From Sporosarcina koreensis (GTDB lineage: Bacteria; Bacillota; Bacilli; Bacillales_A; Planococcaceae): a stretch of 64,000 nucleotides of DNA. Where the stretch lies: contig NZ_LQYA01000198.1 in assembly GCF_001531445.1 (NCBI RefSeq), forward strand, positions 82,891 through 146,890, given 5' to 3'. A model generated the notes under the pieces. It was given only the letters and a program-made list of their open reading frames with translations, made no database searches and had not been told where the DNA came from. Positions within the stretch are counted from its first letter, which is position 1, and each line of letters opens with the position of its first letter. Of the stretch, positions 1 through 64,000 are shown one piece after another. The translations under genes and the position numbers were made by a program.

Positions 1-279
1 TTACCAAGAACTTCAGCAGATCAGTTTAAAGTTGGAACTGAAGTTAGTAAAGAAGATTTGCAACCTGGAGATTTAGTGTTCTTCGCGAACACATACAAAA
101 AAGGCATTTCCCATACTGGAATTTATTTAGGCGATGACGAGTTCATATCAGCAAAAAGCCGTGGGGTCTTGAAAGCGAATTTAAAGACGGATCCTTATTG
201 GGCACCTAAGTATGCAGGAGCAAAACGAGTAGCGAATGTTACAGTGGCTTTTGAACCTGTACAGGTAAAACCGAAGTGA
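1..279 (+). CDS. NlpC/P60 family cell-wall hydrolase, C-terminal part
   Basis: The frame is open from base 1 to the TGA at 277-279, so the gene begins upstream of the window. The visible 92 residues match the end of an NlpC/P60 cysteine peptidase domain: a PRTSADQF segment, the LQPGDLVFF motif, then HTGIYLGDDEFISA, which holds the catalytic His region. The family cleaves D-gamma-glutamyl-diaminopimelate links in peptidoglycan outside the cell. The catalytic Cys and any signal peptide or LysM/SH3 repeats lie outside the window. A TTG at 58 is only an internal codon. A hairpin terminator follows. Confidence 0.85.
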   Translation, partial: LPRTSADQFKVGTEVSKEDLQPGDLVFFANTYKKGISHTGIYLGDDEFISAKSRGVLKANLKTDPYWAPKYAGAKRVANVTVAFEPVQVKPK

Positions 280-325
280 ATGTAGCGAATATAAAAGTAC
301 AAAGAAGAGTCTATGATAACTCATT

Positions 326-358
326 AAAGAGTATATCATCGGCTCTTTTAGTTTTTTT
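326..358 (+). terminator. Rho-independent terminator after the NlpC/P60 gene
   Basis: AAAGAG (326-331) pairs with CTCTTT (343-348) across an 11-nt loop, followed by a run of seven T at 352-358. The stem is short but correctly placed 47 bases after the stop. Confidence 0.6.
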
Positions 359-428
359 CTGCCCCCTTCCCATTAAGTGTGCAAAACTTATGCACCTATT
401 ATGTCGATTTTCAAACACACCATTCGTT

Positions 429-460
429 TGCATATTTTTTTCATTTTTCTTTGTTATGCT
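429..460 (+). promoter_or_regulatory. Putative copper-responsive promoter of the multicopper oxidase gene
   Basis: TGCATATTTTTTTCAT (429-444) and a -10-like TATGCT (455-460) lie 38 bases before the multicopper oxidase start. The same 16 bases, with a TATGAT starting exactly 26 bases from the motif start, precede cueP at 2211-2242. No good -35 box sits 17 bases above the -10, so an activator or an overlapping operator is plausible. The regulator is not in the window; the copper link is inferred from the genes. Confidence 0.5.
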
Positions 461-497
461 ACATAAGAAATAATCAAGAGAAGAGGAGAAATATGTA

Positions 498-2006
498 ATG
501 GGAATAAAAATGAAGATGATCATATTGGCGATGAGTATATTGGTGATCAGCGGTTGTAGTAATTCGAATTCACAACCAGATGAGGAAATGGATCATTCCA
601 AGATGAATGATGAAGAGATGGATCATTCAATGATGGAAATGGATGAAGGTATGATGGAAGCTCATATGAGCCATGACGAGGTTGTCAGTTTAAACGACTC
701 AACCGGTGAAAACGAATTGAAAATCCCGTCCATGCTTGAACGTGACGATGAAGAAGGAATCGTCTACACTGTTCGGGCACAAAAAGGACAAACTGAAATA
801 TTTGATGGAATTGAAACGACTACGTATGGGTACAATGGATCGTTTTTAGGACCCATGCTTCGTCTTGAAGAAGGCGAAACGGTGAAGATTCGAACAATAA
901 ATGAACTTGACGAGAATACAACATTCCATTGGCATGGATTGGAAGTTGCGGCAGATGCAGATGGTGGACCGCATGATGTAATTAAGCCGGGGGAAGAAAG
1001 GATCATTGAATTTAAAGTTGGACAAGAAGCCGCAACATTATGGTTCCATCCTCATCCAGAAGGAAAAACCGCCGAACAGGTATATAATGGTCTTGCAGGA
1101 TTGATGTATATCGAAGATGAAAATGCAAAAATCCTTGGATTGCCAAGTAATTATGGGAAGAATGATATTCCTTTAATTTTTCAGGATAGATTATTTGATG
1201 ATAAAAAACAATTGAACTACAGTGCGGTAATGAACGATGACGGAACAATTGGGGATACTTTGCTGATCAATGGGACGCTCAATCCGAAATTGACTGTGAA
1301 CAAAGAGAAAGTTCGTCTCCGTTTATTAAATGGATCGAATGCAAGGAATTTCACATTTAAATTGAATACAGGAGATCCCTTTGTTCAAATTGCAACGGAT
1401 GGTGGTTTGTTGAATGAACCGGTTGTGTTAAATGAGGTGACGCTAACTCCTTCCGAGCGGGCGGAAATTGTTGTTGATTTTGCCCAGTTGAATACAGAAG
1501 ATGGCTTGGCAATAATAAATGAGGATGGGTCTATTCTTTTACCATTTGAAGTTTCTGATCAAAGCGGAGCGGTAAGCAGGCTTCCTGGAGAGATGAATGA
1601 TTTTTCATTGACAGACGAAGAGATGAACCTGCCGGTCACAAAGAAAGTGGAACTCTTTGGAATGATGGACATGGTAACGATAAATGGGAAGAAATTTGAC
1701 CCAGAACGAATTGATTTTACCCAACAGCAAGGGGTCACCGAAGTGTGGGAAATTTACAATAAACCCGACATGATGGGCGGAATGATTCATCCGTTCCACA
1801 TTCACGGCGCACAATTTAAAATCATTTCTAGAAACGGAGAAGCGCCACCGGAAAATGAACATGGATGGAAAGACAGTATCTCTGTCGAACCGGATGAGCG
1901 AGTAAAGATAGCTATACAATTTAAGCATAAGGGTGTGTATATGTTCCATTGCCACATTCTTGAACATGAAGACAATGGCATGATGGGGCAGGTGAAAGTC
2001 GAATAA
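498..2006 (+). CDS. Multicopper oxidase (CueO/laccase-like lipoprotein)
   Basis: 502 residues. The lipobox ISGC puts the lipid-bearing Cys at residue 20. It is followed by a Met/His-rich segment (many DHSKM and DHSMM-like clusters, residues 30-60) likely to bind copper. All four copper-site motifs are present: HWHG at 144-147, WFHPH at 182-186, HPFHIHG at 431-437, and HCHILEH at 484-490 with Met495 as the likely type 1 axial ligand. The family oxidises Cu(I) or phenols while reducing O2 to water and protects the envelope from copper. ATG 498 follows GAGGAG with a 9-nt gap. It is monocistronic with its own terminator and shares a promoter element with cueP. Confidence 0.93.
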   Translation: MGIKMKMIILAMSILVISGCSNSNSQPDEEMDHSKMNDEEMDHSMMEMDEGMMEAHMSHDEVVSLNDSTGENELKIPSMLERDDEEGIVYTVRAQKGQTEIFDGIETTTYGYNGSFLGPMLRLEEGETVKIRTINELDENTTFHWHGLEVAADADGGPHDVIKPGEERIIEFKVGQEAATLWFHPHPEGKTAEQVYNGLAGLMYIEDENAKILGLPSNYGKNDIPLIFQDRLFDDKKQLNYSAVMNDDGTIGDTLLINGTLNPKLTVNKEKVRLRLLNGSNARNFTFKLNTGDPFVQIATDGGLLNEPVVLNEVTLTPSERAEIVVDFAQLNTEDGLAIINEDGSILLPFEVSDQSGAVSRLPGEMNDFSLTDEEMNLPVTKKVELFGMMDMVTINGKKFDPERIDFTQQQGVTEVWEIYNKPDMMGGMIHPFHIHGAQFKIISRNGEAPPENEHGWKDSISVEPDERVKIAIQFKHKGVYMFHCHILEHEDNGMMGQVKVE

Positions 2007-2020
2007 ACCGCAAGCCTAAA

Positions 2021-2055
2021 AAACAGTCAGTGTGTTTTCACGCTGACTGTTTTAC
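2021..2055 (+). terminator. Strong terminator after the multicopper oxidase gene
   Basis: A 14-bp stem (2021-2034 with 2039-2052, one G-T pair) with a TTTT loop starts 14 bases after the stop; the right arm ends in TTT. Confidence 0.8.
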
Positions 2056-2210
2056 AATCAGCAATTATAATAATAAGTAAAATTGATATTGTCACCGATT
2101 TTGAGGGTAGGTCAAAACTAAGAAAAAGAAAAGAGAAGGAAGAGATTTGACGTGGAAAAAATGCAAATTTTAATCGGCAATTATGACGAATTTAAGGTAC
2201 AACTGTCGCA

Positions 2211-2242
2211 TGCATATTTTTTTCATATATTTTTGGTATGAT
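2211..2242 (+). promoter_or_regulatory. Putative copper-responsive promoter of cueP
   Basis: TGCATATTTTTTTCAT at 2211-2226 is identical to the element ahead of the multicopper oxidase gene. TATGAT (2237-2242) takes the place of its TATGCT, and an AAGAAATAA follows in both. As there, the -35 region is weak. Confidence 0.5.
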
Positions 2243-2308
2243 AAAGAAATAAGTGTAGGGTGTAAAGATAAAATCACAATAAATGTAGAATAAAAAGGAG
2301 AGACATCA

Positions 2309-2833
2309 ATGATGAAAAAAAGTGTACTCATTGTATTCGGTTTATTGCTAAGCGTTGTGTTAGTCGCTTGCGGCAATGATTCGTCCGCTGGAAGTGAAAT
2401 CGAAGATATTAAAGGAAAGGTACATGAGTATAGCGTTGGAAGTTTTGCCGATGATGTAACAGCGTCCATTACATCTCATGAACTCATTGTTAAAGACAAA
2501 GGTAAAGAATCGACATATGACTTGCCGAATGATGAATTCTTCGTTTCCATTGCACCATTCATTACAACTACGCATCCTTGTGGAATCCACAGTTTAACAG
2601 GATGCCAAGGTGAATTAGTTCAAAAGGATTTCGACGTGTTTATTCAAGATGAAGAGGGCAACGTTGTGGTCGATGAAACGATGACCTCTTTAGAAAATGG
2701 ATTTATCGATTTATGGCTGCCGCGTGATAAGAATTTTCAAGTGAAAATTACACATGACGGGAAAACGGTTGACGCTAACATATCCACCTTTGAAGGCGAC
2801 AATACTTGTATTACAACGATGCAACTAACCTAG
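2309..2833 (+). CDS. cueP: CueP-family periplasmic/lipoprotein copper-binding protein
   Basis: 174 residues. A lipoprotein signal ends VACGN, giving a lipidated Cys21. The CueP hallmark cysteines are all present: HPCGIHSLTGC supplies Cys91 and Cys99, and the C-terminal NTCITTMQL supplies Cys167. In Salmonella, CueP binds copper in the periplasm and can pass it to superoxide dismutase; here it would be tethered outside the membrane. Either ATG 2309 or 2312 could start; AAGGAG lies 8 nt before 2309. It has its own terminator. Family recognition rests on the Cys motifs and length; its function in a Gram-positive is inferred. Confidence 0.85.
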   Translation: MMKKSVLIVFGLLLSVVLVACGNDSSAGSEIEDIKGKVHEYSVGSFADDVTASITSHELIVKDKGKESTYDLPNDEFFVSIAPFITTTHPCGIHSLTGCQGELVQKDFDVFIQDEEGNVVVDETMTSLENGFIDLWLPRDKNFQVKITHDGKTVDANISTFEGDNTCITTMQLT

Positions 2834-2853
2834 TCACTTACTCATCACCCATT

Positions 2854-2896
2854 GGAATCGTGAAGTATTCATCATACTTTTCACGGTTCTTTTTTT
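2854..2896 (+). terminator. Terminator after cueP
   Basis: GAATCGTGAAGTAT (2854-2867) and ATACTTTTCACGGTTC (2874-2889) form a long, slightly imperfect stem, followed by seven T (2890-2896). Confidence 0.8.
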
Positions 2897-3021
2897 GTTT
2901 TTCAAGATGCTTCAAAAATGAAACGATAAATAAGGATTTTATAAGGAGATATGCAATTTCCGTTTAAATTAATTCCCTCGGGGAAAAAATACACCGAATG
3001 AAAATCTCAGGAGGTGCGTTT

Positions 3022-3348
3022 ATGAATACGAAATACGAAGAAACGTTTAAGGTGATTCTAGAATGCCTGAAGGAATGCAATACATGTTTCGATGCATGTT
3101 TGAAAGAAGAAGATGTTAAGATGATGGCTGAATGTATTCGGTTGGACCGGGAATGTGCCGATGCTTGTGCATTCGCTGCGCAAGCGATAACGCGTAATAG
3201 CCCATTCACGAATCAGATTTTAGAACTCTGTGCTGAAATCTGCGACCGTTGCGCTGAAGAGTGTGATAAGCATGACATGGATCATTGCAAACGCTGCGCT
3301 GATGCTTGCCGCAAATGCGCGGAAGCATGCCGTCAAGCAATAGCGTAA
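3022..3348 (+). CDS. Four-helix-bundle copper-storage protein (Csp/DUF326 type)
   Basis: 108 residues with 16 cysteines spaced CxxxC and CxxC along predicted amphipathic helices (for example ECLKECNTCFDAC near the start and HCKRCADACRKCAEAC near the end). This matches the Csp copper-storage bundles, which line the core with Cys thiolates to hold many Cu(I). There is no signal peptide, so it is probably cytosolic like Csp3. ATG 3022 is chosen over an in-frame ATG at 2998 because AGGAGG (3009-3014) sits 7 nt ahead of it. Its neighbours are all copper or envelope-metal genes. Confidence 0.88.
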   Translation: MNTKYEETFKVILECLKECNTCFDACLKEEDVKMMAECIRLDRECADACAFAAQAITRNSPFTNQILELCAEICDRCAEECDKHDMDHCKRCADACRKCAEACRQAIA

Positions 3349-3375
3349 ACGATACTGATAAAACTTCATTGGAGG

Positions 3376-3415
3376 AGCTATCCCGAGAAATGTAAGACGG
3401 TTTCTTGGGATAGTT
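3376..3415 (+). terminator. Inverted repeat after the Csp-like gene, possible terminator
   Basis: GCTATCCCGAGAAA and TTTCTTGGGATAGT form an imperfect stem 28 bases after the stop. No strong T run follows, so termination is uncertain. Confidence 0.45.
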
Positions 3416-3458
3416 TCATTTATAACTAATTTAGAAAAAACAGAGGTGTAGTAGACAA

Positions 3459-4022
3459 ATGAAGAAGCATGTATTTTTTCTAGGTCTCGCGATGGTTGTC
3501 GGTTTAAGTGGATGTGGGGACAAAACGACCAACGAAAATCGTACAGACGTCAATAATGAACCGCAACAAGAAGATATGGAAATGGAGATGAACCATTCCG
3601 GCTCAGGTGAAGTTCCTGCAAACTTGAAAGTGGCTGAAAATCCAACCTATGAGGTCGGAAGTAAAGCCATCATTGAAACTGATCATATGAAAGGGATGAA
3701 GGGTGCTGTTGCGACCATTGTGGGTGCTTATGATACGACAGCCTACGCTATTTCATATACTCCGGTAACTGGCAGTGAAAGAGTGGAAAATCATAAATGG
3801 GTAATCCAAGAAGAAATAAAGGACGCTGGTGAACAACAATTGGAGCCAGGCACGGAAGTCACCGTAGAAGCAGACCATATGAAAGGGATGAAAGGGGCAA
3901 CAGCAGAAATTGATTCAGCTGAAAAAACGACAGTTTACATGATTGACTATACGCCAACTACCGGCGGTGAAAAAGTAACAAACCATAAATGGGTAACAGA
4001 AGAAGAACTTTCAGCTAACTAA
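3459..4022 (+). CDS. ydhK: YdhK-family (DUF1541) lipoprotein
   Basis: 187 residues. The signal peptide ends LSGC, giving a lipidated Cys19. A Met/His/Glu-rich linker (MEMEMNHSG) follows. Two DUF1541 repeats each start with the same DHMKGMKGA motif (Asp75 and Asp139) and contain an NHKWV segment. The family is secreted and often found beside copper genes; its biochemical role is not established, and metal binding by the Met/His linker is an inference. The start follows AGAGGTG. The gene ends 6 bases before an inverted-repeat element. Confidence 0.85.
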   Translation: MKKHVFFLGLAMVVGLSGCGDKTTNENRTDVNNEPQQEDMEMEMNHSGSGEVPANLKVAENPTYEVGSKAIIETDHMKGMKGAVATIVGAYDTTAYAISYTPVTGSERVENHKWVIQEEIKDAGEQQLEPGTEVTVEADHMKGMKGATAEIDSAEKTTVYMIDYTPTTGGEKVTNHKWVTEEELSAN

Positions 4023-4028
4023 ATGTTG

Positions 4029-4162
4029 GGTGCCTGTGTAAGGTGCAATTCAGTTAATTCACTACAATTGTATAAAAATACATTTATTATAGATGCGTGG
4101 AAAATATCTGTATACTTATACAAATTGGTTGAATTATCATGAATGTTTCTTACACAGGCACC
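4029..4162. repeat. MITE-like element, copy 1 (134 bp)
   Basis: The ends are perfect 14-bp inverted repeats: GGTGCCTGTGTAAG (4029-4042) and CTTACACAGGCACC (4149-4162). The interior is AT-rich and shares GTGCAATT and ATAAAAATACA with copies at 45303-45449 and 51303-51447. It fills most of the gap between ydhK and tetR. It encodes nothing. The trailing CACCATCATTTA is repeated once more at 4174-4185. Confidence 0.8.
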
Positions 4163-4181
4163 ATCATTTAGCCACCATCAT

Positions 4182-4742
4182 TTAACGAGAAATTTTTAGT
4201 ATGTGGTGGAGCTTCTTGCTCATTTCTTCAGGGGTCTCTTTGAAGCCATGTTCGTACCAAACGATGATCAAACCTATGATGGCGTTTGCCTGGTAGCCGA
4301 TGATGTAGTCCATCGGGACGTCAGGGATTTGATCCGATTGATAGTCGCGTTCCATGTTTAATCGGATTTGGTCAAAAAGCATATAGTAATAGGATTTGTT
4401 CGTATTTTTTGAGAAGACGATTTCATAGAAACTTTGATGTCTCTTAATATGATGGAAGATCTGAATCGAGTTTGGATTGATTTTTGAGATCTCAAAAGGA
4501 ATCGTATTTTTATAGGGTTCGTCATACGAGCTTTGTAAATCATGGATCACTTCTTGGAAAAAGTCATGAAAAACGTCTTCAACCGTGCCGTAATGCAAGT
4601 AGAACGTCCCCCTGTTTATATTCGCTGCTTTACATATTTCCGTAACTTTTATTTTTTCCAAAGGAATGGTCTTCAATAATTCCAACAACGCCTGTTGTAA
4701 GCTGTTTTTCGTCTTTAGTACTCTCAAATCTTGTTTATTCAA
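4182..4742 (-). CDS. TetR/AcrR-family transcriptional repressor
   Basis: 186 residues from TTG 4742. That start is preferred over an upstream in-frame TTG at 4760 because AGGAG lies 7 nt before it. The N-terminal domain has the TetR helix-turn-helix (KIKVTEICKAANINRGTFYLHYGTVEDVF, described here as residues about 30-60, with the typical GTFYLHY turn). The C-terminal ligand-binding part is variable and lets no ligand be guessed. It is divergent from the SDR gene, and a 24-bp palindrome lies between them across the SDR start site, so it very likely represses that gene and perhaps itself. Confidence 0.88.
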   Translation of the reverse strand: MNKQDLRVLKTKNSLQQALLELLKTIPLEKIKVTEICKAANINRGTFYLHYGTVEDVFHDFFQEVIHDLQSSYDEPYKNTIPFEISKINPNSIQIFHHIKRHQSFYEIVFSKNTNKSYYYMLFDQIRLNMERDYQSDQIPDVPMDYIIGYQANAIIGLIIVWYEHGFKETPEEMSKKLHHILKISR

Positions 4743-4814
4743 TTCAATTCTCCTCTTCAATGAACACTTTTTGTGAAACTGATGCTTATTGAACAGTTAC
4801 TTGTTTTTTGATTA

Positions 4815-4843
4815 TTGAATACGCTCATTTCTATGAGTATACT
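4815..4843 (+). promoter_or_regulatory. SigmaA-type promoter of the SDR gene
   Basis: TTGAAT (4815-4820) and TATACT (4838-4843) are separated by exactly 17 bases. Transcription would begin near 4850, inside the palindrome that follows. Confidence 0.7.
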
Positions 4844-4844
4844 T

Positions 4845-4868
4845 GTTAATGAACAGATGTTCAATAAC
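4845..4868. promoter_or_regulatory. TetR operator palindrome
   Basis: The arms GTTAATGAACA and TGTTCAATAAC are reverse complements except for one base, separated by GA. The core TGAACA-GA-TGTTCA is perfect. The site begins one base after the -10 box, so bound repressor would block initiation. A further half-site, TTATTGAACA, lies at about 4787-4796 toward tetR and may serve autoregulation. Confidence 0.75.
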
Positions 4869-4884
4869 TAAGGAGGTTGTGAGA

Positions 4885-5643
4885 ATGAAGTTACAAGACA
4901 AAGTGGCAATCATTACGGGTGCAGCATCAGGGATGGGGAAAGCAATCGCTGAAGGGTACGCTCAAGAAGGTGCAAAAGTTGTCGTTTCGGACTTGAATTT
5001 TGAAGGTGCTCAGACAGTCGCTCAAGCAATCATTGAGTCGGGTGGGGAAGCGGTAGCGATTCAAACGAATGTAGCATCAGAAGAAGATCTCCAACACTTA
5101 TTTGAAGAAACAAAAGCGAAATACGGCAAAATCGATATCGTTGTCAACAATGCAGGCATTATGGATGGAATGGAGCCGGTTGGCGAAGTTTCAAATGAAC
5201 GGTGGGACCGAGTTTTCTCCATTAATACGACTGCTGTCATGCAATCGATGCGTTTAGCCGTTGAAGAATTCCAAAAGCAAGGACATGGCGTCATCGTAAA
5301 TAATATTTCAGCGGGCGGACTCTATGGAGCTCGCGCTGGCGCAGCATATACAGCATCCAAACATGCGGTCGTCGGACTGACCAAAAATACTGCATTCATG
5401 TATGCAGACCAAAACATTCGCTGTAACGGGATTGCTCCAGGCGGAGTTGAAACAAATATCGGTACTTCGATGACCAATATGAGCCAATTCGGATTTTCAC
5501 GACAACAGTTAGGCATGGGCATTAACCCGCGTACGGGAAAACCGGAGGAAATTGCGAAATTGGCCATTTTCCTAGGATCGGATGATGCAAGTTTCATCAA
5601 TGGACAAGTCATTGCTGCCGATGCAGGATGGACAGCATACTAA
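4885..5643 (+). CDS. SDR-family NAD(P)-dependent oxidoreductase
   Basis: 252 residues. Classical short-chain dehydrogenase: TGAASGMG cofactor loop near residues 11-18, NNAG at about 90, and the catalytic Tyr155 and Lys159 in YTASK, with the Ser in the preceding NNISAGG segment. ATG 4885 follows AGGAGG with 8 nt spacing. An upstream in-frame TTG (4843) would overlap the promoter and is rejected. The substrate cannot be told from sequence. The divergent TetR and its operator suggest induction by the substrate or a toxic relative of it. Confidence 0.9.
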   Translation: MKLQDKVAIITGAASGMGKAIAEGYAQEGAKVVVSDLNFEGAQTVAQAIIESGGEAVAIQTNVASEEDLQHLFEETKAKYGKIDIVVNNAGIMDGMEPVGEVSNERWDRVFSINTTAVMQSMRLAVEEFQKQGHGVIVNNISAGGLYGARAGAAYTASKHAVVGLTKNTAFMYADQNIRCNGIAPGGVETNIGTSMTNMSQFGFSRQQLGMGINPRTGKPEEIAKLAIFLGSDDASFINGQVIAADAGWTAY

Positions 5644-5650
5644 ATTGTAC

Positions 5651-5689
5651 AAAAGCCTCCAGGCAGATTCGTTCTGCTTGGAGGCTTTT
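5651..5689. terminator. Bidirectional terminator between the SDR gene and dus
   Basis: AAAAGCCTCCAGGCAGA and TCTGCTTGGAGGCTTTT form a long stem around a 5-nt loop. A/T runs on both sides serve the two convergent genes. Confidence 0.85.
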
Positions 5690-5697
5690 CATTATAG

Positions 5698-6681
5698 TTA
5701 TCTCAGATTCAATTCCTTCTCCATAACTTCTTTCACCAAGCGCCGTACTTCATCCGTCGTTTTTGTATTCATCAATTCGTTTCTCAATTCAGCAGCGCCT
5801 CTGAATCCACGAATGTAGATTTTGAAAAAGCGGAGAAGCGGTTTAAAGGGACGTGGTTCTTCTTCAGTTGAATATTTATCATGCAAATCCAATTGCAATA
5901 ATAATAAATCCAGATACTCTTTCACGCTATGTTCTTTCGGTTCTTTCTCGAACGCGAATGGATTTGTGAAAACACCACGCCCGATCATGACGCCATCAAC
6001 GCCGTATTGTTCCACTAATTTTAGTCCTGTAGCGCGGTCAGGGATATCGCCGTTGATTGTTAACAATGTGTTAGGGGCTATTTCATCCCGCAGCTTTTTA
6101 ATTTCCGGAATCAGTTCCCAGTGTGCATCCACTTTGCTCATTTCTTTTCTTGTGCGCAGGTGAATGGACAGATTTGCAATGTCTTGCTCCAGGACATGTC
6201 GTAACCAATCATGCCATTCGTCAATTTCAATATAGCCTAGTCTTGTTTTCACGCTGACTGGCAATCCACCGGCTTTTGCGGCTTGAATGATTTGCGCTGC
6301 GACTTCCGGACGCCGTATCAATCCTGCGCCTTTTCCGTTTGCCGCCACGTTTTGCACCGGGCACCCCATATTGAGATCAATGCCACCGAAGCCCATTTTT
6401 TTCATGTCGATGCTCATCTGTTTAAAATACTCAGGCTTGTCGCCCCAAATATGAGCGACAATCGGCTGTTCGTCTTCAGTGAACATTAAACGGCCACGAA
6501 CACTTTCTCTTCCATTCGGATGGCAATAGCTTTCCGTATTCGTGAACTCCGTGAAATATACGTCGGGTGGCGCTGCTTCGGCGATGACATGACGGAATAC
6601 GACATCTGTGACATCTTCCATCGGTGCCAATATAAAAAACGGCTTCGGAAGATCAAGCCAAAAATTATCTTCGTTACTCAT
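5698..6681 (-). CDS. dus: tRNA-dihydrouridine synthase
   Basis: 327 residues; an FMN-dependent TIM barrel. It starts [12 protein letters not shown] and carries the catalytic NMGCPVQ Cys motif, the VKTRLGY strand, and the phosphate-binding NGDI and GVMIGRG segments. It reduces uridines in the D-loop of tRNA with NADPH. The start at 6681 follows AGGAGG in the transcript; an upstream in-frame ATG region lacks a ribosome site. The sequence is closer to the DusC-like branch than to the duplicated DusB of Bacillus, but which uridine it modifies is not decidable here. Confidence 0.9.
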
Positions 6682-6857
6682 TTTGTATCCTCCTGTTGCA
6701 TGCAAAATCCTTTGCTCATCATAAGATTGTACCATTTATTTTAATTTGTGACACATATATAATCCCCGAAATCATCTCTTCTTACGAATTAATTAAATCC
6801 CAATCCGGTATTCAAGCCGAGCCATGTCCCACGTTGTGATAAATCCCATCCATAATA

Positions 6858-6892
6858 GACGACTCTGAAAAAAGAATTTGAGTCGTCTTTTG
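6858..6892 (+). terminator. Orphan hairpin terminator upstream of the redox operon
   Basis: GACGACTC (6858-6865) pairs with GAGTCGTC (6880-6887), followed by TTTTG. No + strand gene lies before it; dus runs the other way. It may shield the next operon, or end a short transcript. Confidence 0.6.
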
Positions 6893-6987
6893 TGATGCTG
6901 CTAATTAAGATTAGCCACGTTCATGAAACTTTCATAAACCATGTATATGCTGATCATTGAGCGTTCTTGTTAAGGGGGCCAGCAGCA

Positions 6988-7626
6988 ATGACAAGTGCAC
7001 AATTGTCCGTGGGTATTATCATTATCAGCTTGGGTGCGGGATTTCTTACTTACTACTTCCTAAGTGATGCAGCGAAAGAAAAAAAGAAGGATTATATGGG
7101 CGAACTATTGGGACAACTGATGAATTTCGTTATTTATATGTGGGTTGGAAAAATCGTTTTCAATCTTTCCGTTTTTCTCAAGGATCCCTTGTCAATATTA
7201 TCCTATCCAAGTAATTCAACTGCATTTTACGTAGCGGTTATCGCTAGCATCATAACGGTTACGATAAAGTCCGAAATGGGAAAAATTGATAGTATCCCAT
7301 TTCTTCACGTCTTTATCTTTGTCTTTTTAATTGCTTCGTTTGTGTATGAATTCATTCAAATTGTTTGGAACGGCAATACATACTCGTTGAATTACACAGC
7401 TTTACTTGCTGTGCTTATTATTCTTTTCGTCGTCGTACGTGATCGAATAACGGTCTATCGATTAAACATACTCATGTTCGTAAGTTGGTCGTTAGGTACG
7501 TTAGGAGTGGCTTTTAGGATGCCATTTACGATGGTATTCGGCTATACAATATCTCCAGGGTTTTTGGTTTTCTTTTTAGTCGCTTGTTTACTACTTGTTT
7601 TATATAAACGAAGGAAGGTGTCGTAA
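6988..7626 (+). CDS. Unrecognised integral membrane protein of the CcdA operon
   Basis: 212 residues from ATG 6988, which follows AAGGGGG by about 8 nt; a TTG at 6967 is possible but overlaps that ribosome site. There are about six hydrophobic segments, a KEKKK cluster near residue 25, and a basic C-terminus (YKRRKVS). There are no Cys pairs or catalytic motifs. I do not recognise the family. It is the first gene of an apparent operon with CcdA (adjacent), a thioredoxin-like protein and a two-component system, so a role in electron transfer across the membrane is possible but only inferred. Confidence 0.7.
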   Translation: MTSAQLSVGIIIISLGAGFLTYYFLSDAAKEKKKDYMGELLGQLMNFVIYMWVGKIVFNLSVFLKDPLSILSYPSNSTAFYVAVIASIITVTIKSEMGKIDSIPFLHVFIFVFLIASFVYEFIQIVWNGNTYSLNYTALLAVLIILFVVVRDRITVYRLNILMFVSWSLGTLGVAFRMPFTMVFGYTISPGFLVFFLVACLLLVLYKRRKVS

Positions 7627-8385
7627 TTGGGAGGAATTGAAACAGATACGATGTTAATCGTGGGGATGCTTCTGGCGGTAGGGGCGGGTGCTTTATCTTT
7701 TTTATCACCTTGTGTATTGCCTATTTTTCCTGCGTATTTATCGTACATCACGGGCATCAGTGTAAAAGAACTGCAGGGAAACCATGGTGTTACAATCCGT
7801 AGAAAGTTAGTAAGCCATTCTGTGTTCTTTTTGTTAGGCATCTCACTTGTTTTTATAAGTTTAGGTATCGGTGCTTCGTTTTTGGGGCAATGGATTCAAA
7901 CATTATTAATCGGTGATTCAGGATTGCTAATCCAACGGTTAGCCGGGATTTTTATTATTTTCATGGGGCTTTTTGTTGGTGGTTGGATCAATATCACAAT
8001 GTTAATGAAAGAAAAGCGTTTCCAATCCTCTAAACGACCTGTCGGGTACTTAGGTACTTTCTTTGTCGGAATGGGATTCGCTGCTGGATGGACGCCTTGC
8101 ATTGGCCCAATATTCGCCTCGATATTATTTTTGGCAGCAAGTAATCCAGGTCAAGGTATATTGTATACAGTTATGTATGTAATTGGATTTTCCTTGCCAT
8201 TCCTCATTTTGACATTTTTCCTCGGTTCAACCAAATGGATTGGTCGTCATAGTCAAGTGATTATGAAAACAGGCGCTATTATTATGATTCTTATGGGCAT
8301 TATTCTGCTTACTGGTCAAATGCCTCGTATCACAGAATTTCTACTCAAATTAGTTCAAGGCACTTGGTTCGAAAAATTAGGATGA
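7627..8385 (+). CDS. ccdA: CcdA-type cytochrome c biogenesis / thiol-disulfide membrane transporter
   Basis: 252 residues with six membrane segments. The two redox-active cysteines are in the family motifs LSPCVLP (Cys29) and GWTPCIGP (Cys158). The family carries reducing equivalents from cytosolic thioredoxin to outward-facing thiol proteins. TTG 7627 is used: it follows the stop of the previous gene directly, and AAGGAAGGTG is 7 nt upstream. Its stop overlaps an ATG of the next frame (ATGA at 8382). The likely partner is the thioredoxin-like protein encoded next. Confidence 0.92.
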   Translation: MGGIETDTMLIVGMLLAVGAGALSFLSPCVLPIFPAYLSYITGISVKELQGNHGVTIRRKLVSHSVFFLLGISLVFISLGIGASFLGQWIQTLLIGDSGLLIQRLAGIFIIFMGLFVGGWINITMLMKEKRFQSSKRPVGYLGTFFVGMGFAAGWTPCIGPIFASILFLAASNPGQGILYTVMYVIGFSLPFLILTFFLGSTKWIGRHSQVIMKTGAIIMILMGIILLTGQMPRITEFLLKLVQGTWFEKLG

Positions 8386-8402
8386 AAACGGGGGGAAGAT
8401 AC

Positions 8403-8969
8403 TTGAAAAAAGCAATACTTATTTTACTTGTAGTAGGAATGCTTGGTTGGAGTGTATATGAGTTTGTCATTTCATCTGAGGGAGGAATAAAAACCTCCGA
8501 ATATGAAAATGGTAATATCGGAGAAAAATCGGTTGAATCCGATGAAGTGGGAATTCGTAAAGGCCAATTAGCACCGGATTTTGAACTTAAGACATTAGAT
8601 GGTAAGACAATAAAGTTGTCAGATTACAAAGGGCAGCGAGTCATGCTGAATTTCTGGGCAACTTGGTGCCCGCCATGCCGTGCTGAAATGCCTGATATGC
8701 AAAAGTTTCAGGAAAAGAAGGATGTGCAAATTTTAGCTGTGAATTTATCCGAAACCGAATCAAACCCAGAGAGTGTTCAAAACTTTGTGGATGAATTGGG
8801 GCTGACATTGACAATACCTTTGGATGCCGATTCTGCTGTGTCAAACGAATACCAGGTTATGGCTTATCCTACGACCTATATGATTGACTCGAATGGCCGA
8901 ATTCAATTTATCATGTTGGGTGCGATGAATTATGATTTTATGGTGCAGCAGTTTGAAATGATGGAATAG
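8403..8969 (+). CDS. Membrane-anchored thioredoxin-like protein (TlpA/ResA family)
   Basis: 188 residues from TTG 8403. An N-terminal hydrophobic anchor (KKAILILLVVGMLGW) is followed by a short linker and a TlpA/ResA domain: GQLAPDFELKTLDG entry, FWATWCPPC active site (Cys89 and Cys92), and the cis-Pro segment AYPTTYM. It would reduce disulfides outside the membrane using electrons from CcdA. GGGGGAAG lies 6 nt before TTG 8403. ATG 8382, which overlaps the ccdA stop, is an alternative start adding seven residues. Confidence 0.9.
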   Translation: MKKAILILLVVGMLGWSVYEFVISSEGGIKTSEYENGNIGEKSVESDEVGIRKGQLAPDFELKTLDGKTIKLSDYKGQRVMLNFWATWCPPCRAEMPDMQKFQEKKDVQILAVNLSETESNPESVQNFVDELGLTLTIPLDADSAVSNEYQVMAYPTTYMIDSNGRIQFIMLGAMNYDFMVQQFEMME

Positions 8970-9004
8970 GCCCCCTGTGTAAAACAAGAATTGAGGTGAT
9001 TCAT

Positions 9005-9691
9005 ATGAAAACAACAATTATGGTTGTTGAAGATGATCGAATGATCCGAAATCTCATCCTCCTCTATTTAAAGAAAAGTGGATATGAAGCTGTGGAGGCG
9101 AGTGATGGAGAAGAAGCGAAATCGGTTTTCATAGAACGTAGTCCTTGTTTAATCATATTGGACCTCATGCTTCCAAAGGTTAGCGGTGAAGAGTTTTATA
9201 CTTGGATTCGCGAGCGAAAGCATAATGAAGTTTCAGTGATTATGCTTTCAGCAAAAGCACGAATTGAAGATCGGATATCCGGTTTGAAGTTAGGGGCAGA
9301 TGCCTACGTAACAAAGCCGTTTGATCCTAATGAACTTATTGCCCAAGTTGAAGCTGTGCTTCGGCGTACTGGACAGTTTTGTCAAAAAATTGTTTATGAT
9401 GGGTTATGTATCATGCCAAGAAAAGGGGAAGTCTTACTTCACGGTGAAAATGTAAAGCTAACTAAATTTGAATTTAACCTACTGCATTACTTTATGCAAA
9501 ATCCAGACATCGTACTATCACGTGAGCAGCTTATTTGTAAGATTCACCCTAATATGGAGAGTGATGTGATGGATCGCACCATTGATGCTCATATTAAAAA
9601 ACTTCGTGAAAAGATTGAAGAGCATCCATCGAAACCAAAACGTGTCCAAACGGTTAGGGGAATGGGGTATAAGTTTGTCTCGCGTCTATAA
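9005..9691 (+). CDS. OmpR/PhoB-family response regulator
   Basis: 228 residues. The receiver domain has the acidic pair Asp10-Asp11, the phospho-acceptor Asp53 in LDLMLP, and the KPF lysine near residue 102. The C-terminal winged helix ends TVRGMGYKF, typical of the OmpR group. ATG 9005 follows GAGGTGA. It overlaps the start of the histidine kinase gene and follows the thioredoxin gene by 35 bases, so the pair may sense envelope redox or thiol stress; that signal is inferred from context only. Confidence 0.93.
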   Translation: MKTTIMVVEDDRMIRNLILLYLKKSGYEAVEASDGEEAKSVFIERSPCLIILDLMLPKVSGEEFYTWIRERKHNEVSVIMLSAKARIEDRISGLKLGADAYVTKPFDPNELIAQVEAVLRRTGQFCQKIVYDGLCIMPRKGEVLLHGENVKLTKFEFNLLHYFMQNPDIVLSREQLICKIHPNMESDVMDRTIDAHIKKLREKIEEHPSKPKRVQTVRGMGYKFVSRL

Positions 9692-10766
9692 TTTTTTGAA
9701 CCGAATTGTACCAACTGGATTTTTATGGCGTTTAAGTTTTTTAAATGTTTCGGTCATTGTGATGGTAACTGCCATAAGTGGTTGGGCTATTTATAGCGCT
9801 GCCTGCTTTTTAGCAGCGGATGTAGGAGGCTTGGATACACCGCGGCAACAACAATTTAATAGTATCCTTCTTAATTACTTATGGATTTTAATGATTGTAG
9901 CTGCCATTATTGGAAGCGCTATTCACTTCTATATTATCAAACGCTTTATTAAACCGATCCGAGGGTTAATTCAATCTACTAAAGAGTTGAAGCTGGGTCG
10001 TTATCCGGAACCAGTAAAAGTATATAAAAATGACGAGATTGGTCAATTGGCATTACATTATAATGGGCTTATTACACAGCTGCAAATGAATGAACAACAT
10101 CGGAATAGGCTCGTTTCTGACATATCGCATGAAATAAGAACGCCGTTATCGAATTTAAACGGTTATTTACAAGCATTGAAAGATGGAGATATAGCAGGGG
10201 ATAAAGCAATTTTTGCATCCCTATATCAGGAATCAAATCGATTGACGCAAATGATTGAACAACTTGAGCAATTAAAGGAATGGGATTACCTATCGACTCA
10301 ATCAATGGTCGAAAAAGAAGCATGTGAAATCGAGCCTTTACTGCATCAATGTGCTGCCATGTTTGCGAGGACTTTGGAACAAAAGAATATTCCTTTACTA
10401 GTAGAGATTGAATCATGCAACATTGATCTTCACGGCACGGGCATACAACAAGTAATTAGTAATTTGTTGGAAAATTCTATTCTCTATTATGAGGGAAAAG
10501 GCCCCATTGTAGTGGCAGGGAAGAAGGAAGGAAAGGATTACCGTATTTCGGTTACTGGTCCAAGTATGCCAATACCAGAAGTAGAGAGAGAAAATATATT
10601 TAAACGATTTTACCGTCTTGATTCTTCCCGAAGCCGTATGACTGGAGGTTCAGGATTAGGACTTGCGATTTCAAAGGAGATTATCGAGCGTCATCATCAA
10701 GGCGAGATCGGAGTTAGTACGACGAGTACGAGTAATACTTTTTGGATAGTATTACCTGGGCAATGA
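9675..10766 (+). CDS. Sensor histidine kinase (HAMP-type, BaeS-like)
   Basis: About 363 residues from TTG 9675, which overlaps the regulator gene by 17 bases; the start is uncertain because no strong ribosome site is visible and the frame stays open further upstream. Order: membrane segment, short external loop (AADVGGLDTPRQQQF), second membrane segment, HAMP linker (IKPIRGLIQSTKELKLGRY), HisKA with His152 in SHEIRTPLSN, N-box SNLLENSILYY, and the ATP lid with GGSGLGLAI. The external loop is small, so the stimulus is likely sensed in or near the membrane. Partner of the preceding regulator. Confidence 0.9.
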   Translation: MSRVYNFLNRIVPTGFLWRLSFLNVSVIVMVTAISGWAIYSAACFLAADVGGLDTPRQQQFNSILLNYLWILMIVAAIIGSAIHFYIIKRFIKPIRGLIQSTKELKLGRYPEPVKVYKNDEIGQLALHYNGLITQLQMNEQHRNRLVSDISHEIRTPLSNLNGYLQALKDGDIAGDKAIFASLYQESNRLTQMIEQLEQLKEWDYLSTQSMVEKEACEIEPLLHQCAAMFARTLEQKNIPLLVEIESCNIDLHGTGIQQVISNLLENSILYYEGKGPIVVAGKKEGKDYRISVTGPSMPIPEVERENIFKRFYRLDSSRSRMTGGSGLGLAISKEIIERHHQGEIGVSTTSTSNTFWIVLPGQ

Positions 10767-10775
10767 TGAAATATT

Positions 10776-10935
10776 TCATACAAGAATGCGTTGAATGTAG
10801 TTGAAGTATTGAATGAAACGCTGGTTTCTTATGTGGTGGATATAGACGAAGATCGAATTAGTAAGCTTTACTGCTATCTCATGGAATAAATCAAGTAATG
10901 AAAGTTCACTGTTTACAAGCGGTGAACTTTTTAAT
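10776..10935 (+). pseudogene. Degenerate 3-prime tail of an Lnu-like nucleotidyltransferase gene, with its terminator
   Basis: This stretch begins about 10 bases after the kinase stop. It matches the last 110 bases of the Lnu-like gene and its terminator at 26953-27115. The final 49 bases (10884-10932 against 27065-27113) differ by one base. Substitutions and small changes have removed the reading frame. The retained hairpin AAGTTCACTG...CGGTGAACTT (10902-10929) plus T run can now end the kinase transcript. The rest of the gap to 11177 holds no gene; AGGATATTTC near 10987 also has a counterpart downstream of the intact tail (27122). Confidence 0.75.
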
Positions 10936-11177
10936 TTACAGGCCCAAATCAGGGTTCATTTAGAAGATGTAGCGTATGGCTGGAAGGATATTTCAGAACT
11001 CATTTCTCCTTTCCAAAAGAATACATGTATTAAAAGTGTTATACTCGGTATGTGAACTGTATTAATTTTCAGTAATAGGTCCCTAAGGAAAGATTTTGGA
11101 GACAAAAAGTACAGAAGTGATAGTGTATGAAGCCTTCAATCGTTCGGTTGCTATTCTTTTAAAAAGGAGAAATGGAA

Positions 11178-12143
11178 ATGAAAGCTATAATTCAAAATGA
11201 ATTTGGTAATGCGGATGTACTTTCGTACGCTGATCTAGAAATACCAAAAATAGGAGAGAATGAAGTATTAATTAAGGCCAAGTATACAAGTGTAAATTAC
11301 GCCGATATTAAAAATCGCATTGGAAGCAAAGGTAAAGGTAACTTCCCGTTAATTCTTGGTTTGGATGTTTCGGGGATCGTTGAAGAGACTTCCATCCATT
11401 CAAGTTTTTCAAAAGGAGACCGTGTAATAGCTTTTCCAAAAGACGGTTCATATGCAGAATACGTAGTCGCGAATGAACAATTAGTCTTTAAAATTCCAGA
11501 TAGTCTTTCCTTTGATAAGGCCGCAACAATTCCAACAGTATCTATTTTGTCTTACATACTAATTCACGAAATTGGACAAGTGAAAAAAACCGATACGATT
11601 GTTATACATAGCGCTGCTGGTGGGGTGGGCTCTATGCTCGTACAATTGGCGAAATTAGCCGGTGTTGAAAAAATTATTGGAACTGTTGGAAACCCTATTA
11701 AAGAAGAATATGTTATGAATTTAGGAGCCGATATGGTTTGCACGTATGATAGTTTTGCAGTTGAAGTCTTAAAGCAAACGAATAATCAAGGTGCCGATGT
11801 GATCTTCGACTCAGTTGCCGGAGACGTTACTGGCAGGAGTTTAGATTGTTTAGCGTTATATGGCACACTTGTCCAATTTGGGAACAGCAGTGGGAAAGTC
11901 GGTAATTTTAATACTAGTGATGTGCATAGTAGTTGTAGGAATGTAAAAGGTTTTAGTTTAGGGACAACTCGAAAGCATAATCCAGCACGATTGGCTCCGG
12001 TCGCCGCAAAAGTTACGGAATTGTTTTCTGCAAATAAACTTACACTCCCGATTGCTCGAGTGTTCGATTTGAAGGATGCGGCTGAAGCACATAAATTAAT
12101 TGAGAGTCGTAACTATGAAGGAAAAGTTCTGATTAAAATCTAA
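11178..12143 (+). CDS. Zinc-binding-type alcohol dehydrogenase / NADPH:quinone reductase family
   Basis: 321 residues of the MDR superfamily: GroES-like N-terminal domain (LGLDVSGIVEE), then a Rossmann domain with SAAGGVGSMLVQLAK. The Cys ligands of the structural zinc site are absent, so this is the quinone-reductase branch. It probably reduces quinones or enones with NADPH. ATG 11178 is preferred over 11172 because AAGGAG is 8 nt before it and only 2 nt before the other. Monocistronic by spacing. Confidence 0.88.
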   Translation: MKAIIQNEFGNADVLSYADLEIPKIGENEVLIKAKYTSVNYADIKNRIGSKGKGNFPLILGLDVSGIVEETSIHSSFSKGDRVIAFPKDGSYAEYVVANEQLVFKIPDSLSFDKAATIPTVSILSYILIHEIGQVKKTDTIVIHSAAGGVGSMLVQLAKLAGVEKIIGTVGNPIKEEYVMNLGADMVCTYDSFAVEVLKQTNNQGADVIFDSVAGDVTGRSLDCLALYGTLVQFGNSSGKVGNFNTSDVHSSCRNVKGFSLGTTRKHNPARLAPVAAKVTELFSANKLTLPIARVFDLKDAAEAHKLIESRNYEGKVLIKI

Positions 12144-12187
12144 AGACAACATGTGATCTCAGAAATCTATTAGGGGTAATTATAATA

Positions 12188-12208
12188 GTGCTTTCCCGAA
12201 GAAAGCAC
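12188..12208. terminator. Hairpin between convergent dehydrogenase and SMR genes
   Basis: GTGCTTTC (12188-12195) pairs with GAAAGCAC (12201-12208). The flanks are only moderately T-rich, so the strength is uncertain. Confidence 0.5.
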
Positions 12209-12215
12209 CAATTCA

Positions 12216-12605
12216 TCATTTATTCATACTATCATTTATCGCTACGGACGATTCACTTCTTTCCTTGTCACTGCTAGATTCGTTATGCCCCGGTCCAAAT
12301 AAATTCAGGATCACCACGCCAGCAAGTATGAGGGTGATTCCTACAATACTAGCCATATTGATTTTTTCCTTCCATATGCTAACTGAAATAATGACAGTAG
12401 CAACAATCCCAATGCCTGACCAAATGGCATAGGCTGTATTCAAAGGAATCGTCTTCAAGGACAACGATAAAAAGAAAAAGCAACTAATGAAAGCAACGAT
12501 GACCCCGATTGTAGGGAACAGTTTTGAAAATCCTTCAGAGGCTTTTAATAAAGAAGTGCCGATAAGCTCCAAAGATATAGAAAGTGCTAAATATAGATAG
12601 GACAT
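12216..12605 (-). CDS. Small multidrug resistance (SMR) family transporter
   Basis: 129 residues with four membrane segments. The first contains the essential Glu of the EmrE/QacC family in SLELIGTSLLKASEGF. AYAIWSGIG in segment 3 is also typical. The family exports quaternary ammonium or guanidinium compounds in exchange for protons. The tail after residue 105 is polar and Ser/Glu-rich, longer than usual. Start codon with GAGGAGGAAG upstream. It stands alone, whereas SMR genes are often paired. Confidence 0.9.
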   Translation of the reverse strand: MSYLYLALSISLELIGTSLLKASEGFSKLFPTIGVIVAFISCFFFLSLSLKTIPLNTAYAIWSGIGIVATVIISVSIWKEKINMASIVGITLILAGVVILNLFGPGHNESSSDKERSESSVAINDSMNK

Positions 12606-12729
12606 TGTTATTCTTCCTCCTCAATCATAATTTTAGTGTACCTTCGGGACGGCTTTTATATCAAGTGATTTAGACACGTAGTCGTTTTTTGAAGTAAAAG
12701 TTTATTGAAGGAAAGGAGGGCAATGCAAT

Positions 12730-13137
12730 ATGACAACAAGCTACAAAACGACATTTGACCGATTCTCTATCTATTTATTAGCGATTTTTGTTTCTCCCGT
12801 ACTCTTTGGAGCTTTCATGGCACTCTACTCGATGATCGCTTTTCAAGATTCTTGGAGCTTTGGTCCGACCGTCTTGGTTGTGGCTCTATATTCGTGGCCG
12901 TTCTTTGGGTTTGGAGCCTTTCCTGTTTCCTTGTACATCGATTTTTCGGCGCGAATGAAAAATTATCCGAACAGGGTAAAGGCATTATTATATGCAGGTT
13001 CAGGCGGTTTGGCGGGTATTGTTGCGAGCGTTATTCTATATGATCTCTTCTCAATGATCTTCATGTTTATCTTTGGAGCGGTCGGCGGAATTATTCATTT
13101 TGTTGTAGTGGTACTAATAAAAAAGTTCATCAAGTAG
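12730..13137 (+). CDS. Unrecognised small membrane protein
   Basis: 135 residues, about four hydrophobic segments, with a conserved-looking SWPFFGFGAFPVSLYIDF stretch. GGAGGG precedes ATG 12730. I do not recognise a family or function. It is followed by a DUF6366 gene and a lipoprotein gene on the same strand at short spacing, so the three may be co-transcribed. Confidence 0.65.
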   Translation: MTTSYKTTFDRFSIYLLAIFVSPVLFGAFMALYSMIAFQDSWSFGPTVLVVALYSWPFFGFGAFPVSLYIDFSARMKNYPNRVKALLYAGSGGLAGIVASVILYDLFSMIFMFIFGAVGGIIHFVVVVLIKKFIK

Positions 13138-13268
13138 GAGAAGCCATATGTTGAATCATCATTTGTATACAGGAAACCTAAGTGAATCCGATGAAATGGA
13201 GAAAAATATTCAAGACAGATGGTCGATTATTATTGTCTGAATCGAGAAACATAAAGGGGATGTCTCTG

Positions 13269-13463
13269 TTGAACAAAGAAAAAGAAAGACCTGAAGAAAA
13301 GCGGGAAAGATTGAGACAAGAAGAATTGAAAAGGAACCCGGCAGGAAGTGTTCACGGTGGGGGACTTCAAGATCTAGTTGGGGGATTAGGATGGAAGGGT
13401 ACAGGCATACTTATTCTTTTGCTGCTTATTGCTAGCGTACTCTATTTTGCTTTCTTCGACTAA
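13269..13463 (+). CDS. DUF6366 family small membrane protein
   Basis: 64 residues. The N-terminal half is highly charged (KEKERPEEKRERLRQEE) with a KRNPAGSVHG turn, then LQDLVGGLGWKGTG and a single C-terminal membrane helix. This order is typical of DUF6366 proteins of Bacillales, whose function is unknown. TTG 13269 is chosen because AAAGGGG lies 10 nt before it; the ATG at 13260 would be only 1 nt from that site. Confidence 0.75.
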   Translation: MNKEKERPEEKRERLRQEELKRNPAGSVHGGGLQDLVGGLGWKGTGILILLLLIASVLYFAFFD

Positions 13464-13483
13464 AGGAAAAGGAGATTATTAAA

Positions 13484-14104
13484 GTGAAAAAAGCTATAGT
13501 TATAGGCGTCTTATTGCTTACATTTATACTTGCTGGTTGTAGTGGCGAAAAGCCAGGTGATGCCATATCTAAAATCACCATTGAACCATATACCATGAAT
13601 GAACAAGAAAGTCTGCTTGTTAGTAAAACAGGAGTGGGCCATATTGAATATTTTAAGCTGAACGGCACTTTAGGTGAAGAGGAAGATTTGGAAATGTCGG
13701 TGGAGGTGTATGAAAACGGCAAGTTTAAGGAGGAGTTGCTGAAGACTTGGGGCGCACTTGATAAAAAATATAAGGACAGCCTTATTTCTTTTGGAATGAG
13801 TGAATTCCAAGGAGAAGATGATTCTGTAAAATCCTTAAAATTGATATCTGGCATACCTTCCGGGCTATCGACAACGAATTATTCAACTAACATGACAGCT
13901 TATTCTTTTGGTAACTTAATTGGCGATAAGATTACTATGAAGAAAAATGAACCTGTTTATTTAGCAGTCTGGGCAGGCACTACAAAAAACGAACTACGTT
14001 CTATTGGAAGTATAAATGGCGAATTGCCCGAAGGAATTGGTGAATATGAAACTGCATTATTGTATAAAGTTGTATGGACTAGTAAGGACAAGGAACAACA
14101 ATAG
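13484..14104 (+). CDS. Uncharacterised lipoprotein
   Basis: 206 residues from GTG 13484. The signal peptide ends LAGC, so Cys19 is lipidated. The mature part is mostly beta-like and acidic, without a domain I recognise. AAGGAGA precedes the start. A degenerate copy of its C-terminal coding region lies at 27211-27294, with 27 identical bases in a row, which shows that a second copy once existed in this chromosome. Confidence 0.75.
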   Translation: MKKAIVIGVLLLTFILAGCSGEKPGDAISKITIEPYTMNEQESLLVSKTGVGHIEYFKLNGTLGEEEDLEMSVEVYENGKFKEELLKTWGALDKKYKDSLISFGMSEFQGEDDSVKSLKLISGIPSGLSTTNYSTNMTAYSFGNLIGDKITMKKNEPVYLAVWAGTTKNELRSIGSINGELPEGIGEYETALLYKVVWTSKDKEQQ

Positions 14105-14118
14105 AAGTGTGTAACCAT

Positions 14119-14907
14119 TCAATTTTCTCCGTTCTGAGTTCTATGAGTAGATACAAACTGCTTAATAAATTTGTTCACTGCCACGGCCGCCTTCGTAGGA
14201 AGCTGATGTTTCATGTCTCCTATGAGTATACACTCGTTGACCGGTAGCTTTTCGTGTAATAAATGGGCATAGGGATGAAATGCCTTATCTTTTTCCCCAT
14301 ACAGCAACAAAATAGGGTATTTAATTTGATTCAAACGATCGGTACAGTTATAGTGCAAACTGTACCGATAATATTGTTCAATATTTTGGGCTTTTCCTTT
14401 TTTGGCGTTGCTATATAAGTCTTTAAACAATTGTCGAGTATCGGAGTTAGTAAAGCAAACGGATAAAGCAAGAGCTTCAAGTGCGTTCCATTTCGCTAAC
14501 TTTACTCCTAACGTAATTTTATTTTTCAGTGATTGATCTTTTACTTCTGACAGTGCTCCGATAAGAATGCCTCCTAAAGAGCGCTCGGGATGTGTCAACA
14601 AAAAGTCAAGAGCAATTGAACCTCCAGTTGAGTAGCCGCATATGAAAGCTTTATCTATACTTAAATGGTCCAATAGTTGTTTGATATCTTGTGAAATTAA
14701 TGGATAGGTCAATGCTCTTTCTGAAAAAGAGCTATGTCCATGGCCACGAATGTCAAAGACAATAATTTTGAAGTGATTTGATAATTCATTTACTTGGTAA
14801 AAAAAATTCATGCTTGTGAGCAGGGGAGGATGGATGAACACGATCGGAATCCCTTGGCCTTTAACGTGATAATACAGGTCTATCCCATTTATATTTATTA
14901 CAGGCAA
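14119..14907 (-). CDS. Alpha/beta-hydrolase fold protein
   Basis: 262 residues. The oxyanion region FIHPP takes the usual HG place. The nucleophile elbow is GYSTGG, followed by an acid in LLYGEKDKAF and a late His in MKHQLP. It hydrolyses an ester, lactone or related bond; the substrate is unknown. TTG 14907 follows GGAGGTG by about 7 nt. It lies 31 bases after the histidine phosphatase gene on the same strand and is probably co-transcribed. Confidence 0.85.
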   Translation of the reverse strand: MPVININGIDLYYHVKGQGIPIVFIHPPLLTSMNFFYQVNELSNHFKIIVFDIRGHGHSSFSERALTYPLISQDIKQLLDHLSIDKAFICGYSTGGSIALDFLLTHPERSLGGILIGALSEVKDQSLKNKITLGVKLAKWNALEALALSVCFTNSDTRQLFKDLYSNAKKGKAQNIEQYYRYSLHYNCTDRLNQIKYPILLLYGEKDKAFHPYAHLLHEKLPVNECILIGDMKHQLPTKAAVAVNKFIKQFVSTHRTQNGEN

Positions 14908-14938
14908 CGCCTTACACCTCCGATAGTAGGTGGGGGTT

Positions 14939-15469
14939 TTAGCCCCAGATTCTCCTTACGAAATAGGTATCCTTTTGAACTTTTACTTCGTAGACATCCG
15001 GGTGCGACAGTCCTGTCCATTCTTTAAGCCCCTTCATGCCATCAATTTGCATCAATAAAAGTCCCATCGTATTGCGGTGAGTTACCAGCACGGTACCGTC
15101 GGTTGCTGCTTCAAGCACTTCCATTCCTCTTTTTGCTACTTCGCTGCTCGATTCTCCGCCTGCCATTTTCAAATCCTTTTCCCGAATGGATTCTTCGAGG
15201 CGTTCTAGCCAGTCTTTTAGGTTCTTTGAAATCAGCTTGTGCTCAGCAAGGCGTCTGTCAATTTCCACCTCCAGGTCTAGGATGTCTGCTGTCGGCTGGA
15301 TGGATTGAATTGCCCTCGTGAAAGGGCTTGAAATGATTTGTTTAATATTCCGCTCTTTAAAAAAGTGCCTCAGTTCTATCGCTTGCTCTTTTCCTTGTTC
15401 AGTTAATTCTGCTTGCAACTCTTGTCCTGCAGCTTTGCAATGCCTAACGAGATATACAGTTTTGTCCAT
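14939..15469 (-). CDS. Histidine phosphatase superfamily protein
   Basis: 176 residues. It opens with LVRHCKAAG, in which the RH motif gives the phospho-accepting His; Cys replaces the more common Gly or Ala after it. SSPFTRAIQS and VTHRNTMGLL supply the second Arg and His. This is the small phosphoglycerate-mutase-like branch acting on phosphate esters. A short leader ORF ends directly at its ribosome site. Confidence 0.88.
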   Translation of the reverse strand: MDKTVYLVRHCKAAGQELQAELTEQGKEQAIELRHFFKERNIKQIISSPFTRAIQSIQPTADILDLEVEIDRRLAEHKLISKNLKDWLERLEESIREKDLKMAGGESSSEVAKRGMEVLEAATDGTVLVTHRNTMGLLLMQIDGMKGLKEWTGLSHPDVYEVKVQKDTYFVRRIWG

Positions 15470-15480
15470 TTGATACTCTC

Positions 15481-15516
15481 CTAATTTTGATGTTTCAATA
15501 CCGTTAAGGGGTCCAT
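15481..15516 (-). CDS. Possible 11-residue upstream ORF of the histidine phosphatase gene
   Basis: On the - strand AAGGAGAG (15531-15524) is followed 7 nt later by an ATG (15516) opening MDPLTVLKHQN, which ends in a TAG overlapping the next ribosome site (TAGGAGAG). Spacing suggests translational coupling. It is too short to judge by composition. Confidence 0.35.
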   Translation of the reverse strand: MDPLTVLKHQN

Positions 15517-15628
15517 TGGTAATCTCTCCTTAGTGTATTAAATCTATACCTTTTCCTTCTGTAACCTTACGAAAAACCGTCAAGCTATAACTAATGAGTA
15601 TATTGTTCAGCAATCGGACCAATTGGTA

Positions 15629-15672
15629 GACTGTAGCCAACATAACATTTTATGTTGGCTACAGTCTTTTTA
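15629..15672. terminator. Orphan 17-bp perfect hairpin with T run
   Basis: GACTGTAGCCAACATAA (15629-15645) pairs perfectly with 15650-15666 around a CATT loop, then TTTTT. No gene lies on the + strand between 15470 and 15821, so it either ends an unannotated small RNA or isolates the sigma-factor promoter. The rest of the 350-base gap shows nothing else beyond the possible short ORF at 15481-15516. Confidence 0.75.
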
Positions 15673-15821
15673 GCTTGCTCGTTATTTACTCATTAAGACG
15701 CTATTGCTTTTCTAATAGTCATACATAAAAATGATACAAGATGCCAAATGAAAAAAATAACAAGAAAGTTTGTAACGAAACGATGTTTTTTTAGATATAT
15801 AGGTGGAAAGGAGGTAGGACG

Positions 15822-16304
15822 TTGGGGGAGCTAACGGAAATATATGAACAATATGCCGAACAAGTTTTCAAATATTTAATGGTTCTCTGTCGGAATGCCG
15901 ATATTGCAGAGGAACTAACGCAAGAGACTTTTTATCAGGCAGTTCGTTCAATCGATACATACAATGGGGAATGCAAAATGTCTGTTTGGCTCTGTCAAAT
16001 AGCAAAGCATACCTATTATAAGTTCGTCGATAAGCAAGTTAAACAACCGCAATCACCGCAACTGCTGAATCAAGTACCTTCAGTAGAAAACAAACTAATC
16101 GAAGGTGAAGATAAAATCGCGCTTTATCGGTCAATTCATTTGTTAGAGGAACCGTATAAAGAAATTGTGTTACTTCGTATACTGGGCGGCTTAAGCTTCA
16201 AAGAAATCGGAGAAATCCACCTGAAAAATGAAAATTGGGCTAGGGTAACCTTTTACCGAGCCAAATTAAAATTAAGAGAGCGAGGGAGCTTGGATGAAGA
16301 CTGA
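15822..16304 (+). CDS. ECF-type RNA polymerase sigma factor
   Basis: 160 residues: region 2 (ADIAEELTQETFYQAVRSIDTY, with the typical DxAEELTQETF start) and region 4 (IVLLRILGGLSFKEIGEI plus the recognition helix ENWARVTFYRAKLKLRE). TTG 15822 follows AAAGGAGG by about 7 nt. It overlaps the anti-sigma gene by 11 bases. A TGTAAC at about 15772 resembles the AAC -35 element of ECF promoters and may mark autoregulation, but no clear CGTC-type -10 follows. Confidence 0.9.
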   Translation: MGELTEIYEQYAEQVFKYLMVLCRNADIAEELTQETFYQAVRSIDTYNGECKMSVWLCQIAKHTYYKFVDKQVKQPQSPQLLNQVPSVENKLIEGEDKIALYRSIHLLEEPYKEIVLLRILGGLSFKEIGEIHLKNENWARVTFYRAKLKLRERGSLDED

Positions 16305-17187
16305 ATGTTATATTGTACGCGATTTATTACCATCGTACATAGATCATTTATGCAGTGAGGAAACGTCGAAATTTATAGAGAAGCATATCGCTACTTGCGA
16401 ACAATGTGCGGAGCATCTGCACCAAATGCGTGAAAAATTTGATGTTAATGAGCAGCCAGACGTTCAAGCGAGGATTGAACAAAAAAAGCCATTTCAAAAG
16501 GTTGCACATTATATTGATGTTCAGAAGGGTTTTATGACTTTTTTAAGAAGATCGTTATGGATTTCGATCATCGTGACGGTTGGTTTTTTTATTCACTCTT
16601 TAATTATGTTTATTGATATAAACCACGACCGACAAGAAGCACGAGAGATTGAAGAGCAAAAGGGAAGTATTCTGGAAGATACATTCGAGGTATTAGAGAC
16701 ACAAAAAGAACCGGATGAAACAACACTTCAATCGGTTTTCCAAAAATACAATGAAGAGTTACAGTATTTGGCCGTTTTTTCTATTGACGATGTAGAAGAC
16801 TTCACGCTTTTACAGGATGGGAAAACAGAGCCTTATCCGATTGATTACACGCGTTTAGAGAAAGGGCCGACGACAATTTATCCGATTAATTATGCGCACG
16901 CAGCGCTTGTAGTTGGGAAGAATGGGAAGATTACAGAGTCAATTATTCCAAATGATTATGATATAGGTACAGTAGCAATGGCTGATGATCAATGGATTGT
17001 ACAATTTGAGTATCAGGATTCATATCTTGAAACGATTGAAAAAGCACATCAAAATAAATATTATGGACCAACTACGTGGACGGTCTTTCAGTTACCGTTA
17101 GTACTGTTCGTCGTTACTGCATTCATATTCGGAAATTGGCTAATCCAAAAACGAAATTCAAAACCTGTGGAAAATATATTAGACTAA
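16294..17187 (+). CDS. Anti-sigma factor with zinc-finger (zf-HC2) domain
   Basis: 297 residues. The N-terminal zf-HC2 has the HxxxCxxC signature in EKHIATCEQC. A membrane helix lies at about residues 90-110, followed by an external domain (DDVEDFTLLQDGK...), and a second helix near the C-terminus (VLFVVTAFIFGNWL). It should hold the preceding sigma factor at the membrane until a signal inactivates it. The two genes overlap, as is usual. A damaged copy of the last 90 coding bases plus terminator lies at 29283-29421. Confidence 0.88.
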   Translation: MKTECYIVRDLLPSYIDHLCSEETSKFIEKHIATCEQCAEHLHQMREKFDVNEQPDVQARIEQKKPFQKVAHYIDVQKGFMTFLRRSLWISIIVTVGFFIHSLIMFIDINHDRQEAREIEEQKGSILEDTFEVLETQKEPDETTLQSVFQKYNEELQYLAVFSIDDVEDFTLLQDGKTEPYPIDYTRLEKGPTTIYPINYAHAALVVGKNGKITESIIPNDYDIGTVAMADDQWIVQFEYQDSYLETIEKAHQNKYYGPTTWTVFQLPLVLFVVTAFIFGNWLIQKRNSKPVENILD

Positions 17188-17197
17188 CGTTAAAACC

Positions 17198-17239
17198 AGA
17201 GTTAACTTCAAAAATGTATGGAGTTAACTTTGTTTTTTT
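17198..17239 (+). terminator. Terminator after the sigma/anti-sigma operon
   Basis: AGAGTTAACTTC (17198-17209) and GGAGTTAACTTTG (17220-17232) form the stem, followed by seven T. A better-paired relative occurs at 29377-29421. Confidence 0.8.
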
Positions 17240-17281
17240 ATCCTTAATAGTAGGCTTAAACTGTAATCATGACACTATGGA

Positions 17282-17311
17282 TTGACAAAAAAATAGCGAG
17301 TTTTGTATGAT
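17282..17311 (+). promoter_or_regulatory. SigmaA promoter of glmS
   Basis: TTGACA (17282-17287) and TATGAT (17306-17311) with an 18-base spacer, about 60 bases before the ribozyme cleavage site. Confidence 0.75.
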
Positions 17312-17371
17312 TAACGAATCGGTTATCAACCGACCCGTGACAAGGAGGGGAATTATACGGAAAATCGGAAA

Positions 17372-17545
17372 TCAATGAAAGCGCCAGTGCTGGGAAAATC
17401 GGATGACCCACATTTCCAGCAGACGAGGTGGAGGAGTATCGAAACATTCGGCGGATGCCTCCCGATCGAAAATGCCCGATTGTAACTTTTGCCTACAAAA
17501 CATCCGAGCAATCGTATGGACAACAAGGCAAAAAGGCTATTCTAA
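17372..17545 (+). ncRNA. glmS ribozyme riboswitch
   Basis: The catalytic core motifs are in order: AAAGCGCC at 17378-17385, with cleavage expected between A17380 and G17381; a GCTGGG/CCAGC arm; GACGAGGTGGAG at 17422-17433; TATCGAAACATTCGGCGGATG at 17437-17457 (key CGGCGGATG at 17449-17457); then CTCCCGATCG and a 3-prime domain of further hairpins. Known function: glucosamine-6-phosphate acts as cofactor for self-cleavage, which destabilises the glmS message. The 3-prime limit is approximate. It sits between the glmS promoter and gene. Confidence 0.93.
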
Positions 17546-17615
17546 CAAGTAAACGGCAAACACTTCGGAAATTCCGAGGTGGACTTTGTCATTTCTTCAT
17601 GAGGAGGAAATTAAT

Positions 17616-19418
17616 ATGTGTGGAATTGTCGGTTATATTGGAGAGCAGGACACGAAAGAGATCTTACTTAAAGGGCTCGAAAAACTTGAATATCGTGGGT
17701 ACGATTCAGCGGGACTTGGACTTCTGACAAAGAGCGGTGTGGAAGTCATCAAAGAAAAAGGACGAATCGCGGATTTACGAAAAGCTGTTGATCCGTCCAT
17801 CGAGTCCAAAATAGGGATTGGCCATACGAGATGGGCGACACATGGGATTCCAGATCGGAAGAATTCCCACCCGCATCAAAGCGAATCCGGACGCTTTACG
17901 CTTGTGCATAACGGTGTCATTGAAAACTATGTACAATTGCAAAAGCAATACTTGCAAGACGTGAACATGAATTCGGAAACCGATACTGAAGTAATCGTAC
18001 AATTGGTTGAAGTGTTCGTAATAAATGGCATGACAACCGAAGAGGCTTTTCGTCATACATTATCGTTATTGCACGGATCTTATGCTATTGCCATGCTGGA
18101 TACGGAAGACCAAGGAACAATCTATGTAGCAAAAAATCGCAGTCCGTTACTCGTCGGCGTCGGGGAAGGCTTTAACGTTGTCGCATCCGATGCGATGGCG
18201 ATGCTGCAACTGACAGACCAGTTCATTGAGCTTCATGATGAAGAAGTCGTCCTCGTCACAAAAGAAGTCATCCGCATCATGACGCTCAACGGAACGGAAA
18301 TCAAGCGTGCGCCATATACGGCGAAACTCGACATGAGCGATATCGAAAAAGGAACATACCAGCACTATATGCTCAAAGAAATCGATGAGCAGCCAGGCGT
18401 AATGCGCAAAATTTTGACGGCTTACACAAATGATCGCGAGGAACTCACCAGCGATCCGGCGATCATCCAAGCAATTAACGAAGCGGATCGACTCTACATC
18501 ATTGCGGCCGGTACAAGCTACCATGCAGGTTTAATCGGCAAGCAATACTTTGAAAAGCTCGCTGGCATCCCAGTCGAAGTGCATATTTCAAGCGAATTCG
18601 GCTACAACATGCCATTGCTTTCGAAGAAACCGTTGTTTTTATTCATCACCCAATCCGGCGAAACAGCGGATAGCCGCCAAGTGCTCGTGAAAATCAAAGC
18701 GCTCGGCTACCCGACGATCACAATGACAAACGTTCCAGGCTCCACGTTGTCGCGGGAAGCAGACCATACATTGCTTCTTCACGCAGGTCCAGAAATCGCG
18801 GTTGCATCGACGAAAGCGTACACAGCCCAAGTCGCCGTACTCGCCATCACTGCATACGTCGTCGCAAAACAGTTGAACAAGGAAATCGATTTCGATTTGA
18901 GACAGGAACTCTCCATCGTCGCCAACGCCATCCAAACCCTCGTCGACTCGAAGGATGACATGGAACAGATTGCGAAGGAGTACCTTGAAACAACACGCAA
19001 CGCCTTCTTCCTAGGCCGGAACCTAGATTTCTATGTTAGCCTGGAAGGCGCACTAAAACTAAAAGAAATCTCCTACATTCAGGCGGAAGGCTTTGCCGGT
19101 GGAGAACTGAAGCATGGAACAATTGCTATTATTGAAGAAGGCACACCAGTTTTTGCCCTAGCGACTCAAAAATCCGTCAGCCTCAATATCCGGGGCAACG
19201 TCAAAGAAGTCGTCGCTCGTGGCGCGCATCCATGCATCATCTCCATGGAAGGTACCGAAGAAGAAGGCGATCGTTTTGTCTTGCCACCTGTGCATGAGTT
19301 ACTGACACCGATTGTTTCGGTTGTTCCGTTGCAGCTGATTGCGTATTATGCATCACTTCATCGTGGATGCGACGTGGATAAGCCCCGGAATTTGGCGAAG
19401 AGTGTTACGGTGGAGTGA
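17616..19418 (+). CDS. glmS: Glutamine--fructose-6-phosphate aminotransferase (isomerising)
   Basis: 600 residues. MCGIVGYIG exposes Cys2 as the glutaminase nucleophile. The N-terminal Ntn domain shows HTRWATHG and the NGVIENY loop. Two SIS domains follow (AAGTSYHAG and TQSGETADS; later [18 protein letters not shown]), ending [11 protein letters not shown] as expected. It makes glucosamine-6-phosphate for peptidoglycan and polysaccharide precursors. ATG 17616 follows GAGGAGGAAA. Expression is limited by the upstream ribozyme. Confidence 0.98.
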
Positions 19419-19470
19419 GACTAGGTTGATGGATCAGTAGTTATTTTCTCCATATAAAATTATGGTTCCC

Positions 19471-19520
19471 AATCTGAGGGTTTTTCTGGTATTTTTCCCG
19501 GTAGACCTTCGGATTTTTTT
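19471..19520 (+). terminator. Terminator after glmS
   Basis: AATCTGAGGG (19471-19480) pairs with CCTTCGGATT (19506-19515, two G-T pairs), followed by T7. A smaller inner stem is possible. Confidence 0.6.
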
Positions 19521-19631
19521 ATGTATAATTCGATGTAAATCAACTGTAATCCAATCCCAATTTCAATCAATAGTCAATCCAATCCGTCGCTATCTTCCTT
19601 AACTTTATAAGGATTTAAGATGTAGCTTTAA

Positions 19632-19730
19632 AATAAAGTTGTACCGTTTGTAAAAAAGTCGTACCATTTTAAAAAAAGTTATACCGTCTATAAAAAAGAT
19701 GTACCGTTTTACCTCCCCGTTTGTCTAAAG
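19632..19730. repeat. Four tandem 20-bp repeats (RTACCGTTTNTAAAAAAGTT-like) plus unique tail
   Basis: GTACCG or close variants recur at exactly 19641, 19661, 19681 and 19701, a strict 20-base period. The units are AT-rich apart from the TACCG core. The tail CCCGTTTGTCTAAA (from 19716) also occurs, slightly changed, next to a shortened copy at 23778-23830. There are no spacers, so it is not a CRISPR. The phasing of about two helical turns would suit a DNA-binding protein; it may also be debris from a duplication. The rest of the gap 19521-19807 holds no gene. Confidence 0.75.
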
Positions 19731-19807
19731 GGGTTCCTTGTGGTAAAAGTAGTAATTAAGGTTATACCATAAACAGGCCATTTTGTTTGAAATTTAGGAG
19801 TGAATAA

Positions 19808-20317
19808 ATGAATGACTTTTTTATAGCATTAACTTATGTAAATAAAATGATTTATAAGTCGAATCACTTAACTGTAAAGTCAGTTCAAGAAGAGAAGCAA
19901 AATTCTAAGTATGGTGCTGGTACATTTCAATTGTCTTCTAAAACAGTTAGATTTAGAGTTGCAAATATAACCCCTGCCAAAGCAGGGCAGTTTGTTGTTT
20001 TTTGGGAAAAGGACGAAAATAATAAAAATCAACCCTACTTATATGAGGAAGCCCCTGATTTATTAGTTATAACTACCTTTAAAAATGAAAATGAGTTTGG
20101 TCAATTTATTTTCCCAAAAGAAATTCTTTTAAAACAGAACATTCTTAGGTCTACTTCAACAAAGGGTAAAATGGCAATAAGAGTTTATCCTAGCTGGGAT
20201 AGTCCGAGTAGTAAACAAGCGATGAAAACCCAAAAATGGCAGTTGCCTTATTTTGTTGATATGAGTGATCCGAGTAAATTACCTATAGAAAAAATAATAG
20301 AACTGTATTCGCTTTAA
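19808..20317 (+). CDS. mepB: MepB family protein
   Basis: 169 residues matching MepB of the staphylococcal mepRAB operon: KYGAGTFQLSSKTVRFR, FVVFWEKDENNKNQPY, FGQFIFPKEILLKQNIL and KGKMAIRVYPSWD are the conserved blocks. The function of MepB is unknown. In Staphylococcus it accompanies the MepR repressor and the MATE pump MepA, neither of which is here. The gene stands at the start of an AT-rich block of resistance-like genes, just after the 20-bp tandem repeats. Confidence 0.85.
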   Translation: MNDFFIALTYVNKMIYKSNHLTVKSVQEEKQNSKYGAGTFQLSSKTVRFRVANITPAKAGQFVVFWEKDENNKNQPYLYEEAPDLLVITTFKNENEFGQFIFPKEILLKQNILRSTSTKGKMAIRVYPSWDSPSSKQAMKTQKWQLPYFVDMSDPSKLPIEKIIELYSL

Positions 20318-20410
20318 TCCTATGCAAACGGGCGCAGTTGTCGAAGAAGCATTGTTCCAGAATAGGACCATTTTGTGTAAGTGTGGGTTAATCGGAAAAA
20401 GAGGGATATT

Positions 20411-20865
20411 ATGATAAGAGCATATAAAGGTAAAGATATTGATACTTTGGTTGGCATTTGGTACAAGGGTTCATTGCAGGCACACGATTTTATTGATTCT
20501 AGTTATTGGAAATCCCAAATTGAAGAGATGAAGGAAAAGTATATTCCGATGTCAGAAACGCACGTCATAACTAGTCAAACAAAATTGTAGGATTTATTTC
20601 AATGGTAGACGACTATTTGGCAGCGCTTTTTATTGATGTGGCATATCAAAATAATGGGGCTGGGAAAGAGTTATTGAACTTTGAAAAAAGACAAAGAACT
20701 ATAATTCAGTTGAAAGTATATAAAGAAAACTTATCGGCAGTACGTTTTTACGAAAAGATTGGTTTTATTATAAAAAAAGAATTAACAGATGAGCAAACTA
20801 TTTACTATAAGCGAGGGAAGAAGGTGTCTTATGAAAATATCCGTTTATGTTGCAAGTGCATTTAG
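20411..20865 (+). pseudogene. GNAT acetyltransferase interrupted by a frameshift
   Basis: The first frame (from ATG 20411) encodes MIRAYKGKDIDTLVGIW...YIPMSETHVIT and stops at 20590. A second frame continues SNKIVGFISMVDDYLAALFI...LKVYKENLSAVRFYEKIGF to 20865. Together they form a normal YjaB-like GNAT with the acetyl-CoA loop QNNGAGKELL. The join near 20572-20575 needs one extra base, so a one-base deletion (or sequencing error) is likely. The 3-prime end overlaps the PhzF-like gene. Confidence 0.8.
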
Positions 20866-21688
20866 CAAGGATCATAAAGGCGGAAATAAAACAGGTGTGG
20901 TATTTATTGAGAATACATTGACCACTACTCTAAAAATGACAATAGCCAAACAACTGGGCTATGCGGAAACCGCATTTATATCAGGATCTGAAATTGCTGA
21001 TTATAAATTTGAGTATTTTACACCAAAAGAAGAAATTGATTTATGTGGTCATGCCACAATTGGCTCTTTTGCGATACTGATGCATTTAAATAAACTTTTC
21101 AGGAATCACTATACGATTGAAACGAATAGCGGTGTTCTTACTATTACCATAAAAGATGACATCATATTCATGGAACAAAACAAACCGATATTCTATGATG
21201 TTGTATCTCCAAACGAGTTCATCGACTGTTTTGACATTAAAGCTATAGACAATAAATACCCAATTCAAATTGTCTCCACGGGCTTAAAAGATATTTTAAT
21301 TCCTATAAAAAGCGAAACGCGATTACATGCACTGCAACCTAATTTTGAAAAAATTAAAGAAATCAGCAAGTATTATAATGTTGTCGGGATGCATCTATAT
21401 ACTTTCAATGATAATCGAATTATATGCAGAAATTTTGCTCCACTATACGACATCAATGAAGAAGCAGCGACTGGAACTTCAAACGGTGCATTAGCTTGCT
21501 TCCTTTATAAACAGCACTACTTGCAAAAAGAAGTCTATGTATTTGAACAAGGTTATTCTCTACACTCGCCTTCCGAAATATTAGTTAAATTAGCAACCAA
21601 CAGCAAAAATGAAATAGAAAAAGTTTATGTTGGCGGCAAAGGCTATTACTGTGAAACTAAGTGTTTACATGTAGAAAATATTGAGTGA
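20831..21688 (+). CDS. PhzF-family isomerase/epimerase-like protein
   Basis: 285 residues. PhzF fold: the catalytic Glu lies in GYAETAFI, DLCGHATIG is the family signature of the first half, and PLYDINEEAATGTSNGAL that of the second. PhzF itself isomerises a phenazine precursor, but most homologues act on unknown small metabolites, and no phenazine genes are present. ATG 20831 follows GAAGGTG. It overlaps the end of the broken GNAT gene, suggesting they were co-transcribed. Confidence 0.88.
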   Translation: MKISVYVASAFSKDHKGGNKTGVVFIENTLTTTLKMTIAKQLGYAETAFISGSEIADYKFEYFTPKEEIDLCGHATIGSFAILMHLNKLFRNHYTIETNSGVLTITIKDDIIFMEQNKPIFYDVVSPNEFIDCFDIKAIDNKYPIQIVSTGLKDILIPIKSETRLHALQPNFEKIKEISKYYNVVGMHLYTFNDNRIICRNFAPLYDINEEAATGTSNGALACFLYKQHYLQKEVYVFEQGYSLHSPSEILVKLATNSKNEIEKVYVGGKGYYCETKCLHVENIE

Positions 21689-21741
21689 GAATAAAAAATA
21701 AACACAATATTTAATTGAACAATGTGTTTGTCTTCAATCTG

Positions 21742-21770
21742 AACAGCTCTTTTAAAAAAGGCTGTTTAAT
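21742..21770. terminator. Possible bidirectional terminator
   Basis: GAACAGC and GGCTGTT flank a CTCTTTT/AAAAAAGG inner stem between convergent genes. A second weaker repeat (AAACACA at 21700, TGTGTTT at 21723) lies just before it. Confidence 0.5.
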
Positions 21771-21788
21771 CGCGCTTAGTTATATAAT

Positions 21789-22322
21789 TTACTTTTTAAT
21801 TTCATAATGCAATTCAATAAATTGATTAAATCTCTTCGTTCCTTTCAGAGAAAGTTCTAATTCTTGATTTCCTTCTTTAAACAAAGGGATACCGTTACCT
21901 ATTATAGTTGGTGCAATGGTTATAATGAATTCATCAACTAAATCCTCCTGAATAAAAGAATTTAACAGTTCACCTCCACCGACCACCCAAATGTTTTTAC
22001 CGTCCTTGTTTTTTAGCTTGTTAACGAAATTATTTATGTCATCATTAACAAATTTTACATACTCGGTTTCCTTATAAGGAGATCTCGTAAACACATAGCA
22101 TTCCTTATTTTTATACGGGAACTTCTCTGTTTCTTGTTTCATTACCCAATCGTAGGTTCTTTTTCCCATTAAAATTGTATCAACTGTTTCATAAAACTCA
22201 GAAAAACCATTATCTCCTTCACCTTCAACTTTAAATAGCCACTCAAGGGATTCATCTTTAGTAGCAATATATCCATCCAAACTCGAAGCAATGAACAATA
22301 CCAAATTTCGTCTTTGATTCAT
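21789..22322 (-). CDS. Dihydrofolate reductase family protein (RibD C-terminal-like)
   Basis: 177 residues. It begins NLVLFIASSLDGYIATKDES, then ILMGKRTYDWV and IWVVGGGELLNSF, the order of the RibD-C/DHFR-like family (YwjB type). It probably binds NADPH; a true folate role is not shown. Start at 22322 after AAAGGAGA. Divergent from the exporter leader, with about 80 bases between. Confidence 0.88.
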   Translation of the reverse strand: MNQRRNLVLFIASSLDGYIATKDESLEWLFKVEGEGDNGFSEFYETVDTILMGKRTYDWVMKQETEKFPYKNKECYVFTRSPYKETEYVKFVNDDINNFVNKLKNKDGKNIWVVGGGELLNSFIQEDLVDEFIITIAPTIIGNGIPLFKEGNQELELSLKGTKRFNQFIELHYEIKK

Positions 22323-22405
22323 AAAAGATTCTCCTTTCCTTACCGTTATTATAAGTATACAATAGTATAGTTTCCTACGTATTTTTAATGAAAGGAAGTG
22401 AATTC

Positions 22406-22489
22406 ATGAGTGATCTAGAAAAAATTAAACTCGTGAAGCCACCATTTCCCAAGCTACGATGTTTTTCTTTCAAACCTATAATTATCTAG
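22406..22489 (+). CDS. Putative 27-residue regulatory leader peptide of the exporter gene
   Basis: AAAGGAAGTG (22391-22400) is followed by ATG 22406 opening MSDLEKIKLVKPPFPKLRCF and seven more residues, ending in a TAG at 22487-22489 that overlaps the exporter ribosome site (TAGGAGAG). Codons from 22457 onward form the left arm of a hairpin whose right arm holds the exporter start codon. The arrangement is that of leader peptides controlling erm and cat genes. The sequence itself matches nothing I know. Confidence 0.6.
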   Translation: MSDLEKIKLVKPPFPKLRCFSFKPIII

Positions 22490-22517
22490 GAGAGAATTAT
22501 TTTGAAGAAAAACATCG
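22457..22517 (+). promoter_or_regulatory. Translation-attenuator hairpin over the exporter start
   Basis: Bases 22457-22474 pair with 22501-22517 (17 pairs, one bulged T). ATAATT (22478-22483) pairs with AATTAT (22495-22500), leaving a loop that holds AGGAGAG. The TTG start (22502) is buried in the stem. A ribosome stalled in the upstream leader would open it. Confidence 0.7.
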
Positions 22518-23680
22518 AAAACAAAACAACTAGCTTATTATTACTGATTGTATTAGTAGGCTTCCCACAAATTAGTGAAACCATTTTTAGCCCTTCATTA
22601 CCTTCTATCGCGGAAGCGTTTGAAACTTCCATGAGTGATGCACAGCTTACAATGAGTGTGTACTTTATCGCTTTTGCCTTCGGGGTATTTTTCTTTGGGC
22701 GTTTATCCGATAAAATCGGTCGTCGCAAGGCAATGCTTTATGGGCTGTTTTTATATTTTGTTGGTAACGTACTTTGTTTAGTAGCAAACGAAATGGCGGT
22801 TTTATTAGTAGCGCGTTTTATTCAAGCGTTTGGTGCAAGTGTTGGCTCTGTCGTGACACAAACGATTTTACGTGAAAGCTTTTCTGGCGTTGAGCGACAT
22901 AAAATATTCGCTCATATTTCAGCTGCCCTTGCCTTCACACCTGCCATTGGCCCGTTAATCGGTGGCTTTACCGATTATTATTTTGGCTTTAAAGTCGTAT
23001 TTTTGGTGTTAGTTGCTATGAGCGTTATCGTATTTTGCTATGCGTTTTTACGCTTACCTGAAACAATGCTTGCTACAATCGAAATGAAGCCTCTACTAAC
23101 AATAGTAAAGCGCATGGTTACAAATGCTCGTCTATGGCGCTACGGCGTATTAATTGGCGGTATTAACGGTGTATTATTTAGCTATTATACCGAAGCACCG
23201 TTTATTTTTACGCAATACTTTACACTAACAAGTGCGATGTATGGTTTTTTAGGCATTATCGTTGCTCTCTCATCTATTGCGGGTGCGATGCTATCTAAAC
23301 GACTCGTTAGCCACACAAAACCTGAGAAGATTATCGTACGCGGGTTAGCCATTATGCTCATCGGTACAATGCTCGCTACAACGGTACATTATTTACCAAC
23401 TTCAATACAAATGCCAATCATGATTGTTAGTGTGTTTATTATTTTATTTGGTACAGGTACCGCTTTACCAAATTGTTTAAGCTTAGCGCTCATTGACTTT
23501 CAAGACGTCATTGGTTCTGCGGGTGCAATATTTAGCTTAGGTTATTATTTACTCGTCAGCGCAACAATCTATGGTATGAGCGTTTTTCATAATGGAACAA
23601 TCCTTGCGATGCCGCTATATTTTGTAGCACTAGGGATTGTTATGCTTTTAATAAGCTTACCTTTACTTAATAAAAAATAA
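22502..23680 (+). CDS. Bcr/CflA-family MFS drug exporter
   Basis: 392 residues, 12 membrane segments. Bcr/CflA features: SPSLPSIAEAF at the first loop, GRLSDKIGRRKAMLYG as motif A in loop 2-3, and ARFIQAFGASVGSVV in segment 4. Relatives export chloramphenicol/florfenicol, bicyclomycin or sulfonamides by proton antiport; the substrate here is unknown. TTG 22502 follows AGGAGAG with about 6 nt spacing. A leader ORF and a hairpin masking the start suggest induction by a ribosome-targeting drug, which is inference from structure. It has its own strong terminator. Confidence 0.9.
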   Translation: MKKNIENKTTSLLLLIVLVGFPQISETIFSPSLPSIAEAFETSMSDAQLTMSVYFIAFAFGVFFFGRLSDKIGRRKAMLYGLFLYFVGNVLCLVANEMAVLLVARFIQAFGASVGSVVTQTILRESFSGVERHKIFAHISAALAFTPAIGPLIGGFTDYYFGFKVVFLVLVAMSVIVFCYAFLRLPETMLATIEMKPLLTIVKRMVTNARLWRYGVLIGGINGVLFSYYTEAPFIFTQYFTLTSAMYGFLGIIVALSSIAGAMLSKRLVSHTKPEKIIVRGLAIMLIGTMLATTVHYLPTSIQMPIMIVSVFIILFGTGTALPNCLSLALIDFQDVIGSAGAIFSLGYYLLVSATIYGMSVFHNGTILAMPLYFVALGIVMLLISLPLLNKK

Positions 23681-23697
23681 ATTTTAATGTGCTGGGT

Positions 23698-23742
23698 AAG
23701 AATCCATTTTGATCAATCTTTTGTCAAAATGGATTCTTTTTA
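23698..23742 (+). terminator. Strong terminator after the exporter gene
   Basis: A 15-bp perfect stem (23698-23712 with 23724-23738) and a T run to 23742. Confidence 0.9.
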
Positions 23743-23777
23743 TTTGCGCAGAATGAGTATTTGCGGAATACTTTTTG

Positions 23778-23830
23778 AATAAAGTTGTACCGTTAATGAA
23801 AAAGATGTGTGTGCCCGTTTGTGTAAAACG
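23778..23830. repeat. Shortened relative of the 20-bp repeat block
   Basis: AATAAAGTTGTACCGTT (23778-23794) is identical to 19632-19648. It is followed by AAAAAGATGT and GCCCGTTTGTGTAAA, which parallel the end of the left block. The two relatives bracket the mepB-to-exporter segment in direct orientation. Confidence 0.65.
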
Positions 23831-23851
23831 TTTACGGGATATTTGACATTC

Positions 23852-23880
23852 TTTACATATCCCTAATCACTACGTATAAT
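23852..23880 (+). promoter_or_regulatory. Promoter of the MutS2-like gene leader
   Basis: TTTACA (23852-23857) and a consensus TATAAT (23875-23880) are 17 bases apart. Transcription would start near 23887, giving a leader of about 375 bases before the ATG at 24263. Confidence 0.75.
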
Positions 23881-23937
23881 AGACCTGTAAAGTCGATTTC
23901 AATGAGCATATCAAATAAATTATAAGTGGTGAATTTT

Positions 23938-23961
23938 GTGAGTGCGGTAGTTTCTAAATAA
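23938..23961 (+). CDS. Putative 7-residue leader peptide of the MutS2-like gene
   Basis: AAGTGGTGA is followed 5-6 nt later by GTG 23938 opening MSAVVSK and a TAA. It sits about 50 bases into the transcript and directly before a large hairpin, the position expected for a drug-sensing leader peptide in an attenuator. Very short, so support comes from placement only. Confidence 0.45.
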   Translation: MSAVVSK

Positions 23962-23973
23962 GAAAACATTATA

Positions 23974-24151
23974 GGAAATAAGGAAGTTTTAACAACAGGG
24001 GATTTCAGTTATTTTCACCCCCTTATTTTGTTGTGGACTTATTTCCACTTATGAAGACACCTACCATACTTTACAATTAAGTGCATCACTTCATGATTAA
24101 AACTATCGTTATTGATGGTTTTATTTATGTATTTTACTTTTGCATTGTAAA
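23974..24151 (+). promoter_or_regulatory. Structured 5-prime leader of the MutS2-like gene
   Basis: GGAAATAAG (23974-23982) pairs with CTTATTTCC (24037-24045); inside it ACAACA pairs with TGTTGT and GGGG with CCCC. Further on, TTTACAAT (24070-24077) can pair with ATTGTAAA (24144-24151), reaching the base of the terminator hairpin. I could not identify a complete antiterminator by eye. This is not a riboswitch class that I recognise. Confidence 0.6.
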
Positions 24152-24154
24152 CGT

Positions 24155-24182
24155 AAGCTGCGGTGGATGCCGCAGCTTTTTT
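24155..24182 (+). terminator. Intrinsic terminator inside the leader (attenuator)
   Basis: AAGCTGCGG (24155-24163) and CCGCAGCTT (24170-24178) form a 9-bp stem with a 6-nt loop and a T6 run. The upstream exporter already has its own terminator and a promoter lies between, so this one sits in the 5-prime UTR, 80 bases before the MutS2-like start. Confidence 0.8.
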
Positions 24183-24262
24183 ATATTTATATCCAACTCA
24201 TTGAAATCGCCGTTAGGTTTCTTCATTGCTGATCTACTAATCACATGGAGGAGAATGAAAAC

Positions 24263-26161
24263 ATGAATAAAAGTACTTTTGAAAAATTACAGTACAACGA
24301 ACTAAAAGAGATTGTAAAATCTTATTGCGTGAGCGGACTAGGCAAACAACTATTTGATAAATTAATTCCCAGTTCTAACTTAAAAGTAGTCAAACATCGA
24401 TTAACCGAAACATCTGAAGCACGTGCCATTCTGGATGCAGGAGGAAACGTACCTTTCATGGGTGTTTCCAACATTGAACATACAATTGACAAATTGGAAA
24501 AAGGCGTAATTTTAGCCCCATCAGAGCTTTTAAGTATTTCCGATTTTTTGAGAGGTTGCCGAAAAATAAAAGTTTTCATGTCCGGTAAAGAATTTTTTGC
24601 TCCGACATTATCGTCCTATGCCAATTCCATGACAGAATTCATGGAGGTAGAAGAGGAAATTAACTTTTCTATAAAAAATAATCAGATTGACTCGGACGCC
24701 AGTAAAGAACTCAAACGTGTTCGTCATCATATTCAAACATCTGAACAAAAAATAAAAGAACGATTAAATAAATTTCTGAACAGTAGTGCGAATAGAAATT
24801 ATATTCAGGAATTCATAATTAGTATCAAGAATGATCGCTATACAATACCAATAAAATCCTCATACAAAAATCAAGTACAGGGAACAATCATTGAAATATC
24901 ATCTAAAGGTTCGACAGTCTTTATGGAACCTAGTATAGTGCAAAAACTAAGTGTTGAACTCGCAACATTAAGATCCGAAGAGGCAATGTTGGAATATCAA
25001 ATACTAGCTACTTTAACAGGTCTAGTGACTGAAAATCTTCAAGCCATTACTATTAATATTGAGCTTATATCCCAGTACGATATGATTTTTGCTAAAGCTA
25101 AATATAGCAAACATGTGGATGGAATTGAGCCAAACGTAAATGATTATGGGAATATAAAATTAATAAATTGCAAGCATCCATTACTATCGGGTCATGTTAT
25201 ACCACTTCAGTTTCAGATTGGGAGCACTTATCGTAGCTTAATCATAACCGGACCTAATGCCGGGGGAAAAACGATTGTGCTGAAGACTATTGGCCTTGTT
25301 ACTTTGGCAACTATGTCTGGGTTTCATATTACTGCTTCGAAAGAAACTGAAATTGCAGTATTTGAGCGCGTGTTTGTAGATATTGGTGACAATCAGAGTT
25401 TAGAAAATGCACTTAGCACGTTCTCTTCTCACATGAAGAACTTATCGGAGATACTTCGATCAGTAAACAACAATACCCTGTTACTATTTGACGAGATCGG
25501 CAGTGGGACAGAACCAAATGAAGGAGCAGCATTAGCAATCTCCCTCTTAGAAGAGTTTTATCTTAAAGGATGTATTACCGTTGCAACAACGCATTATGGA
25601 GAAATAAAACGTTTTTCCGAAATGCATAGTGACTTTATGAACGCTGCCATGCAATTTAATCATGAAACTTTAGAACCGTTATTTAAACTTCTCATCGGGC
25701 AGTCTGGGGACAGTAATGCTCTATGGATCTCTAGAAAAATGAATGTACCGGAAAATGTTTTAAAAAGAGCAGAAGAGTATATGGAAAATAAAGAGTATCG
25801 CTTGGAACGGTTAAATGAGAGCAAAATCCTAAGACCAAAAACAGTGGTTGAAAAAGTCAATAAAAATATCGACTATCAAAAAGGAGACCGTGTAAAACTG
25901 CTTGACCACGATGACTTTGGAATAGTGTATAAAGAAAAGGACAACTATCATAACGTTACTGTGTATTATCAAAAACAATTTATTGAAGTAAACGAAAAAC
26001 GCTTGGCACTAGAGTTAAAAGCTGAAGAGTTATATCCAGAGGGTTATGACTTAGACACTTTATTCATTGATTATAATACTAGAAAACTAAATCATGATAT
26101 AGAGCGAGGATCGAAAAAAGCACTTCGTAAAATCCAGAAAGAAATTCGAGATAATAAATAA
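24263..26161 (+). CDS. MutS2-like ATPase lacking the Smr nuclease domain
   Basis: 632 residues. MutS core and coiled-coil lever (residues about 1-300, with the MutS2-type NDRYTIPIKSSYKNQVQGTI segment), Walker A GPNAGGKT at 330-337, DNQSLENALSTFSSHM, Walker B FDEIGSG with Asp410-Glu411, and THYGEIK. After a second coiled coil, a KOW-like part (YQKGDRVKLLDHDDFGIVY) is kept, but the C-terminal Smr domain of MutS2 (about 785 residues in Bacillus) is missing. ATG 24263 follows GGAGGAG by 9 nt; an ATG at 24245 overlaps that site. Bacillus MutS2 acts on collided ribosomes. An attenuated leader and an Lnu-like neighbour suggest a ribosome-directed role; that is inference. Confidence 0.85.
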   Translation: MNKSTFEKLQYNELKEIVKSYCVSGLGKQLFDKLIPSSNLKVVKHRLTETSEARAILDAGGNVPFMGVSNIEHTIDKLEKGVILAPSELLSISDFLRGCRKIKVFMSGKEFFAPTLSSYANSMTEFMEVEEEINFSIKNNQIDSDASKELKRVRHHIQTSEQKIKERLNKFLNSSANRNYIQEFIISIKNDRYTIPIKSSYKNQVQGTIIEISSKGSTVFMEPSIVQKLSVELATLRSEEAMLEYQILATLTGLVTENLQAITINIELISQYDMIFAKAKYSKHVDGIEPNVNDYGNIKLINCKHPLLSGHVIPLQFQIGSTYRSLIITGPNAGGKTIVLKTIGLVTLATMSGFHITASKETEIAVFERVFVDIGDNQSLENALSTFSSHMKNLSEILRSVNNNTLLLFDEIGSGTEPNEGAALAISLLEEFYLKGCITVATTHYGEIKRFSEMHSDFMNAAMQFNHETLEPLFKLLIGQSGDSNALWISRKMNVPENVLKRAEEYMENKEYRLERLNESKILRPKTVVEKVNKNIDYQKGDRVKLLDHDDFGIVYKEKDNYHNVTVYYQKQFIEVNEKRLALELKAEELYPEGYDLDTLFIDYNTRKLNHDIERGSKKALRKIQKEIRDNK

Positions 26162-26191
26162 AATAATTTAGAAATGGAAGGAGTATTGTTT

Positions 26192-26236
26192 ATGTGTTGC
26201 TCATGCTGTCCGGTCGTTGAAAAATCCCTTATCTAA
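26192..26236 (+). CDS. Putative 14-residue leader peptide of the Lnu-like gene
   Basis: GGAAGGAG (26177-26184) precedes ATG 26192, which opens MCCSCCPVVEKSLI and stops at 26236. The last codons form the left arm of a hairpin that covers the ribosome site of the next gene. The Cys-rich, Pro-containing peptide is unusual and matches nothing I know. Confidence 0.6.
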   Translation: MCCSCCPVVEKSLI

Positions 26237-26260
26237 AAAAGAAATTAGTCGATAAGGAGA
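26227..26260 (+). promoter_or_regulatory. Hairpin sequestering the Lnu-like gene ribosome site
   Basis: CCTTATC (26227-26233) pairs perfectly with GATAAGG (26251-26257), covering the AAGGAGA Shine-Dalgarno sequence at 26254-26260. The leader stop codon lies just after the left arm. Confidence 0.65.
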
Positions 26261-26267
26261 TTGGGAA

Positions 26268-27070
26268 ATGCTAATCCAAAACAAAATTATTCAAAGTGTT
26301 AAAGATAAATGTATTAAAGATGAGTTGGTTTCAGCGTGTATGATGTATGGATCTTTCACGAAAGGTGAAGGAGATCAATATTCTGATGTTGAGTTCTATA
26401 TATTCATTCAAGATGATAAAATAGAGAATTTTAGTTCGAGACATTGGGTTTCTGAAATTTATCCGATTGATTTGATCTTTTACAATGAGTATGGAACTGA
26501 GGTAGTGATTTTTTCAAATATGATCCGTGGAGAATTTCATTCCTTCCAGTATCTAAAATGGAAATTATAAAAAGTTTTAAGCCTACTGGGGTTTTTCCCG
26601 ATCCAGAGTCTATGTATATTTACGATTCTACAGAGCAATTAAAGCCTTTACTTTATGAATTAGGCGGAGCTGGACCAAACCGAATGACTGATGAAAATGT
26701 TAATTTCGCTTTTAATAACTTCGTGAATGCTTGGTTGATGGGCGTTAATGTTATGAGAAGAGGAGAATTAGCTCGGTCTTTGGAAACTTTATCCCATGTA
26801 CAAAAGTATATATTACAATTGATAAGGGTAAAGGAGCAATCGGTTGAACGTTGGTTAAACAGTACAAAAAATTTAGAAGGTGATATAAGTGCAGAGTCGT
26901 ATAAGGACTATGCATCATTAACCTCTAAATTAAATGAAAATGAGTTAAAAACTGCTTATAAGAATGCGTTGAGTATAGTTAAAGTATTGAATGAAACGCT
27001 TTGTACTCTTTATGCGGTAGATATTGGCGAAGATCTAATTAGTAAGCTTTTCGACTATCTTAATGAATAA
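26268..27070 (+). pseudogene. Lnu(B)/Lnu(F)-like lincosamide nucleotidyltransferase, frameshifted
   Basis: Two overlapping frames together give a full-length protein of the Lnu(B) type: SACMMYGSFTKGEGDQYSDVEF holds the nucleotidyltransferase GSxxxGxxxxxSDxE motif. The second frame (MEIIKSFKPTGVFPDPESM..., from 26558) holds the helical C-terminal domain with GGAGPNRMTDENVNFAFNNF. Restoring one T at the CATTCC near 26538-26542 would join them as GEFHFLPVSKMEII, close to the Lnu(B) order. The family adenylylates lincomycin and clindamycin. As sequenced it is broken; a base-calling error in the TT run is possible. Confidence 0.8.
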
Positions 27071-27081
27071 ATCAAGTAATG

Positions 27082-27115
27082 AAAGTTCACTGTTTACAAG
27101 CAGTGAACTTTTTTG
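27082..27115 (+). terminator. Terminator after the Lnu-like gene
   Basis: AAAGTTCACTG (27082-27092) and CAGTGAACTT (27101-27110) with T6. The same hairpin with one G-T pair follows the histidine kinase gene at 10902-10932. Confidence 0.85.
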
Positions 27116-27210
27116 ATTTACTAGGATATTTCTGAACTTTGTAGTGGGAAACAACAGTTCTTGAACTCCCGTAGATCAGCCGAAAATAAACTTCGTTATT
27201 CATTTATTTA

Positions 27211-27294
27211 CAAAGATTACTTTGAAGAAAAATGAACCTGTTTATTTAGTAGCCTGGGCAGGCACAACTAAAAACTCTCTGCGTTTTATTGGAA
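27211..27294 (+). pseudogene. Remnant of a second copy of the 13.5-kb lipoprotein gene
   Basis: The segment aligns with 13926-14009, including 27 identical bases in a row (27223-27249 and 13938-13964) and GGGCAGGCAC. Only this part of the C-terminal region survives. The remaining gap 27116-27494 holds no other gene; AGGATATTTC at 27122 matches a site after the other lnu tail, and a probable promoter for the next gene (TTGACT ... TATAAT-like) lies around 27374-27430. Confidence 0.7.
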
Positions 27295-27494
27295 CTTTAA
27301 CCGTTCCATTGGGAATTTTGCTCTGAACGAAGGGGCCTAAACAGGTCTATTTTTTTGATTAAATAACCTTCTGATTGACTTTGTAAAAAGAATAAAATAG
27401 AATATAAAAGTACTTTGTTTTGAGTACTATAATTAGAGTGGTGAAATTGAAGTGTGTTGCTAGTCAAATTTTGATTTGAGAAAGGATAAAGCAA

Positions 27495-28688
27495 ATGAAA
27501 TTTACGCAGTTCTTAAAAACGAAAGGCGCAATTGGAGCCATCTTCATGGGGATTTTCTATGCGATTGTAATGTTAAGTATTTTCTTGCCTGGCTATTCAG
27601 CAATTCCAGGCAGCATAGACAAATTGCCGATCGCAATTGTCAATGACGACGCTGGCGATTATGGAGCAGAGATTGCAAACCAATTGCAAAAGAGTTTACC
27701 TTTTAAAAATATTGAAACAGGCTTGTCGAATAAGGAAGCGATAAAAGAATTAGAAAAAAATGATGTAGCGTTAGTTGTCCACATACCTAAAACTTTCTCC
27801 GAGAATTTACAAATGGGTGACACAGCGGCAAATATCGACTTTACAATTAATGAAGCAGGAGCAACGGTCGTTTCTTCAACAATGGATTCTGTTGTTGCGG
27901 AAATTAATAACCAGATAAGCACACAGTTTTCACAACAAACTGCACAAAATATATTAATGAACTTTAATGTGCCAGAGGAGCAAGCTGCTGAACTGTCAAA
28001 CAAAATTGAAACAGCGTATGCCGGAAACGTAGTGAAAATCAATGAAATACCTGACGGCATGCACCATAATATGCTTCCTATGTTTCTAACGATGTCTGTT
28101 TACATCGGGGCGATGATTGGAGCACTACAACTAGTAGGTGCATTTAAAAACAACCTTGGAAAAGCAAGTAAAAAACGTTTATTCATATACGTACAATTGA
28201 CCGCCCTCTTGATTGCTGTCGTATCATCTTTAGCGGGAACAGGGGTTACCTTTTTAGTAAATGAGCCAAGCGGTAACCTATTCTTCAGCATACTTGGGCA
28301 GCAAATTTTAAATTATATGGTGTCCTTCAACTTTACAGCGATTTTCATCTTTTTAATTGGTGATAGTGGTATGATTTTAAACTTACCAATTTTATTGATC
28401 CAAACAATTGCAAATGGCGCAACGGTTACACGTGAAATGATGTATTTACCATATGAATGGATTAGTTATATATCGCCAATGTATTACTCGGTGCAAGCAT
28501 ATTTCGCCGGCTTATATGGCAGTATAAGTCCAAGTCCCTTCATTTGGTCATTGGTTCTTATTGGTGTAATTTCCATGTCGGTTAACATTTTAATTGTGAA
28601 ATTTCTGCATGTCCCATTTGCGACTGAGGAGATGGTGGCAAGGGGAAAGATAGAAAGTGTTGAAAATGAGGCTGAAGTTACAGTTTAG
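27495..28688 (+). CDS. YhgE/Pip-type ABC-2 membrane protein
   Basis: 397 residues. One N-terminal membrane helix, the external YhgE/Pip module (LPIAIVNDDAGDYG, then VALVVHIPKTFSENL), and five C-terminal membrane helices as in ABC-2 permeases. Members include the phage infection protein Pip and YhgE; many act in export or peptide resistance without a known ATPase. ATG 27495 follows GAAAGG. A PadR regulator gene follows 45 bases later, a frequent partnership that suggests local control. Confidence 0.88.
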   Translation: MKFTQFLKTKGAIGAIFMGIFYAIVMLSIFLPGYSAIPGSIDKLPIAIVNDDAGDYGAEIANQLQKSLPFKNIETGLSNKEAIKELEKNDVALVVHIPKTFSENLQMGDTAANIDFTINEAGATVVSSTMDSVVAEINNQISTQFSQQTAQNILMNFNVPEEQAAELSNKIETAYAGNVVKINEIPDGMHHNMLPMFLTMSVYIGAMIGALQLVGAFKNNLGKASKKRLFIYVQLTALLIAVVSSLAGTGVTFLVNEPSGNLFFSILGQQILNYMVSFNFTAIFIFLIGDSGMILNLPILLIQTIANGATVTREMMYLPYEWISYISPMYYSVQAYFAGLYGSISPSPFIWSLVLIGVISMSVNILIVKFLHVPFATEEMVARGKIESVENEAEVTV

Positions 28689-28733
28689 TTTTGCTAAAAT
28701 GAAGAGAAAAGTCATTTTGAAGGAGCATACAGA

Positions 28734-29273
28734 ATGTCCATTCAAATTTTCATCTTGAGCAAACTGATGGAGGATAATAGTTATCCTTATAAGTTAAAAA
28801 AACAACTTTCAGAGCCAATCCCGTTCGATCAACTAGGCGGACTTACAGAAAGTAAACTGTACTATCATTTCGAATCATTGGCGAAAAAAGGGTTGGTCGA
28901 GGTAGTTGAAATTATTAAGGAAGAGCACCGACCTGATAAGCAAATATTTGAAATTACGGACAAAGGTCGTGAAGCGCTGCCAAAATTAATCTATAAGCTT
29001 TTTGAAAATGCGGATGATGTTAAAGAAATGGTAGTTGGTTTAGCTAATCTTAAGTATGTAAATCGTGATGATGTTATTGAGATAATGAAAAAGAAATTAC
29101 AAAAAATTAAAGGCCACCAGAGGAAAATCGATGGATTTGAAGAACGGGTTCAAATCGACAATGAAAATGAGAAGTTTATAGAGTTTTTAAGCTCCTATAT
29201 TTCAAATCGGGTAGAGCATACAATTTATTGGCTCGAGGAGTTAATTAAACGGCTCGAACAAGATCAAATTTAA
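28734..29273 (+). CDS. PadR-family transcriptional regulator
   Basis: 179 residues. The winged helix opens IFILSKLMEDNSYPYKLKKQL and continues LTESKLYYHFESLAKKGLVE with the DKQIFEITDKGREAL wing. The C-terminal helices (KKKLQKIKGHQRKI...) form the dimer. ATG 28734 follows GAAGGAG. Probably represses the YhgE/Pip gene upstream. The remnant of an anti-sigma gene begins within about 10 bases of its stop and supplies a terminator. Confidence 0.88.
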   Translation: MSIQIFILSKLMEDNSYPYKLKKQLSEPIPFDQLGGLTESKLYYHFESLAKKGLVEVVEIIKEEHRPDKQIFEITDKGREALPKLIYKLFENADDVKEMVVGLANLKYVNRDDVIEIMKKKLQKIKGHQRKIDGFEERVQIDNENEKFIEFLSSYISNRVEHTIYWLEELIKRLEQDQI

Positions 29274-29282
29274 CGGATTGCA

Positions 29283-29375
29283 GGGTTACCGATCGCACTG
29301 TTCATAATCCTGCATTCATTTTCGGCAACCAGTTAATTCAAAACCCGTAGAAAATATAGTAGACTAACGTAAACA
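29283..29375 (+). pseudogene. Remnant 3-prime end of an anti-sigma factor gene
   Basis: Aligns with 17091-17193, the last membrane helix and tail of the anti-sigma gene: GTTACCG, CTGCATTCAT, TTCGG, AATTCAAAACC and GACTAACGT are shared in order, with an internal deletion of about 18 bases and an in-frame TAG. Confidence 0.75.
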
Positions 29376-29376
29376 A

Positions 29377-29421
29377 AACAGAGTTGACTCCCAAAATGTA
29401 TGGAGTTAACTCTGTTTTTTT
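29377..29421 (+). terminator. Terminator retained from the anti-sigma remnant
   Basis: AACAGAGTTGACTCC (29377-29391) pairs with GGAGTTAACTCTGTT (29402-29416), then T7. Related to 17198-17239 but better paired. It now follows the PadR gene. Confidence 0.85.
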
Positions 29422-29459
29422 ATGGTGTTTCCTGTTTATTGCCCACGGGCATCGAATCA

Positions 29460-29987
29460 TTATTTCATATAATCCTCAACCAATTCATAGCATCTCTCTT
29501 CTGTGAGATCTGCTAGTAAAACCACATATTCCAAATGCTCCTGTGTACCGCCTTGGTATTGTAGGGAAGCTTCCTTGGCAGTATCATCCCTATAGGTTAC
29601 CCAGTTTCGTTGTTCATCTCTCAATTGCTTCATTTCATCTGAAGAAAGTTGTTCTTGTAGGACTCCATACACTTCATTTAATAAACCATCCCACAGATCA
29701 TATCGATCGCCTTCAACTTTTTTCATCGCATAAGTTGAGGAATCATTGGAATACGTTCTCCGTATTTCTTCGACTTCTTCATTAATATCAGCAAGTTTCT
29801 GTAGATACTCTTCCTTCATAGTCTCATTTTCATCATTACTGGTTCTGTCAATGTAATTGTCGGTGTTTGAAGTATCTTCTGTTGAATAGGAATCGCCATT
29901 TTGTGACTCGTCAGATGAGTTGCTGCAAGCTGCTAATACAACAACTATCAATACCATTCCTATGATTAATTTCCAATGATTTTTCAT
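29460..29987 (-). CDS. LprI-like (DUF1311) lipoprotein
   Basis: 175 residues from ATG 29987; an upstream in-frame extension to 30053 would put charged residues before the signal peptide. The lipobox LAAC is followed by a Ser/Asp/Asn-rich linker. The C-terminal DUF1311 domain has LWDGLLNEVYGVLQEQL, RDEQRNWVTYRDD and the Cys of EERCYELVE. LprI of Mycobacterium inhibits lysozyme; a similar role here is only a family inference. The ribosome site is weak. Confidence 0.8.
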   Translation of the reverse strand: MKNHWKLIIGMVLIVVVLAACSNSSDESQNGDSYSTEDTSNTDNYIDRTSNDENETMKEEYLQKLADINEEVEEIRRTYSNDSSTYAMKKVEGDRYDLWDGLLNEVYGVLQEQLSSDEMKQLRDEQRNWVTYRDDTAKEASLQYQGGTQEHLEYVVLLADLTEERCYELVEDYMK

Positions 29988-30216
29988 GACAAACCAACTT
30001 TCAATTTTAGATTTACTTCTGTCCGTTACTACAGGACTATAGGAACTTCTCATCTACTATACAATATCAGAAATTCCTATTGTTCAGGCTAATGATGAAA
30101 TGGAGTTCCATTTGTGTAAGTTCTATAAAAATAAATAGATGAATACTAGCGGATGTCACGATATACACAATAAATAATTCAAAGAGTTTGATAAAATGAA
30201 ATTGGAGGTGAAAGCT

Positions 30217-31491
30217 GTGACTGATTATAAAATGAAGAATTGGGGACGGCTTATTAAATTTCATCGTCAGCAGCAAGGGTTAAAGCAAGATGATGTAGCA
30301 GTGGGGATTTGTACGCCTTCTTATTTGAGTCGAATTGAAAATGGCGTTGTTATCGCTGAAGAAACTGTTTATGGAATGCTGTTATCGCGTTTAGGCATTG
30401 ATTTGGCTCAAGAAAAAGCTGATGTGGGAATGAAACATGATCTTCTTGAAAGGATATACGCAAAACTGCTTTCAAATGAAATTCTTACACAAAACGAATT
30501 AACGAGGTTAACGACTCTTCAAACGGAGTCTTTTCAACAAGAAATCGATTTGCTAGCTGGACTGGTTTATAGTCGGTATTTATTTTCGATTGATAAGCTA
30601 ATTGGCGCTAGAGAGCTACTACTAAAAATCGAACCGTTTATCAATTGGCATCAAGATAGGGCAACCCAAATGTATATCGGGGTTTCAACGAATGTTCATT
30701 TATCCTTCTTAGAGTTTCGGGAAATTATCTTACGAGAAGAACAGTTGCGGGTTAGCAACTATATGAATACTGCTAATCGTTTTGAGCAAGCGAATTATTA
30801 TTATCATGTAGCTTTTGCCCACCATCGCTACTATTCATTCCAACAAGCATTATATTACATCAATATTGCGACACAAGCATTCTCCCATCAATATATACCT
30901 TTGTTCCAATTGAAGCTTTATTCGATGAGGGGAGTTATTTTGAATGATTTACATAGATACCAAGAGGCATTAGTGGAATTTGAAGCAGGACAAGATTTAT
31001 TGAGAAATGTTTTCACAATACAGACACCGCTTCAGTGGAGTTCGCTTTATAATAACATTGCCTACTGCTATGAATGTCAGGGTTTATTCTCGGAAGCTGT
31101 GTCATTTTATGAGGAAGCAAATCATTTTGAAGAAGATTTACATACAGTTATAAATTGGATGAGGGCTAGTTATCAACAAGGGAACGAAGAAGTGTTAAAT
31201 ACGCTTTTTTGTAACTACCCAAGGGAACGTTTCACTGTGCTCCATCATCAGTATCAATGGGATTTACTAAAATATGCAAGTGGGCGCAACCTTGAGCTTA
31301 CTAAATTGAAAGAGATAGAAGAAATGGTCTTTTCCTATTTTGAACAACAAGAATATTATTCATTAACATTGTATTATGCACCATTATGGGCCGCGTTTTA
31401 TGAGGATTTTCATGCATATAAGCAAGCTAGCATTTGCTTCAAATATGCATTTTTCGCGAGTGAGAAGGTACTTCAGCGTATGAGCAGCTAA
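30217..31491 (+). CDS. XRE-type regulator with TPR domain (RNPP-like architecture)
   Basis: 424 residues from GTG 30217, 6 nt after GGAGGTG; an ATG at 30196 lies before that site. An N-terminal helix-turn-helix (LIKFHRQQQGLKQDDVAVG, then YLSRIENG) is followed by a long helical domain with TPR-like repeats (YYHVAFAHHRYYSFQQALYY, RYQEALVEFEAGQDLL, LYNNIAYCYECQGLFSEAV). This is the layout of peptide-binding PlcR/NprR/Rgg regulators. No candidate signal-peptide gene is visible nearby. The MFS pump gene starts 13 bases later and is probably controlled by it. Confidence 0.85.
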   Translation: MTDYKMKNWGRLIKFHRQQQGLKQDDVAVGICTPSYLSRIENGVVIAEETVYGMLLSRLGIDLAQEKADVGMKHDLLERIYAKLLSNEILTQNELTRLTTLQTESFQQEIDLLAGLVYSRYLFSIDKLIGARELLLKIEPFINWHQDRATQMYIGVSTNVHLSFLEFREIILREEQLRVSNYMNTANRFEQANYYYHVAFAHHRYYSFQQALYYINIATQAFSHQYIPLFQLKLYSMRGVILNDLHRYQEALVEFEAGQDLLRNVFTIQTPLQWSSLYNNIAYCYECQGLFSEAVSFYEEANHFEEDLHTVINWMRASYQQGNEEVLNTLFCNYPRERFTVLHHQYQWDLLKYASGRNLELTKLKEIEEMVFSYFEQQEYYSLTLYYAPLWAAFYEDFHAYKQASICFKYAFFASEKVLQRMSS

Positions 31492-31504
31492 AGGGGGGGG
31501 CAGG

Positions 31505-32725
31505 ATGCAGTTTTTTAAACAATATGGTTTGTTATTGGGAGGATTAGGCTTTTCAAATTTAGGAAATTGGATTTATCTAATCGCCTTGAACTTGGCCGTT
31601 TGGCATTTAACACATTCACCTGCAGCGGTGGCTGGGATATATATTGCTGGTCCGATTGCTCGCATATGTAGTAATTTTTTCGCAGGCTCTATTATTGATC
31701 GCTATGATAAAAAACGTTTGATGGTGTATAGCGATATTATTAGAGGAATCATTGTTTGCATCATGCCGTTTTCATCATCGATTTGGCTCATCTATAGTTT
31801 CATCTTCCTTGCAAATATTGCAAGTAGTTTCTTTGGTCCAAGCAGCATTTATGTCATTACAAAGCTCGTGAAGGATGAGGATAAATTACGATTTAATGCG
31901 TTGAACAGTACACTGAGTTATGGTTCTTTTATGATTGGGCCGGCACTTGCTGGTGGAATTATTGCGATAAGTAATACAAGTGTTGCCATGTGGGCAAATG
32001 CTTTCACATTCTTCGTCTGCGCGTGGGCGATTGCCTCATTACCGAACATCAAGAATGAAGTAACGGAAAAAAGTAGTCGTTTGACATTCAACGTCATCCG
32101 TGATGATTTCTCACAAGTTTGGGCTTATATACGGGGAAAGCCGAAATTACTTATTTTTTTTGCGGTGTATTTAACTGCATTAATGTTTGCCTTTGCACTT
32201 GATTCCCAGGAGATGACCTTTTTAAAGGATGTCTTCCATACAACGGACACGACGTATGGAATCGTTGTAAGTGTAGCTGGGCTCGGAGCGATTTTTGGCG
32301 GATTATGTGCGACAGCAATGGTAAAAAAACTCTCGCTACAAACGTATATCGGTGCGGGGTTTTCTTTGACAATGCTAAGCTATTTACTCTTTTATTCCTC
32401 TACTGTCCTATGGTTGGCAATCATAAGCTTTATAGCGCTTGGATTTTTTATGGCATTTAGCAATACGGGATACGCAACGATGTACCAAACAACGATCCCT
32501 CCTGTACTGATGGGACGCTTTGGAAGTTCACTTGACCTTCTGCAAAGCGTGGCGCAAATCATTTTGACGTTTGTATTAGGTGTTTTTGCTGAGTGGTTTT
32601 CTTTACAACTGGTAGCAGTTATTTTTTCAGCGGTAGCTCTATCACTAGCGATCTATTTATATTTCTATATTGTTCCCCATACCAAACAGTTTTCTTTGGA
32701 AGTAGTGAATGAAAACTCCCACTAG
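31505..32725 (+). CDS. MFS transporter, DHA3-like
   Basis: 406 residues, 12 membrane segments. SIIDRYDKKRLMVYSD is the loop 2-3 motif and FFGPSSIYVITKLVKDEDKLRFNALNS the DHA3-type segment after helix 4. Such proteins (MdrP, Mef relatives) pump macrolides or dyes by proton antiport; the substrate is unknown. ATG 31505 follows a G-rich site (AAAGGGGGGG). Operon with the XRE-TPR regulator. Confidence 0.88.
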   Translation: MQFFKQYGLLLGGLGFSNLGNWIYLIALNLAVWHLTHSPAAVAGIYIAGPIARICSNFFAGSIIDRYDKKRLMVYSDIIRGIIVCIMPFSSSIWLIYSFIFLANIASSFFGPSSIYVITKLVKDEDKLRFNALNSTLSYGSFMIGPALAGGIIAISNTSVAMWANAFTFFVCAWAIASLPNIKNEVTEKSSRLTFNVIRDDFSQVWAYIRGKPKLLIFFAVYLTALMFAFALDSQEMTFLKDVFHTTDTTYGIVVSVAGLGAIFGGLCATAMVKKLSLQTYIGAGFSLTMLSYLLFYSSTVLWLAIISFIALGFFMAFSNTGYATMYQTTIPPVLMGRFGSSLDLLQSVAQIILTFVLGVFAEWFSLQLVAVIFSAVALSLAIYLYFYIVPHTKQFSLEVVNENSH

Positions 32726-32782
32726 ACAAGGCTAAGCTTAATGCAGACGTGCTGAAAAAGAGTGAAAGTAAGCGACAAAAAA

Positions 32783-32809
32783 AGACTCAGACTACTAATA
32801 TCTGAGTCT
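32783..32809 (-). terminator. Terminator serving mainly the minus-strand small gene
   Basis: AGACTCAGA (32783-32791) pairs with TCTGAGTCT (32801-32809). On the - strand the stem is followed by seven T. It may also slow + strand readthrough from the MFS gene. Confidence 0.75.
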
Positions 32810-32821
32810 ACGCTTCTTTTA

Positions 32822-33007
32822 CTATTTCCCTAATAGTCCCATTAAACCTTTAAATATAAGGAACAGGGAGAAAAGTAAAACAGCCAAAATACCTATTATG
32901 TCAGTGATTGGCTCTAAACCTGCTAAAAAGGTACCTGATAAGGGAACCTTTATTAAAGCAAAACCAGCCAAAATACTAGCCAACATCAATAGAATTAATC
33001 GATCCAT
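32822..33007 (-). CDS. Small two-helix membrane protein
   Basis: 61 residues with two hydrophobic helices separated by a short LSGTFLAGLEPITD turn. AGGAGG lies correctly before the start. I do not recognise it. It stands alone between the MFS pump and a damaged GNAT gene. Confidence 0.65.
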   Translation of the reverse strand: MDRLILLMLASILAGFALIKVPLSGTFLAGLEPITDIIGILAVLLFSLFLIFKGLMGLLGK

Positions 33008-33124
33008 TTAGCTAACCTCCTTTCATTACATTATATGAGCATGATTTAAGGGGAGCAGGGGTAATGTGTTGTTCAGCTTATGTTTAAAGGAATAGTAAAG
33101 AAGAAATTGAGGAAGGAGATTGTA

Positions 33125-33561
33125 ATGAACACAGTAACTAGTAAAGAACTTCATTCCCAAGAAGAAATTCTTGAAGCCTTTTCAGTAATGCATCAACTAC
33201 GTACTCATCTTGATGAAAAAACGTATCTTGAGCTGGTGATGGAGGCCAAAGAAAAGGACATGTATCGATTATTCGCCTTGTATGATCAAGGGGAAATTGT
33301 TGCGGTTACTGGTTTTAAACCAATGATAACTTTGTATTATGGGCGTTTTGTCTGGGTGTGTGATTTAGTCACTGACAATAGCAAGCGTTCAAATGGATAT
33401 GGTGAAAAGCTTCTTTCTTTCGTTCATGAGTGGGCTGATGAAAATGGCTATGAACGTGTCGCCTTATCATCGGGATTACAACGAGTCGATGCGCATCGGT
33501 TTTACGAGGAAAAGATGGCTATGATAAAGTGAGCTATGTATTTAAAAAAGAATTAAGGTAA
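33125..33561 (+). pseudogene. GNAT acetyltransferase with a late frameshift
   Basis: From ATG 33125 (AAGGAG upstream) the frame gives a GNAT domain: [58 protein letters not shown], then MAMIK and a stop at 33532. In the next frame the expected ending [14 protein letters not shown] continues to a TAA at 33561. A single lost G in ATGGCT near 33517 explains this. The enzyme lacks its normal last strand as sequenced; an ORF start at 33080 has no ribosome site. Confidence 0.8.
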
Positions 33562-33679
33562 AAGGGACTCTTGCTGAAGAAACTTCACTAATTATTGTAG
33601 TTAACACTTGCTAATTACTTTATAAACGAATATTATATGAAATGGATTAAATAATGTTCGCCTTTGGAGGAGTTTCTCT

Positions 33680-34978
33680 TTGTTTAAATTACAAGAAAAC
33701 AATACGACTGTAAAAACGGAAGTCCTTGCAGGGTTCACGACCTTTTTTACGATGGTCTATATAGTAATTGTCAACCCGATCATTTTGAAAGATGCGGGTG
33801 TGCCATTCGATCAGGTGTTTACCGCTACGATTATTGCAACAGTTATCGGGACGTTGTGGATGGCGCTCGCGGCTAATTATCCGATTGCGATTGCTCCAGG
33901 GATGGGCATGAATGCGTATTTCGCCTATTCTGTCGTAGGGACAAATGGCATTACGTATGAAACGGCATTCTCGGCTGTTTTCGTTGCTGGACTCATTTTT
34001 GTTATTTTGTCTTTGACTTCATTCAGGAAAGTGTTGATCGAGGCAATACCTGACAACTTGAAGCATGGAATCACTGCGGGGATAGGCTTGTTTATCGCTT
34101 TTATTGGAATGAGACAAGCCGGGATGATTGTCTCTCATCCATCGAATCTTGTCGCACTTGGTGATCTTCATTCACCTACTGTACTTTTTGCCTTACTTGG
34201 ACTCACTGTTACGCTTATTCTGATGGCGTTGAGAGTGCACGGGGCATTGTTCCTCGGCATGATTGTTACAGCGGTTGTTGCCTTTTTCACAGGGCATCTT
34301 TCCTTTGACCAAGGTTTCGTTCAAATGCCGTCGCTTCCGGATGGCATCATCATTTCCAATCCGTTCACTGCTTTCACAGATGTATGGCAACATATGCTGT
34401 TCCCGGTCGTCTTTTCATTTCTCATGGTGACGATTTTTGATACGACAGGAACGATGATTGGTGTGGCGCAGCAGGCTGGGTTAATGAAGGATAATAAAAT
34501 GCCTCGTGCCCGCCAAGCTCTACTCGCGGACTCTGTTGCAGCTACTGCAGGCTCTATGTTCGGAACAACTCCGACAAGCGCTTATATCGAATCATCAGCA
34601 GGTGTCGCCGCAGGAGGAAGAACTGGGCTTACTACGGTAACGGTCGCTATTTTATTTATCGTAGCTGCGTTTTTCGGACCGCTCGTTAGTGCGGTTTCGG
34701 GCTTATCTTCCATTACAGCACCGGCCTTGATCATTGTCGGAAGTTTAATGATGGGTGCCATAGCCAAGATCAAATGGGATGAAATTGACGAAGCATTTCC
34801 TGCTTTCCTTATCATCTTAAGCATGCCGCTCACGTCAAGCATTGCAACAGGGATTGCGCTAGGTTTCATTTCGTATCCGATCTTGAAAGTCGTTACAGGG
34901 AAATGGCGTGTGGTCCATCCTCTTGTGTATGTATTCGCAGTTCTGTTCTTTTATCAATTGGCATTTTTGCCGCATTAA
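33680..34978 (+). CDS. NCS2/AzgA-family purine permease
   Basis: 432 residues. Family blocks: TEVLAGFTTFFTMVYIVIVNP, APGMGMNAYFAYSVV, and FDTTGTMIGVAQQAGLM with GTTPTSAYIESSAGVAAGGRTGLT. Imports guanine, hypoxanthine or adenine with protons (PbuG/PbuO/AzgA group); which base cannot be told. TTG 33680 follows GGAGGAG by 9 nt. I looked for the purine riboswitch common before pbuG and saw none in 33562-33679. Confidence 0.9.
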   Translation: MFKLQENNTTVKTEVLAGFTTFFTMVYIVIVNPIILKDAGVPFDQVFTATIIATVIGTLWMALAANYPIAIAPGMGMNAYFAYSVVGTNGITYETAFSAVFVAGLIFVILSLTSFRKVLIEAIPDNLKHGITAGIGLFIAFIGMRQAGMIVSHPSNLVALGDLHSPTVLFALLGLTVTLILMALRVHGALFLGMIVTAVVAFFTGHLSFDQGFVQMPSLPDGIIISNPFTAFTDVWQHMLFPVVFSFLMVTIFDTTGTMIGVAQQAGLMKDNKMPRARQALLADSVAATAGSMFGTTPTSAYIESSAGVAAGGRTGLTTVTVAILFIVAAFFGPLVSAVSGLSSITAPALIIVGSLMMGAIAKIKWDEIDEAFPAFLIILSMPLTSSIATGIALGFISYPILKVVTGKWRVVHPLVYVFAVLFFYQLAFLPH

Positions 34979-34994
34979 TATTTGAAGAAATGAA

Positions 34995-35036
34995 AAGAGC
35001 AACTTCCCAAGTTTTACTGGGGAGTTGCTCTTTTTT
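34995..35036 (+). terminator. Terminator after the purine permease gene
   Basis: AAGAGCAACTTCCC and GGGGAGTTGCTCTT form a long stem with a short AT-rich loop, then T6. Confidence 0.88.
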
Positions 35037-35201
35037 GCTTTTCATCAACCGCTTTCCCGCCCCGGTAACATATGTGTATTACCATTATTGAAGAAGCTTT
35101 ATTCTTTCGTTTTAGATGTTTTGGTGATAAAGTAGAAACTTATGTTTACATAGGTAGGTAACGAATTTGCCGCCTTTAAGCTTAGAAAGGTGAATATATT
35201 T

Positions 35202-36401
35202 ATGCAATCATTAACAGGAACTAAGCGATTAAAGCTGGCACTGCTTTTAGGAACGCTGGCAGCAATGGGCCCTTTAACCATTGATATGTATTTACCGTCA
35301 TTTCCGACGATTGTCACTGCTTTTGGAACAACTCCTTCCTTGGTACAAGTGAGTCTGACGGCGACGTTAGTCGGAATCGGATTAGGACAGTTAGTGCTCG
35401 GTCCGATGAGTGATGTTCATGGACGGAAGAAGCCGTTGGTCGCTGCACTGATCATCTACTTGGCAGCATCCATCCTTTGTGCTTTTGCGCCCAATATTGG
35501 ATTGTTCATTGCCGCTCGTTTCTTGCAAGGATTTGCGGCATCTGCGGGAATTGTCATCTCCAGAGCAGTCGTCCGGGATGTGTACACGGGAAGGGAGTTA
35601 ACGAAGTTTTTCGCACTCCTTATGCTGATCAATAACTTGGCTCCGATCATCGCACCTCTTCTAGGAGGAGGAATTCTCGCGTTTTCGGATTGGAAAGGCA
35701 TATTTATCACATTAAGTATTATTGGATTTTTGTTGGTAGTTATTGTGGTATTGAGGATGGAAGAATCATTATCGCACGATATGCGAATGCCCAACAATCT
35801 CACCCAGACATTAAAAAACTTCCAATCCTTACTGAAAGATCGTAGTTTTATGGGGTACGCACTTGCACAAGGGTTCATCATGGCTGGTATATTCGCTTAT
35901 GTTGCGGGAACCCCATTTGTGTATCAAACGATTTACGGCGTTTCTCCGCAACTGTTTAGTGTGTTATTTGGCATGAATGGAATAGGGCTCATCATCGGGT
36001 CGCAAGTTGTCGGACGCTTAACAGGTATTGTGTCTGAACAGAGATTTTTACAGACCGGATTATTCATCTCCGTCACTTCAGGCGTGTTATTACTTATTGC
36101 GGTACTTTTGCACGGACCACTTCTCACAATCGTTGTGCCCATCTTCTTTTTCGTTGCGTCGATTGGCATCATTTCTACATCCTCGTTTTCATTGGCAATG
36201 GAATCACAAGGGCATATTGCAGGAAGTGCCTCTGCACTGCTTGGATTATTGCCATTTGTGTTAGGTTCGATATCTGCGCCGCTCGTCGGCATCGCAGGAG
36301 AGGAAACAGCAATTCCGATGGGGATCATCATTTTCGGTACATCTATCATTGCACTACTATCTTATTACGGACTTGCACGGAGGAAGAGGGTAGAAACGTA
36401 A
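35202..36401 (+). CDS. Bcr/CflA-family MFS drug exporter (second)
   Basis: 399 residues, 12 membrane segments. TIDMYLPSFPTIVTAF is the Bcr/CflA first-loop signature, GPMSDVHGRKKPLVA motif A, and ARFLQGFAASAGIVISRAVVRD the segment-4/5 region. Bicyclomycin or sulfonamide export is typical of relatives. ATG 35202 is used because AAAGGTG lies 9 nt before it; a GTG at 35190 lies in that site. Unlike the exporter at 22.5 kb it has no leader ORF or hairpin. Confidence 0.9.
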   Translation: MQSLTGTKRLKLALLLGTLAAMGPLTIDMYLPSFPTIVTAFGTTPSLVQVSLTATLVGIGLGQLVLGPMSDVHGRKKPLVAALIIYLAASILCAFAPNIGLFIAARFLQGFAASAGIVISRAVVRDVYTGRELTKFFALLMLINNLAPIIAPLLGGGILAFSDWKGIFITLSIIGFLLVVIVVLRMEESLSHDMRMPNNLTQTLKNFQSLLKDRSFMGYALAQGFIMAGIFAYVAGTPFVYQTIYGVSPQLFSVLFGMNGIGLIIGSQVVGRLTGIVSEQRFLQTGLFISVTSGVLLLIAVLLHGPLLTIVVPIFFFVASIGIISTSSFSLAMESQGHIAGSASALLGLLPFVLGSISAPLVGIAGEETAIPMGIIIFGTSIIALLSYYGLARRKRVET

Positions 36402-36408
36402 CAATAAG

Positions 36409-36447
36409 AGGCATCTGGGGATTAGTGGCATTCCCGGATGCTTTTTA
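36409..36447 (+). terminator. Terminator after the second Bcr/CflA gene
   Basis: An 11-bp stem (36409-36419 with 36433-36443, two G-T pairs) followed by TTTTTATTTATT. Confidence 0.8.
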
Positions 36448-36778
36448 TTTATTAGCTTTTTATCCGAACAAGAAACGGAACAAAAGCTATTTTATAATTA
36501 TTCCATGTGGAAAAATGACTGATTTAAAAAGTATTGCGGGGTGTACAACCAATTACTGCAAGTACCATTGCCGGCGTGAACCATGTATATGTAAATAACA
36601 GATTTAGTCGTCGGCCTGTAGAAGAGATATACAAGTATTGGTCGAGGAGTAGTCCTTCATTTTCCAATCTAATGTAACTGATCAAATCATAATAGAAAAG
36701 ATGAAGAACGGATATTACGTATTATAGAAGGATAAGATAAGGTGAAGCCAAATGGAATCATGAAGGGAGGGTGGTAAA
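36448..36778. other. Intergenic region with a possible coding remnant
   Basis: No supported gene. One + strand frame from about 36531 to 36675 reads GVQPITASTIAGVNHVYVNN and SRRPVEEIYKYWSR before a stop, with no ribosome site. It looks more protein-like than chance but I cannot place it; it may be a decayed gene end. Confidence 0.35.
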
Positions 36779-37063
36779 GTGGTTCGGGAAATTCAATTAA
36801 ATGATACGAAAATCAACATCACACATTTTGAAGAGAAAGAGAACAAAAACGGAATTTGGATTTCAGTAACTTTTAATGTTACAAGTGAGGAATATCATGA
36901 TATAACAACACTTCTTTACAAAGGAGCATTTGATGTGAAGGTGCCGGAGAAACAGATTGAATTCCGGGGAACAATCCAACAATATTCAACATCCATTACC
37001 AATTTATACAAAAAAGGACAAGTGGGTGAATATAAACTGACGTTAAAAGAAGTGGACAAATAG
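36779..37063 (+). CDS. ykvR: DUF3219 family protein (YkvR-like)
   Basis: 94 residues, cytosolic, beta-rich. The order FNVTSEEYHDITTLLYKGAFDV, FRGTIQQYSTSITNLY and GEYKLTLKEVDK matches the DUF3219 family represented by Bacillus YkvR; function unknown. GTG 36779 follows GGGAGGGTGG. It ends 19 bases before the flavin monooxygenase-like gene, so the two are probably one transcript. Confidence 0.82.
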   Translation: MVREIQLNDTKINITHFEEKENKNGIWISVTFNVTSEEYHDITTLLYKGAFDVKVPEKQIEFRGTIQQYSTSITNLYKKGQVGEYKLTLKEVDK

Positions 37064-37082
37064 AAAAGGAGAGTTTCATTTT

Positions 37083-38063
37083 ATGAAATTAAGCATGTTA
37101 GATCAATCTCCTATTTCAACAAATCAAAATGCACAAGAGGCACTACAAGAATCTATGAACTTAGCACGTTTAGGGGAGTCATTAGGATATTCGCGTTATT
37201 GGATTGCTGAACATCATGCACTGCCAGGGCTTGCATGCTCTGCACCCGAGGTGATGTTAGGTTATATAGGGGCCAATACAAAAAATATTCGAATTGGCTC
37301 TGGAGCTGTTTTATTGCCCTATTATAAGCCGTATAAAGTTGCTGAAACCTATAACTTGTTAGCCACTCTTTTTCCTAATCGGATTGATGTGGGGATTGGA
37401 AGGGCACCGGGTGGCCCAGCAGAAGCTTCAAATGCATTATCCGACAACTATTTGCAACATGTTTATAAAATGCCGGGTTTAGTAAACGAATTAATTAAAT
37501 ACGTAGATAATAAGGATGCCATATTACAGGCTTCTCCGTTGCCGCAAGTGAGTCCTGAACTTTGGATGTTAGGGACTAGTAGAAAAAGTGCAAGTTTTGC
37601 AGCGGAAAATGGTTTAGCTTATTGTTTCGGACAATTTATGAGTGATGATAACGGTGAAGAAATCATTCAACACTACCGTCATTCATTTCAACCTAGAAAA
37701 AATGGCCAAAAACCTTATGTCATCTTAACCTTATCAGTAATTTGCGCAGAAACTACACAAGAAGCAGAAGACATTGCTTTAAGCGTTATTGTATGGGAAC
37801 TGCAAAAAGAGAATGGGGAAGGGAACCGAGGTGTGCCTTCTGTCGAGGAAGCAAAAGAATTTCAACTAAACCAATATCATCAAGAGTCAATTGAAAGAAT
37901 GAAAAATAAAATGATTATCGGGAATCCACATGAGGTGAAAAGTAAACTTATGGAGATTCAATCCCGTACAGTAGTAGATGAAATTATGATTGTTACCATT
38001 ACTTATTCTCCAAAAGATAAGCATCGATCCTATCAATTGCTCGCAGAACAATGCATCAAATGA
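37083..38063 (+). CDS. LLM-class flavin-dependent oxidoreductase
   Basis: 326 residues; luciferase-like TIM barrel. LSMLDQSPI at the start, SRYWIAEHHALPGLACSAPE, IRIGSGAVLLPYY, and RIDVGIGRAPGG are the YceB/MsnO8-type landmarks. The enzyme should use reduced FMN from a partner reductase to oxygenate or reduce an unknown substrate. AAAGGAGAG precedes ATG 37083. Confidence 0.9.
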   Translation: MKLSMLDQSPISTNQNAQEALQESMNLARLGESLGYSRYWIAEHHALPGLACSAPEVMLGYIGANTKNIRIGSGAVLLPYYKPYKVAETYNLLATLFPNRIDVGIGRAPGGPAEASNALSDNYLQHVYKMPGLVNELIKYVDNKDAILQASPLPQVSPELWMLGTSRKSASFAAENGLAYCFGQFMSDDNGEEIIQHYRHSFQPRKNGQKPYVILTLSVICAETTQEAEDIALSVIVWELQKENGEGNRGVPSVEEAKEFQLNQYHQESIERMKNKMIIGNPHEVKSKLMEIQSRTVVDEIMIVTITYSPKDKHRSYQLLAEQCIK

Positions 38064-38151
38064 AAAAGGTGAATAATTAGTGAGATTGTTAAAATTTGTT
38101 GCAAATACCTGGATGGATTCAATTTGACTAAAAGAAAAGTAAGATATAGTA

Positions 38152-38188
38152 AATGGCAGCTTTCGGTGTGATACTGAAAGCTGCCATT
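38152..38188. terminator. Bidirectional terminator
   Basis: AATGGCAGCTTTC (38152-38164) pairs perfectly with GAAAGCTGCCATT (38176-38188) between convergent genes. Confidence 0.85.
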
Positions 38189-38252
38189 ATTTATCCTTTT
38201 TCAAGAGAGGGTTCTTACTCTTTTACTACTTCGTCTTAAGTATTGTCGACTT

Positions 38253-39221
38253 TCAACTTTTTTCCCGAACGAGTAGATTTGGAACTAACCGGATGTAAAC
38301 TAATTCAAAAGCCAGCTCAATGATAGTCTGCGTTACGATCACCGCGGCTACCAATGTACTTATGGTATCCGGCAAAGCTAATGCAAGTGGAAGAACGACA
38401 AGCGAGTTACGCGTCGATCCACTAAAGACAAGGGAACGACTCGCTCCGGTATCGAGAGCAAACCACTTAGCGATAAAACGAGAAATAAGAGGCATGATGA
38501 TCATAAATGCAATATAGATTGGAATGACTTTAATGATTTGACCCGAATAGGCAGATAATTTGCCGATTTGAGAGGCAACGACAACAAAAAGTGTCAACGC
38601 CATGAATGGAACAGGCAGCCATGCTGATAAGTCAATGATTCTATTGCCAATCGGTGCTTTTCTTGCAACTAGCTGTATACCAATTGCGATGATGAGCGGT
38701 ATGACAATGAGGCCGATAAATGCTTCCAGGAAAGGCCCGGGTTCCACGATGTCCGCTGCTTTTTCTCCCATAAACAACCATAAATAGAGAGGCAAAAGAA
38801 GCATTTGTGAAATGAATAGAAGCGGTGTTGAAAAAAGGATAATCTTTTCATTGCCACGGCCAAGCGCTGTAAAAACGATGACATAGTCAATACAAGGCGT
38901 CAGTAATACCAAATATACCCCTAGCAGCACCGGCGGGTGGTCCGGCAGCAGGTTGGACAGAAACCATACGACAATCGGGACTGCAATATAGTTAACAGTC
39001 AATATAGCGAATATGAAGCGGCGGTTTCCAAATGCTTCTTTAAACGCTACAAATGGAATTTGTGAAAACATACTGTACATTAAAATGGCGATTATAATAG
39101 AAATTGACCCATCTAATCGTCCTGCGAAATCAGAGGTTAGTAAACCGAACCCGGCTGCTATCGCTAAGACAATGACATATAGCCAAACTTGGTTATTTTC
39201 TAATTTTTCTCGAGTAAACAT
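38253..39221 (-). CDS. ACR3/bile-acid symporter family exporter (arsenite-type)
   Basis: 322 residues, about ten membrane segments. The ACR3-like core LTPCIDYVIVFTALGRGNEK with its Cys, and FSGSTRNSLVVLPLALALP, are present. ACR3 exports arsenite or antimonite, but this branch is annotated only as arsenic-resistance-like, and there is no arsR or arsC beside it. ATG 39221 follows AAAGGAAA. Arsenic specificity is therefore tentative. Confidence 0.8.
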   Translation of the reverse strand: MFTREKLENNQVWLYVIVLAIAAGFGLLTSDFAGRLDGSISIIIAILMYSMFSQIPFVAFKEAFGNRRFIFAILTVNYIAVPIVVWFLSNLLPDHPPVLLGVYLVLLTPCIDYVIVFTALGRGNEKIILFSTPLLFISQMLLLPLYLWLFMGEKAADIVEPGPFLEAFIGLIVIPLIIAIGIQLVARKAPIGNRIIDLSAWLPVPFMALTLFVVVASQIGKLSAYSGQIIKVIPIYIAFMIIMPLISRFIAKWFALDTGASRSLVFSGSTRNSLVVLPLALALPDTISTLVAAVIVTQTIIELAFELVYIRLVPNLLVREKS

Positions 39222-39429
39222 GAAAGTTGTTTCCTTTCAGCAGATAAGTGAGCAGTTTACGAAGTTCCTATCTAACTATAGACATAGGAAAATGAGAAAG
39301 CAAAGTTCCTTGCTAAACTTGGCATGCGTCAATTCTAATTCTAGGCAAGGAAGTACTATTCACTTGCTCTTTTCACATAAATTGAATGTAGGTGAGTGAC
39401 TACATAGGGATGAAATTGGAGAGTGAACT

Positions 39430-40881
39430 ATGGGCGCTAGTAATGGAAAAGATTATATTAACCGATTAAATCAGCTACATAATGAAATCTGGTATGACGG
39501 TGAAATAATTGAAGGGCTGATTTCTGAACATCCAGCCTTTCAAGGGATTATTCAGTCAAAAGCGGCTCTTTATGATTTGCAGCATGATCCGAAAATAAAA
39601 GATGAAATGACTTTTATTTCACCCTCATCGGGAGAGCCGATTGGTCTTTCCTATTTACAACCGAAAACGAAAGAGGACTTGGTACGAAGAAGAAAGATGA
39701 TGCAACATTGGGCGAGGTATTCAGGGGGGATCATGGGAAGAAGCCCTGATTATTTGAATACGGTTTTGATGAGTTTTGCTTCTTCAGTTAACTTTTTAAC
39801 AAATAAAGAGAACTGTTTCCCGCATAATCTACAAGCATTTTATGAATTTGCCAGGGAAAATGATTTGTCGTTTACACATACTTTTATTTCTCCGCAAGTG
39901 AACCGTTCCCAAATTTACATTGAAAATAGCGATGAGCCGATCGCAGCAAAGGTTGTTGCGACAAATGAAGAAGGAATGGTCATTAAAGGTGCCCGTCTTC
40001 TTGCAACGCAAGGGGGCTTAACTGATGAAGTGTTAGTATTTAGTGTTGGTAAGTTTGTATTGAATGAAGATGAAGCTTTTGCTTTTTCCATTCCTTCCAA
40101 TACAAAAGGAATAAAATTCATTTGTAGGGATACATTTATGGGAAGTGAATCTTCTTTTAATCATCCATTAAGCTCTCGGTTCGAAGAGATGGATTCGATT
40201 ATTGTCTTTGACAATGTCGTAGTGCCTTGGAATAGAGTGTTTTATTACAATAATGCGGAGGTAGCCGAAGAATTCCCTATTCATAGTTCGTTCCATCCCT
40301 TTGCTAAACACCAAGTAGTGACGAGACAAATTGTGAAAACGGAGTTCGTATTAGGGATTGCTGAGCTTTTGGTCGAAACGATTAATATTGGCGGATACCA
40401 ACATATACAGGGAAAGATATCAGAAATCATCATAGGACTCGAAACGATGAAAGCTTTATTGGAGAAATCGGAGAATAACGCGGAAGTAGATGAATGGGGA
40501 TATATGCGGCCAGAAATATTTTCGCTACAAGTAGCAGGGAACATCTTTCCTAAAATCTACCCTAGATTCACTGAAATCATCCAGCTGATCGGAGCAAGTG
40601 GAATGATAGCATTACCAACCGAAAATGCATTTCATTCTAGTATTCGAAATGACTTGGATCATTATCTTAAAGGAGCAACGAAGACCGCGGAGGAACGGGT
40701 AAAAATATTTCGTTTAGCTTGGGATCTAACAATGAGCGCATTTGGAACAAGATCGACCCAATATGAGCGATACTTTTTTGGCGACCCGATTCGATTGGCG
40801 AGTGATCTATATAAGAGATATCCGAAAAATGAATATGTACAGATGGTTAGTGAGTTCTTGCATTTGAAAAGAGAAGAGTAA
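39430..40881 (+). CDS. 4-hydroxyphenylacetate 3-hydroxylase (HpaB) family monooxygenase
   Basis: 483 residues, acyl-CoA-dehydrogenase-like fold. RRKMMQHWARYSGGIMGRSPDY, SFTHTFISPQVNRS, and VVPWNRVFYYNNAEV match the HpaB oxygenase. It would use reduced FAD from an HpaC-type reductase to ortho-hydroxylate a phenol; no reductase gene is adjacent. GGAGAGTGAACT precedes ATG 39430. Substrate not decidable. Confidence 0.9.
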   Translation: MGASNGKDYINRLNQLHNEIWYDGEIIEGLISEHPAFQGIIQSKAALYDLQHDPKIKDEMTFISPSSGEPIGLSYLQPKTKEDLVRRRKMMQHWARYSGGIMGRSPDYLNTVLMSFASSVNFLTNKENCFPHNLQAFYEFARENDLSFTHTFISPQVNRSQIYIENSDEPIAAKVVATNEEGMVIKGARLLATQGGLTDEVLVFSVGKFVLNEDEAFAFSIPSNTKGIKFICRDTFMGSESSFNHPLSSRFEEMDSIIVFDNVVVPWNRVFYYNNAEVAEEFPIHSSFHPFAKHQVVTRQIVKTEFVLGIAELLVETINIGGYQHIQGKISEIIIGLETMKALLEKSENNAEVDEWGYMRPEIFSLQVAGNIFPKIYPRFTEIIQLIGASGMIALPTENAFHSSIRNDLDHYLKGATKTAEERVKIFRLAWDLTMSAFGTRSTQYERYFFGDPIRLASDLYKRYPKNEYVQMVSEFLHLKREE

Positions 40882-40914
40882 CTCCCAAGACAATGGGAAG
40901 TTGCTCTTTTTCTT
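40876..40914 (+). terminator. Terminator overlapping the HpaB-like stop
   Basis: GAGTAACTCCC and GGGAAGTTGCTC form the stem, with the stop codon inside the left arm, followed by T5. Confidence 0.75.
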
Positions 40915-41074
40915 CATGCGTACAGAGTTGAAAATGGTATACTTGCTTTACCAAACTATTAGGGGAATATTTTAACTGATAAGATTGAAAGTCGATGGTA
41001 ATGAAAGGGATTTGTAACACTATGGAAAAAGAATCTGCACCATTTCATTATGGGTGTCTATAGGGGGAACTATT

Positions 41075-41545
41075 TTGCAACAACCATTCCATCATTTGGC
41101 GAGAGGAGTTTTTATAGCAGATAAGAAAGTATTACTAGCAAAAGCAAAGGGGTATACAAACTCCTTTTTACCAGGCGGTCATATTGAATTTGGAGAAAGT
41201 GCGAAAGATGCATTGAAGCGAGAAGTGGGAGAAGAGTTAGGCATAAATTGCACGGTGGGAAGATTTCTAGGTGTCGTAGAGCATAAATGGGAGAAGGATG
41301 GAGTTTTGCATTGTGAGATAAACCAAGTTTTTGAAGTGACAAGTAATGAATTAGCTAACAATACGAATCCGAAATCGATTGAATCCCATCTCGACTTTTT
41401 CTGGTGTAAAGGAGAAGACTTGGATGATAGCGCTTTACAACCTTTCCTATTCAGAAATTTAATTAAAAATTACTTATCAGGTAATGAAGATGTTTGGTGG
41501 GAGAGTTCTTTAAACTACGAAATTGATGAAGCAAACAGAAACTAA
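41075..41545 (+). CDS. Nudix hydrolase
   Basis: 156 residues from TTG 41075, 7 nt after AGGGGGAA; a GTG at 41054 lies before that site. The Nudix box is complete: GHIEFGESAKDALKREVGEE followed by LGI. It hydrolyses a nucleoside diphosphate linked to another group; the substrate is unknown. A second Nudix gene follows after 34 bases, probably in the same transcript. Confidence 0.88.
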   Translation: MQQPFHHLARGVFIADKKVLLAKAKGYTNSFLPGGHIEFGESAKDALKREVGEELGINCTVGRFLGVVEHKWEKDGVLHCEINQVFEVTSNELANNTNPKSIESHLDFFWCKGEDLDDSALQPFLFRNLIKNYLSGNEDVWWESSLNYEIDEANRN

Positions 41546-41579
41546 TTTGGCGATTTTTATGAAGAAAGGAGTTTTTGAT

Positions 41580-42020
41580 TTGAAAAAAATTGATGATTTA
41601 AAAGCTGGAGTTGCTGTAATTATTTTAAATGAAGAGAATCAAGTTCTATTGCAAAAAAGAGCAGATGTAGGTTTGTGGGGAATCCCTTCAGGACATGTGG
41701 AAATTGGTGAAACAGTGTCTGAAGCAGTCATTAGAGAAGTAAAAGAAGAGACTAATTTAGATATAAGAATTGAGAAGCTGATTGGTGTTTATTCCGATCC
41801 AGATTCACAAGTTTTCAATTATCCAAATGGCAAGGTAGTGCATTTTATAACGACTTGTTTTCTTGCGGAAATTATAGGTGGGGAACTTACATGTAATTCA
41901 GATGAATCGCTAGAGATTAAATTTTTTAGTCAGGACAATTTACCGGAAGATTTGTTAACAATGCACCCTCAATGGTTAGAGGATGCACTTTCAAAAAAGG
42001 AAATGGCATTTATTCGCTGA
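41580..42020 (+). CDS. Nudix hydrolase (second of a pair)
   Basis: 146 residues from TTG 41580, with AAAGGAG about 9 nt upstream; in-frame ATGs at 41523 and 41559 lie before this site. The Nudix box is GHVEIGETVSEAVIREVKEE followed by TNL. The preceding GVAVIILNEENQVLLQKRADVGLWGIPSG is typical of the MutT-like group acting on nucleotides or NDP-sugars. It is only distantly similar to the first Nudix protein, so the pair is not a recent duplication. Confidence 0.88.
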   Translation: MKKIDDLKAGVAVIILNEENQVLLQKRADVGLWGIPSGHVEIGETVSEAVIREVKEETNLDIRIEKLIGVYSDPDSQVFNYPNGKVVHFITTCFLAEIIGGELTCNSDESLEIKFFSQDNLPEDLLTMHPQWLEDALSKKEMAFIR

Positions 42021-42233
42021 CCAATATTCTGAAATTGGGTTAATTTGAGCATTTTGGTTTCAGATTTATGTTCCTAGTGGACGGGCTGTGTCAGCTTGGA
42101 GAATCTAGTCCAATTTGGAAAAGTGGAAGTGAACAAAACAGTTGGATCACTGGTTTATGCCTAACACGAAACCTGTTTGCTTAACTTCGTTTTAATTATG
42201 ATTCGTAATTCATTTAAAAAGTGAGGGCAAGCC

Positions 42234-43100
42234 ATGAACATTTCGTATAAATTGATGTCTTCGTTAAGCTTTGAAGAAGCGCATCTTTTGTTTAATCGCG
42301 GGTTTGAAGGCTATTTGATGCCGATGAATTTATCTTTTGATGCATTTATAGGCCGTTTTGGCAATGATGGATTATCTCCGTCATTATCAATCGTTGCCTA
42401 TGATGGTGTAGTCCCAATCGGCTTTGTGCTCCAAGGGATAAGAGAAGTGGACGGTCAAATGATTTCATGGAATGGCGGAACAGGTATTATTCCAGAATAC
42501 AGGGGGAGGAAGCTAGGGGTTCCTTTGATGGAAGAAGCGGAAAAACGCATTATGGAACATAATGTTTCTGTAGCGACATTAGAGGCGCTTTCCGAAAATA
42601 AGGCGGCTATCTCCCTATATGAAAAGTGTGGTTACAAAGTAGAGGACGATTTGCTGTTTTTACGTGCAAACGGGGTTTTAAACAGTCAATTGCCGGACCT
42701 TGACGGATATGAAATCATAAGAATTCCAGCTGCACAATCGATTGGCTCGAAATTATTTCCAAGTATCGTCCCTTGGCAAACGGATGCTAGTAACACGCCA
42801 AAACTAGGTGGGGAAGCTGTGCTGATTACAAAGAATGGGGAAGTGCAGGCTGCTTGTCTGGTTCGGAAAAAATGTGTGTTTGGCAACGAGACGGACAGCA
42901 TTACGCTGTTTCAAGTGAAGGAAAATGGGAATGAAGATGCTCTCCACACACTCCTTGCCTTTGCATTGGAATACGATCAACCGATCAATCGTACAACTTA
43001 TAACTTCCTAAAAGGGAATGGTCGTGTCGTTTTATCTTTGTTTGCAAGCGGTTTTGAAAATACACCAGTCTCGCAAGTTTTTATGAAAAAGAATTTCTAA
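42234..43100 (+). CDS. GNAT family N-acetyltransferase, two-domain
   Basis: 288 residues. The first half is a GNAT domain with the acetyl-CoA loop IIPEYRGRKLGVPLMEEAE and the NKAAISLYEKCGYKV strand. The second half resembles a degenerate GNAT repeat without a clear acetyl-CoA loop. GAGGGCAAGCC precedes ATG 42234. Acceptor unknown. The 213-base gap before it shows nothing I can name. Confidence 0.88.
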   Translation: MNISYKLMSSLSFEEAHLLFNRGFEGYLMPMNLSFDAFIGRFGNDGLSPSLSIVAYDGVVPIGFVLQGIREVDGQMISWNGGTGIIPEYRGRKLGVPLMEEAEKRIMEHNVSVATLEALSENKAAISLYEKCGYKVEDDLLFLRANGVLNSQLPDLDGYEIIRIPAAQSIGSKLFPSIVPWQTDASNTPKLGGEAVLITKNGEVQAACLVRKKCVFGNETDSITLFQVKENGNEDALHTLLAFALEYDQPINRTTYNFLKGNGRVVLSLFASGFENTPVSQVFMKKNF

Positions 43101-43153
43101 TAGGTAATGAAACTTTTAGTGACCTCTGTCGTAAGAAAAGACGAAGGGGGCTA

Positions 43154-43513
43154 TTGGATAGCATGAGGTTTACAATACTACTCACAATCATCACACTCCT
43201 GTTGTTTAGTGCTTTTGGAATTAATCGTGTACATATACAGAAGCATTTTGCTGAAAAAGCATTTGAGAAGTATATTGCAGAGCAAGGGATTTCTGTCAGT
43301 AACATCGAACGCAAAGAGATGAAATGGGATGATCGGCGAAAGAGTTACACTGTGATGGTTCATTATAAGGAAGATCCGGGCCTTCGCTATGATTATCGCC
43401 ACAACAAATTTATGAAACGCTCGATTAAATTAGTCGTTTCTCAAAGTGACGAATTTAACGATGAACCAGTGACGCCAATCGAAAAAGGGATGAAGTATCC
43501 ACCGCTTGATTGA
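43154..43513 (+). CDS. DUF3139-like small secreted or membrane-anchored protein
   Basis: 119 residues from TTG 43154, with GAAGGGGG 4-5 nt ahead; ATG 43163 is an alternative start. One N-terminal helix, then a charged domain (AFEKYIAEQGISVSNIERKE, then YTVMVHYKEDPGLRYDYRHN) like DUF3139 proteins, whose role is unknown. Follows the GNAT gene by 53 bases. Confidence 0.65.
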   Translation: MDSMRFTILLTIITLLLFSAFGINRVHIQKHFAEKAFEKYIAEQGISVSNIERKEMKWDDRRKSYTVMVHYKEDPGLRYDYRHNKFMKRSIKLVVSQSDEFNDEPVTPIEKGMKYPPLD

Positions 43514-43583
43514 ATGCTTTATCCCTTTCTATGCGTTATGGATAACTTGTTTCCTATATTTACGTTGCATACTGCCTTTCTAC

Positions 43584-44243
43584 TTATAAATAATCTAAGG
43601 TGTAAAAAATTAATATCAACCCAACAATACATATGATCCAAGATAATGCTGAATTGGAGCTGTTTGCTAGTCTGTTTCGCAGGTTAACTAAGGAAGGGTT
43701 TATCCACCTTCCAAACAATTTGTACCCTAAGAAGAGAAGCAAAGCTGGTAAAATCATAATCATATTGTACGTGGCTATGATAGGAACCGATTGATAAAAA
43801 GGTATATCATTTGAAATTAATAAACCAATGGCTGCAAAATACGGTAAAGCCATGCCTGCCTCGATGAAAAAAGTAGTCACACCAATAACAATTATCGAGA
43901 AGATACTTTGAGTTTTAGGCTTTGGAATATTGCTTTTTTTATTTGTAGGGATAAAAAAGCTAGCGGTGAATAAGATTGCCCCTATTATGAAGACAACCCA
44001 GCTGACCATTTTATTTTGAAATAGAGTAGAGAATGATTCAGTAATATAATGTAAGCCTGCCATCATGAGTATTCCTAATGAAAAATACAATAGGACAACT
44101 GTACATAAATATGCAAATAATTTTGATGTTTTTTTTGTAGTATTTGTTAATAGCAGAAACAAAGAAACACCAATTATCGTAGGGCTTAAAGTATCTAATA
44201 GAGCTAAGCCGCCCAAATAAATTAATAGATCTATACCCATCAT
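43584..44243 (-). CDS. GAP-family (LysE-like) membrane protein
   Basis: 219 residues, six membrane segments. LALLDTLSPTIIGVSLFLLL at the start and FIEAGMALPYFAAIGLL in the middle match the GAP/Sap family related to LysE exporters, which move glycolipids or small solutes in actinobacteria. The function here is unknown. Last gene of the MerR operon, 17 bases after merR-like. Confidence 0.78.
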   Translation of the reverse strand: MMGIDLLIYLGGLALLDTLSPTIIGVSLFLLLTNTTKKTSKLFAYLCTVVLLYFSLGILMMAGLHYITESFSTLFQNKMVSWVVFIIGAILFTASFFIPTNKKSNIPKPKTQSIFSIIVIGVTTFFIEAGMALPYFAAIGLLISNDIPFYQSVPIIATYNMIMILPALLLFLGYKLFGRWINPSLVNLRNRLANSSNSALSWIICIVGLILIFYTLDYL

Positions 44244-44260
44244 TTCCTCCAGATGAACAA

Positions 44261-44998
44261 TTATGATTGATGATCGAGGTAATATAGATAAGCCTCTTCC
44301 ATAAAGGTAAGCACATCCTGATCAATTGGATAGAGGCTATAATTTTTTGACTCCTCAGCTGACATTCTAATATCCCAAAGTTTATCTAAAAATGCATCTT
44401 CGTCCTTGAAATCTTCACCTTTTTTTACATCCATTCTTTCAATGATATTTTGTATGCGTGAGTGAGAATAACCAAGGTGCATATACTTTTTTAATTGACC
44501 TACTAAAGCAATCCACTCTAATGAGTCTGGATCGCTACTAGCCATATTCGGAAGTTTTTCTAGGACTTCCGTATTTTTAATATCTAATTCATTTAGATTG
44601 AAATGTATGATCTCTTTAGAATCCCTATTATATAAATCCATGATCTTTTTAATCCTGAATTCTTCTCCTTCAATTGCTATTCCGTTTATGAGTTCCCTTA
44701 CACTAGATTCTATTTTTGATAGACGGTCCTTCTCACCAGCAACGTAAGTAAGTTGTTTCAGTAAACTATTAGACCAATCCCATTCTTCGGACTCTAACAT
44801 AGTTAGAATCTCATTTAATGTAAACCCTATCGTTTTTAAAAATTGTATTTGCTGAAGTTTCTTCAATTCAGTATTCGAGTATACTCTATGACCTCCTTCC
44901 GTTTTCGACACAGGTTTCAACAGCCCGATTTTGTCATAGTATCGTAAGGTTCTAACCGATACACCGCTCAGCTTTTTAAATTCGTTAATGTGAAACAA
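44261..44998 (-). CDS. MerR-family regulator (TipA-like)
   Basis: 245 residues from TTG 44998, 5 nt after GAGGGGG. MerR winged helix: FKKLSGVSVRTLRYYDKIGLL, EGGHRVYSNTELKKLQQIQF, IGFTLNEI. A coiled coil follows and then a C-terminal helical ligand domain (EWIALVGQLKKYMHLGYSHS) resembling TipAS. It should bind the long-spacer promoter at 45208-45238 upstream of its own operon and remodel it on ligand binding. Ligand unknown; TipAS-type domains often bind bulky drugs. Confidence 0.88.
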   Translation of the reverse strand: MFHINEFKKLSGVSVRTLRYYDKIGLLKPVSKTEGGHRVYSNTELKKLQQIQFLKTIGFTLNEILTMLESEEWDWSNSLLKQLTYVAGEKDRLSKIESSVRELINGIAIEGEEFRIKKIMDLYNRDSKEIIHFNLNELDIKNTEVLEKLPNMASSDPDSLEWIALVGQLKKYMHLGYSHSRIQNIIERMDVKKGEDFKDEDAFLDKLWDIRMSAEESKNYSLYPIDQDVLTFMEEAYLYYLDHQS

Positions 44999-45014
44999 TC
45001 GAACCCCCTCTTTC

Positions 45015-45164
45015 TTATTCCTTCGTATTCGCAACAAACATGGTTTTAAGTACGTATCCGATGCCCAAACCAATTAGTACCCCAGGAAAAGCATTATCAA
45101 AAAGTAAACCTACTCCTGCTCCGATAATAACGCATGCATAAATAATGATATCTTCTTTTTTCAA
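45015..45164 (-). CDS. 49-residue membrane protein, first gene of the MerR operon
   Basis: From TTG 45164 (GGGAGA upstream) the frame reads MKKEDIIIYACVIIGAGVGL and continues through a second hydrophobic helix (GVLIGLGIGYVLKTM) to KE and TAA at 45015. Two short membrane helices with a turn. It ends 16 bases before the MerR start, so it is co-transcribed. No family recognised. Confidence 0.7.
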   Translation of the reverse strand: MKKEDIIIYACVIIGAGVGLLFDNAFPGVLIGLGIGYVLKTMFVANTKE

Positions 45165-45207
45165 AATAGGATTCTCCCTTTACACTCGTAATAATGGATC
45201 TACTACC

Positions 45208-45238
45208 AGTATAAAAGATGACGTAAGGTCACTTTCAA
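45208..45238 (-). promoter_or_regulatory. MerR-type promoter with 19-bp spacer and operator
   Basis: Read on the - strand: TTGAAA (45238-45233), a 19-base spacer, and TATACT (45213-45208). The 14-base GTGACCTTACGTCA (45232-45219) fills the spacer, as MerR operators do. It drives the three-gene minus-strand operon, so autoregulation is expected. Confidence 0.75.
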
Positions 45239-45270
45239 CTGCTTTAACCATCGCAACGTAAAAAATGAAC

Positions 45271-45284
45271 GTGACCCTACGTCA
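45271..45284 (+). promoter_or_regulatory. Second MerR-type operator, opposite orientation
   Basis: GTGACCCTACGTCA differs by one base from the operator at 45219-45232 and faces away from it. ATGAAC before it and TAAAAT after it could be weak -35 and -10 boxes for a rightward promoter. A MITE-like element starts 18 bases downstream. Confidence 0.55.
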
Positions 45285-45302
45285 GGACGATAAAATTGTT
45301 TC

Positions 45303-45449
45303 GGTGCCTGTGCAAGGCGCAATTATGACAATTCGATAAAAGTGATAAAAATACAACGGGAAACGAATAGAATTTTGATTCCGTAGGATTCCTATTTCCG
45401 TTTTATGCAATTATAGTGTATTGTCCGAATAGTTTCCCGCGCAGGCACC
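45303..45449. repeat. MITE-like element, copy 2 (147 bp)
   Basis: Left end GGTGCCTGTGCAAG; right end CCCGCGCAGGCACC (11 of 14 bases complementary). The left 60 bases are nearly identical to copy 3. An imperfect internal hairpin is present. The right end is fused to a minus-strand frame that extends to 45659. Confidence 0.8.
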
Positions 45450-45694
45450 TGAATGGGCATCTTTAGGGGGCAGCTTTGAGGTCGAGTGTCTGTATTGATT
45501 ACTCGTACGAATAACCTTATAATCGAATAGGGGTATGTACAAGTTGATGTAATCCCCTTTATAGCCGCTCTCAATGGTTGTTACTACTCCACGCAGACCC
45601 CTCCAACTCTCTAACAACCAAATGTAGACCAACTTCTCTATCGCTTCTTTAGTTGGCACAAAAAGTCATTATATGTAGAATCAACACCTTTGTA
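45450..45694. other. Intergenic stretch with a possible truncated minus-strand gene
   Basis: A minus-strand frame from 45659 reads PTKEAIEKLVYIWLLESWRG and ends inside the MITE-like element at 45411. No good ribosome site is visible and no family is recognised, so it may be the front of a gene cut by the element. Nothing else is seen in this stretch. Confidence 0.35.
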
Positions 45695-45727
45695 GCATAC
45701 GACAAGTCTTGATTACTTGAAGTATGC
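45695..45727. promoter_or_regulatory. Candidate NikR operator (GCATAC-N21-GTATGC)
   Basis: A perfect inverted repeat with 6-bp arms, 106 bases before nikR. The GTATG/CATAC arms recall the enterobacterial NikR site GTATGA-N16-TCATAC, but in the opposite order and with wider spacing. A second palindrome, CATTCGT-GTT-ACGAATG (45774-45790), is closer to the gene and is an equally good candidate. Confidence 0.4.
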
Positions 45728-45833
45728 AAAATAGACAAGTAGAAAACCGCTGTTATTTGTCATTCATTGCGCGCATTCGTGTTACGAATGTGCGAAAACG
45801 TGCTACCTATTTTGGAAAAGGGGTGGTTAATTA

Positions 45834-46253
45834 ATGTCGGATTCAACGCTGAAAAGATTTGGAATTTCTATGGAAGGTGGCTTGCTTCGAAAGTTTGATT
45901 CCTTAGTCCAGCAAAGGGGATATGAAAATCGTTCCGAGGCGATCAGGGATCTTGTACGCGAGGCAATTATTCAGCAAACATGGGAAGATGGAGAACAGAT
46001 TATCGCAGGAAGCATTCTTTTATTTTATGACCATCATCAACGCAATTTATTGGAAGAAATGACAAGAATCCAACATAGTGTGCACGATGTCATTCTTGCA
46101 ACAACACACTTCCATTTGAATCATGACAGTTGCCTTGAACTCATTGTCGTAAAAGGGAAGGCGAAAGACATTCGGGAGCTAAGCAATAAACTGACAAGCT
46201 TGAAAGGCGTATCCTATGGGAGTTTCACAGTAGCGCCGGTGGAACAAATTTGA
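45834..46253 (+). CDS. nikR: Nickel-responsive regulator NikR
   Basis: 139 residues. A ribbon-helix-helix domain (KRFGISMEGGLLRKFDSLVQ, then RSEAIRDLVREA) and an ACT-like C-terminal domain. The square-planar nickel ligands of E. coli NikR (His76, His87, His89, Cys95) have exact counterparts shifted by five: His81, His92, His94 and Cys100 in THFHLNHDSC. AAAAGGGGTGG precedes ATG 45834. It is followed directly by the nickel transporter genes and should repress them when nickel is plentiful. Confidence 0.95.
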   Translation: MSDSTLKRFGISMEGGLLRKFDSLVQQRGYENRSEAIRDLVREAIIQQTWEDGEQIIAGSILLFYDHHQRNLLEEMTRIQHSVHDVILATTHFHLNHDSCLELIVVKGKAKDIRELSNKLTSLKGVSYGSFTVAPVEQI

Positions 46254-46275
46254 GACTAGATAAGGAGTGCATTAT

Positions 46276-47883
46276 ATGACAAGAAAGTTGTTAGGACTTA
46301 TCGTAATAGCTTCTTTAGCTATATCGATGATGTTAGCAGGATGTTCATCATCCAAAAGCAGTGATAAAAACAAAGTAGAGAGACCAATGGATGAGCTCGT
46401 CTTGGCATTTGGGGCTGAACCGGCAACCGGATTTGATCCGACGACGGGCTGGGGACGTTATGGCTCACCGCTTTTCCAAAGCACATTGTTAAAAAGAGAC
46501 GATGAACTCAATATTGTCAACGACCTTGCAACAGGTTATGAAGTAAGTGAAGACGGCAAAGTTTGGACGGTTTCAATACGTGATGACGTCAAGTTCTCAG
46601 ATGGCGAGCCGTTAACAGCGAAAGACGTGAAATTCACGTTTGAAACAGCAGCTGGCAGTGGGTCGGTTGTGGATTTGAACGTGTTGGATAAAGTTGAAGC
46701 GGTCAATGAGACGACAGTGATATTCACATTGAAAGAAGTCCAATCAACGTTTGTAAATAACTTGGTCGCAACCGGAATTGTACCGGAGCATGCCTATAGT
46801 GGAGATTATGCTGAAAACCCTGTTGGTTCCGGTCCATATCAGCTTGTGCAGTGGGATAAGGGACAACAGATGATTGTGAAGTCGAATCCGGAATACTATG
46901 ATAAAAAGCCGTTTTTCAATAAAATCACTTTTGTTTTCTTAAATGAGGATGCTGCATTTGCCGCTGCCCAAGCAGGCACAGTCGACCTTGCCTATATCCC
47001 GGCAGCGTTTAGTAATAAGAAAGTGCCAGGCATGAAAATGGAAGCGATTAAAACTGTCGACAACCGGGGAATTGTATTTCCGTTCGTAAAGTCGGGCAAT
47101 GTGACAGATGATGGTTTACCGATCGGAAATGATGTAACGGCTGATCCGGCCATTCGCCATGCAATCGATATTGCAGTCGATCGACAAGCGTTGATTGACG
47201 GTGTGTTGGAAGGGCACGGAACACCAGCCTATACGTCTGTTGACGGACTTCCTTGGTGGAACCCCGAGACGGTCATTGAAGATGGCGATATGGATGGTGC
47301 ACGAAAATTATTGGAAGAAGCCGGATGGAAAGATGCAGATGGAGACGGAATTCTTGAAAAAGGCTCTTTGAAAGCTGAGTTCAGCCTTTACTACTTGGCA
47401 AATGACGAGGTTCGACAGTCTTTAGCCATTGCAGTTGCCGATATGATGAAGCCGCTTGGCATTAATATAAAAGTGGAAGGCGGAAGTTGGGATGTCATCG
47501 GCAAGAAGATGCATTCAGAGGCTGTGCTCATGGGCTGGGGAAGCCATGATCCGCACGAGCTTTACAATATCTACAGCAGCGATAATGCCGGCGTGGAGTA
47601 CAATAATACCGGCTACTATAAAAACGACAAAGTAGACGCGTACTTCGAGAAAGCTCTTCGTGCGGGCAGTGAAGAAGAAGCGATCGAGTATTGGAAAAAA
47701 GCACAATGGGATGGGACGACAGGCTTAAGTGGCAAAGGCGACGCCGCTTGGACGTGGTTAGTGAACATCGACCATTTGTACTTAGTGAAAGACGGGCTTG
47801 ATATCGGAGAGCAGAGAATCCATGTACACGGACATGGCTGGCCAGCTACAGATAATATCGTCGATTGGAAATGGAGCAAGTAA
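46276..47883 (+). CDS. nikA: Nickel ABC transporter substrate-binding lipoprotein
   Basis: 535 residues. Lipobox LAGC, then a Ser/Lys linker and an SBP family 5 (DppA/NikA) fold: GFDPTTGWGRYGSPLFQSTL, DGKVWTVSIRDDVKFSDGEP, NPVGSGPYQL. MGWGSHDPHELYNIY places His424 and His427 where NikA and CntA carry a metal-ligand His. AAGGAG is 8 nt before ATG 46276. Nickel specificity is inferred from nikR and the family; chelated metal (opine or histidine complex) is possible. Confidence 0.88.
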   Translation: MTRKLLGLIVIASLAISMMLAGCSSSKSSDKNKVERPMDELVLAFGAEPATGFDPTTGWGRYGSPLFQSTLLKRDDELNIVNDLATGYEVSEDGKVWTVSIRDDVKFSDGEPLTAKDVKFTFETAAGSGSVVDLNVLDKVEAVNETTVIFTLKEVQSTFVNNLVATGIVPEHAYSGDYAENPVGSGPYQLVQWDKGQQMIVKSNPEYYDKKPFFNKITFVFLNEDAAFAAAQAGTVDLAYIPAAFSNKKVPGMKMEAIKTVDNRGIVFPFVKSGNVTDDGLPIGNDVTADPAIRHAIDIAVDRQALIDGVLEGHGTPAYTSVDGLPWWNPETVIEDGDMDGARKLLEEAGWKDADGDGILEKGSLKAEFSLYYLANDEVRQSLAIAVADMMKPLGINIKVEGGSWDVIGKKMHSEAVLMGWGSHDPHELYNIYSSDNAGVEYNNTGYYKNDKVDAYFEKALRAGSEEEAIEYWKKAQWDGTTGLSGKGDAAWTWLVNIDHLYLVKDGLDIGEQRIHVHGHGWPATDNIVDWKWSK

Positions 47884-47884
47884 T

Positions 47885-48886
47885 GTGCGTAAAAATGCAG
47901 GGGTAAAGATTGGTTCATTCATACTGATGAAATGTATACGCATGCTTACATTACTGTTTGCGATTTGTTTAATTTCATTTTTACTTATCAAAAATTCCCC
48001 GATTGACCCAGTTCAAGCGTATATCGGCGCTGATATGTTGAAGGTTGGCCCTGAACAGCGTGAAAGAATCGCTGAATATTGGGGGCTTGATCAACCCGTC
48101 ATAGTGCAGTTTTTGAATTGGGGATCGGCTTTGCTGAAAGGCGATTTAGGTACCTCGATGATTTTCCGTCGTCCGGTATCTGAAATCATCGGGGAACGTT
48201 TTGTAAATTCAGTAGTGCTCATGCTGACCGCATGGGTTTTGTCAGGCGTCATTGGTTTTGTTATGGGCGTAGTGTCAGCAATGAAAAAAGACACGTGGAT
48301 CGATCGGATCATCAAATTATATTGCTACACATTGGCATCGACACCGACGTTTTGGATGGGGCTTCTTATGCTGATCGTTTTTGCAGTTTGGCTTGGCTGG
48401 TTCCCGATCGGGTTGGGAGTGCCGGCTGGCGTCCTTGCCGAAGACGTGACAATTGCAGATCGCTTACAGCACCTTATCCTTCCAGCTCTCACATTAAGTG
48501 TGCTTGGCGTCGCGAATGTCGCATTGCATACGCGAGAGAAACTGATCGATGTCCTAGCGAGTGACTATGTAATGTTCGCCCGGGCAAGAGGAGAAAAAGG
48601 CTTTCTGCTGTTTTGGAGACATGGATTACGGAATATTGCATTGCCTGCCATTACTTTGCAATTTGCCGCCTTTAGCGAATTGTTTGGCGGAGCAGTGCTT
48701 GCCGAGCAAGTATTTTCATATCCGGGTCTTGGACAAGCGACAGTGGAGGCGGGGTTAAGGGGGGACGTCCCTCTTTTATTGGGACTGGTCCTTTTTAGCA
48801 CGATTTTTGTTTTTGCAGGAAATTTAATTGCCGATATCATCTACTACGTTGTAGATCCTCGGACGAGGGAGAGTCGAACGATATGA
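47885..48886 (+). CDS. nikB: Nickel ABC transporter permease NikB
   Basis: 333 residues from GTG 47885, one base after the nikA stop, with GGAG in the end of nikA. A BPD-type permease with six membrane segments; the N-terminal LLIKNSPIDPVQAYIG and the EAA loop VMFARARGEKGFLLFWRHGLRN contact the ATPases. Its stop overlaps the nikC start (ATGA at 48883). Confidence 0.9.
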   Translation: MRKNAGVKIGSFILMKCIRMLTLLFAICLISFLLIKNSPIDPVQAYIGADMLKVGPEQRERIAEYWGLDQPVIVQFLNWGSALLKGDLGTSMIFRRPVSEIIGERFVNSVVLMLTAWVLSGVIGFVMGVVSAMKKDTWIDRIIKLYCYTLASTPTFWMGLLMLIVFAVWLGWFPIGLGVPAGVLAEDVTIADRLQHLILPALTLSVLGVANVALHTREKLIDVLASDYVMFARARGEKGFLLFWRHGLRNIALPAITLQFAAFSELFGGAVLAEQVFSYPGLGQATVEAGLRGDVPLLLGLVLFSTIFVFAGNLIADIIYYVVDPRTRESRTI

Positions 48887-49746
48887 TTCCAAACCTCAAA
48901 ACAGATCAAAAGTTGAAGCGATTTTATATGAACCGAAGACAAAAGACGCTTTTGACGATTGTCGTTGCAGCGATCATTCTACTTTGCGTTGTAGTGGGCG
49001 GTGCATTGCTTGACCAAGATCAAATCGCTACGAATCTTACTGAGCGAAATCTAGCACCCTCTCTCCAACATCTTTTCGGTACGGATTGGTTAGGAAGGGA
49101 TATGTTTAACAGAACGATTATGGGGCTTTCCTTAAGTATGGGGGTAGGGTTGATCGGAGCGATAGGCAGTACGTCGATAGCCCTTATCCTCGGTATGGCT
49201 GCCGCCACCATGGGGAAAATGGCAGACCGTCTCATCTCATGGCTCATCGATCTATTTCTTAGTGTGCCGCATCTTGTCACATTGATTTTGATCGCATTTA
49301 CGTTAGGCGGAGGGTTTAAAGGGATTGTCATAGGACTGGCAGTAACCCACTGGCCAAGCCTTGCACGGGTAATCAGAGCGGAGGTCATGCAAATCCGCTC
49401 CGCCGAATATGTTCAAATTTCGCGGCAGATGGGGAAATCCCGTTGGTGGATTGCAACACATCATATTTTTCCGCATTTGATTCCACAGCTGTTAATTGGT
49501 TTCATGCTCATGTTCCCTCATGTGATCCTTCATGAAGCTGCCGTCACATTTTTAGGGTTGGGGTTATCGCCTCACGAGCCAGCTATTGGCATTATTCTAT
49601 CGGAATCGATGAAGTATCTATCTTCGGGCATGTGGTGGCTTGCATTCTTCCCGGGCCTTTGCCTGTTGATGATCGTGCGGATGTTTGAGACGGTCGGGGG
49701 AAATCTTCGTTTGCTCATCGACCCTGTTAGAGCCAATGAGAAGTAA
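48883..49746 (+). CDS. nikC: Nickel ABC transporter permease NikC
   Basis: 287 residues. N-terminal cytosolic tail with basic residues, then membrane segments; HLFGTDWLGRDMFNRTIMG is the DppC/NikC signature and EYVQISRQMGKSRWWIATHH the EAA loop. Forms the channel with NikB. Translationally coupled to nikB by overlap. Confidence 0.9.
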   Translation: MIPNLKTDQKLKRFYMNRRQKTLLTIVVAAIILLCVVVGGALLDQDQIATNLTERNLAPSLQHLFGTDWLGRDMFNRTIMGLSLSMGVGLIGAIGSTSIALILGMAAATMGKMADRLISWLIDLFLSVPHLVTLILIAFTLGGGFKGIVIGLAVTHWPSLARVIRAEVMQIRSAEYVQISRQMGKSRWWIATHHIFPHLIPQLLIGFMLMFPHVILHEAAVTFLGLGLSPHEPAIGIILSESMKYLSSGMWWLAFFPGLCLLMIVRMFETVGGNLRLLIDPVRANEK

Positions 49747-49788
49747 GCAAAAATATGTCATCCTAGTCGTTTGGGAAGGAGGTAACGA

Positions 49789-50712
49789 ATGTCGGTACTT
49801 GAAGTGAAAGATTTATTGATCTCTTTCAATCAATATACAAGTGGATTAAAACAACAGCAATTGAATGTTATTTCCAATTTGACGATTACTCTTGAAAAAG
49901 GTGAAATACTTGCAGTGGTGGGTGCGAGTGGTTCCGGGAAGAGCTTATTAGCGCATGCGATTCTCGGAATTTTGCCAAGCAATGCGAATGTCAGCGGAAC
50001 ATTGCGCTATGATGGAGAAGTACTGACACCTGCAAAGCAAGCATCATTACGGGGCTCAGAAATTGCGCTGATTCCGCAATCGGTCAATTATTTGGATCCG
50101 CTTATGCGCGTAGGAAATCAAGTCCGGACTTCTGCAAGAGTCGAAAATCCAGTGACAGCGCAGAGAAAGGTTTTTGAACGGCTGCATTTACACGAAAACG
50201 TTGAAAAGATGTATCCTTTTCAGCTATCTGGAGGCATGGCGAGAAGGACGCTTTTATCTACCGCTATTGTCAGTGGGGCGAAGGTGATCATTGCTGATGA
50301 ACCAACACCGGGGCTCGATCCGGTTGTGATTAAAGAGGCCATGGAGAGCTTCAGGGAACTTGCGGATAGTGGGTGCGCAGTCATGCTGATCACACATGAT
50401 ATTGTATCCGCGTTATCCATTGCCGACAAAATTGCTGTGTTTTATGCAGGGACGACTGTCGAAATCGCTCCTGTAGAGAATTTCGCAGGTGATGGCGAAG
50501 CATTGCGGCATCCTTATAGCAAAGCGTTATGGAGAGCGCTGCCTCAAAATGACTTTATCCCGATTCCCGGTGCGCAGCCCCATCCGGGTGATTTGCCGCC
50601 CGGTTGTTTGTTTGCGCCCCGTTGTCCTCTCGCTACGCCAGAATGTGATAGAGGACAACCTGAAATGCGTACTCTTCGGGACGGGATGGTGAGGTGTATC
50701 CATGCAACTTGA
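49789..50712 (+). CDS. nikD: Nickel ABC transporter ATPase NikD
   Basis: 307 residues. Walker A GASGSGKS, Q-loop IPQSVNYLDP, signature LSGGMARR, Walker B VIIADEPTPGLDP, switch His in LITHD. The C-terminal oligopeptide-type extension has the Cys cluster GCLFAPRCPLATPECDR, which may hold an iron-sulfur centre as in related ATPases. GGAGG precedes ATG 49789. The end overlaps nikE by 11 bases. Confidence 0.9.
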   Translation: MSVLEVKDLLISFNQYTSGLKQQQLNVISNLTITLEKGEILAVVGASGSGKSLLAHAILGILPSNANVSGTLRYDGEVLTPAKQASLRGSEIALIPQSVNYLDPLMRVGNQVRTSARVENPVTAQRKVFERLHLHENVEKMYPFQLSGGMARRTLLSTAIVSGAKVIIADEPTPGLDPVVIKEAMESFRELADSGCAVMLITHDIVSALSIADKIAVFYAGTTVEIAPVENFAGDGEALRHPYSKALWRALPQNDFIPIPGAQPHPGDLPPGCLFAPRCPLATPECDRGQPEMRTLRDGMVRCIHAT

Positions 50713-51298
50713 AGCTAGAAATATCAGTTTTCGCTATGGCAATGGCCCTTATCTATTCAGAGGCGTCAATGTAACGGTTGAACAAGGGGAAATCGTAGGG
50801 CTCACGGCGCCGAGTGGTCGTGGGAAAACAACACTTTGCCGGATTTTAGCGGGTTTTGAAAAGCCGTTGGAGGGAAGTGTCACGATCGATGGTATTCCGG
50901 TATCTTCAAAAGGGTTCCATCCTGTACAATTAGTTCTACAACATCCGGAAAAAGCGGTCAATCCACGCTGGAAAATGGAAAAAGTATTGAGTGAAGGCGG
51001 AAAGCCTGATTCCGAACTGCTAAGCTTATTAGGAATTGAGAAGGAATGGCTGACTCGTTGGCCGAATGAGTTGTCAGGCGGGGAACTGCAACGATTTTGT
51101 GTAGTGAGAGCTTTGAACACTAATACTCGTTTTTTAATTGCAGATGAAATGACAACAATGCTCGACGCAATCACCCAAGCCCAAATATGGCATGCAGTTT
51201 TGGAAGTCGCCAAAGCGAGAGGGATGGGCATCATTATTGTCAGCCATGAAGAGATGCTCATACAAAGACTTTGCGACCGTGTGATTGAGTTGAAATAA
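50702..51298 (+). CDS. nikE: Nickel ABC transporter ATPase NikE (short form)
   Basis: 198 residues. Walker A APSGRGKT (Ala replaces the usual first Gly), Q-loop VLQHPEKAVNP, signature LSGGELQR, Walker B FLIADEMTTMLD and switch His in IIVSHE. The usual Glu-Pro after the Walker B Asp is Glu-Met, and the protein lacks a C-terminal extension, so it is shorter than NikE of E. coli. The catalytic Glu is kept. Last gene of the operon; a MITE-like element with an internal terminator-like hairpin starts 5 bases later. Confidence 0.85.
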   Translation: MQLEARNISFRYGNGPYLFRGVNVTVEQGEIVGLTAPSGRGKTTLCRILAGFEKPLEGSVTIDGIPVSSKGFHPVQLVLQHPEKAVNPRWKMEKVLSEGGKPDSELLSLLGIEKEWLTRWPNELSGGELQRFCVVRALNTNTRFLIADEMTTMLDAITQAQIWHAVLEVAKARGMGIIIVSHEEMLIQRLCDRVIELK

Positions 51299-51302
51299 TT
51301 TC

Positions 51303-51447
51303 GGTGCCTGTGCAAGGTGCAATTATGACAATTCAATAAAAGTAATAAAAATACAGTGGGAAGCCGACCAAAGATTGATATGGAAGGCTTCCCTTTTTCT
51401 TTATACAAATGTAGTGCATTGTCTGAATAGTGTCTTGCACAGGCACC
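51303..51447. repeat. MITE-like element, copy 3 (145 bp)
   Basis: Perfect 14-bp ends: GGTGCCTGTGCAAG (51303-51316) and CTTGCACAGGCACC (51434-51447). Inside, GGGAAGCC (51359-51366) pairs with GGCTTCCC (51385-51392) and is followed by T5, so the element probably terminates the nickel operon. AGGCACC is repeated again just past the right end. Confidence 0.85.
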
Positions 51448-51459
51448 TTAAAAGGCACC

Positions 51460-52104
51460 TTAAACTAATGTAGGAAACGTAATCATTATTTCGCCATTGC
51501 TGTTGATCACCTCGATAATCTCATTATCAAATAAATATGGAGTATCATTCGCATCTTGTGGTTTGATTGTTTCATACATATTTCTAACTGATAGGACTGG
51601 GAATGTCACCGGTATGAAACGCCCTTTATGTAAGACTTTCATATTGCCCATCAGAAATAATTCTTTGCTGGATGCTGCGAAGCTTAAGTGGCCGACTTCT
51701 TTATTTGAAATTCCCGATACCAATGTAACGTTTTGCAACAATGAGATAAGACATAATATGAAATCATTGATGACTTCGGGTGGCAGTTTTTCCAAGCCTT
51801 GTTCGATAAAGAATGCATTGAAGCCGTTACGAATTTCTTTAAAGGAAAATAGGTTCTCGATTTTCTTCTTTTTCCCTTTGCCGAGATTATTAATAATTTC
51901 TTGGCAATCATCGAAAAATACTTTAACATATCCTTGGTAATTCTTCCTATGTACAATAAAATCTCCAAGTTCCTTCAGCACTTTATTGTCTTCCACATCT
52001 TCCCTCACAAATAGTAGAAAGCTTAATAGATCTTTTTCATCAAACTTTCTTTCTGCAAACTGATTGTAATAGGCATCAAGTAGTTGTCGTTCTTTTTTAT
52101 CCAA
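51460..52104 (-). CDS. Unrecognised cytosolic protein
   Basis: 214 residues from TTG 52104, about 9 nt after AAGGAG. No signal peptide or membrane helix. The first half is helical and charged (GKGKKKKIENLFSFKE), the second more beta-like, ending NGEIMITFPTLV. No motif or family recognised. Monocistronic; its stop lies 13 bases from the MITE-like element. Confidence 0.7.
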   Translation of the reverse strand: MDKKERQLLDAYYNQFAERKFDEKDLLSFLLFVREDVEDNKVLKELGDFIVHRKNYQGYVKVFFDDCQEIINNLGKGKKKKIENLFSFKEIRNGFNAFFIEQGLEKLPPEVINDFILCLISLLQNVTLVSGISNKEVGHLSFAASSKELFLMGNMKVLHKGRFIPVTFPVLSVRNMYETIKPQDANDTPYLFDNEIIEVINSNGEIMITFPTLV

Positions 52105-52293
52105 TATGCGTCACTCCTTAGCATCGTTATGTAATTGTAGCATAATATATTCGCACATTAGGTAATCATAACATGCAACGTTTTGTGAAGAATATTATTT
52201 TCAATTTGTAGATACTTCAAATGTTGCGCAAAGGAAACTAGGCGCATATAATAGCCATAATCTATAGAATTACTACACATGAGGAGAATCGTT

Positions 52294-53112
52294 ATGATCG
52301 ATACTTTTATAGGGCTGAACCCGATTGCACAAGCCCTGATCGCTACATTGTTCACTTGGGGGATGACTGCTGCCGGGGCGGCTTTGGTCTTTACAACGAA
52401 GAAAGTTAACCAGAAGTTAATGGATGGCATGCTCGGTTTTGCGGGTGGGGTCATGATTGCCGCAAGTTTTTGGTCGCTTCTTGCACCTTCCATTGAAATG
52501 GCTGAGCAGAATAGTTCATTTCCATCCTGGTTTCCAGCAGTTGTCGGCTTTTTATTAGGAGGTATTTTTCTTTGGGCGGCGGATAAAATCATTCCTCACT
52601 TGCATCCGAGCTCGTCAATGAAAGACGCGGAGGGCATCAATCCCGCGGGCAAGAGGCGGAGCACCCTTCTTGTCTTTGCGATAACATTGCATAACATACC
52701 TGAAGGGCTTGCGATCGGTGTCGCTTTCGGTGCAGTGGCTGCAGGTATGCCATCTGCAACAATGGCAGCCGCGATCGCATTGGCTATCGGAATAGGGATA
52801 CAGAACTTTCCTGAGGGGACAGCTGTTTCAATGCCACTTCGCAGGGACGGAATGTCCCGCAGGAAAAGCTTCTTCTATGGACAGTTCTCAGGAGCGGTTG
52901 AACCGATTTCAGCTGTAATCGGCGTAATTGCTGTCACAACGATGCAGCCCCTTCTCCCATTCGCCCTAAGCTTTGCTGCGGGCGCTATGATATTTGTCGT
53001 GGTGGAAGAGGTTATACCGGGATCACAGGAAAATGGCAATAAAGACTTGGCATCCATGTGCTTAATGATTGGATTTGCAGTCATGATGCTATTGGATGTT
53101 GCATTTGGGTGA
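52294..53112 (+). CDS. ZIP-family metal transporter (GufA-like)
   Basis: 272 residues, eight membrane segments. The metal path residues are in HNIPEGLAIG (segment 4) and QNFPEGTAVS (segment 5), with a short His loop (PHLHPSSS) between segments 3 and 4. The family moves zinc, iron or manganese inward. ATG 52294 follows GAGGAG by 7-8 nt; ATG 52279 overlaps that site. Located close to the nickel operon but separately transcribed. Confidence 0.9.
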   Translation: MIDTFIGLNPIAQALIATLFTWGMTAAGAALVFTTKKVNQKLMDGMLGFAGGVMIAASFWSLLAPSIEMAEQNSSFPSWFPAVVGFLLGGIFLWAADKIIPHLHPSSSMKDAEGINPAGKRRSTLLVFAITLHNIPEGLAIGVAFGAVAAGMPSATMAAAIALAIGIGIQNFPEGTAVSMPLRRDGMSRRKSFFYGQFSGAVEPISAVIGVIAVTTMQPLLPFALSFAAGAMIFVVVEEVIPGSQENGNKDLASMCLMIGFAVMMLLDVAFG

Positions 53113-53132
53113 GTGGTTTACAACCATTTGGA

Positions 53133-53168
53133 AGTATGGACGGATGATTTCACCGTTCATGCTTTTTT
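53133..53168 (+). terminator. Terminator after the ZIP gene
   Basis: AGTATGGACGG (53133-53143) and CCGTTCATGCT (53153-53163) with T6. It closely resembles the terminator at 53959-53995. Confidence 0.7.
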
Positions 53169-53298
53169 CGTTGTTGCAGATTTTTACCGGACATCATTCA
53201 TGTAGAATGTAGGAAATGCATACCCTTACAAGGTATATGTTCTTAGTTGTAGAAAAGCAAAAGTGGTCGAGAGATTATTTACTGAGAAGGTGGTTGTC

Positions 53299-53901
53299 AT
53301 GATGGGTTTTTATCATGCATTTATTTTAGGCTCTATCGTTTTAGTAACTTTCCTTATCGTAACTTTGATGGCACGTAAGCGAAAGGCGTTTGCGCCAATG
53401 CAAGGAATGATTATTTCCATGTTCTTTGGAATGAATGTCGGGTTGACTGCAGGAATCTTATTTGGCGTGACTTATCAAGGGAATCTGTTCCTCTCTACAC
53501 TATTCGCAATGACTATTGGCGTATTTGCAGGATCGTTATGTGGTCTATGCTTTGGAATCCTGCCAATCATAGAAGGATTGATGGCTGGGTTGATGGGCGG
53601 CATGATGGGAGCTATGGTGGGGGAGATGCTGCGAGTCGAACAGTCCATCAGTTTCGTGCAGATCTTTTTGTTTTTATCCATCTGTACGATCTTTCTGATT
53701 GCCATTTTGGGAACGCCTAAAAACACACGAGTAAAGGAAAGAAAGTGGCTACTAAAACCGTTGGCACTTTTGATTTTTGCATCTTTTCTCATAATCGGCG
53801 GCAATTCCATAGCAGAGAAAGATACAATTCAGAAGGACAGGAGTGTACCAGAAAACCATCACTCGGGAATGATGGAGTTTCCAAACGGTACAAATGTGTA
53901 G
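53299..53901 (+). CDS. Glycine-rich membrane protein, function unknown
   Basis: 200 residues from ATG 53299 (or 53302), 6 nt after GAGAAGGTGG. About five membrane helices. The middle pair is very rich in Gly and Met (GLMAGLMGGMMGAMVGEM), allowing tight packing. The tail has NHHSGMMEF, a His/Met cluster. The family is not recognised with confidence. The metal-like tail and the ZIP neighbour hint at metal handling, which is speculative. Confidence 0.65.
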   Translation: MMGFYHAFILGSIVLVTFLIVTLMARKRKAFAPMQGMIISMFFGMNVGLTAGILFGVTYQGNLFLSTLFAMTIGVFAGSLCGLCFGILPIIEGLMAGLMGGMMGAMVGEMLRVEQSISFVQIFLFLSICTIFLIAILGTPKNTRVKERKWLLKPLALLIFASFLIIGGNSIAEKDTIQKDRSVPENHHSGMMEFPNGTNV

Positions 53902-53958
53902 AGGTATTTCGAAAAGCGGTAGCTTACTAGAGAATCATCTACTGATGGACAAACTGCA

Positions 53959-53995
53959 AAGCATGGACGGATTGGTTGCCGTTCGTGCTTTTTTT
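53959..53995 (+). terminator. Terminator after the glycine-rich membrane protein gene
   Basis: AAGCATGGACGG (53959-53970) pairs with CCGTTCGTGCTT (53979-53990), then T7. Confidence 0.8.
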
Positions 53996-54137
53996 GTGGG
54001 GAAAATTTGAAGGGTAAAGTTTCTCATTGATCCCGAATGAAAATGAGTCCGATTGCATACGATTGAATACTATATAGGCTTCGAATGTAAGGTTGATTTC
54101 CTAGAAGGCTCAAATGGATTGTCCGGAGGGGTGGAGA

Positions 54138-54794
54138 GTGGAAAAAGAGAGTCAACAGTATGGAGGACTGAAGTCGGTAGTCATCAGCCGGTATCGAATA
54201 GGAAAAAGGATATTTGATATTGTAGCAAGTTCCTTTCTCATCATTTGCTGTTTTCCGTTATATCTCATAATCTCCGCATTAATTGCGGCGAGTTCAGGCA
54301 GACCTGTACTTTACTCACAGGAGAGGGCAGGGAAGGATAATAAAATATTCACTATTTATAAATTTCGAAGTATGAATAACTCGAGATATAACTCATCTAC
54401 CCGTACATATGAATGGAAAAATGGAGTGCCAGATAATTTCACATTTAAGTCGGGGTTTGACGTGACTATCACACCGTTTGGGAGATTTCTGCGCAAGTAT
54501 AGTTTAGATGAGTTGCCGCAGCTGTTCAATGTTTTACTAGGAAATATGAGCATAGTAGGTCCTCGGCCGGAGATAATCGAAATATCTGAACGTTATAATA
54601 TGCACCAGGCTATGCGCCTTCAGGTCAAACCTGGAATTACAGGGTATGCACAAGTGAATGGTAGATCAGAAATTAATCATGGCAAGAAAATTGAATATGA
54701 CCTGTACTATATTGAAAACCAATCATTTTTGTTCGATATGAAAATCATCTTAACGACGATAAAGTGCGTAGTAAAGGGAAAAGGAGCATTTTAA
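54138..54794 (+). CDS. Initiating sugar transferase of polysaccharide synthesis (WcaJ/CapM-type)
   Basis: 218 residues from GTG 54138, 6 nt after GGAGGGG; ATG 54114 lies before that site. One membrane helix ([20 protein letters not shown]), then the bacterial sugar transferase domain: [40 protein letters not shown] and [12 protein letters not shown]. It transfers a sugar phosphate to undecaprenyl phosphate to start repeat-unit assembly. First gene of the capsule cluster. Confidence 0.93.
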
Positions 54795-54868
54795 ACTATG
54801 AAATGGCAAGACTCTACATGAAAAATGCTTGCTGACTACAGAATAAATGTAGGAAAGGACATTGGACA

Positions 54869-55807
54869 ATGAAAATTTTGCTGACTGGAGGAGCAGGATT
54901 TATCGGCTCGCATGTCGCGGAACAACTAATCTCACATGGGTATGAAGTAATTATAATTGACAATCTTATCTCGGGTTCAACTACTTATCTACCTCAAGGA
55001 GTGGAATTCTTTCAAATGGATATAAATGATCCTTCGGTCGAGGATGTATTTAAAACGGTCAAGCCTGAGATTGTCTTACATCTCGCTGCTCAGACATCCG
55101 TTGTTCACTCCATGAGGGAGCCTTATTTTGACTTCCAATCAAATACTGATGGAACGGTAAAGCTCTTACAATACGCAGCGCGTTATCATGTTCGTCAATT
55201 TATCTTTTCCTCTACTTCCGCTGTATACGGGGAACCAACATATTTACCGATTGATGAAATGCACCCAATTGACCCACACTCCTTTTATGCTGTATCAAAA
55301 TATGCTGCGGAAAGATATATACGGATATTTGCCGCGCAGTATGGATTTACCCCAACGATATTGCGATTTTCGAATGTGTACGGACCTAGGCAAAATACAG
55401 CAGGAGAAGCAGGGGTTGTAGGGATATTCATCTTAAATTATTTGAAAAAAGAGCAGTGTCTAATATATGGCGGAAACCAGACTCGTGATTTCATATATGT
55501 GAAGGATGTAGCAATCGCGTGCAGAAAGGCGATTGAGTCAGATTTGTCTGGCATTTATAACGTCAGCTCAAGTGTTGAACTATCAATCGGAGTCTTGAAT
55601 GAATTAATCTCACAACAGCTGGAAGTGAATGCATCAGCGAACTATATGCCTTTTCGGGAAGGGGAGCTGATAAGAAGTGTGCTGTCCAATGAGAATGCTA
55701 AAAAGGGACTTGAATGGGTGCCAACATTCTCCTTATTAGAAGGTCTATATGAAACGATTCAGTATATTAAAGAGTTTCAATGGAAAGGCGTTAAAGTAAA
55801 AAATTAG
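54869..55807 (+). CDS. NAD-dependent sugar-nucleotide epimerase/dehydratase
   Basis: 312 residues; extended SDR. GGAGFIGSH NAD loop at residues 7-15, HLAAQTSV, SSTSAVYGEP, and the YAVSK catalytic pair (SFYAVSKYAAE). Closest in motif order to UDP-glucose 4-epimerase-like enzymes; the exact sugar is not decidable. AGGAAAGGAC precedes ATG 54869. A weak terminator follows, separating it from the Wzz-kinase genes. Confidence 0.88.
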   Translation: MKILLTGGAGFIGSHVAEQLISHGYEVIIIDNLISGSTTYLPQGVEFFQMDINDPSVEDVFKTVKPEIVLHLAAQTSVVHSMREPYFDFQSNTDGTVKLLQYAARYHVRQFIFSSTSAVYGEPTYLPIDEMHPIDPHSFYAVSKYAAERYIRIFAAQYGFTPTILRFSNVYGPRQNTAGEAGVVGIFILNYLKKEQCLIYGGNQTRDFIYVKDVAIACRKAIESDLSGIYNVSSSVELSIGVLNELISQQLEVNASANYMPFREGELIRSVLSNENAKKGLEWVPTFSLLEGLYETIQYIKEFQWKGVKVKN

Positions 55808-55834
55808 CACTCTATACTAGTCGAATAACTGAAA

Positions 55835-55870
55835 GAGCGTAGTGGGAAACTCAATGCCCTCTATGCTTTT
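55835..55870 (+). terminator. Weak terminator inside the polysaccharide cluster
   Basis: AGCGTAGTGGG and CCCTCTATGCT form an imperfect stem followed by TTTTATT. It may divide the cluster into two transcripts. The rest of 55808-56012 holds no gene. Confidence 0.5.
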
Positions 55871-56012
55871 ATTCATTTTGGCACAAAGCGTACTAGGCCA
55901 TGTGTGATGATTTCCGCTTATTTGGACTAAGCTTCTCATCTCCCACATAGAATAGGCTCATATAGATTTATATTAAATATCGTTGAATCAAGTAAAGGGG
56001 GGATTGGACAAC

Positions 56013-56756
56013 TTGGAGGAATCGTTGAACATTTCGGAGCTATTTAAACTTGTTAAGAAACGCTTCGTTTTGATCGTCGGGATTATCATTCTTTGTGTTA
56101 CAGGGGCAGGGTATGCAAGTTATAACTTCTTAACTCCTATATATGAGGCCTCTACACAAATCCTAATCACGCAACAGAAAGACGGACAAACTCAATTTAA
56201 CTCACAAGACCTGCAATTGAATCTCCAACTCATTAATACGTATAACGTCATTATCACCAGTCCTGCAATCCTTTCAAAGGTTATTGAAGACTTGGGATTA
56301 GATACAACTCCTATTGACCTGCAAATGAATATTAGGGTTTCCAATGAACAAAATTCGCAAGTTGTGAACATAAGTGTTCAAGACCCAAGTCTTCATCAAG
56401 CAGTAAATATTGCAAACTCTACGGTAGAAGTGTTCCAAGAAGAAATCAAATCATTGATGAATGTAGATAATGTGAAAGTTCTTTCTCCAGCGACATATGT
56501 GAAGAATTCATTACCAGTCAAACCAGATCCAATTTTGAATATGGGGATTGCCACAATTGTCGGTCTGATGATTGGTGTAGGAATAACATTCCTTTTGGAA
56601 TATCTCGATACAACGATCAAGTCGGAGAAAGAGGTTGATGAGCTTTTCGCCTTGCCGATTCTTGGCCTGGTTGGCGTAATATCCAAAAAGGAAGTAAGGA
56701 AATCCAAAAAGCTTGAGAAACAGCGTATACGGAAAAGGAGGTTAGGGGGTGTTTAA
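56013..56756 (+). CDS. Wzz-type chain-length regulator / BY-kinase activator
   Basis: 247 residues from TTG 56013, 10 nt after a G6 site; upstream TTGs fit the site less well. Two membrane helices (residues about 20-40 and 180-200) enclose an external Wzz domain (YEASTQILITQQKDGQTQF). The PxxP region SLPVKPDPILNM precedes helix 2. The cytosolic tail (SEKEVDELFALPILG) is the part that activates the tyrosine kinase encoded next. The genes overlap by 8 bases. Confidence 0.9.
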   Translation: MEESLNISELFKLVKKRFVLIVGIIILCVTGAGYASYNFLTPIYEASTQILITQQKDGQTQFNSQDLQLNLQLINTYNVIITSPAILSKVIEDLGLDTTPIDLQMNIRVSNEQNSQVVNISVQDPSLHQAVNIANSTVEVFQEEIKSLMNVDNVKVLSPATYVKNSLPVKPDPILNMGIATIVGLMIGVGITFLLEYLDTTIKSEKEVDELFALPILGLVGVISKKEVRKSKKLEKQRIRKRRLGGV

Positions 56757-57453
56757 GAAAAGGAAGCGACACTTACAAACAGCCGGTAGAAAGCTTGTAA
56801 CTTTTTTTAATCCAACATCTATGATTTCTGAACAATTTCGGACGATCAGAACAAACATTAAATTTGCAATGCCCAATAAGAAGGTTCACACATTCTTAAT
56901 TACATCAGCCTCCCCTGGAGATGGAAAGACGACTACAGCAGCTAATGTAGCCATTGTTTTTGCACAAGAAGGAAAAAAAGTACTGATTGTTGATGGGGAC
57001 ATGCGAAAGCCTTCGATGCATTATTCATTCCACACTACTAACTCTCCAGGGCTTTCGAACTTGCTTTCAAGACAATGGAGTATTGAAGATGTTGTCAAAG
57101 AAACTGGCATCAAAGGAGTTCATCTGATCCCATGCGGTCAACTACCTTCGAATCCTGCTGAATTACTCAGTTCCTCTGTATTGGATTTGCTTTTAGCTGA
57201 AATGAAAGAGAAATATGAGGTCGTTATTTTTGATGCCCCGCCTCTTTTAGCTGTAGCTGATGCACAAATTCTGTCAAACAAGTGTGATGGAACGATTCTA
57301 GTCATCAACACTGGTAAGACTACGAAGGAAAATCTCGCCAGAGCTATTGAAGTCTTGCAAACAGCTAAAGCAACCATACTAGGAACTGTTTTAAATAATT
57401 ATAAACTGAAAAAAGATCGCTATATTTATCAATATTATAGTTTGGCCGATTAG
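56749..57453 (+). CDS. Bacterial tyrosine kinase (CpsD/CapB/YwqD family)
   Basis: 234 residues from GTG 56749, 7 nt after AGGAGG. Walker A SASPGDGKTTTAAN, Walker A-prime VLIVDGDMRKPS, Walker B VVIFDAPPLL. The tail DRYIYQYYSLAD gives a small Tyr cluster for autophosphorylation. Controls polymer length and export with the Wzz partner and the phosphatase. Confidence 0.94.
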   Translation: MFKKRKRHLQTAGRKLVTFFNPTSMISEQFRTIRTNIKFAMPNKKVHTFLITSASPGDGKTTTAANVAIVFAQEGKKVLIVDGDMRKPSMHYSFHTTNSPGLSNLLSRQWSIEDVVKETGIKGVHLIPCGQLPSNPAELLSSSVLDLLLAEMKEKYEVVIFDAPPLLAVADAQILSNKCDGTILVINTGKTTKENLARAIEVLQTAKATILGTVLNNYKLKKDRYIYQYYSLAD

Positions 57454-57463
57454 GAGGATTTCA

Positions 57464-58231
57464 TTGATAGATATGCACACCCATCTCCTTTACGGTGTTG
57501 ACGACGGGCCACAGACGATTGAAGGCACCATCCAAATGGTGAAGGCTGCTGTAGAAGAAGGAATAACGGATCTCATTGTTACGCCGCATGCCTACAATCC
57601 AAAATACAATGTAGAGCGAGATGTCATATACAGACAAATAAATGAGCTTACCGATATTGTGAAACAGTTAGCCTATCCCTTGCGCCTTCATACCGGTCAG
57701 GAAATTCATCTGCATGAGCATTTAATTGAAAACATCTTATTGGGAGAAGCGATTACACTCGCAAAGTCACGTTATCTTTTACTAGAAATGCCGTTTTACA
57801 TAGTACCTGCTTATACTTTTCAGATTATCCAAACACTCATCGAACATGGCTACACACCAATCATTGCACACCCAGAAAAAAATAGAGCAATCGCAGAAAA
57901 TCCAAGAATTTTAAAACAATTAATCCATCAAGGTGCTCTTGCTCAAATTACAGCTGGTAGCTTAACCGGTCATTTTGGAAAGCATGCCCAAAAAACTGCT
58001 TTGCAATTAGTACAGGCTAATTTAATTCATTGTTATGGCTCTGATGCACATAATCTATCCTCCCGTCCCTTCTTGTTTTCAAAAGGTCTTGATATTTTAG
58101 AGAAGAAGGTACACCGCGAGCTAGTCGATATCTTATTAGAAAACAATCGACGTATTTTACATGATGAGACGCTTACCATTTTGGAACCAGAAAACATTCT
58201 ACCGAAAAAATGGTGGAGTTTGATCGGTTAA
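57464..58231 (+). CDS. PHP-type protein-tyrosine phosphatase (CpsB/YwqE family)
   Basis: 255 residues from TTG 57464, after AGGAGG. MIDMHTHLLYGVDDGPQT gives the first metal-binding His pair and Asp. VTPHAYNP, HTGQEIHL, PIIAHPEKN and CYGSDAHNL complete the PHP metal site. Removes phosphate from the BY-kinase Tyr cluster. Third gene of the regulatory trio. Confidence 0.93.
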   Translation: MIDMHTHLLYGVDDGPQTIEGTIQMVKAAVEEGITDLIVTPHAYNPKYNVERDVIYRQINELTDIVKQLAYPLRLHTGQEIHLHEHLIENILLGEAITLAKSRYLLLEMPFYIVPAYTFQIIQTLIEHGYTPIIAHPEKNRAIAENPRILKQLIHQGALAQITAGSLTGHFGKHAQKTALQLVQANLIHCYGSDAHNLSSRPFLFSKGLDILEKKVHRELVDILLENNRRILHDETLTILEPENILPKKWWSLIG

Positions 58232-58280
58232 AAGCAGAAACCGTGCCCATATAATCAATTAATAAATTTTATGCTTGCTT

Positions 58281-58406
58281 CAGGATTGGAACGGAAGGCG
58301 GCGACTCCAGTGGGAATAGCATGAGCTGAAGACCCCGCAACGAAGCGAAGCGAGGAGACTGAAGCCATGCCCACGGAAAGCGTCCGACTGAAGTGAAAAT
58401 CCGGGT
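58281..58406. repeat. GC-rich dispersed intergenic repeat of Bacillaceae type
   Basis: Recognisable blocks: GGCGGCGACTCCAGTGGG, GCTGAAGACCCCGCA, GAAGCGAGGAGACTGAAGCC and CACGGAAAGCGTCCGACTG. I know this block order from many Bacillaceae and Planococcaceae intergenic regions. It is markedly more GC-rich than its flanks, non-coding, and lies between the phosphatase and glycosyltransferase genes. Limits approximate. Confidence 0.75.
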
Positions 58407-58451
58407 TTAATATTCTAATTGAATATATATGGAAAGAAGTGGAGGGAAAAT

Positions 58452-59672
58452 GTGAAAAGGGATGTAGTGATACTATGCCAGTATTTTTATCCAGAGTACG
58501 TTTCATCCGCTACACTACCGACAGAACTAGCTATAGGTTTACTGGATAAGGGATTAGAAGTCAGTGTCGTTGCAGGGTTTCCAAAAGAATATATAGATGG
58601 GAATAGGAAAGACATTCTACTTAAGGAGAATTTTAAGGGAGTGGATATTAGGAGAGTTAAGTATACGAACCAAAATAATAAAACAAAGCTTGGCCGTATT
58701 CTAAACTTCTTCACTTTATTTGTTTCAATGCTTTCAAAAGTAAACTATTTAAGGAAGTTCAACTCTATAATTGTTTACTCAAATCCGCCGATTCTTCCGA
58801 TCATCCCTTACTATTTAAAAAAATTCTTCAAAACAAAACTCATTTTTGTCGTCTTTGACATTTACCCTGATAGTGCCCTGAAACTAAATGCCATTAAATT
58901 GAACGGATCAATCCACAAAGTGATGAAGTTTATTAATAAAAGAGTTTACAAAAAGGCAGACAAAATTATTTTGTTAGGTAATGAAATGAAAGAGTATGTG
59001 ATCGCGAATAAGATTGCTTCCAAGGAAGTGAACTTGCATGTCATCCCGAATTGGTATTCCAATGAAACTCTCCTGGTAACTGATGAAGTAATGAATGACG
59101 AATTTTTGATGATTAGAAAAGAGTATCGGTTCATTGTTTTATATTCCGGAAATATGGGGTCCTTTCAAGATATGGAAACAATACTTCGAGGGATACTACA
59201 TTATAAAGATCAAAAAGAAGTTTTCTTTATCTTTTGTGGTCATGGAAATAAGCTTCCGGATGTAAAGGAATTCATACAAGAAAATCATATTACCAATGCG
59301 AAGGCTTACGACTTTTTAGTTGGCACAGAATATGCAGATGTATTGAAAATAAGTGATATTTGTCTAGTGAGTTTGGAAAAAGGGGTAGAAGGACTTGGTG
59401 TACCTAGTAAAACATACGGTTATTTTGCTGCCGGTAAACCGACGATTGCCATTATGAAATCCACGACAGATATAGCTAAAAGTATTTTACTTGCCGAGTG
59501 TGGAAGTAACATCATGCAAGGGGATGTTGAAGGGTTCATTCATGCTGTTGACTATTATAGAAACAATCCTGATATAAGAGAGAAACATTCGATAAATGCC
59601 AGAGAGTTATATAGGGAGCAATATAATAAAGCGAAAAACATAGATAAGTATTACGAAATCATAATAAAGTAA
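58452..59672 (+). CDS. Glycosyltransferase family 4 (WbuB-like)
   Basis: 406 residues from GTG 58452, 6 nt after GGAGGG. N-terminal acceptor domain CQYFYPEYVSSATLPTELA; C-terminal donor domain with LYSGNMGSFQDMETIL and the EX7E-like segment LEKGVEGLGVPSKTYGYFAAG. GT-B fold. Adds a sugar, plausibly N-acetyl-L-fucosamine given the neighbouring capEFG; that assignment is inferred. Confidence 0.88.
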   Translation: MKRDVVILCQYFYPEYVSSATLPTELAIGLLDKGLEVSVVAGFPKEYIDGNRKDILLKENFKGVDIRRVKYTNQNNKTKLGRILNFFTLFVSMLSKVNYLRKFNSIIVYSNPPILPIIPYYLKKFFKTKLIFVVFDIYPDSALKLNAIKLNGSIHKVMKFINKRVYKKADKIILLGNEMKEYVIANKIASKEVNLHVIPNWYSNETLLVTDEVMNDEFLMIRKEYRFIVLYSGNMGSFQDMETILRGILHYKDQKEVFFIFCGHGNKLPDVKEFIQENHITNAKAYDFLVGTEYADVLKISDICLVSLEKGVEGLGVPSKTYGYFAAGKPTIAIMKSTTDIAKSILLAECGSNIMQGDVEGFIHAVDYYRNNPDIREKHSINARELYREQYNKAKNIDKYYEIIIK

Positions 59673-59697
59673 AATACTTTGAATGGAAGTGTGAATA

Positions 59698-60723
59698 ATG
59701 TTCGCTGATAAAACATTGTTGATTACTGGTGGGACGGGATCATTTGGTAATGCTGTAATGCAACGTTTTCTAACGAAAGATATTAAAGAAATACGGGTGT
59801 TTTCTCGAGATGAAAAAAAGCAAAATGATATGAGAAGTCATTTTAATAGTGACAAGCTGAAATTCTACCTAGGTGATGTACGTGATCTTGCAAGTCTGCA
59901 ATACGCAATGAATGACGTAGATTATGTTTTTCACGCAGCTGCATTAAAACAAGTTCCATCATGCGAATTTTATCCGATGGAAGCAGTGAAAACGAATGTG
60001 TTGGGTACGGAAAATGTACTGAATGCCTCCATTGAATATGGAGTGAAAAAAGTAATTTGCCTATCAACAGACAAAGCTGCCTATCCGATAAACGCAATGG
60101 GAATTTCAAAAGCGATGATGGAAAAGGTGTATGTTGCAAAATCTAAAATCGTTTCTCCTGATAAAACCCTAATTTGTGGAACGCGATATGGAAATGTTAT
60201 GGCTTCTCGAGGATCGGTTATTCCCTTATTTGTAGAACAAATAAAAGCCGGGAAGCCATTAACGGTTACGGATCCTAACATGACTCGTTTTTTGATGGAT
60301 TTGGAGGAGGCTGTTGAACTTGTTCTGTTTGCTTTTGAAAATGCAGGAGCGGGAGATATTATGGTGCAAAAATCTCCAGCAGCCACGATGGGTGATCTTG
60401 CAAAGGCATTAATCGAATTATTCAGTGCTACTAATGAAATTGTAGAAATAGGGACGAGGCACGGAGAAAAATTATATGAAACGTTGCTAACTAGAGAAGA
60501 ACATAAAGTGGCGATCGACATGGGTGGATATTATCGTGTACCTGCTGATAATCGTGACTTGAATTACGAGAAATATTTCGCTATAGGTGATGGGAATCTT
60601 GAACTGGAAGGCGAATATAATTCTCATAATACTAGAAGGTTAAGCATGGAAGAGATTAAAGAAAAACTCCTAACAATTCCTTATATCAGAAGTGAACTGA
60701 AAAAAAGTTTTAGTATGAGTTGA
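59698..60723 (+). CDS. capE: UDP-N-acetylglucosamine 4,6-dehydratase / 5-epimerase (CapE-type)
   Basis: 341 residues; soluble SDR. TGGTGSFGNAV NAD loop at residues 10-20, HAAALKQVPSCE, STDKAAYPINAMGISKAMME (catalytic Lys region; Met in place of Tyr as in CapE), and RYGNVMASRGSVIPLF. First step from UDP-GlcNAc to UDP-L-FucNAc. Followed directly by capF and capG. Confidence 0.92.
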   Translation: MFADKTLLITGGTGSFGNAVMQRFLTKDIKEIRVFSRDEKKQNDMRSHFNSDKLKFYLGDVRDLASLQYAMNDVDYVFHAAALKQVPSCEFYPMEAVKTNVLGTENVLNASIEYGVKKVICLSTDKAAYPINAMGISKAMMEKVYVAKSKIVSPDKTLICGTRYGNVMASRGSVIPLFVEQIKAGKPLTVTDPNMTRFLMDLEEAVELVLFAFENAGAGDIMVQKSPAATMGDLAKALIELFSATNEIVEIGTRHGEKLYETLLTREEHKVAIDMGGYYRVPADNRDLNYEKYFAIGDGNLELEGEYNSHNTRRLSMEEIKEKLLTIPYIRSELKKSFSMS

Positions 60724-60735
60724 AGGGGATGCACC

Positions 60736-61845
60736 ATGAAAATATTAGTAACCGGTTCTAATGGATTCATCGGGAAGAATCTTTTGGCAGAGCTCCGGAA
60801 TAAAGGATATGAGGATATTCTGACATTCACTAAAGAGAGTCCATTCGAAGACTTGGCCTTATATACGAAAGAGTGTGATTTCGTTTTTCATCTGGCAGGT
60901 GTTAGTAGGACAGAAAATGACGACGAATTCATATCGGGGAATGCCGATCTAACAGGAATGCTTCTCGAGTTACTTCGTTTGAATAACAATAGATCTCCTG
61001 TTCTCTTTTCTTCTTCTATTCAGGCAGGAAAAGATAGTCCGTATGGGCAAAGTAAAAAGCTGGCAGAGCAGCACCTCTTTTCCCATTCAGAAATTAATAA
61101 GTCAAAAGTATTGATCTATCGTTTGCCAAACCTATTTGGTAAATGGGGAAAACCGCATTATAACAGTGTTGTGTCCACATTCTGTTATAACGTTGCTAAT
61201 GGCCACCCCATATCCATTACGGATGAAAAGAAAATTCTAGCACTTAATTATATTGATGATGTAATTAATGAATTCATCATGGCACTAACAAATAAAGAAA
61301 CGTGGAAAGATGAGTACTGCATTGTTCCACATACACATGAAGTAACGTTGGGAGAATTGGCGGGAAAGATCCTTGCATTTAAACAAAATCGAGAAACACT
61401 GCTTATGCCGTCTTTAAAAACGGATTTTGATAAGGCGTTGTATGGGACTTATTTGTCTTACTTGAACCAAGAAAGTTTTTCCTATCCGTTAAATAAGCGA
61501 ACGGATGTCCGAGGCTGGCTAGCAGAATTCATGAAATCAGAAAGTATGGGGCAGTTATTCATCTCTAGGACAAAACCGGGAATTACAAGAGGAAACCATT
61601 GGCATCATTCTAAAGTGGAAAAGTTTTTAGTTGTTAAAGGTCAAGCGTCCATTAAGTTTCGTAATGTGGGGTCAAACTCCATCATTGAATACAAAGTCGA
61701 TGGAGATGAACCTGAAGTGGTGGATATACCTGCAGGCTATACACACTCGCTTGAAAACATAGGAAATGATGAACTGATAACGCTTTTCTGGGCTAGTGAA
61801 ATCTTCGATCAAGAAAGGCCAGATACGTTTTTTATGGAGGTTTAA
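60736..61845 (+). CDS. capF: Bifunctional epimerase/reductase (CapF-type)
   Basis: 369 residues. An N-terminal SDR domain (TGSNGFIGKNLL, FHLAGVSRT, SSSIQAGKDSPYGQSKKLAE) catalyses NADPH reduction. The C-terminal cupin domain has metal-binding RGNHWHHSKVEKFLVV and performs C3 epimerisation. Second step to UDP-L-FucNAc. The start follows AAGGGG; 12 bases separate it from capE. Confidence 0.93.
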   Translation: MKILVTGSNGFIGKNLLAELRNKGYEDILTFTKESPFEDLALYTKECDFVFHLAGVSRTENDDEFISGNADLTGMLLELLRLNNNRSPVLFSSSIQAGKDSPYGQSKKLAEQHLFSHSEINKSKVLIYRLPNLFGKWGKPHYNSVVSTFCYNVANGHPISITDEKKILALNYIDDVINEFIMALTNKETWKDEYCIVPHTHEVTLGELAGKILAFKQNRETLLMPSLKTDFDKALYGTYLSYLNQESFSYPLNKRTDVRGWLAEFMKSESMGQLFISRTKPGITRGNHWHHSKVEKFLVVKGQASIKFRNVGSNSIIEYKVDGDEPEVVDIPAGYTHSLENIGNDELITLFWASEIFDQERPDTFFMEV

Positions 61846-61848
61846 TCC

Positions 61849-62988
61849 GTGACTAAACTAAAGCTAATGACCATCGTAGGTACACGACCCGAAATTATCC
61901 GGTTATCTGAAACGATAAAAGCCTGTGATTGCTATTTTAACCATATTCTTGTCCATACGGGACAAAATTATGATTACACATTGAATCAGGTTTTTTTTGA
62001 GGAGTTTGGGTTAAGAGAACCTGACTATTATTTAGATGCAGCTGGGAAGAATCTTGGTGAATCGATGGGCAATATACTATCGAAAGCATACGACGTTCTA
62101 GAGAAAGAGAAACCAGACGCACTTCTCATTTTAGGAGACACAAATAGTAGTTTATCCGCAATTTCAGCAAAACGATTAAAAATCCCGATTTTCCATATGG
62201 AAGCAGGAAATCGTTGCTTCGACCAAAATGTGCCCGAGGAGATCAATCGGAAAATTGTAGATCATATTTCGGACATTAATCTGCCTTATACGGAGCATAG
62301 CAGAAGGTATTTACTATCCGAAGGCTTTAGAAAAGAGCATATTTTTGTAACGGGATCACCAATGGCAGAAGTATTACAAAAGAATATGTCGAATATTATG
62401 CAAAGCAATGCACTTACCGAACTTGGACTTAAGGAAAAGTCATACATCTTAGTGTCCGCACATCGCGAAGAAAATATGGATCATGAAGAAAACTTCTATT
62501 CGTTAATGCATGCCATCAATAAAATTGCTGAAACCTATCAAATGCCTGTCATTTACTCTACACATCCTCGAAGTATGAAGCGTATAGAAGAGCGGGGGTT
62601 TACCTTTCACCCACTAGTCCGATCAGTAAAGCCATTCGGTTTCATGGATTATAACTTTTTACAAATGCATGCTTTTGTCGTTTTATCGGACAGTGGCACC
62701 TTATCCGAGGAATCAGCAATCTTAGGGTTTCCTAGTGTATTAATTCGAACGTCTACAGAGCGTCCGGAAGTAATAGATAAGGGAACGCTCATCATAGGTG
62801 GCATTGGAGGAAGGGAAATTATACAGGCGATGGAGTTAAGTATTGCAATGGAGACGAATGAAAAAGAATCAATCGTAGCGGCGGATTATAAAGATGACAA
62901 TGTTTCGGACAAAGTTGTGAAAATCATTCAAAGTTATGTAGGGGTTGTAAATAGGAGCATTTGGGGAAAGGTCCCATACCAAAAATGA
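61849..62988 (+). CDS. capG: UDP-N-acetyl sugar 2-epimerase (CapG/WbjD-type)
   Basis: 379 residues from GTG 61849, 3 bases after the capF stop; GGAGG lies in the capF end. VGTRPEIIRLSETIKACD, HTGQNYDYTLNQVFFEE, LILGDTNSSLSAI, HMEAGNRCFDQNVPEEINR, and SDSGTLSEESAILGFPSV are the 2-epimerase landmarks. Final step giving UDP-N-acetyl-L-fucosamine. The stop overlaps the next ATG. Confidence 0.94.
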   Translation: MTKLKLMTIVGTRPEIIRLSETIKACDCYFNHILVHTGQNYDYTLNQVFFEEFGLREPDYYLDAAGKNLGESMGNILSKAYDVLEKEKPDALLILGDTNSSLSAISAKRLKIPIFHMEAGNRCFDQNVPEEINRKIVDHISDINLPYTEHSRRYLLSEGFRKEHIFVTGSPMAEVLQKNMSNIMQSNALTELGLKEKSYILVSAHREENMDHEENFYSLMHAINKIAETYQMPVIYSTHPRSMKRIEERGFTFHPLVRSVKPFGFMDYNFLQMHAFVVLSDSGTLSEESAILGFPSVLIRTSTERPEVIDKGTLIIGGIGGREIIQAMELSIAMETNEKESIVAADYKDDNVSDKVVKIIQSYVGVVNRSIWGKVPYQK

Positions 62989-64000
62989 AAATTATGGTGT
63001 TTAACGTTCCCGCGGAGAGTGGGGGGGCCATGACAATCCTACATGATTTCTATCGTGAAGCTGCAGAACATGATAATGAAAAAATAGAATGGATCTTTGT
63101 AGTAAGTAAACCAAAGATTCAAGCTGCAGAGAACATTACCGTATTACGTTTCCCTTGGATAAAAAAGAGCTGGTGTCATCGCTTAGTATTTGATTACTTA
63201 GTAGCTCCTAAACTGGTGAAAAAATATAAAGTCGATAAAGTTCTTTCATTACAAAATACAATTATACCGAGAATCCGTTGTAACCAAACAGTCTACGTCC
63301 AGCAGGCATTGCCTTTTGTTAAATACAAATACAAATGGAAAGAAAATAAGCTTCTTTGGATCTACCAAAATGTCATTGGAAGAAAGATTATTACATCAAT
63401 AAAAAAATCAGACCAAGTAATTGTGCAAACGAAATGGATGAAAGATGCGTGTGTGGAAAAGACACACGTAAACGATATGAAAATTACTGTTGTACCACCG
63501 AATATGAAGGAACCTAATAATGCTTTTTTTGAGCCGAAAAATATGTCCTTACCAACTTTCTTTTATCCGGCAGTCGAATTGGTATATAAAAATCACTCCA
63601 TTATAGTTGAGGCAAGCAAACAATTAATAAGGTCCACAAAAGATTTTAAAGTTGTTTTTACATTAAATGGAAATGAAAACCCGTACATTTCTAATTTGAC
63701 TCAGCAGGCAATGGCAGAAAAGTTACCAATCGAATATGTTGGGACATTAAGTAAGGAAGAAGTGTATAAGTTTTATACCCAATCCATATTAATATTCCCA
63801 TCGTTTATAGAAACTTTTGGATTGCCACTTTTAGAAGCAAGGCTGCATAATGGCATTATTCTTGCTGCCGATTGTCCATTTTCACGAGAGATTCTTGGAG
63901 ACTATGAGAATGCTTACTTTTTCAACCCATTTGATGTCCAAGAATTAGTACTATTAATGGAACAAGTTTTAACAGGTAAAATACTTCATATGAATAGAAC
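62985..64000 (+). CDS. Glycosyltransferase family 4, truncated by the window edge
   Basis: ATG 62985 overlaps the capG stop (ATGA), and the frame stays open to base 64000 (338 codons), so the gene continues outside. NVPAESGGAMTILHDFYREA near the start, the donor-site segment VEYVGTLSKEEVY-like (IEYVGTLSKEEVYKFY), and the EX7E motif ETFGLPLLE within IFPSFIETFGLPLLEAR identify a GT-B retaining glycosyltransferase. Likely adds one sugar of the repeat unit. Confidence 0.85.
   Translation, partial: MKIMVFNVPAESGGAMTILHDFYREAAEHDNEKIEWIFVVSKPKIQAAENITVLRFPWIKKSWCHRLVFDYLVAPKLVKKYKVDKVLSLQNTIIPRIRCNQTVYVQQALPFVKYKYKWKENKLLWIYQNVIGRKIITSIKKSDQVIVQTKWMKDACVEKTHVNDMKITVVPPNMKEPNNAFFEPKNMSLPTFFYPAVELVYKNHSIIVEASKQLIRSTKDFKVVFTLNGNENPYISNLTQQAMAEKLPIEYVGTLSKEEVYKFYTQSILIFPSFIETFGLPLLEARLHNGIILAADCPFSREILGDYENAYFFNPFDVQELVLLMEQVLTGKILHMNR

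Follow-up and report, generated by a model that had tools for sequence, protein, structure and literature searches.

In bacteria resembling Bacillus, copper control is usually described in terms of repressors acting in the cytoplasm, CsoR and CopY among them, and the operator of the latter, the cop box, has the consensus TACAnnTGTA (excerpts of PMC10141476). CopRS of C. glutamicum is a different kind of system. Its genes adjoin those for the multicopper oxidase CopO, the thioredoxin-like protein TlpA, and CopB, and CopR binds a perfect direct repeat with an 11-bp period, TGAAGATTTgaTGAAGATTT (PMC3140484). From this site, the only one in the genome, CopR switches on both the operon that encodes it and the one divergent to it, and it does so in response to copper (PMC3140484). 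A further regulator, YclJ of B. subtilis, has yngABC and ykcBC among its targets, and its regulon is raised at low oxygen; the YclJ sequences were determined by Ogura et al. in 2010, as related in PMC7961091.

Among the systems compared, the two-component system considered here (TCS-A, with the histidine kinase HK-A and the response regulator RR-A) appears to work most like C. glutamicum CopRS. The two share their partner genes (oxidase, tlpA, and copB), an 11-bp direct repeat, and a box before their own operon. They differ in the half-sites, which are TGCATA and TTCATA for TCS-A and TGAAGATTT for CopRS, in the placement of the TCS-A box at -35, in phylum, and in the number of sites, since the TCS-A box stands at several separate promoters whereas CopRS has a single one in its genome. 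CusRS, CopRS, and CzcRS of Gram-negative bacteria resemble TCS-A in having a membrane kinase with an extracytoplasmic sensor, an OmpR-type regulator, and associated metal genes. However, RR-A scores 153.3 bits against TIGR01387 (CusR/CopR/CzcR; cutoff, 279.2) and HK-A scores 161.8 bits against TIGR01386 (CusS/CopS/CzcS; cutoff, 292.55), both under the cutoff, and there is no Cus-type efflux complex among the neighboring genes that were read. The box of YclJ, which we take to be TTCATANTTTNTTCATANTTT, agrees with the element described below in almost all of its letters and in the 11-bp period, a comparison of boxes alone. In contrast with the TCS-A partners, copper genes are not named among the YclJ targets in the excerpts of PMC7961091.

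The window, by which we mean the whole 64-kb stretch of DNA analyzed, carries a multicopper oxidase gene followed by a cueP gene (Table 1). The oxidase is CueO-like, with 416.3 bits against NF008205, under the cutoff of 525. Genes for a DUF326 protein (Csp1-like, under the TIGR04401 cutoff) and a DUF1541 protein are found at 3025 to 4022, downstream of cueP. The preliminary description of this DNA proposed that both genes are preceded by one promoter element, a 16-mer followed at a fixed distance by TATGCT or TATGAT and then by AAGAAATAA, with weak -35 boxes. The 16-mer, TGCATATTTTTTTCAT, is indeed present without mismatch on the + strand at 429 to 444 and at 2211 to 2226. TATG starts 26 bp after its first base in both copies, which places the -10-like hexamers at 455 to 460 and 2237 to 2242. 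The fixed distance does not extend to AAGAAATAA, whose start differs between the copies (+36 versus +33) and which has 2 further occurrences in the window; it was rejected as a part of the operator based on this difference in spacing and on the lack of AAGAAATAA in HK-A promoters. With a 17-bp spacer from the -10, the sequence read at the -35 position of the first site is ATATTT, in keeping with a weak -35 box. The only exact copies of the 16-mer in the 4,340,200-base (4.34-Mb) assembly are the two in the window (429 and 2211). Allowing up to 2 mismatches gives 15 places in the whole assembly, and allowing up to 3 gives 7 in the window against 3.70 expected, which is unremarkable; it is the full 32-bp arrangement that goes beyond chance, as the matrix scores given below indicate.

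Within the shared element, TGCATA-N5-TTTCATA consists of two half-sites, TGCATA and TTCATA, 11 bp apart, and the pair ends about 10 bp before the -10, so that it covers the place of the absent -35. Activators of the OmpR/PhoB type are usually placed in this way, and the element is most likely to be read as an operator for one of them. Of the two modes of control proposed earlier, activation and derepression, activation fits better because the half-sites cover the missing -35. A MerR-type dyad with CATA...TATG arms, a reading made only by eye, was rejected because the conserved period is 11 bp. As had been proposed, the element is unlike the CopY operator: a TACAnnTGTA cop box is absent within 100 bp of either site, and one ACAnnTGT core without the flanking T and A is found at 2199, near the cueP site. 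Read by eye, the elements also seem unlike the palindromic operators of CsoR and CueR. The tandem array upstream of the oxidase box (Table 1) may represent possible further RR-A sites, and an array of the form TGCA-N7-TGCA-N7-TG[A/T]C is found in 9 of the 12 oxidase promoters checked.

Table 1. Features of the locus and of the two-component systems considered (window positions, or genome:contig:positions for genes outside the window)
Feature	Position	Strand	Remarks
Tandem array TGCA-N7-TGCA-N7-TGTC	380..405	+	11-bp spacing; upstream of oxidase box; possible further RR-A sites
Putative RR-A box and -10, oxidase promoter	429..460	+	TGCATA 429-434, TTTCAT 439-444, TATGCT 455-460; score 21.2
Multicopper oxidase lipoprotein gene	498..2006	+	Pfam Cu-oxidase_3, Cu-oxidase_2, Cu-oxidase
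Putative RR-A box and -10, cueP promoter	2211..2242	+	TGCATA 2211-2216, TTTCATA 2221-2227, TATGAT 2237-2242; score 25.1
cueP family copper-binding lipoprotein gene	2309..2833	+	PF21172; NF038094 over cutoff
Look-alike box TTCATGAAACTTTCAT-N10-TATGCT before TCS-B operon	6920..6951	+	RR-A matrix score -14.5
TCS-B response regulator (RR-B, OmpR family)	8996..9691	+	Rejected local candidate
TCS-B histidine kinase	9675..10766	+	
HK-A, histidine kinase of TCS-A	G000:C174:72098-73459		HAMP, HisKA, HATPase_c
RR-A, response regulator of TCS-A	G000:C174:73480-74157		PF00072 and PF00486

A search of the genome for the OmpR-type DNA-binding family gave 24 matches, of which 22 exceed the cutoff, and the regulators of TCS-A and of a second system, TCS-B, are near the element. 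The TCS-A operon is on the same contig as the oxidase, about 9 kb upstream of it and outside the window. Its HK-A and RR-A genes adjoin each other, and RR-A has a receiver domain and a winged-helix C-terminal domain. Next after RR-A are two DsbD/CcdA-like genes, resB, and a gene for cytochrome c assembly, and then the genes for a P-type ATPase and a cupredoxin-domain protein; the ATPase is a copper-translocating, copB-like one (TIGR01511, 633.7 against a cutoff of 397). Across genomes, the HK-RR pair has as neighbors the oxidase, a copB-like ATPase, or DUF1541-cueP, and in one genome (G041) it lies directly upstream of the oxidase. Based on the position of the box and on the genome comparisons that follow, we consider it likely that the element is the operator of RR-A and that TCS-A regulates the oxidase, cueP, the copB-like ATPase, tlpA, and its own operon. 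The earlier proposal, that the copper genes form a joint regulon with a single regulator, finds good support in the comparison; that proposal had left the regulator without a name, and TCS-A is now the candidate. In the mechanism that we infer from these sequences, HK-A would sense excess copper outside the membrane through conserved His and Met residues and would phosphorylate RR-A. RR-A would then bind the two half-sites, spaced by 11 bp, in place of a -35 and would bring the housekeeping RNA polymerase to the -10, which lies 10 bp farther downstream, switching on the multicopper oxidase, cueP, the copB-like P-type ATPase, tlpA, and the TCS-A operon itself.

The argument for copper as the signal comes from the sensor domain of HK-A. 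Residues H50, H65, M69, and M143 are invariant in all 31 kinase sensors aligned (that of G000, the genome of the window; 21 of the 46 other kinases in the genus; and 9 from other genera), and the corresponding H50, H65, M69, and M142 (L071 numbering) are invariant in the 11 sensors aligned for folding. The predicted model of the L071 sensor (mean pLDDT, 83.2) matches PDC/Cache-type sensors, with WalK among the best. It also matches CusS with silver (5ku5_A; Z, 9.5; rmsd, 3.4; 118 residues aligned), but at rank 34, among many other sensors that share this fold. A sequence search of the PDB with the sensor gave no convincing match (best E value, 0.14). The fold is uninformative with respect to the ligand, and the argument for copper is the conserved His/Met set. 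One could suppose instead that TCS-A is the regulator but responds to thiol-disulfide or redox stress in the envelope, with copper as one trigger, given the CcdA/DsbD-like, thioredoxin-like, and ResB/ResC-like genes on either side of the HK-RR operon and the general nature of the predicted sensor fold. We regard this as unlikely, in view of the four invariant His/Met residues, of the copper ATPase and cupredoxin gene that adjoin TCS-A, and of the fact that, besides those at HK-RR and on the tlpA side, the assigned box sites precede copper genes.

The box is also found before the TCS-A operon, and these sites allowed a prediction that is independent of the window. TGCA[T/C]A, sought in an interval of about 42 to 72 bp upstream of the kinase match, is present 51 to 62 bp before it in 45 of the 46 HK-A upstream regions of other genomes, and TATA[C/A]T follows at the same spacing as in the window in all 45. 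The one HK-A promoter without a box (G054) belongs to an HK-RR pair that follows, at 0.3 kb and on the same strand, an oxidase preceded by the box. A matrix was trained on these 45 sites, of which 33 are unique and none comes from the genome of the window. In the 64-kb window it ranks the cueP site first (25.1) and the oxidase site second (21.2), and no other site there scores above 2.5. In contrast, the maximum over both strands of 68 random Markov sequences of 64 kb (4.35 Mb) is 15.5, and 3 random positions reach 12, the threshold that we chose. In the stretch farther upstream (L199), the HK-A promoter has the highest score (43.0), and the second and third places are taken by a site some 40 bp ahead of the copB-like gene (15.8) and by one on the tlpA side (12.7). 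The box is thus present more weakly at copB and tlpA than at the HK-A promoter of this genome, and since the two lower scores are near the random maximum, these sites rest more on their position and on conservation in other genomes.

For comparison between genomes we used the pattern TGCATANNNTTTTCATA-N9-TATACT. In the genome of the window, up to 3 mismatches give 6 matches (those of HK-RR, oxidase, cueP, and copB and two judged to be chance) against 3 for the reversed control, so the weak sites of this genome are indistinguishable from chance by pattern alone. The csoR-copZ-copA locus of the same genome (G000:C293), where the motif was to be sought according to the preliminary description, carries no box (best score, -7.0); like the proposed regulon it comprises copper-related genes, but its repressor is of another family. 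A second CsoR-like repressor is encoded at L333 (G000:C137), which by reading lies beside rhodanese-like frames and is perhaps a persulfide (CstR-type) locus.

Across 68 genomes of the genus, including that of the window, RR-A and the oxidase occur together. RR-A is present in 42 genomes and the oxidase in 41; 39 have both, 3 only RR-A, 2 only the oxidase, and 24 neither (Fisher test, 5.5e-13, with related genomes treated as independent, as in all these tests). In one of the two oxidase-only genomes (G007) the match is partial and contains stops, and the other (G049) is 75% complete and carries a box scoring 22.6. At up to 2 mismatches, the element is found in 38 of the 42 genomes with RR-A versus 1 of the 26 without it (2.1e-13), and diverged forms were seen in the four RR-A genomes that have no match (G041, G047, G060, and G061).

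The pattern has 92 matches in the 68 genomes versus 4 for the reversed control. Most (77) could be assigned: 35 precede HK-RR, 32 precede the oxidase, and 10 are on the divergent tlpA side. The 15 others include the cueP site of the window and five sites before a CopB-like ATPase. One match (G063) is beside a cupredoxin gene, as in copB loci, with CopB not found in the 3 kb taken; one (G064) is 163 bp before an oxidase; one (G057:C209) is 36 bp from a contig end, which leaves its gene out of view; and one (G037:C6) precedes a fragment matching HK-A residues 1 to 53. The remaining five were judged to be chance. Two of these are in the genome of the window (G000:C5 and G000:C152), one inside an ABC-permease-like frame and one between asparaginase-like and permease-like frames as read from the ORFs; at the other three (G005, G013:C2, and G028:C44), none of the 13 proteins tried was found. 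With the HK-A-trained matrix, 35 of 46 oxidase promoters (250 bp before the match, that of the window included) score at least 12; 3 of the 49 oxidase matches were unscored, being at a contig start (G057:C78), a second fragment in G063, and the G007 fragment. Seven of the 11 oxidases under 12 lie behind HK-RR on the same strand (G001, G023, G024, G034, G041, and two in G047), and four copies have neither a box nor HK-RR before them (G057/L203, G021b, G027b, and G056b).

The association extends to 193 further genomes of the family, in which a close RR-A was defined by an E value of up to 1e-84, a cut set after the values had been seen. The pattern is present in 36 of the 44 genomes with a close RR-A versus 24 of the 149 others (1.1e-15, genomes again taken as independent), and 14 of these 24 are in one group (g8). 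Among the matches listed, a site no more than 3.5 kb upstream of the regulator gene and on the same strand was found in 27 of 34 genomes, the exceptions being G095, G096, G102, G122, G127, G137, and G144. In four of these 24 (G104, G107, G118, and G129), the match lies upstream of a more distant regulator with 52 to 54% identity, which suggests that the box predates the genus.

A box before a regulator gene is no proof that this regulator binds it, and an unlinked one-component activator or repressor might bind the element, with TCS-A merely a further target. We regard this as improbable, since the element and RR-A closely co-occur, the layout is that of a direct repeat with an 11-bp period, and RR-A repeatedly lies beside box-bearing genes, all of which favors binding by RR-A.

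TCS-B, which lies within the window, has a promoter that shares the layout of the oxidase and cueP boxes, and for this reason it was at first favored as the regulator of these two genes. TKCAT-N5-TTTCAT-N10-TATGMT matches three places in the genome without mismatch, and the third is the TCS-B promoter. However, TG had been widened to TK in the first half-site after this third site was seen, and at up to 3 mismatches the widened pattern is loose, with 148 places versus 46 for the reversed control. In the genus, 11 of 13 TCS-B promoters keep a different box, TTC[A/G]T[C/G]A-N4-TTCA[T/C]A, in which the first half-site differs, and these 11 include the promoters of all 6 TCS-B genomes without RR-A. 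RR-B is found in 13 of the 68 genomes and is associated with neither the oxidase (P = 0.80) nor the element (P = 0.89), and its promoter site scores far below zero with the RR-A matrix (Table 1). Because of the different conserved box and the lack of co-occurrence, TCS-B was rejected after the genus comparison, and control of the two genes by it is now very improbable. The look-alike box is probably TCS-B's own, outside the RR-A regulon. The TCS-B operon (6920 to 10766) encodes a membrane protein with no Pfam match, CcdA, a thioredoxin-like protein, the regulator, and the kinase, and its role is perhaps in thiol-disulfide stress of the envelope. Elsewhere in the genome, a one-mismatch match to a relaxed layout (TTCATGTTCCGTTCAT-N10-TATGAT; G000:C425:69433-69464) is located downstream of a further OmpR-type regulator, at a distance of about 1.4 kb.

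The cueP promoter of the window is a special case. Of 30 cueP matches in the genus, the 22 longer ones were scored (8 are fragments), and only that of the window has a box within 400 bp, so within the genus cueP membership in the regulon is local to this strain. For about 105 bp, the sequence upstream of this cueP is similar to the G055 oxidase promoter (score of 120, versus a maximum of 50 in 200 shuffles), a likeness which indicates that the cueP promoter probably arose by copying. This alignment could also be taken to mean that the two promoters of the window are alike only through copying, with conserved letters but no regulator, which is extremely unlikely, as this box is conserved before HK-RR, tlpA, and copB as well as in other genera, and copying accounts for the origin of the cueP site and not for conservation. 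The regulon is thereby suggested to extend by promoter copying, with an oxidase-type promoter at the cueP of this strain and no box at the other 21 of 22.

Links between cueP and the system are nevertheless found in other places. In six genomes (G030, G032, G062, G064, G065, and G066), cueP is beside HK-RR, behind DUF1541. In 80 named loci there are 21 matrix sites scoring at least 12, three of which are the oxidase promoters of L010 to L012. Outside the genus, a box starts no more than 150 bp from cueP at L025, L027, L040, L044, and L056, and L027 (Bacillus timonensis) has a box before both HK (30.5) and cueP (23.9). A different common element, approximately ATGAA-N3-TTTCGTGA as seen by eye, is present upstream of cueP at L018, L034, L035, L037, L038, and L041. 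It is followed by a TA.GGTAAAAT-like -10, is found in several genera besides this one, and may be the mark of a different regulator.

Searches of the open-licence literature in PMC turned up no account of the box or of the TCS-A system, which is weak evidence of absence; copper two-component systems as a kind are already known, and it is this lineage and its binding site that appear to be undescribed. We lean toward the view that TCS-A represents a lineage of its own among two-component systems that sense copper outside the cytoplasm, characterized by a PDC/Cache sensor in which a His-His-Met-Met set is invariant and by the operator TGCATA/TTCATA. Such a lineage would be widespread in the present family of the Bacillota, with related systems in Oceanobacillus, Gracilibacillus, Cytobacillus, and Bacillus, and would tie copper oxidation and storage to proteins of thiol-disulfide exchange and cytochrome c assembly, alongside CsoR and independently of it. 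If this is true, an extracytoplasmic copper sensor with a defined operator and few targets would explain how the genes for the extracytoplasmic oxidase and CueP are switched on, and it would yield testable predictions at the level of promoters, bases, and sensor residues.
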